From the IMG/VR virus record IMGVR_UViG_3300037804_000484, positions 1 to 20,218 of that record: a stretch of DNA of 20,218 nucleotides; one strand, given 5' to 3'. The stretch is from a virus. The position numbers and the translations under genes are program-made. Under the pieces are notes generated by a model. The model searched no databases. It was given only the letters and a program-made list of their open reading frames with translations, and was not told the DNA's origin. This document shows, piece by piece, positions 1 through 20,218 of this stretch (positions are counted from its first letter, which is position 1; every line of letters begins with the position of its first letter).

Positions 1-477
1 GACTGTACCAAACTCCATAGTCGAGTTATTTAATATAGGGTCACCATCTACATCTGTTAATAACAGGGCTTCAGTTTGTTCTATATTTAAAAGAGCCAAT
101 TGATCCTCTGCGTAATAGGAATCCATCCACTCGCGAATCCATAAATACTGATCTCCACCTACCCAGCCCACAGTCTCCTCCCAGGTAAAGGTTTGGTTAT
201 TACCGGGGGGGATTACATAAGGCGTCCAGCTCGAATAACCCTCAGGCTTTGTAGCAAATGTTGTAGTGAAATCAGCCCAATTTCGATGGGGGGTTGGACC
301 GTGGTAAATAGAGAAATTATAGAGAGTAAAATCTAGACTACATCTAAAAGTTATCCTTACCGTAGCAGCATCGATTTCGCCCAACTCGTTTTGCGAGCTT
401 GTAAGCACTTGAGCAGACAATTCCCAAACCGTTAAAGTTCCTGCGCCAATATTTATTGTAAATTGTGGCTCATCCAT
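1..477 (-). CDS. Partial phage surface/appendage protein (5' part only; runs off left edge)
   Basis: The minus-strand frame is open from an ATG at 477 to the window edge, giving 159 codons without a stop. The ATG shares its A with the TAA of the upstream gene (TAATG), which suggests coupled translation and fixes the start. The first 120 residues are rich in aromatic and beta-forming residues (for example TVRITFRCSLDF and TFTWEETVGWVGGDQYLW). Near residues 141-159 there is a segment, LTDVDGDPILNNSTMEFGTV, which resembles the C-terminal end of the 789-residue protein two genes upstream and looks like the first strand of an ASH-type Ig-like domain. I infer a virion appendage or fibre component because it closes a run of Ig-domain surface genes. 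No catalytic motif is visible and the C-terminal part lies outside the window. Confidence 0.7.
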   Translation of the reverse strand, partial: MDEPQFTINIGAGTLTVWELSAQVLTSSQNELGEIDAATVRITFRCSLDFTLYNFSIYHGPTPHRNWADFTTTFATKPEGYSSWTPYVIPPGNNQTFTWEETVGWVGGDQYLWIREWMDSYYAEDQLALLNIEQTEALLLTDVDGDPILNNSTMEFGTV

Positions 478-890
478 TACAATAGATATTTAATTGAATA
501 TTTACCATAACCTTCGATCTCTTGTATTTCCGGTTTTGGAAACCCCATAATAATCTGATAACTATACTCAGAGGCTACGGAAGTTGCCAAAACGCCTAGT
601 CTATGGGTTCCAGTGGAAGCTTCTATAATTAACTCCCCATGAAAAGTCCCTTCGGCTAAAGGCTCAAACTTAATTTGTATTTTTAGGTAACTCTCCTGGG
701 AGGTATCTATATTATAAGCGAGCAGTCCGACGTTGCTATTTACAACATCTACTTGCGCATCATCCACCACCAGGGAGTAGAATTCCCCAGTCAGATCCAA
801 AGAAAAAATCCTTAAAACAGAACCCCCTTGCCCGGAATTTCCGAGCAAGAGCGTTGCTATTTTACCTCCAGGAATTTCTTCGATATACAT
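477..890 (-). CDS. ASH/Ig-like domain virion protein, 137 aa
   Basis: The protein is essentially one Ig-like domain of the ASH (ASPM-SPD-2-Hydin) kind. It has an N-terminal strand with GGKIATLLLGNSG, then SVLRIFSLDLTGEFYSL, and near residues 70-85 the IKFEPLAEGTFHGELII block that matches the usual V.F.P...G...G.L.I end of ASH domains. It begins one base after the stop of the upstream 789-residue gene (TAA T ATG) and ends in TAATG with the downstream gene, so the three are translationally linked. The usual first strand of the domain (an FG.V motif) is missing here but is found at the extreme C-terminus of the upstream protein (FGSMTF), so the domain may be split between two polypeptides. The role is probably structural, in a tail or head appendage. 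There is no signal peptide or membrane segment. Confidence 0.7.
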   Translation of the reverse strand: MYIEEIPGGKIATLLLGNSGQGGSVLRIFSLDLTGEFYSLVVDDAQVDVVNSNVGLLAYNIDTSQESYLKIQIKFEPLAEGTFHGELIIEASTGTHRLGVLATSVASEYSYQIIMGFPKPEIQEIEGYGKYSIKYLL

Positions 891-891
891 A

Positions 892-3261
892 TTAGAATGT
901 CATAGATCCGAAACTAACCTCAGTGATCGCAGTTCCATCTACATCGGTTAGGGATAACTCCTCCAAAAGTAAAGTCCCTTCAAAATGAACCTGTGAATAG
1001 ACGAGATCACCATTTGAAAATTTAATCTCAAGCGATCCTGAATAAGTTCCCTCAACCTCCGGATGGTGCTCGTTAGTATTCACCCATAAACCTACCTTAA
1101 AAGTTAATTTATCAGTGCTGTGAGAAGGATTTCCTTGAGGATGTACGGTGGTAGAAAGCGCAGTTGAAACCAAGGTCGAATCACCTATAGGTTCAGTGTC
1201 AGCAGTATTAGAATTTATAACCACAAAAGACCAGTCGGTTCCATATTCGAAACCACTGCCAGATCTAGTTTGCTCTGAAGTTCTCGCATTAGTCATTGTT
1301 TGATAGGCAGCTTGAGCATCCTGAAGGCGTAGTAGCGCCAATGCGTTGCTATGCTCCATACCATCTAACACATATTGAGGAGCCCCACTAGCTACTGTCG
1401 CTTCATAGGTTGCCACCAAGTCAGCATAGGTAGCCCCTAACTCTGCAACTAGACTCTGCTGTTCGTCCACGGCAGTTCCTGTAGGAGGAGTATACACTGG
1501 AACATCTACCCGAGTACCAGACCTACTAACTCCTGAATATACATACCATGCCTCCGTTGCACTAAATGGATTACCGGTATTAGTATCGTCATCATCTGTT
1601 GAAGTATGTGAATCCGTACATTTATACGTTGTGAAAGTACCATCACCATTACTGTACTGAACTAAACTACCCGATGTATAAGCTGTGCCTGCGTTCCATA
1701 GCGGGGTAGGATCTCCTGTTTGAGGGGAAATAAACTGAAAGCGGGAGATGGTCACAGGGACATCTCCTTTGTTGATGATATCTATATCAACAATATTACT
1801 GGTAGAATCTCCTATTGCATCAGTATGATTAACTACCACACAACCATTAAGAAGAGCATCGTCAACGTCTACAGAAGCGGGTATTGGCGTTTGAGTTCCC
1901 GTTACGGGTAGGGCAAGGGTTTTATTGCCAATAGTTGGGTACGAACAGGTAAGATGGATAGTTCTATTCCAAAAGGCTGATGCGGAAGACCAAAGGGTAG
2001 GGCTAAATCTTACCAAAGCTTCCAGATTGTGTTGCCCAGCAGCAGAGATATCTATAGGGCTGTCGGTGAAATTTCCGTCAGCTGCATGTTTCAGACCTAT
2101 AACTTTAAACAGATCTTGACCACCGACCTGCACTGTGGAAAAATCAGCTAGACTTAATAAGCCTACACCACCACTGAGCGGATTGTGGAATCCTGTTTCA
2201 TACATAAATGAAATCACCTTATCATCAGTATCATTTCTTTCTACATTAGGGAAAGCCTTGGTGGTCGTGGTCAGAGAGGTCCCCTCCGGGTTAGAAAAGT
2301 TAAAATATTTTCTTCTGTATATGTATATCCTTGCTGTTGAGAGTTCATCGCCTACTGCTAAAATATCATCCCAATAATTAGCGTCATACTCAAGAGTAAT
2401 AACCCCGGTTTGATCACCTACTCCTTGATCTGTACTTCCATTCAAAGTAACATTTACTTCCTCCCCTGGACCTAAGGTTTTATGCTCACTATCAGCTAAC
2501 GTAGAACCTGAAAAACTCCAACCAACCTGCCCCGAGTAGTTTACTGGGGAATAGGTTAGATAAGAATTTGCAACGGGATAACCTATCGGCTTAAAAACAA
2601 AGTCAACATCTGGATCGGGCATCCCCACAATTTGATCGGGTAGGGAATAAGTCCCATTCAACGCAACACCCGCCGCATGCCAATCTGCCACTATAGAAGT
2701 GTTTGAGCTTGCCGATAGCTTAATTGATGTGTTGGTAGAGGAAGAGTCCGTTATATCTAATGCGGCATAGTGATTTCCCACTCTTTGTGTAGGGTCAAAC
2801 CTTATCGGAAGCGCGTGTAAATCTACCGCAGTATAATCATTTTGATCTGCCGGTTCGATTTGAGCCGCTGCTAAACTAGTGACGTCATGTATTATGATTT
2901 TGGAAGCTCCAATTGTCGCTCTATCCGCCTCTACGACTTCTAGATAAGTATCTCCGCCAGAATCAGAATCGTCGATATAGTTTAACTTAAGTTCGGCAAA
3001 GGACGTCTCATCTCCATCGGTAATTAAGGTCACCGAATTGTCAGTATCATCATCATTGAACCACATAGGGGAATTAAAAAAAGTAAAAACACTATTGTCG
3101 TAATCATCTAGATGATCTGCATGTTCGGAAATAGTTGCAGTTACATTCTGCAGTACAGAACCTTGTGGTCCAGTATTTTTGAAGATCAACAGCAGTACTT
3201 TACCATTATTACTACTTAGCTCGAATAGCTCAATTCCATTTGTTGGTGTTATTGTTGGCAT
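892..3261 (-). CDS. Large multi-domain Ig-like (ASH) surface protein with probable CBM5/12 insertion, 789 aa
   Basis: This is a large, threonine- and serine-rich beta protein. Residues 1-45 contain GKVLLLIFKNTG and GSVLQNVTATI, and residues 488-510 contain IVDIDIINKGDVPVTISRF; both fit ASH-type Ig domains. Inside the latter domain, residues about 521-577 carry a CBM5/12-like signature: W522, AYTSG (527-531), VQY (534-536), YKC (546-548), H552 and W572. A helical hairpin follows (about 598-664), after which the Ig-like domain resumes and closes with VEGTYSGSLEIKF (735-747). The protein ends with LTDVDGTAITEVSFGSMTF, the first strand of another ASH domain that appears to continue in the next gene. 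I infer a receptor-binding or polysaccharide-binding appendage on the virion. There is no enzymatic motif and no signal peptide. The ATG lies 16 bases after the upstream stop. Confidence 0.75.
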   Translation of the reverse strand: MPTITPTNGIELFELSSNNGKVLLLIFKNTGPQGSVLQNVTATISEHADHLDDYDNSVFTFFNSPMWFNDDDTDNSVTLITDGDETSFAELKLNYIDDSDSGGDTYLEVVEADRATIGASKIIIHDVTSLAAAQIEPADQNDYTAVDLHALPIRFDPTQRVGNHYAALDITDSSSTNTSIKLSASSNTSIVADWHAAGVALNGTYSLPDQIVGMPDPDVDFVFKPIGYPVANSYLTYSPVNYSGQVGWSFSGSTLADSEHKTLGPGEEVNVTLNGSTDQGVGDQTGVITLEYDANYWDDILAVGDELSTARIYIYRRKYFNFSNPEGTSLTTTTKAFPNVERNDTDDKVISFMYETGFHNPLSGGVGLLSLADFSTVQVGGQDLFKVIGLKHAADGNFTDSPIDISAAGQHNLEALVRFSPTLWSSASAFWNRTIHLTCSYPTIGNKTLALPVTGTQTPIPASVDVDDALLNGCVVVNHTDAIGDSTSNIVDIDIINKGDVPVTISRFQFISPQTGDPTPLWNAGTAYTSGSLVQYSNGDGTFTTYKCTDSHTSTDDDDTNTGNPFSATEAWYVYSGVSRSGTRVDVPVYTPPTGTAVDEQQSLVAELGATYADLVATYEATVASGAPQYVLDGMEHSNALALLRLQDAQAAYQTMTNARTSEQTRSGSGFEYGTDWSFVVINSNTADTEPIGDSTLVSTALSTTVHPQGNPSHSTDKLTFKVGLWVNTNEHHPEVEGTYSGSLEIKFSNGDLVYSQVHFEGTLLLEELSLTDVDGTAITEVSFGSMTF

Positions 3262-3277
3262 TTTGTTTGGTTTTTTG

Positions 3278-3928
3278 TTAGACTAATAAGATATATGTAG
3301 AGTCAGGATCAAACCAAACTCGTTGAATTGTGTTGTCTTTGCTAGGTACACACAGTCCGACGGACCTTACCCAGTTTCCCGAACTCGAACCCGGGATTAC
3401 AGAAAGCGTACTATCACTTCCAATATACAGCGTCTCCCCTGTGATAAAAGAATCCAAAGCCGGGTCGCCGACAGGGAAATCCACAAATCCTTTATGGATT
3501 AAATGAAGTTCTTTGGTCTCAGGTAAGTAGGTGTGAAATATAAACAAGCCTTTAGTGGCTCCCTTTTCTACATTTGTAATGTCCACTTTACTTATGGTGC
3601 TGTTGTACTGATTCGCCCCAGAGTTAAAGTAGACCAGATCCCCAAAAGTAAAGTCCTGGTAATTCTCCAGGGTAAAATCTTTCAATGCCCAGCGGAAGTT
3701 TTTACTTTGCTCGGTGATGGGAGATCCAGATACTGCCGCCCCAATTTGTAGTGGTATTGTAGCCGTAATTTGTGATCCTGTTTCGCTCATATCAATATTA
3801 TAAAAACCTTGCAAGTGGGGCAGCACTAATGAATTCATCCCCTCATAGGAAGGGTCAAAAGCATCCGAAAGCATTCCTGCCGATCTAAGTACTGCATTGG
3901 AAACCGCCGTTATTTGTAGTGTTCCCAT
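3278..3928 (-). CDS. Beta-rich phage virion protein (fibre or decoration-like), 216 aa
   Basis: I recognise no exact family. The N-terminal half describes a position-by-position beta fold (SGSPITEQSKNFRWALKDF), and residues about 165-216 (TGETLYIGSDSTLSV, then GNWVRSVGLCV and RVWFDPDSTYILL) match a pattern common at the C-terminus of phage head-fibre, decoration or tail-fibre proteins, where a G.LY strand, a GN.VR.VG strand and a final FDPD strand pack together. The ATG directly abuts the TAG of the upstream gene (TAGATG), so start choice and operon membership are clear. Its place between a BppU-like Ig protein and the large ASH proteins supports a structural role on the virion surface. No membrane segment, signal peptide or catalytic motif is seen. 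Confidence 0.65.
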   Translation of the reverse strand: MGTLQITAVSNAVLRSAGMLSDAFDPSYEGMNSLVLPHLQGFYNIDMSETGSQITATIPLQIGAAVSGSPITEQSKNFRWALKDFTLENYQDFTFGDLVYFNSGANQYNSTISKVDITNVEKGATKGLFIFHTYLPETKELHLIHKGFVDFPVGDPALDSFITGETLYIGSDSTLSVIPGSSSGNWVRSVGLCVPSKDNTIQRVWFDPDSTYILLV

Positions 3929-4321
3929 CTATAAGGTTATGTCTGGGTTAATAATAAATTTCCCTCTGAGCCAGGTAAGGGTTCTGGCACCCCCAGCGTA
4001 ATTGGAGCTGGTCAATTGCAGATCGTACACGTATTCTCCTTCTTTCCAGTTTTCGGTAACATCCGAGTGAACCTGAATAGATACATAGCCATTGCCCATA
4101 GTTATTTCACTTCCCGGATGCGCAGAGTTTTCGGAGTACAGGGTGATCAGCGGTCTTTGCGTTCGCCCTTTAAGGATGCTCATCTTTGCCGTGTGATTTG
4201 TGACATCAAAGCGATTGTTCTCTGCATCAGCGATCTCTAGGTCTAGGATAAAAGTATCTCCTTTTCTAGCTATAATATCCAGTTCCCGGGATATGTCTGT
4301 ATTGATTTGAGCGCGACTCAC
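3929..4321 (-). CDS. Small Ig-like virion protein (BppU N-terminal-like), 130 aa, GTG start
   Basis: The protein reads as one beta-sandwich: ARKGDTFILDLEIAD (18-32), FDVTNHTAKMSI (38-49), MGNGYVSIQVHSDVTENW (75-92) and EGEYVYDLQLTSS (94-106), ending LRGKFIINPDITL. The RKGDTF..D..I...G/N...D.T..T opening is typical of the N-terminal domain of phage baseplate-upper (BppU-type) and related structural proteins. The start codon is GTG and overlaps the TGA of the upstream membrane protein (GTGA), so this non-ATG start is set by coupling. I infer a virion attachment or adaptor domain. It sits between the small membrane/coiled-coil protein and a decoration-like protein. No enzymatic motif is visible. 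Confidence 0.65.
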   Translation of the reverse strand: MSRAQINTDISRELDIIARKGDTFILDLEIADAENNRFDVTNHTAKMSILKGRTQRPLITLYSENSAHPGSEITMGNGYVSIQVHSDVTENWKEGEYVYDLQLTSSNYAGGARTLTWLRGKFIINPDITL

Positions 4322-4554
4322 GATTTTGAACGAATTTGATTTTCAGCCAAAATCAATAAGATCTCCGAAACACCTTTAGAAATTTCCTCCAACTTGGTTT
4401 GAAAGTTTGTTTGGTCATTTTCTAGGTGTACTACACGCGCCTCTAACAGAGCCATCTGGTTGTTAAAACGGGTGTATATTCCAATTAAAGCGCCGCCGAT
4501 ACTAACCAGTAAGGCGATTACTTGGTAAAGGGAAAGTTGCATAACATCATTCAT
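4318..4554 (-). CDS. Small membrane-anchored coiled-coil protein, holin-like candidate, 78 aa
   Basis: Residues about 9-28 (LYQVIALLVSIGGALIGIYT) form one hydrophobic segment long enough to span a membrane. Residues 30-70 are a charged amphipathic helix with heptad-like spacing (ALLEARVVHLENDQTNFQTKLEEI), which predicts a coiled coil. Small phage proteins with this layout occur as holin-like, hemolysin XhlA-like or lysis-accessory proteins, and also as minor virion membrane proteins. No lysozyme, amidase or spanin is found nearby in the window, so a lysis role is only possible. The start ATG at 4554 lies 10 bases after the stop of the metallophosphatase gene. A second ATG four codons later is an alternative. 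Its stop overlaps the next gene's GTG start. Confidence 0.55.
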   Translation of the reverse strand: MNDVMQLSLYQVIALLVSIGGALIGIYTRFNNQMALLEARVVHLENDQTNFQTKLEEISKGVSEILLILAENQIRSKS

Positions 4555-4564
4555 GTTGCATATT

Positions 4565-5809
4565 TTAGTTTAATGTATAATCAAATACATTGGGTTTACC
4601 GAATCCGTTGTTTTCGACGATGATAAAACCTGAGGTAGAACTCCATCCATTACTCTCCGAGTAAAAATTCCCGGTAAATATTGGCGGAACCGAAATCGCT
4701 CGGTAGTCTGCCTGGTCGAAATAAATCTCTTCTACCTTTTGGTAGTATTTGGTTGTCTTTCTAGAGTGCCAGTGTCCTCCAAGCAGCAGATTGTACATGC
4801 CTTGTTTTCCGTAATCCCAGAAGATCTTCGAGCAGTCTTGCTTGGAGAGTCCTTGGTGATTGTGGGTAAGTACATGGCAGATGCCGTCTATCTCCCGGGT
4901 AAGAATCAGTGGATCATAATTCACCGCTATATCCTTAAAATGGCTCTGGATCATATAGTGCAGAAGTGTGGCTATCTCTCCTTTAGCATCTTCCTTATTA
5001 TTCGAGGTTGATCTATCGTGATTCCCCGCTACCATATTTACCTCGGTTAGGTTGTCGATGCTCATCAGGAAATCGCGAACGATCTCAAAAGCGATGATCA
5101 CGCCATTGGCACCTGAAGCATTGTACTCCATTCCTTGCCAAGAGTTGATGTGGTTTAATCCGGTGAAAGACTCTATAAAGTCCCCAAGAAGGTTGATGTG
5201 CACACTTGCATAACCGTGACGGTTGATGCGAGCGGCAGATTCTCGAAGCTTACTCACCACATGCTCGTAAGAGAAGTCGGGAGTGATCTTCAAGCCTTTG
5301 ACCTTGGCGCCTATATGAAAGTCTGAGAGTACGGCTACACCGATACCTTCACCCTTTTTTAAAACTCTTTTTGGCTCGGGCATATTCTCCAGGGTCTGAG
5401 AAAGTAAATTCTTCAGCTCTGTGAGATCTGACTCGATCTGTCGAGGTTTTAATTTTAGGGATACTTGGTAATTGGTGCGTTTACCGGTTTTGGACGTGAC
5501 GTCCCAAGAGTTGCACTTGTACTCGGCTACCGACCATAGGTTTGTATCAATGTCAAAGAACTTAATTGCTTCCTCCAGCGAACTGATAGATTGCTCTCCT
5601 TTGTACTGATACACCTTAGAATCTGGTGTAAGAGTTTCTGATTTTTCGTGTAGACTAGGTTTTAGTCTGTACTCGCCAATTTTACGTCGAAGGGTTCTGT
5701 GTGAGATGTTAATTTCTTCACTCTCTAAAATGATGCTGGCTAAACGACTGTGAGATACTGCTTTGTTGTTCTGATCGTAATGGGCGATAATTTGCTTTAA
5801 GCTCGCCAT
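4565..5809 (-). CDS. Helix-turn-helix plus calcineurin-like metallophosphatase, 414 aa
   Basis: Residues 1-50 look like a DNA-binding helix-turn-helix (SRLASIILESEEINISHRTLRRKI), residues about 80-122 hold a W.V....N.W.V.....YQV module often placed between such domains, and residues 155-400 are a metallophosphatase. All five metal-binding motifs are present: DFH (D163, H165), GDF (D210), GNHD (N263, H264, D265), THNH (H316) and GGHWH (H346, H348). The family hydrolyses phosphodiesters with two bound metal ions; DNA, RNA or nucleotides are all possible substrates. It is odd in a virion gene run. A terminator lies just upstream and a candidate promoter at 5838-5845, so it may be expressed separately. 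Possible roles are DNA processing, nucleic-acid turnover or counter-defence. The fold is clear but the substrate is unknown. Confidence 0.85.
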   Translation of the reverse strand: MASLKQIIAHYDQNNKAVSHSRLASIILESEEINISHRTLRRKIGEYRLKPSLHEKSETLTPDSKVYQYKGEQSISSLEEAIKFFDIDTNLWSVAEYKCNSWDVTSKTGKRTNYQVSLKLKPRQIESDLTELKNLLSQTLENMPEPKRVLKKGEGIGVAVLSDFHIGAKVKGLKITPDFSYEHVVSKLRESAARINRHGYASVHINLLGDFIESFTGLNHINSWQGMEYNASGANGVIIAFEIVRDFLMSIDNLTEVNMVAGNHDRSTSNNKEDAKGEIATLLHYMIQSHFKDIAVNYDPLILTREIDGICHVLTHNHQGLSKQDCSKIFWDYGKQGMYNLLLGGHWHSRKTTKYYQKVEEIYFDQADYRAISVPPIFTGNFYSESNGWSSTSGFIIVENNGFGKPNVFDYTLN

Positions 5810-5825
5810 GTAACGCTATTTTATT

Positions 5826-5867
5826 GCTTATATAAGACAAATATAATAAAATAAAAGTCTATAAGCG
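5826..5867 (-). promoter_or_regulatory. Candidate flavobacterial promoter and inverted repeat upstream of the metallophosphatase gene
   Basis: On the minus strand a TATATTTG box (5838-5845) matches the flavobacterial -7 consensus TAnnTTTG and would start transcription about 20 bases before the ATG. Only a weak TTC is present at the -33 position, about 21 bases upstream of the box. The box is bracketed by an imperfect inverted repeat: GCTTATAGAC at 5858-5867 (minus strand) and GTCTTATATAAGC at 5826-5838. This could be an operator, perhaps for the helix-turn-helix domain of the same gene. It is a prediction only. Confidence 0.35.
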
Positions 5868-5887
5868 AAATAATAGTTCATATAATG

Positions 5888-5930
5888 AAAAAATAAAAAG
5901 GGAGCGGGAATTATCCACACCCCCTTTTTA
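5888..5930 (-). terminator. Rho-independent terminator after the 248-residue virion gene
   Basis: On the minus strand AAAAAGGG (5922-5929) pairs with CCCTTTTT (5895-5902), extended by a partly paired G/C-rich upper stem around the sequence TGTGGATAATTCCCGC, and is followed by ATTTTTTC. It lies 20 bases after the stop codon at 5950 and before the candidate promoter of the metallophosphatase gene, so it separates the two transcription units. Confidence 0.65.
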
Positions 5931-5949
5931 AGGAATCAGAACAAGGGAA

Positions 5950-6696
5950 TTATTTTAACTTTGCAATTGCAGCTGTAATTTCATCAGCACCGGAATCTGC
6001 ACCAGTAATTTTACATGCAAAGATCATTTTAATTTTCTCGCCTTTCAGCGCATCCATACCACTCTTGGAAGACGATACCGTTACAAAGTCAGCAACGACA
6101 ATATTGTAAGTAGCACCAGCGGTTACACCAGAGGCAGGTTTAACTACCGGGAATCCAACTTTATTTGTCACACCATCGTATGCAAAACAAGCCTCTTCCA
6201 ATTCAGCAACGTCAGCCGCTGTTCCTGTAGTAGGTACATAAGCGTCTCCTGCCGTAGCAGTCTCACCTTCCAGAGAACCTGAAGTAGCAATGCGAACGTG
6301 TTGATTGACTCCAGCGGTAATGGTTACAGTACCTGAAGACTCAGTAATTGCGAATTCATCTTTTGTGACTACAAATCCACCAGCCGTTGTCGAGCAGATA
6401 TTATAAGCCGGTAAGTTTGCCGTACCCGGCGTAGTTACAATCACTTTGATGCAACCTTCTCCGGTCATTGCAGACGCATCTACCGTCCAAGTTTGTTGAG
6501 TACCTGCATTGTATGCAAGAGTCGCCACTCGAGTACATTCACCTGAGTCTACATCGACCGATGTTTTAGAGTTGGCAGAAAAAGCGATTTCAGCATCCCC
6601 TGCAGCCATAGTTGCTAATGAGTGACTTTCACCGGCTTTGTATACAGTTAAATCTGAGGCATCTGCCGCATCAATAATAAAAAGTTGTTTAGACAT
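5950..6696 (-). CDS. Probable abundant virion protein (decoration or major tail-type), 248 aa
   Basis: The protein is low in charged and aromatic residues and rich in Ala, Thr, Val, Gly and Ser, as often seen for decoration and tail-tube proteins. It has a repeated beta-strand pattern such as TVTITAGVNQHVRIATSG (123-140) and ATYNIVVADFVTVSS (about 194-208), and the C-terminus is lysine-capped (AIAKLK). I do not recognise a specific family. It lies 23 bases behind the connector candidate and is followed by a terminator, which suits a highly expressed product. It could be a head decoration protein, a major tail protein or a soluble virion component. No membrane segment, signal peptide or enzymatic motif is seen. 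Confidence 0.65.
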   Translation of the reverse strand: MSKQLFIIDAADASDLTVYKAGESHSLATMAAGDAEIAFSANSKTSVDVDSGECTRVATLAYNAGTQQTWTVDASAMTGEGCIKVIVTTPGTANLPAYNICSTTAGGFVVTKDEFAITESSGTVTITAGVNQHVRIATSGSLEGETATAGDAYVPTTGTAADVAELEEACFAYDGVTNKVGFPVVKPASGVTAGATYNIVVADFVTVSSSKSGMDALKGEKIKMIFACKITGADSGADEITAAIAKLK

Positions 6697-6719
6697 TTCT
6701 TAGAGTTTTAAGTATTAAT

Positions 6720-7379
6720 TTATTCGTTTAAGCGATTCTCCGCTGCCTTAGTCTGAAACCTCGGTGATTCTATTAACTCTAAGATATACTGCACCGCCTG
6801 ATCGACGATTTCCTGATGTGTATGCTCTGCTAATTCGCAGCTTTCATTCAAAGATAAAGAGATTTTTTCGGGCTGCCTAATGTAGTCTAGCCTGGAGCCT
6901 TTTAATATAAACCTTTCACCGTCTTGGAATATTCTCACCTGGTCTTTGGCGATACTTGCCACAGGTGAAACCGCCTTACCCTTTGCAAATGGGTTGGCTT
7001 GCATTTTGTATAATTCGTCCAGCTCTACGATGCGAACGGGCACCCACTGATCGCCACCTGAACCGTCTACCGGGGATACCTTCGCGCGAACATTAACCAT
7101 AAAAAGGTAATCTCCGGGTAGGGTTGTAGATTGATCATTTAGGGCGGCATCCTGATCGAAGCTCTCTTCGGAATCAACCACCAGAACCTCTCGAATATTA
7201 TCCAGATGCCGCTGCGTTAAAGAGAAGCCTCCCTTAGAGAAGACCGAACTTTTGATATAGCGATCTTGAATAAGATTTAATACATGGTCGAGTTCCTCTT
7301 CTAGGAAATTGCTATAGACAAAGGACCCCACCTTCTGGAGTCCCTGGTCTATGGCGTAGTGCATCTCTTGTACGTTCAT
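6720..7379 (-). CDS. Head-tail connector / ring protein candidate, 219 aa
   Basis: The opening MNVQEMHYAIDQGLQKVGS and the helical N-terminal third (to about residue 50), followed by a beta middle (LPGDYLFMVNVRAKV, then RIFQDGERFILKG) and a helical C-terminus (SCELAEHTHQEIVDQAVQYI), fit phage head-tail adaptor or ring proteins. The RQPEKISL followed by C-LAEHTHQEIVDQAV signature is one I associate with connector proteins encoded after the capsid in crAss-like and related phages; this is from memory, not a search. The start codon shares its A with the upstream TAA (TAATG), so translation is coupled. I infer a neck component joining portal to tail. What else it could be: a tail-completion protein. 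Confidence 0.6.
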   Translation of the reverse strand: MNVQEMHYAIDQGLQKVGSFVYSNFLEEELDHVLNLIQDRYIKSSVFSKGGFSLTQRHLDNIREVLVVDSEESFDQDAALNDQSTTLPGDYLFMVNVRAKVSPVDGSGGDQWVPVRIVELDELYKMQANPFAKGKAVSPVASIAKDQVRIFQDGERFILKGSRLDYIRQPEKISLSLNESCELAEHTHQEIVDQAVQYILELIESPRFQTKAAENRLNE

Positions 7380-8194
7380 TATTTAGTGAAGGATTTTAGT
7401 CGAGCTTTTAAAACGGTCAGCACCTCAGAGTTCTTCTTGTTCTTTAAAAACAAAAGAGTCTCCTCTAGGGTGTCCCCAATTTTCTCATCCCCATTTAGAT
7501 AGGCTGTTCCTACCCGGCGAAGAACTTCGTGGGAGATACAACTTTCTATAAAGGCTGTTTGCTCAAGGTTTTTATCGGTTACTATTTTTAAGAAACTCGC
7601 CGGGTCGGCTTCCACCTCATGCTCCAGCTTTAATTCCTTCCCCTCCGGGGAGAGTCCTTTGGGTGAAGAACCCATCGCCAGAAGAATCATGTCCATCTTA
7701 TCCTCGTCTGCCGAGGCTTTAATAAATTCTCTGTAGGCTTTCTTTTTCACCTCCAGGGCAGAGTGTTTCTCTTGCATCTCCAAGGAAGGGTCGTGTAGAA
7801 AGTATTTAAATTTTCTAGAGCCCATACAAGCATCAGAGTCCGCCGCCACAAAAGGGTGTGCTAGGGCAAACTTGTACTTGATATAATCCATTAAATTGAT
7901 GGGGTTTCCCTTCTGATCTGTAGAAGCATCGAGCTTGGTTCCTTGCCCGTGGTCTACCTCTATGGTGAGCTCCGAGAAGAAAGACTCGGCAGTTTTGTAA
8001 AAATTTGGATCGCTATGTTGCAACCCTAAAAGAGCCGGAAGAAGTTCCTTCTCTTCGGAAAATGTTAATCCCTTATTTGTCTGTCCTGATTTGGTAAAGG
8101 ATGATCCTATCCTGCGCTTTGATTCCGCATAGATATGTTCTGGAATATTTGTGTTATTCGGCTTGCGTCGAATGTATACAATTCTTGATGACAT
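7379..8194 (-). CDS. Unrecognised conserved-type phage virion or assembly protein, 271 aa
   Basis: I do not recognise a family with confidence. The sequence is mixed helical and charged. It has a basic N-terminus (IVYIRRKPNNTN), a central block LMDYIKYKFALAHPFVAADSDACMG-like (about residues 101-124), and a lysine-rich C-terminal helix (LLFLKNKKNSEVLTVLKARL). It sits between the capsid gene and the connector candidate, the place where many phages carry capsid accessory, cargo or neck proteins. It starts 20 bases after the hairpin that follows the capsid gene, so it is expected to be made from read-through transcripts at lower level than capsid. Its TAA overlaps the next ATG. There is no membrane segment or enzymatic motif. 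Confidence 0.65.
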   Translation of the reverse strand: MSSRIVYIRRKPNNTNIPEHIYAESKRRIGSSFTKSGQTNKGLTFSEEKELLPALLGLQHSDPNFYKTAESFFSELTIEVDHGQGTKLDASTDQKGNPINLMDYIKYKFALAHPFVAADSDACMGSRKFKYFLHDPSLEMQEKHSALEVKKKAYREFIKASADEDKMDMILLAMGSSPKGLSPEGKELKLEHEVEADPASFLKIVTDKNLEQTAFIESCISHEVLRRVGTAYLNGDEKIGDTLEETLLFLKNKKNSEVLTVLKARLKSFTK

Positions 8195-8213
8195 GTTCTG
8201 AAATTTTAAGGTG

Positions 8214-8250
8214 ATAAAAAATAGGTGCCGCTCTATGCGACACCTATTAG
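8214..8250 (-). terminator. Rho-independent terminator directly after the capsid gene
   Basis: On the minus strand AATAGGTGTCGC (8237-8248) pairs with GCGGCACCTATT (8220-8231) over 12 positions with a single G-U pair, around a five-base loop, and is followed by a run of T from 8219 down to 8215. It begins 9 bases after the capsid TAG and ends 20 bases before the next gene. The tight position suggests that it limits transcription beyond the capsid gene. Confidence 0.8.
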
Positions 8251-8256
8251 ATTATA

Positions 8257-9675
8257 CTAGGCTACACATTCTAAGTGTAGACAGTTTGTAGCTCTACGAA
8301 TGGCAATCCCCGCAGACTTCATAAAGTGTACGGAAGCTCCATCCACATCATTCGCTCTTAAAGAATTTCCTTGGAATCCTGGAGGCACTGTAGCTCCGGC
8401 AACAGCCCAACGTGTAAACTCTCTTCCTTTTTGAGAAACCAGTTTAACATTAGACTCCCCATCGTAAGTACTCATGTCAAGGAAGATCATTCGGTAAGAC
8501 TCCATTGGCAATCCAGTGGTTGGATGCTTCGGAGAATTCAATGCTCTTGCACCATTGTCTAACAGAGGCAAGTGGCGTACCGTGATCGTGTGACCGTCGA
8601 TGTGCTTGTAGCTAGTGAAGAATCCACCGAGCTCCATATTGCGACCCGAACCAGAGATGAAGTGTGAACCGTCAACTCTAATATAAGTATTAGAATTTAA
8701 CTCCTCTTTCATCGCATTGTCGAACTCTTCCAATCCACCCAATCCGGTGAATAGAACGATGTTCATCTGCTGGGCATCCGAAGCGCCGTATAAGGCATCT
8801 CTCACCGCTTTTTTCAACTTCGACGCAGTTAACGTAGAATACGTATCGGTATTTGGAATTTGCTCCAATACACCAGATCCTAATGGAATAGCTTTTCCAT
8901 TATCGTCTTTTAAGTGAATCACACCGTCAGCATCGCGGTTGTACTGCGAGTACCATAATGCGTATTCAGCTTCCTCTTTCCAACGCAACATGTGTTGGTA
9001 TTCCTCGAAGTCGTACCACAATTTCGTTGTGCGTCCACCAATGTTGAATTCGACATTCACAACTCGCTCAGGGGCAATTCCCTCGTAGCGGTATGACTTA
9101 CGAATAAGTGATATTTGGTTACGCATTTTACTCGGTGCAACCCAGTTTGACTCATTTCCACGAGATCCAGACTGTGCTACCGGCGCAAATAATTGCACGA
9201 ACTGATCACCTGCTGCTGCAGTAATAGAAGATGAAGTAGGGCTTACCAATTGTAAAGTATACTCCCATCCTCCCGCTACTTCAACAGGATCTTCTTGAAC
9301 GCGCATTTGCTCGCCCGAAGGAGATTCGATGATGTATTGTCTCACGAACCACTTCTCAGCAAATACGGCTTTAAAGCGCGTGTGGTTTCCACCTTTTGCG
9401 TCGATCCCTGAAGCTAAAGCCACGGCTTTGTTCAAACTTCCAATAACGGGATAATCGTACTGGATGTCGGAAATTTGTTTAATATTTCCAAGTCCCTCAG
9501 TCAAGAAAGAAAGAGGAAACCTCTTGTCTTCTCTACCCGCTAGGTGGGTTAATACCGGCGATAATACGTCGGGTTGAGTTAAGAGAGCGTTTGCCAACGA
9601 GTTCTCGTCGGTCATGCCCTCTGCGTTGTACTTGTCTTCATAAAGACGAAGCTTTTTCAAATTGTCAGCTGCCAT
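8257..9675 (-). CDS. Major capsid protein, 472 aa
   Basis: I assign this as the HK97-fold major capsid protein on length, composition and position: directly after the acidic scaffold-like gene in the order terminase, portal, scaffold, capsid, and directly followed by a strong terminator, as for the most highly expressed head gene. It is a soluble alpha/beta protein with no signal peptide. Visible landmarks are a helical N-terminus with RLYEDKYNAEGM, a central EEYQHMLRWKEEAEYALWY helix (about 223-241) and a C-terminal strand region ending HFMKSAGIAIRRA. No proteolytic maturation site can be claimed. The ATG at 9675 follows the scaffold stop by 31 bases. An alternative would be another abundant head protein, but no other candidate in the window fits better. 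Confidence 0.8.
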   Translation of the reverse strand: MAADNLKKLRLYEDKYNAEGMTDENSLANALLTQPDVLSPVLTHLAGREDKRFPLSFLTEGLGNIKQISDIQYDYPVIGSLNKAVALASGIDAKGGNHTRFKAVFAEKWFVRQYIIESPSGEQMRVQEDPVEVAGGWEYTLQLVSPTSSSITAAAGDQFVQLFAPVAQSGSRGNESNWVAPSKMRNQISLIRKSYRYEGIAPERVVNVEFNIGGRTTKLWYDFEEYQHMLRWKEEAEYALWYSQYNRDADGVIHLKDDNGKAIPLGSGVLEQIPNTDTYSTLTASKLKKAVRDALYGASDAQQMNIVLFTGLGGLEEFDNAMKEELNSNTYIRVDGSHFISGSGRNMELGGFFTSYKHIDGHTITVRHLPLLDNGARALNSPKHPTTGLPMESYRMIFLDMSTYDGESNVKLVSQKGREFTRWAVAGATVPPGFQGNSLRANDVDGASVHFMKSAGIAIRRATNCLHLECVA

Positions 9676-9706
9676 TTAACAGATTTTTAAGTTTATACAG
9701 GTTTGA

Positions 9707-10861
9707 TTAAAATAATTCATCCAGTCCTGGTAAACCTTTAGTAGCTTTCGGCTGAGAAGATTTTCCTCCACTCATCCGAGATTTTGCACTTCCGCTATTT
9801 GCTTTTAACTTTGATTTTAAATTCTTTGTCTTGGTTGTTTTTGCTGCGTTGACCGCCATTTTAGATAAGTCGAATCCTTTGTAAACCATGTACTCCATAG
9901 CCAACATGGATTCGGTATCCATCTGATCGCGTTCAACCATTCTTTGACTTCTGCCCTGTGCATCTACAGGTTTAGCCATCCAATCGTAAAACTTGCGCTT
10001 GTCGGATTGGGTAATATTTATTCCCTTTACTTCACCAGAGGAAATCGTCTGGTTAATTTCATTCCAGGTCTCTTCATTTTTACGCTTTGTATCTTGCGCC
10101 GTCTGAGCCTGTTGATTTAATAGATCCTGCTCTTTTTGAGCCTCTAAAGAAGAGAGCTTGTTTAAGTCCCTTTGAGACTTTTTAAATAAAAGCCCGGTAT
10201 CTTCCAGGTCCTCCAGACTCTCGGAGATCTCTTCGGTGTTGTAGCCTTGGTGCTCCATCAAAGCCGAGACTACCTGCTTTTGCATGCTTGTATTGTCCTC
10301 GGCGATCTCTACCCCAGCGTATCTGCTGGCTTGACTGCTCGTCTGGAAATACTTCTGCGGGTCTCCCCCGTTGATGCGGTATTGCATAAATTTTTGCACC
10401 TCGGGCATTTGCTGGAAAATTTCCGCGAGTTTCGTATCGGCAATCTTCTCGGCAACGCTTTGCGTGTAGGAGGCAATTCCCTGGTAGGAATCTTCAAAAT
10501 CTCCCTCGACTTCATATCCGAGGATTTTATCCAATTCTGAAATAACTGATGGATCCGCATTATCATCATCAGAAGAATCAGCGGTATCATCAATTTGATC
10601 CCCAGCATCCCCATGATCATCAGTTCCATCCCCAGTTGTTTGAGTGGATGAAGCGTCTGCCTCTGCGGATGCTTGTGAATCTGTGTCATTGTCCAGGTTT
10701 TGATCATCCCCCTTGTCCGGTTCCGATACATTACCCGCTGTTGTTAAATCCTGCGAAACAGCATCAGTAGTGTCCGCTACTGTAGGTGTGCTGTCGTCGA
10801 ATAAATCAACCATATTGACCTGTGAAAGGTCTAGTCCCGTTGTTTGTTCTGTGCCATTCAT
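9707..10861 (-). CDS. Capsid scaffolding protein candidate, 384 aa
   Basis: The first 110 residues are extremely acidic and low in complexity (many Asp, Ser, Thr, for example DSSDDDNADPSVISELD). Residues about 190-280 are glutamine- and charge-rich helices expected to form coiled coils, and the last 50 residues turn basic (TKTKNLKSKLKANSGSAKSR) before a short acidic end, GLPGLDELF. An acidic coiled body with a basic C-terminal capsid-binding tail is typical of phage scaffolding proteins, which guide capsid assembly and then leave. The position between portal and capsid supports this. An 87-base leader separates it from the portal gene, longer than other gaps in the operon. A 140-codon open frame inside the Asp-rich region is a shadow caused by biased codons. 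Confidence 0.75.
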   Translation of the reverse strand: MNGTEQTTGLDLSQVNMVDLFDDSTPTVADTTDAVSQDLTTAGNVSEPDKGDDQNLDNDTDSQASAEADASSTQTTGDGTDDHGDAGDQIDDTADSSDDDNADPSVISELDKILGYEVEGDFEDSYQGIASYTQSVAEKIADTKLAEIFQQMPEVQKFMQYRINGGDPQKYFQTSSQASRYAGVEIAEDNTSMQKQVVSALMEHQGYNTEEISESLEDLEDTGLLFKKSQRDLNKLSSLEAQKEQDLLNQQAQTAQDTKRKNEETWNEINQTISSGEVKGINITQSDKRKFYDWMAKPVDAQGRSQRMVERDQMDTESMLAMEYMVYKGFDLSKMAVNAAKTTKTKNLKSKLKANSGSAKSRMSGGKSSQPKATKGLPGLDELF

Positions 10862-10948
10862 AATTCAAATTTAATTAATTGTAATAAGAATTCACTTATC
10901 ACAAGGTTCGTCCCAAATTGTTCTTACTATATAAACTTTTTACATAGA

Positions 10949-13165
10949 TTATTTTTTCTCTTTGCGAGTCTTTAACTCGTCATTTTTCACTTTTCGCTCT
11001 ATAAGGTCAAGTTTGCGCTTGTCCAATTCGTCTTTAATTCCGTTTTTATTTACGTCGTTTTGATGCTTATGACCATTGCCCATTTCTTTCATCTCGGCGA
11101 TGTAGATGTCCTTATCTCTATCCAGTTGATTTTCGGTAGACTCAAAGATTTGCTCTGCCTCTTTCTGCTGCGCTTGCGCCTCTTGCATCTGCATCTGTGC
11201 TTGCTCTGCTTGCTGTGCTTGCTGCCCTTCGATTTCCTCTTGAAGTCTTTCCACCTGAGCGAGTTTTGTCTTGATGGTCGCAAAGTGGTCCATATCCAAG
11301 ATCTCGGCGATGGTAGAAGGCTTGGCACCGTTTTGTGAGAAAGCTTGAATCATCCCTCGAAGCTGTTGTAGCTTCTCGGACTCTCTAGCGGAATTCTTCA
11401 CATAGACTCCAAAACTTACCTCGGAGAGTTCTGAGGCTTCCAGCTCTACAAATACCTGGTCCAGATCTGAACCTATGTACTGGAATTTCTTCCCGTCCTT
11501 CCAAGCGACCTTAGAAGTATCTAAAAGTCCAAGGCGTTCTTTCTCTTCGAACTTCTCGAATTTTCTAAACAACTCTTCGGTGATCAATGAGCTCTGGAAT
11601 ACGGCGCGCTCAGTGGAACCCACCCCATCGGTAGCCATAACTTGACCCTTTCTCTGGCGGTTAAAGCCCACCAAATCTTCCCACTCTTGTTTGATCGCCT
11701 GCAGAAGTTCAAACTGTGCGGCGATATATTGTCCCAAAGACATATCCAATACCTGAAACTGGTTAAAGGATACCCGCTCTCCGGACTTCCCCTCGGCTGT
11801 AGAATCTATAAATGCGAATCCCATGGCATCGGCGAAGTACATGAACTTCTCCTCGTCCCAGCCGTGACGCTTTGGAATGGCATTGATTTCCATCAGCATG
11901 ATCTTATCCTTGTTCTTGGCGATGGAAAGCTCCAGGCGGTAGTGGAATACATTGTAGAGAATTTGATAGGGAACTCCCATAGACACTATGGAAATATTGT
12001 CCGAATGTCGATCCGAGTATTTTCTGCCGTTGTAGGGAAGCTTACAGATGGAATAGTTCTCCAGCTGAGTGCGCTGCACCTGGCAGGGACCCAATCCCAA
12101 ATAAATATCACCGTCCAGGCGATACCCTTCCATGGCTTGGTTTACCCAAACCCAATCAATCGTCTCTCCGGCATCGCGGTCGAGTTTGTAATTCTCATCC
12201 ACGGTCATCTCCTGAGGTTGTCCCATCTCATCGGTATAGCTGAGAAAGCCAATCTTCCGAAAAGACTTCCAACAAACGTGAAGGACTTCTACGGTTCGGT
12301 CCGAATGTTCCCGGTCCTCGCGAGAGTCTAAAAAGTCTAAAGAGAACCCTCCATCATTAGAGGTAGTTGGGTTTTCCAATCTTTCCAGGTCCTTCTCGCC
12401 TAAGATGTCGTAAAATTTATCGACCACCTGATTCACGCTCATGCGCTTGCGTCGCACCTGCCAATCCGAGTCTTCGATAAAGGTTACCGAATCGGTCTTG
12501 GCGTAGTCTAAATCAAAAGGTGAAACCACCTCGTAATCGACAGAGTTCATGCAGACCCCTTTATAGGAATACACATAACCGGATACCACCCAGTCAAAAA
12601 ATGCCTCTTGAAATCTATCGTCCAGATCCAAATCTATCGAGAGTGCCGTGAGCGCATGTTGTCCCTTGATGGCTCTGGCATCTTTGTAGGAGGAATCAAA
12701 AGCCTTTTTAAATGCTTCGGGTTCTACCTGCTCTTTCGAGGGCATGCCGGTTTGCACCCCCTGATCGTTAAGCTCGTTAACATAACGCTGCTTGAGATAA
12801 TTCAAAGTTGCCTTGTACTCGTCCTCTTGCTTTTTAGAGACTACATCCCTATTGTGGCAAAGCACTTGGTAGTTGGCGGAGCGTTTGGATTTTTCTCCCA
12901 GCAGTAAATCCACGATGGGTTTGATAATATTGTAAGAGCGCAACTTCGCCGGGTAGCCTCGCTTGGGAGCTTTAGCCCCATAGGGAGAGATTACGTAATT
13001 GTAATCTGAAGTTTCCAGATGTCCGTTATAGGCATTATATAAATCAAACAATTTACTCTTCTGTCCGCTTGCAAAAGAACTCTCATTAATTAAGGCTTTC
13101 ATAGAATCCTTATACCACTGATCGTTCTTTTTTGTTAAGGGGAGTTTTTGTTTAGGTAATTGCAT
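10949..13165 (-). CDS. Portal protein, 738 aa
   Basis: This large protein matches the P22/crAss-type portal layout. It has an N-terminal clip/wing region with LRSYNIIKPIVDLLLGEKSK (75-94), a central block with DWVVSGYVYSYKGVCMNSVD and VVSPFDLDYAKT (191-224), a stem helix region around QILYNVFHYRLELSIAKNKD (401-420), and a long C-terminal helical tail from about 595. The tail is glutamine/alanine-rich (648-670), fitting a coiled-coil barrel, and ends in a lysine-rich segment. Residues 704-715 (DVNKNGIKDELD) match a calcium-binding loop of EF-hand/thrombospondin type. Twelve copies of the protein would form the DNA entry ring at one capsid vertex and dock the terminase. It lies 25 bases after the terminase stop, in the canonical order. 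Confidence 0.88.
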   Translation of the reverse strand: MQLPKQKLPLTKKNDQWYKDSMKALINESSFASGQKSKLFDLYNAYNGHLETSDYNYVISPYGAKAPKRGYPAKLRSYNIIKPIVDLLLGEKSKRSANYQVLCHNRDVVSKKQEDEYKATLNYLKQRYVNELNDQGVQTGMPSKEQVEPEAFKKAFDSSYKDARAIKGQHALTALSIDLDLDDRFQEAFFDWVVSGYVYSYKGVCMNSVDYEVVSPFDLDYAKTDSVTFIEDSDWQVRRKRMSVNQVVDKFYDILGEKDLERLENPTTSNDGGFSLDFLDSREDREHSDRTVEVLHVCWKSFRKIGFLSYTDEMGQPQEMTVDENYKLDRDAGETIDWVWVNQAMEGYRLDGDIYLGLGPCQVQRTQLENYSICKLPYNGRKYSDRHSDNISIVSMGVPYQILYNVFHYRLELSIAKNKDKIMLMEINAIPKRHGWDEEKFMYFADAMGFAFIDSTAEGKSGERVSFNQFQVLDMSLGQYIAAQFELLQAIKQEWEDLVGFNRQRKGQVMATDGVGSTERAVFQSSLITEELFRKFEKFEEKERLGLLDTSKVAWKDGKKFQYIGSDLDQVFVELEASELSEVSFGVYVKNSARESEKLQQLRGMIQAFSQNGAKPSTIAEILDMDHFATIKTKLAQVERLQEEIEGQQAQQAEQAQMQMQEAQAQQKEAEQIFESTENQLDRDKDIYIAEMKEMGNGHKHQNDVNKNGIKDELDKRKLDLIERKVKNDELKTRKEKK

Positions 13166-13190
13166 ATATCAAGGGTCTATTCTTTCAAAA

Positions 13191-15173
13191 TTAATTAAAA
13201 AACTCCCGGTTCCAGAAGTCTGAGCCGTCGGATTCAACAGCGGTTTCCACCACCTTATTATGTAGATCTTTTAGGTGGTACATACCCACCAACATTGCCG
13301 AGACTCTATCGAAGTTTCCCTTTTTGGAATTGTATTTTATAAGTTCTTCCAAAAGTGCCAGGTCGTAAATTTGATGTAGGTTCATCTGCTGATTCCCCTG
13401 CTCATCTTTCCCCCGTTTGCTTCGAAGCCAGTCTCTCAGGTAAATCTCCGCCTGTCCCTTTCTCTGGGAAGAACCCATGGAACAGCCATATTTACGTCCC
13501 AACTTCTTGATGCGCACCCCGTCGGTCTGGTCAAAAATCTCTACTTCAGTCATCAACCAGTGCAGCTTCTTAAAACGCTTGGCGTAGGGAATCACTTCCC
13601 CACGATCGTTCTCAAAGCCAATCTTGGCATTGTAGTATTCGGCGAGTTTAAATAAGATTTCGTTGTATTCATCTTGGTATTCTGTACGCCCCACATAAGA
13701 GGCAACAATCATATCGTCGGGTTGGGAATGTCTATTGGGGCGCTTGAGTACATAAGCACTTCCCAGGGAAGCTCCACCACCGTCTGAGCCAAAGGGATCG
13801 TGTACAATAATGTACATATTGTTTGGCGTTACTCCCGAGGAATTTCTGTGTGGGGATTGATAAACCACCACCGCTCCTTTGAGATTGTCTCTTTTGTCGT
13901 GGGGAAATTTCTCTATAGGTCTGGCAGAATCGTCGGGACGAAATTTCACCCCTTTACCCGAATCCACCAATTTTCCCGCAATACCCAAGTTCTTGTGAAG
14001 ACCGTGGGCTAATACATGATTTCGGTGTTCCATAAGTTCCCCGGTAGGGAATAGGTTGTTACTCTCCTGAATAAAAGATTCACGAGGGCACCAAGGATAC
14101 TCCGCGCAGTGCTTGTCGTAGACACCAGGATCTTTTGCATCCCTTTTAATTTGTTCTCGGTGTGCATCTTCAGCTTGCTTTGCTTTCTCGGTCAGGGAAT
14201 TCCCATGACTGTCCATATAGCCGATCTTGTTTTTATATGAAGGGAAAAAGAAACCGCAGGATGTACCTGCAGCTCCTTCGTCCCATTCATTCTCAAAAGA
14301 CATCAAATTGTAGGCTTCGGGGTTGTAGAACATTGACTCGAAATCAATGGCACCTCCGGAGAGATCCCCTCCGGTACCAAATAATACCATTGTTCCGGTA
14401 GTAATATCCCCGTCCTCTACACAAGGCTTAGTAGCCAGATATGACGCTTTGAGATTATCAAATGTTCCAGCTTCCTCAAAAATTATAAGACTCGCGTCTT
14501 TTCCCCTGGCGGCATCGGGATTGTCTTTAAAGGTAATCGCCTCCACCTCGGATTTGTAGCCCCGCTCCACAGATTGTCCGTTGATGTATTCCAGATACGA
14601 AGCCCTTCGATGGTTCTGTTTGTCCACCGCCTGACGGCGTTTTGCCCAGCCCGTATGCTGATTTAAAAAGTTCATATTGTCACTCACCATGGTCATAATC
14701 CCCTTGGGATACAAGTACTTCTTGTCAAAGGCGCACAGTAGCGTGTAGGTATTCTTATACGAAGAATATTGGTTGGTAGACACCGAAGCATTCTTATAGG
14801 AGAATCCCTTACGACGGGCTTTACCCACGATAAGGTGCTTGCCTGTATCCTGTGCTTGTTTTAATGAGGTAAAATATGCGTGATCTCCGTCCCAGAAATT
14901 TGGGAAGGTGACGATCTTTCTGCCCGAGGTTTTCTTTTTCTCCAGCTCTGCCTCGCCGCCAGTCTGAGTTAATTTAATTTGATTGAAGTTCAGATAGAAG
15001 TAATGGTCTCCGGTCAGATATTCACCACCGACACTGTAACCTTCTCGACATCGACGCAGCTGTTCAGACCAGTATTCGTAGTAACCTACCGAACCCATGG
15101 GGTCTGCACAGTAATAACCGTGTTTTAAAAAATGCAGTGCCTCTCGGCGAAATTCCTGAGTATTTACAAACAT
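13191..15173 (-). CDS. Terminase large subunit (packaging ATPase/nuclease), 660 aa
   Basis: The enzyme pumps and cuts phage DNA during head filling. From the ATG at 15173 the ATPase motifs are a Walker-A-like GKARRKGFS (about 117-125), Walker B SLIIFEEAG (about 228-236) and a coupling motif FGTGGD (about 265-270). The nuclease domain shows HDPFGSDG (first Asp about 459), GFENDRGE (about 519-526) and NFDRVSA (Asp about 622). The open frame extends 30 codons further to 15263, but that would overlap the upstream gene by 89 bases. The ATG at 15173 lies one base after the upstream TGA (TGATATG), as for other junctions here, so I prefer it. The protein works with the portal encoded next. The length is normal for crAss-like terminases. 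Confidence 0.92.
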   Translation of the reverse strand: MFVNTQEFRREALHFLKHGYYCADPMGSVGYYEYWSEQLRRCREGYSVGGEYLTGDHYFYLNFNQIKLTQTGGEAELEKKKTSGRKIVTFPNFWDGDHAYFTSLKQAQDTGKHLIVGKARRKGFSYKNASVSTNQYSSYKNTYTLLCAFDKKYLYPKGIMTMVSDNMNFLNQHTGWAKRRQAVDKQNHRRASYLEYINGQSVERGYKSEVEAITFKDNPDAARGKDASLIIFEEAGTFDNLKASYLATKPCVEDGDITTGTMVLFGTGGDLSGGAIDFESMFYNPEAYNLMSFENEWDEGAAGTSCGFFFPSYKNKIGYMDSHGNSLTEKAKQAEDAHREQIKRDAKDPGVYDKHCAEYPWCPRESFIQESNNLFPTGELMEHRNHVLAHGLHKNLGIAGKLVDSGKGVKFRPDDSARPIEKFPHDKRDNLKGAVVVYQSPHRNSSGVTPNNMYIIVHDPFGSDGGGASLGSAYVLKRPNRHSQPDDMIVASYVGRTEYQDEYNEILFKLAEYYNAKIGFENDRGEVIPYAKRFKKLHWLMTEVEIFDQTDGVRIKKLGRKYGCSMGSSQRKGQAEIYLRDWLRSKRGKDEQGNQQMNLHQIYDLALLEELIKYNSKKGNFDRVSAMLVGMYHLKDLHNKVVETAVESDGSDFWNREFFN

Positions 15174-15174
15174 A

Positions 15175-15756
15175 TCAATCTTCAAAAAGTGAAGTTGTTC
15201 CTCCTCCTTTGATCTTTCGATCATTGGTCTGTTCTTTTTTAACCTTATCTTCCAAACTCTCAATAGAGTCTATGGCTTTGGGCAGACTCTCGGCTAGGGA
15301 AATCAGCTGTCCGACGGATTTCACCACATCGGAAATGTCCATACCATCTTCCTGCTGTTCGCCATCTGTCAAGGACAGTGCAACTTCAATGCGCTCTCGA
15401 AGTGCATCGATCACACGCGAGGAGGTAAGCAAAGATTCTTTAATAGAAATAAGCGACTTCATTGCCGGGGTAATCTGCAGGGCATTGTATTTATCCATCG
15501 CCGCCTTCACGTCATTATCCGGTCTCCAATCCTCCGACAGATTCAACTCTCCCTTGATGCGCTCAGAGCGTTCTTGTGGGTGGTAAATTCCGTAGGGCGA
15601 TTTGTAGGAGACCATAAAATACACATAGGCGAGTTCGGCAAATGCCCCCCGCTTCTTGCGATCTTTATCCCGGGTAATCAAAAGTTTGAATGCGGGGATA
15701 ATCTTAATCTCGGGATCAAGTATTATCTTGAAATTTTCCTCTTTGAATAATTGCAC
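15175..15756 (-). CDS. Coiled-coil protein directly before the terminase; small-terminase candidate, 193 aa
   Basis: I recognise a conserved-looking phage block, FAELAYVYFMVSYKSPYGIY (39-58), which I recall from proteins encoded next to terminase genes in crAss-like phages, but I can name no established function. The N-terminus has KIIPAFKLLITRDKDRKKR (18-36). Residues about 100-180 are long amphipathic helices (VKSVGQLISLAESLPKAIDSI) suited to a coiled coil, and the tail is GGG-rich. Its place just before the large terminase and the oligomerising helices make it a candidate small terminase or packaging partner; a scaffold or assembly role is also possible. It starts inside the HU-like gene (41-base overlap) and its TGA is one base from the terminase ATG. 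Confidence 0.7.
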   Translation of the reverse strand: MQLFKEENFKIILDPEIKIIPAFKLLITRDKDRKKRGAFAELAYVYFMVSYKSPYGIYHPQERSERIKGELNLSEDWRPDNDVKAAMDKYNALQITPAMKSLISIKESLLTSSRVIDALRERIEVALSLTDGEQQEDGMDISDVVKSVGQLISLAESLPKAIDSIESLEDKVKKEQTNDRKIKGGGTTSLFED

Positions 15757-15973
15757 TTCTATCGTTTAGTAGTTGTACTCTTTTCGGATTGACCGTAAAC
15801 TTGCCTAAGTAAGGCAGGCGCACAGTCTGAAAAGCTCCATGGCTCATCACCTTTTTTACATAGGTGAACTGACTCTCCACAATGGCGTGGACTTCGGATA
15901 ATTTTGCGCCCAGCTCTCGGGCAATTTCCCCTGAGATTTCTACCTCTAATTTCCCCCGCCTTCCCTTAGCCAT
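15716..15973 (-). CDS. HU/IHF-like DNA-bending protein, 85 aa
   Basis: The segment FQTVRLPYLGKFTVNPKRV (about 48-66), preceded by helices LSEVHAIVESQFTYVKKVM, matches the HU/IHF family pattern where F..V.LP..GKF leads into the DNA-binding arm. It is near the usual 90-100 residues but has a short arm and an N-terminal basic stretch (KGRRGKLEVEI). Similar IHF-like proteins are encoded in crAss-like phage genomes. It probably binds and bends DNA, either for packaging-site recognition next to the terminase or for integrase action at the attP region. The ATG at 15973 is preferred over a TTG one codon upstream. It overlaps the 54-residue gene upstream by 8 bases and the downstream gene by 41 bases. 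Confidence 0.7.
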   Translation of the reverse strand: MAKGRRGKLEVEISGEIARELGAKLSEVHAIVESQFTYVKKVMSHGAFQTVRLPYLGKFTVNPKRVQLLNDRSAIIQRGKFQDNT

Positions 15974-16130
15974 CAATCATGGTATATTGGGTGGCGACAT
16001 CTTGCGTGTCGTAATCCAAAATGATTACCTGCTCAAAGCGCTCGCCTTGAGCTAAAAGCATTTGCTCATAATCGATCGAATGCAAGAGGGCTTCTTCCAA
16101 GGTGATAAAGACAAATGAAAAACTCATCAT
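15966..16130 (-). CDS. Small unknown protein, 54 aa
   Basis: A short minus-strand gene fills the gap between the winged-helix gene and the HU-like gene. Its ATG overlaps the upstream TGA (ATGA at 16127-16130) and its TAA lies 8 bases inside the HU-like gene, the same tight packing as the rest of the operon. The product begins MMSFSFVFITLEEALLHSID and continues with an acidic, glutamine-containing helix and the strand QVIILDYDTQDVATQYT. The ITLEEALLHSIDYEQML part is predicted helical and the rest beta. I recognise no family. A second ATG in tandem is an alternative start. Confidence 0.6.
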   Translation of the reverse strand: MMSFSFVFITLEEALLHSIDYEQMLLAQGERFEQVIILDYDTQDVATQYTMIDG

Positions 16131-16444
16131 AGGCTAAAACTTAGTTGAAGATTCTTTTTGGGAATTACCAGAGGATTAAATCGGTACTCGCGCTCATCAA
16201 TTATCAATACGCCCTTGTCCTTGAGTGATTTAATAAAATTGTTGAGTACGGCGACCGATTTAAACCCTAGTAAGCCAGTTACCTGCTTGCGCGAATCTGG
16301 CGAGCAAGGTTTCTCGGGGGCAATAGTCAAAAAAGCCTCCAAAACTTTCAGCTCGGTGTCCGTGAGTTTCAAAAGTCCATTGATCATCGAGAGATAATCG
16401 CGGGTAAAACTCTCCTCGCTGCTATTTATCTGAAGTACTTTCAT
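16127..16444 (-). CDS. Winged-helix DNA-binding protein, 105 aa
   Basis: Residues about 25-90 form a winged-helix pattern: LTDTELKVLEAFLTI is the first helix, SRKQVTGLLGF and SVAVLNNFIKSLKDKGVLII are the helix-turn-helix with recognition helix, and DEREYRFNPLVI is the wing. This resembles MarR-like and plasmid-replication winged helices. As the second gene of the late operon, next to packaging genes, it could be a late-gene regulator or a small terminase that reads the packaging site. It overlaps the upstream gene by 23 bases and shares ATGA with the small gene downstream. There is no signal peptide or membrane segment. The fold is fairly clear; the role is inferred. Confidence 0.65.
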   Translation of the reverse strand: MKVLQINSSEESFTRDYLSMINGLLKLTDTELKVLEAFLTIAPEKPCSPDSRKQVTGLLGFKSVAVLNNFIKSLKDKGVLIIDEREYRFNPLVIPKKNLQLSFSL

Positions 16445-16715
16445 CGTATTTTTTAACGCGTTCTATTTTTCGGTTAAGTCTTTTTGCCAGAAGCTGGCGA
16501 ATATTTTTCAAGAGAAGAATCACACATTGATTCTCAGATGAAAAATTCTGCTTCTGAAGTGCGTAGAAACGATCTACAAGAACATTGACTATCTCCTCGT
16601 TGGTGGTGCCGGGGTTGTATGTCCCGTCAACCTTCTCGGTAAACTTAATTACCTGCCCATCGATAGAGCCAAAATTCTGTAACTTGTACTCTACACCTGA
16701 TTTAATTACCTCCAT
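16422..16715 (-). CDS. Acb2/Tad1-like small protein (possible anti-defence nucleotide sponge), 97 aa
   Basis: The product has the pattern I associate with the Acb2/Tad1 hairpin family: a strand VIKFTEKVDG (23-32), then GTTNEEIVNVLVDRF (37-51) as the first helix, a turn with SSEN (59-62), and a second long helix ending in LAKRLNRKIERV (76-87). Phage proteins of this family bind cyclic oligonucleotides or cyclic ADP-ribose-type signals and blunt CBASS and Thoeris defences. The match is partial: the usual tryptophan and the final GVEG motif are absent, so binding may be altered or the function different. It is the first gene of the leftward late operon and begins at the edge of the non-coding attP region. 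The assignment is from memory of the family pattern, not a search. Confidence 0.5.
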   Translation of the reverse strand: MEVIKSGVEYKLQNFGSIDGQVIKFTEKVDGTYNPGTTNEEIVNVLVDRFYALQKQNFSSENQCVILLLKNIRQLLAKRLNRKIERVKKYDESTSDK

Positions 16716-17096
16716 TTGAAATATAATTTTGCTTACATTACGAATATAAGCATTATTATCTGCAAATTACATATTATATGCAATTATATTTCACTTAGAT
16801 GTAAAATCAAAGACTACTTATATAGCGCTTTTTTATACATGTCACCTCTTCCAGAATGTCAATGAACGAATTTAAGCGACCGAAAGTAGTAAATAAAAGT
16901 GGACAGATAACAAAAATTTCGTTTAAAAGTGTACAAAAGACATAAAAGCGTATTAAATAGAATATAAACTGCACATATATGTCATATATCATAATATCGC
17001 TATATTATGATGTACTATTAAGACTTAATGCGTAGGAAGAATATTTTCTTTATATTTGAATTGAGTTTCACAAGCAGCTTTTTGTAATGAAATTTC

Positions 17097-17130
17097 AAAA
17101 AAAGTCCGAATTTAAGTCCACCCATAAAAT
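17097..17130 (+). repeat. Direct repeat copy 1, integrase arm-type pair (left)
   Basis: This 34-bp unit is repeated at 17241-17274 with four mismatches. It holds two GTCC motifs, at 17104 and 17116, exactly 12 bp apart (AAGTCCGAATTT then AAGTCCACCCAT). The same 12-bp spacing occurs right of the tRNA core, so I infer integrase arm-binding sites. Confidence 0.6.
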
Positions 17131-17240
17131 TTGAAATTACAAAAGCCTTTACCTGAAAGGGATTCAGAGCTTACGTACACCTCCTACCCAAGGATGAGTA
17201 CGGTTAAATTTTAGGTAATTTTAGGATAAAAGCAAAAGTG

Positions 17241-17274
17241 AAAAAAAGTCCGATTCTGAGTCCACCCAAAAAAT
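17241..17274 (+). repeat. Direct repeat copy 2, integrase arm-type pair (left)
   Basis: Second copy of the 34-bp unit, starting 144 bp after the first, with GTCC motifs at 17248 and 17260 (AAGTCCGATTCT then GAGTCCACCCAA). A 6-bp inverted repeat ACCAAC/GTTGGT follows directly at 17278-17296. Confidence 0.6.
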
Positions 17275-17321
17275 CAGACCAACGTAAAGTGTTGGTAATA
17301 AAGGGATTAATAGCCTAAATC

Positions 17322-17372
17322 TGCATCCTTGGTAGGGATGAGGTCGACAGTTCGAATCTGTTCGTCAGCTCA
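17322..17372 (+). other. attP core: 3' half of a tRNA-Thr(GGT) gene
   Basis: The segment reproduces a tRNA from the anticodon arm to the 3' end: anticodon stem CATCC/GGATG around the loop TTGGTAG with anticodon GGT (Thr), variable region, T-arm GACAG-TTCGAAT-CTGTT, acceptor strand CGTCAGC, discriminator T and CA. No D-arm or 5' acceptor strand lies upstream, so this is not a whole tRNA gene. A phage-borne 3' half restores the host tRNA after integration, and the anticodon stem gives the short inverted arms with a 7-bp spacer that tyrosine recombinases use as core. The integrase gene starts 240 bases downstream. Confidence 0.85.
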
Positions 17373-17427
17373 AAGCAAACAAGATCAAAAACCTACCTAA
17401 AGCCCACTAATACTGGGAAAACAGAGA

Positions 17428-17460
17428 GAAAGGAATCCAAATCGGGTTCCTTTCTTTTTT
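17428..17460 (+). terminator. Rho-independent terminator behind the tRNA fragment
   Basis: GAAAGGAATCC (17428-17438) pairs with GGGTTCCTTTC (17444-17454) around the loop AAATC and is followed by TTTTTT. After integration it would end transcription of the restored tRNA-Thr gene and shield the integrase gene from read-through. Confidence 0.85.
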
Positions 17461-17508
17461 GCTTTATACGCAATTATATAGCGCAGAGAGGAGTATAGAG
17501 GGGTATAC

Positions 17509-17546
17509 GTGGTCCATCCTGTGGTCCACCCCCCATCAATGGACTT
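17509..17546 (+). repeat. Right arm-type sites: 12-bp tandem repeat plus an inverted copy
   Basis: GTGGTCCATCCT (17509-17520) and GTGGTCCACCCC (17521-17532) are a 12-bp tandem repeat with three mismatches. They share GTCCA(C/T)CC with the left repeats and the same 12-bp spacing. The sequence at 17538-17546 carries GTCCAT in inverted orientation (complement of 17540-17545). I infer the P' arm sites of the integrase. Confidence 0.6.
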
Positions 17547-17609
17547 GTTTATATGAATTATTTTCAAGAGATTTACCTAAAGTTAGATAGCCATTAGAAT
17601 GTAGGTATT

Positions 17610-18869
17610 ATGTCAGAGAATAAGTTCTTCAAACTTCGAAAACAAAACAAATCAAAAAAAGAATACATTAGAGTAGATTTTTATCACCTAAAAGTCCGCG
17701 TCAAATTTTCAACAGGCATTTACGTGGAATCGGAGCATTGGGATGCCCCGGAACAAAAAATTAGAAAAAGCCACCCCTTTTCCACCACCTACAACTACGA
17801 GTTAAAAAAGATACACGATCGCATACTTGTCGCCTTAAAAAAGGTAGAGGGGGATTTTTCCACAAAGAAATTCATGGACCTGTACAAAGAGCAGGACAAG
17901 ATATCAGTCTATAAAGCCTGGGAGAACTACCTGGAAAATGCCGAAAAGAAAAAAACACTTAAAGCCGCATATATTACAAGCCATGAAAATGCCTTGGATA
18001 ACTTCAGGGACTTCCACAAAGATAAGCCCCTTTTATTTACAGACATCAGCAATGACCTGATCAATAAATGGGGGCAATCGTTAGGCAACGATACTTATAC
18101 TCGAAGACTCTCTGCATTTCTAGGCGAGGTGGAGGGAACTTTATTCTTACCTACCCGGAATGGATTTAGCTGGGAGAAGTTCACCTCAGATAAAAGGGCT
18201 CGAAATAAAAAGCGCAAAAAAAAGAAAAAATTAAGACCGGCTATTCCCATGGACGAACTCGAGATGTTTCTAACCATGGAATTTACCGCCCCAAATTTTA
18301 ACCAAGTACGAAATTATATTTATTTGATGTACATCTGGGGAGGGGTAGAGCCCATAGACCTATTCTCTATAAAAGTGGTAGATTTTAAAAAACAAATCAA
18401 AGAAGACCACTACGATGGAAAGCTTTACTACTACCGCGCTAAAACCGGGAAGCTTTTATTTGTAAGTTACCGAGACATACCCCGTGTGAAAAATTTAGTA
18501 GACGACTATTTAAATAGTAGAGAGAATTGTCGATACCTACTGCCTTTTATGGAAGGCATTGACAATCCCACAACCGATAAAGAAGACCAAAAAAGGTGGC
18601 ACAATAGAAGCGGCTCGATCAACAGGACCTTAAAAAGAATTGCTATTCGACAAGGGTGGTATCCTTCACCCTGGAAGATGAAGTCTATAAAACACGCTTT
18701 CTCACAATCGGCATACGCCGCAGGAGTAAACTCCCTGCAGATGAGTCTTTCACTGGGACATGACGATCATAAGACTTCTGGAACTTACCTATCTCAATAC
18801 GAGCTGGACCAGAAACAAGAGGGCGCCAACATACAGACAAAATTGGCAGTCAAGAAAAAAGAGAAATAA
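17610..18869 (+). CDS. int: Phage tyrosine integrase, 419 aa
   Basis: The protein would integrate the phage at the tRNA-Thr site. Residues 5-80 form the arm-DNA-binding domain typical of Bacteroidetes integrases (KKEYIRVDFYHLKVRVKFS), residues 95-175 the SAM-like core-binding domain, and residues 212-405 the catalytic domain. The beta-hairpin lysine (AKTGK, K278), the LGH histidine (H384) and the nucleophile Y393 in GTYLS are present. The first catalytic arginine (usually in GLR..DL) is E247 in GGVEPIDL, and the HxxRH motif reads KSIKH, so K358 and K361 replace the usual His and Arg. Loss of the first Arg is known in related integrases such as IntDOT; loss of both is unusual. A lysine-rich linker (198-208) precedes the catalytic domain. 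The full length and lack of frameshift suggest function. Confidence 0.9.
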   Translation: MSENKFFKLRKQNKSKKEYIRVDFYHLKVRVKFSTGIYVESEHWDAPEQKIRKSHPFSTTYNYELKKIHDRILVALKKVEGDFSTKKFMDLYKEQDKISVYKAWENYLENAEKKKTLKAAYITSHENALDNFRDFHKDKPLLFTDISNDLINKWGQSLGNDTYTRRLSAFLGEVEGTLFLPTRNGFSWEKFTSDKRARNKKRKKKKKLRPAIPMDELEMFLTMEFTAPNFNQVRNYIYLMYIWGGVEPIDLFSIKVVDFKKQIKEDHYDGKLYYYRAKTGKLLFVSYRDIPRVKNLVDDYLNSRENCRYLLPFMEGIDNPTTDKEDQKRWHNRSGSINRTLKRIAIRQGWYPSPWKMKSIKHAFSQSAYAAGVNSLQMSLSLGHDDHKTSGTYLSQYELDQKQEGANIQTKLAVKKKEK

Positions 18870-18889
18870 CAGCAGCTTAAAATTATAAA

Positions 18890-19156
18890 ATGCACCAAGA
18901 TTTACACTTAGAACTTCAACGCCTCTCACAGCCCATAGGAAAGAAAATAAAGCAAAGGAAATACCCCATAGAACGCTTAAGTAATGAGACAGGCTTGAGC
19001 AAACGAATTATTTACAACATCTTAAAAGGCAAAGATAATTACACCCTTAAGAGTTTAATTGTTTTAACCTCACATTTGGGTTTGTCCTTAACGTATAAGC
19101 GCAGGACAAAATTAGAAGTCAAAATAAAAATACAGGGACAGAAAAAAGAGGGCTAA
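18890..19156 (+). CDS. Small Xre-type helix-turn-helix regulator, 88 aa
   Basis: Residues about 16-68 form an Xre/Cro-like domain: KKIKQRKYPIERLSNETGLS gives helices 1-2, KRIIYNILKGKDNYTLKSL the recognition helix and helix 4, followed by IVLTSHLGLSLTY. The C-terminal tail is very basic (KRRTKLEVKIKIQGQKKEG). It starts 20 bases after the integrase stop and is probably co-transcribed. The role is likely control of lysogeny or of integrase; a repressor such as CI would usually carry a larger C-terminal domain, so this fits a Cro-like or accessory regulator better. Its TAA overlaps the TAG of the convergent excisionase-like gene inside a hairpin. Confidence 0.75.
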   Translation: MHQDLHLELQRLSQPIGKKIKQRKYPIERLSNETGLSKRIIYNILKGKDNYTLKSLIVLTSHLGLSLTYKRRTKLEVKIKIQGQKKEG

Positions 19157-19164
19157 TGCCCTCT
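19142..19164 (-). terminator. Terminator hairpin between convergent genes
   Basis: AGAGGGC (19147-19153) and GCCCTCT (19158-19164) form a 7-bp stem around TAAT. Read on the minus strand it is followed by a run of T (complement of 19142-19146), so it terminates the excisionase/GroES direction well. On the plus strand no T-run follows. Both stop codons of the converging genes lie within the stem-loop. Confidence 0.7.
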
Positions 19165-19398
19165 CTCTAAAAACCGATCAACACTATCTCTTTTATATAG
19201 AAATCGATTGGAAGTTACCGCTTTAATTTGAAGTTTCCACCTTACCCGGTGCCTTTTTACCGTATCCTTAGATACCTGTAAATATGCGGCTACCTGCTCG
19301 ATGGTCATCCATTTACGATCTTTTTCTTTAACGCTATTTTCAACTCGATCGCATACTTCGGAAACCAGTTTTTCAAACTGGACTTGATTTAGTTCCAT
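19153..19398 (-). CDS. Excisionase-like (MerR-type HTH) protein, 81 aa
   Basis: The helix-turn-helix MTIEQVAAYLQVSKDTVKRH (31-50 from the chosen start) followed by a wing and the FLYKRDSVDRFLERGH end matches the HTH_17 group of excisionase and DNA-binding proteins. A short acidic helix forms the N-terminus (FEKLVSEVCDRVENSV). I chose the ATG at 19398 because the 34 residues of the longer frame (to 19500) are hydrophobic, lie antisense to another short frame and match nothing in the family. It probably acts as directionality factor (Xis) for the integrase, or as a regulator. It converges on the Xre gene and shares a terminator hairpin with it. Confidence 0.7.
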   Translation of the reverse strand: MELNQVQFEKLVSEVCDRVENSVKEKDRKWMTIEQVAAYLQVSKDTVKRHRVRWKLQIKAVTSNRFLYKRDSVDRFLERGH

Positions 19399-19435
19399 AA
19401 GTATACTACTTTTATAATAATTAAAAAATGATAAA

Positions 19436-19558
19436 ATGCCATTAGCAGAAAACAGTAAAAACACATTTAGCATGCTTAAAACCGTTGAGGAAATTGGCAC
19501 TTACCAGGTAGTGATCTATTACACCAAGTATATTACGGTGCAGATCAACTTGAATTAG
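19436..19558 (+). CDS. Possible small protein, 40 aa
   Basis: A plus-strand frame from an ATG at 19436 to TAG at 19558 fills the gap between the divergent excisionase-like gene and the end of the GroES-like gene, overlapping the latter's stop by 4 bases. The product begins MPLAENSKNTFSMLKTVEEI and ends in a beta-like, tyrosine-rich stretch (TYQVVIYYTKYITVQINLN). An A-rich stretch precedes the ATG. No family is recognised, and it may be chance. Confidence 0.25.
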   Translation: MPLAENSKNTFSMLKTVEEIGTYQVVIYYTKYITVQINLN

Positions 19559-19842
19559 TGCATAATTCCCATAATCTGATAGCTATCTACTTGCCAGTAT
19601 TCTTTGTCGTTAATTTTAATGGGCATGCAGTTCGCTCCGTTGCCCAAGACCACGGTATTGCCGATCTCTATGCCACGCACATCGGGACCCACAGCAAGAA
19701 CCTCTGTTGTATAATCGTTATCTGACTGTTCTTGTTTGATCATGGACTCGGATTTCACAATACCACTCTCGGTGGTTTTGCTAACTGAAATAGGCTGAAC
19801 TAAAACTCCAGCTCCTAAAGGTTGATAATTCACTTGACTCAT
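19555..19842 (-). CDS. GroES-like co-chaperonin of phage, 95 aa
   Basis: The GroES fold is clear throughout: PLGAGVLVQPI (8-18) is the first strand, ESGIVKSES (25-33) lies in the mobile loop with the GIV tripeptide (27-29) that contacts GroEL, and EVLAVGPDVRGIEIGNTVVLG (47-67), IKINDKEYWQVDSYQIMGIM complete the barrel. The length equals host GroES. Phage co-chaperonins (for example gp31 of T4) replace GroES so that the host GroEL can fold the large capsid protein; the same is likely here. No groEL gene is in the window. It lies 23 bases after the RepL-like gene and upstream of the excisionase-like gene, apart from the late operon. It could instead be a captured host gene with other function. 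Confidence 0.85.
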   Translation of the reverse strand: MSQVNYQPLGAGVLVQPISVSKTTESGIVKSESMIKQEQSDNDYTTEVLAVGPDVRGIEIGNTVVLGNGANCMPIKINDKEYWQVDSYQIMGIMH

Positions 19843-19865
19843 TTTTAAGTTAAACTTGGTTATAT

Positions 19866-20218
19866 TTATAATACCCTCTTTGGGAGGCTACCCTTCTTAA
19901 GTAATGTCTGTTTTGCAGGGGATAGATTTAGCTCTGAACTTTTATCAAAATTCAAAATCAATTCAATCGCCTCGATGCGCTCCTTGTCCCCCTTTTTAAA
20001 AAAGAATTCTGGATTCACCATAAACACCCCTCGGGTTAAAGGAATCAACAAACGCTTTTCGGAAAGTGTTCGATATGCCTTTTTCACCGTATTGTGCGTA
20101 TAAACTACCTGCTTGCGGGTAAGTCCTGAGATAAAGGCTATGAAATCCTGGCGAACCTTCTCATTGGAGTACACCTTATTGTCCTTATCCATAACCTCAC
20201 ATAGAAAATCCATGAGAT
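19866..20218 (-). CDS. RepL-like winged-helix replication protein, partial at right edge
   Basis: The frame is open to the window edge; an ATG at 20213 exists, but family members are longer at the N-terminus, so the gene probably begins outside. The visible part has helices NEKVRQDFIAFISGLTRKQV and YTHNTVKKAYRTLSEKRLLI (a winged helix-turn-helix) followed by the wing PLTRGVFMVNPEFFFKKGDKER, matching the RepL plasmid-replication pattern in which the wing ends with NP..FF.GD. RepL-like genes are reported in crAss-like phages and have been linked to plasmid-style persistence. It would bind an origin and start replication. The nearest downstream gene, GroES-like, follows after 23 bases. A transcription regulator with a similar fold is the main alternative. 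Confidence 0.6.
   Translation of the reverse strand, partial: LMDFLCEVMDKDNKVYSNEKVRQDFIAFISGLTRKQVVYTHNTVKKAYRTLSEKRLLIPLTRGVFMVNPEFFFKKGDKERIEAIELILNFDKSSELNLSPAKQTLLKKGSLPKRVL

Follow-up and report, generated by a model that had tools for sequence, protein, structure and literature searches.

The window, a 20,218-bp virus record, carries what we consider to be the attP of a crAss-like phage. With its own integrase, the phage would insert at the anticodon loop of the tRNA-Thr(GGT) gene of small-genome Flavobacteriales, and the left arm of this attP consists of arm-plus-core modules in tandem. We put the probability of this reading at roughly 77%. The motifs, their spacing and conservation, the host tRNA and the junction are read from sequence, and from these we infer binding, catalysis, the role of the accessory modules and lysogeny.

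Reading leftwards, the window encodes a capsid of the crassvirus type (PF23898, E 2.5e-86) together with a P22-like portal and a matching large terminase, and the nearest public capsids are those of gut crAss-like phages, with ~35% identity to the window capsid. Judged by these three predicted proteins, the window is a crAss-like phage (Crassvirales), known here from a 20-kb fragment; no terminal repeats were found in the window. The GroES-like and RepL-like genes are both also present in several terminase relatives. The crAss-like group is usually described as not able to lysogenize, and its isolates reportedly have no genes for lysogeny (PMC8042965, PMC10354031). While capsid, portal and terminase tie the window to the Crassvirales, it differs from these isolates in carrying int, an attP and an excisionase-like gene. 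Within the group, a temperate lifestyle is suspected for the epsilon crAss-like phages, and there are reports of incomplete prophages.

The window has exactly three copies of the motif GTCC-N8-GTCC (17104, 17248 and 17512), always on the + strand, where 0.38 occurrences are expected in 20 kb and 0.005 in the local 551-bp region. None of 5000 dinucleotide shuffles of this region contained even two pairs. All six GTCCs within 17060-17610 are pair members, and 12 bp is the only same-strand distance below 60 bp between GTCCs in this interval. A preliminary description of this DNA had claimed three GTCC pairs with 12-bp spacing, two to the left and one to the right of a tRNA fragment, and an inverted copy. 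The pattern count and the shuffles bear out the pairs, the positions agree with their arrangement, and the inverted copy is present as TGGAC (Table 1). The description also placed the left pairs in 34-bp direct repeats; the repeat stands, but its length does not, as we delimit it as 41 nt with 83% identity (17090-17130 and 17234-17274). The proposed shared core GTCCA(C/T)CC is largely confined to the second site within a pair, and does not hold across 22 arm-type sites, whose common part is GTCC alone, in most cases with A or T and then C after it. The 16-nt repeat TTATAYGCAATTATAT is found on either side of attP (16774-16789 and 17464-17479), and its right copy is partly conserved in the related viral contig L002.

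Table 1. Features of the predicted attachment site and integration cassette in the window.
Feature	Position	Strand	Remarks
Integration cassette (attP, int, two HTH genes)	16716..19554	.	Approximate ends; between a conserved 97-aa gene and groES
Arm-type pair of module 1, GTCC-N8-GTCC	17104..17119	+	Kept in L002/L003
AAAGGGATT motif	17156..17164	+	36 bp before right half of accessory core-type site
Accessory core-type site, GTACACCTCC-TACCCAA-GGATGAGTAC	17175..17201	+	Half-sites and 7-bp spacing of the true core, other spacer
Arm-type pair of module 2	17248..17263	+	Module with the true core
AAAGGGATT motif	17300..17308	+	36 bp before right half (GGATG) of true core
attP core	17319..17345	+	Half-sites CATCC (17324-17328) and GGATG (17336-17340)
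3' part of tRNA-Thr(GGT), anticodon stem to acceptor end	17324..17372	+	Phage-borne
Intrinsic terminator	17423..17459	+	Phage-borne, downstream of tRNA end; conserved in L002
P' arm-type pair	17512..17527	+	176 bp right of core GGATG (175 in L002)
Inverted arm-type site TGGAC	17540..17544	-	28 bp after P' pair start; equal distance in L002
Predicted tyrosine-recombinase integrase, 419 aa	17610..18869	+	Arm-DNA-bind_5 N-terminal domain
Small HTH_3 protein	18890..19156	+	Possible repressor
HTH_17 protein, excisionase-like	19153..19500	-	Candidate recombination directionality factor
GroES-like co-chaperonin gene	19555..19842		Adjoins RepL-like gene

The viral contigs L002 and L003 carry integrases 72-73% identical to that of the window and four GTCC pairs each, three to the left and one to the right of the same tRNA core. 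Between the window and L002, the GTCCs are identical at 24/24 positions and the 8-bp interiors at 7/24 (Fisher 1.6e-7). Because the dS of int is near-saturated in the same comparison and its dN/dS is ~0.06 (0.058), the conservation of GTCC reflects a real footprint and not short divergence. The exact tRNA core pattern was found in no other viral contig, its degenerate form was found among viral contigs in L002 and L003 alone, and the other terminase relatives have no GTCC pairs. Three further pattern matches were discarded: a match of the module pattern with AGGATGAGTACG (L014) is a chance match in coding sequence, and two matches of the accessory-site pattern are a GC-rich coding repeat (L049) and a palindrome without a GTCC module (L050), in neither of which the module model finds a full module.

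ARAGORN detects no complete tRNA in the window, and the tRNA fragment corresponds to the 3' half of tRNA-Thr(GGT) genes that are intact in metagenome-assembled genomes (MAGs). The 3'-half pattern has matches in six Flavobacteriales MAGs, five of which hold an intact tRNA-Thr with anticodon GGT and belong to the same family as the L008 genome. L008, the contig of the sixth, is without a complete tRNA. It starts with 425 bp of GTCC-pair arm that matches no host contig, and from the anticodon loop on it consists of host tRNA, host terminator and host genes, so that its homology to the other MAGs begins exactly at the anticodon-loop spacer. L008 and the window are identical over 49 nt (17328-17376), while the other MAGs compared match over 23 nt. 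The 7-bp spacer of the attP core, TTGGTAG (17329-17335), is the anticodon loop of tRNA-Thr(GGT); it is likely the overlap, and CATCC-TTGGTAG-GGATG is common to the attP core and the intact host tRNA-Thr. The phage-borne terminator that follows the tRNA end has a folding energy of -20.9 kcal/mol (z -5.65).

From this one MAG contig, we interpret L008 as a junction of the attR type. L008 may instead be a chimera assembled across the shared tRNA sequence, as it is a single contig whose arm part stops after 426 bp, and no integrase was found in its bin. The L008 element is known by its arm alone, from which a crAss-like nature is not established. No integrase homologue was found in a scan of the genome contigs and 196 Flavobacteriales genomes, and thus no complete prophage was found. 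The accessory-site pattern in 395 genomes of the class, and the arm-core pattern in 395 genomes of the order, were each found in the L008 genome alone. Within 12 genomes of the L008 family, the module model finds the L008 modules, weakly the tRNA-Thr loci, and nothing else.

The preliminary description proposed an intact phage attP with arm-type sites to the left and right of the core, which is supported by the conservation of both flanks in two phage relatives. It is also backed by L008, which has the left-arm type alone and, to the right, host chromosome without a GTCC pair. The opposite view, that the repeats belong to ordinary host chromosome or to a prophage end, draws on the fact that the window is a metagenomic fragment with no host sequence of its own. 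This is highly improbable, since phage structural genes lie to the left and int to the right of the conserved flanks, and since six host contigs, checked for the GTCC repeats right of the tRNA by which the preliminary description would have been refuted, revealed no GTCC pairs there.

Two features were not noticed in the preliminary description: the accessory core-type site (17175-17201) and the module with its constant 87-88 bp from arm to core. In all modules compared, the right half of a core-type inverted repeat, CATCC-N7-GGATG, lies 87-88 bp downstream of the left-arm pair; this spacing was measured for core-type sites whose arm pair is on the contig, plus the true core. The linkers between modules range from 2 to 46 bp. 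Two modules are present in the window, one of them accessory, three in L002/L003 and at least three in L008, and the left arms hold one accessory inverted repeat in the window, two in L002 and L003, and three in L008. The first unit of L008 (A) has its core-like site alone on the contig, and the arm pairs of modules B and C are degenerate, with GTCA-GTCC at 11 bp and GTCC-ATCC at 12 bp, respectively. The anticodon loop forms the spacer of the last module, while the spacers of the other modules (TACCCAA, TACATCA, TTAGTTG and CTCCTAA) are not related to it in sequence. Shuffled sequences reached the observed number of CATCC-N7-GGATG repeats, true core included, in 3/3000 cases for the window and in 0/3000 for each of L002, L003 and L008; the support for the module rule comes from three independent P arms, and as the modules are related by descent the tests are not independent.

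The accessory half-sites are identical at 19/20 positions between the window and L002, compared to 32/55 (58%) in the neighbouring spacer DNA of the module (Fisher p 0.002). The 7-bp spacer is identical at 4/7 positions in the accessory site and at 7/7 in the true core, and four accessory sites from three lineages have the same right half-site, GGATGAGTAC. A spacer that is kept where recombination needs identity and drifts elsewhere, with the half-sites kept, is the expected look of integrase-binding sites that do not recombine, and we infer that the accessory modules would bind integrase without recombining. The accessory core-type sites of L002 (3487-3513) and L003 (3486-3512) differ by one base, inside the 7-bp spacer. 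The AAAGGGATT motif, which is also seen in the L002/L003 modules and more weakly in L008, is possibly a site for a bending protein.

The main rival to this role is that the accessory modules arose as tandem copies of the real module and are now decaying without a function, their likeness being due to ancestry alone. Descent by duplication is plausible, as the module spacers are 35-62% identical to each other; the copy number differs among the phages, and modules B and C of L008 have a damaged arm site. Against decay stand the contrast between half-sites and spacer DNA, a distance of 87-88 bp that is constant in all modules while the linkers drift, and a right half-site shared across three lineages. 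We regard non-functional duplicates as unlikely, at about one chance in four, and as the strongest of the competing explanations.

Less likely still is that the accessory palindromes (GTACNCNTCC-N7-GGATGAGTAC) are binding sites for a different dimeric protein, for instance HTH_17 or HTH_3, and resemble the core only secondarily. Their symmetry exceeds that of the true core, and the cassette also contains two small HTH genes. Yet both half-sites and the exact 7-bp spacing are common to the accessory sites and the tRNA core, and the accessory sites lie at the core's own distance from the arm pair. We also find it improbable, to a greater degree, that the accessory cores are old or spare attachment cores for other tRNA genes or secondary sites. 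Half-sites kept around a varying 7-bp spacer would suit this explanation, and the L008 spacer CTCCTAA would, by inference, fit the anticodon loop of tRNA-Arg(CCT). As this is one spacer and most do not fit an anticodon loop, the assignment of accessory spacers to other anticodon loops was not adopted. Moreover, no tRNA 3' sequence follows the accessory sites, and in 12 family genomes the closest matches to the window site have 3 mismatches and look like background.

The integrase is a predicted arm-binding tyrosine recombinase without two of the canonical arginines. Its N-terminal part matches Arm-DNA-bind_5 (PF17293, E 7.2e-8) above the cut-off, as do all three relatives, while the core-binding domain (PF13102, E 0.00073) falls just under the curated cut-off and the catalytic domain matches its Pfam model weakly (best E 0.061). 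In an alignment that includes two distant gut-phage integrases, Tyr393, His384 and Lys278 are kept. The first canonical catalytic Arg is absent, with Glu247 near its place and R276 conserved, and the second is Lys361; both states are the same in the integrases of the window, L002 and L003. These two distant gut-phage relatives have 21-22% identity to the integrase. A PDB sequence search was empty, and the AlphaFold model (mean pLDDT 35.6) was too poor for use. The integrase resembles the IntCTnDOT subgroup of Bacteroidetes in its arm-binding domain family, in the missing first Arg and in the conserved downstream Arg (R276 here), (PMC8138268), and differs from it in having Lys361 in place of the second Arg.

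The distance from groES to the conserved 97-aa gene is ~116 bp in two relatives that have no integrase, L020 (1155-1271) and L030 (1900-2016), and 2.84 kb in the window. From this comparison, the cassette appears to have been gained by the window's branch or lost outside it.

The attachment site resembles a lambda-type attP in its arm-type sites on both sides, its inverted half-sites around a short 7-bp spacer, the presumed overlap, which is identical in attB, its adjoining int and the arm-binding N-terminal domain of the integrase. The AAAGGGATT motif and the HTH_17 gene are candidates for the bending-protein and excisionase features. However, lambda attP has a single core, whereas the left arm in the window repeats whole arm-plus-core modules with unrelated spacers. 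The attI site of class 1 integrons has extra recombinase-binding repeats beside the crossover site, like the accessory sites in the window, but there is no arm-binding domain, no tRNA target, and the geometry is different. As in an element that integrates at a tRNA anticodon loop, attP holds the tRNA 3' half and the junction, seen in one contig, is at the loop. In actinobacteriophages, putative arm-site pairs flank a 30-45-bp common core in the attP of tyrosine integrases, and this core is the host tRNA 3' half, which is rebuilt at attL (PMC10865867). The window shares these paired arm sites around a tRNA 3'-half core, but the passages on these sites describe no tandem core-type modules, and phage and host group are unrelated (PMC10865867). 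Paired arm sites around a tRNA core are already known; no published description of an arm-plus-core module array in attP was found in a search that covered few subscription journals.

In the mechanism that we propose, the phage tyrosine integrase would recombine attP into the tRNA-Thr(GGT) anticodon loop of small-genome Flavobacteriales. Its N-terminal domain would bind the paired GTCC arm sites 12 bp apart, and its C-terminal part the CATCC/GGATG half-sites around the 7-bp overlap. Integration would split attP within the anticodon loop, so that the host 5' half and the phage-carried 3' half rebuild the tRNA at attL. The rebuilt tRNA would be followed by the phage's own terminator and then by int, the terminator separating the two. 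At the other end, the GTCC-rich left arm would come to lie beside the host's old 3' half, as in L008. Of the arm-plus-core modules that follow one another in fixed geometry along the left arm, the sole one to recombine would be that with a 7-bp spacer equal to the host anticodon loop, and the accessory modules might be docking sites which load or hold extra integrase.

How the crAss-like group persists is an open question, with isolates described as being without lysogeny genes. Our analysis points to one crAss-like branch whose integration cassette is conserved and under purifying selection, and to a predicted host family in which a matching junction is seen, which makes lysogeny directly testable. 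We tentatively suggest, at somewhat less than even odds, an attachment-site design in which all but one of the rigid 87-88-bp modules have a mismatched overlap and would load or position integrase without recombination, in crAss-like phages that may be temperate in small-genome Flavobacteriales. The modular left arm would also be a clean system for studying the geometry of arm and core binding and the role of core sites that do not recombine.
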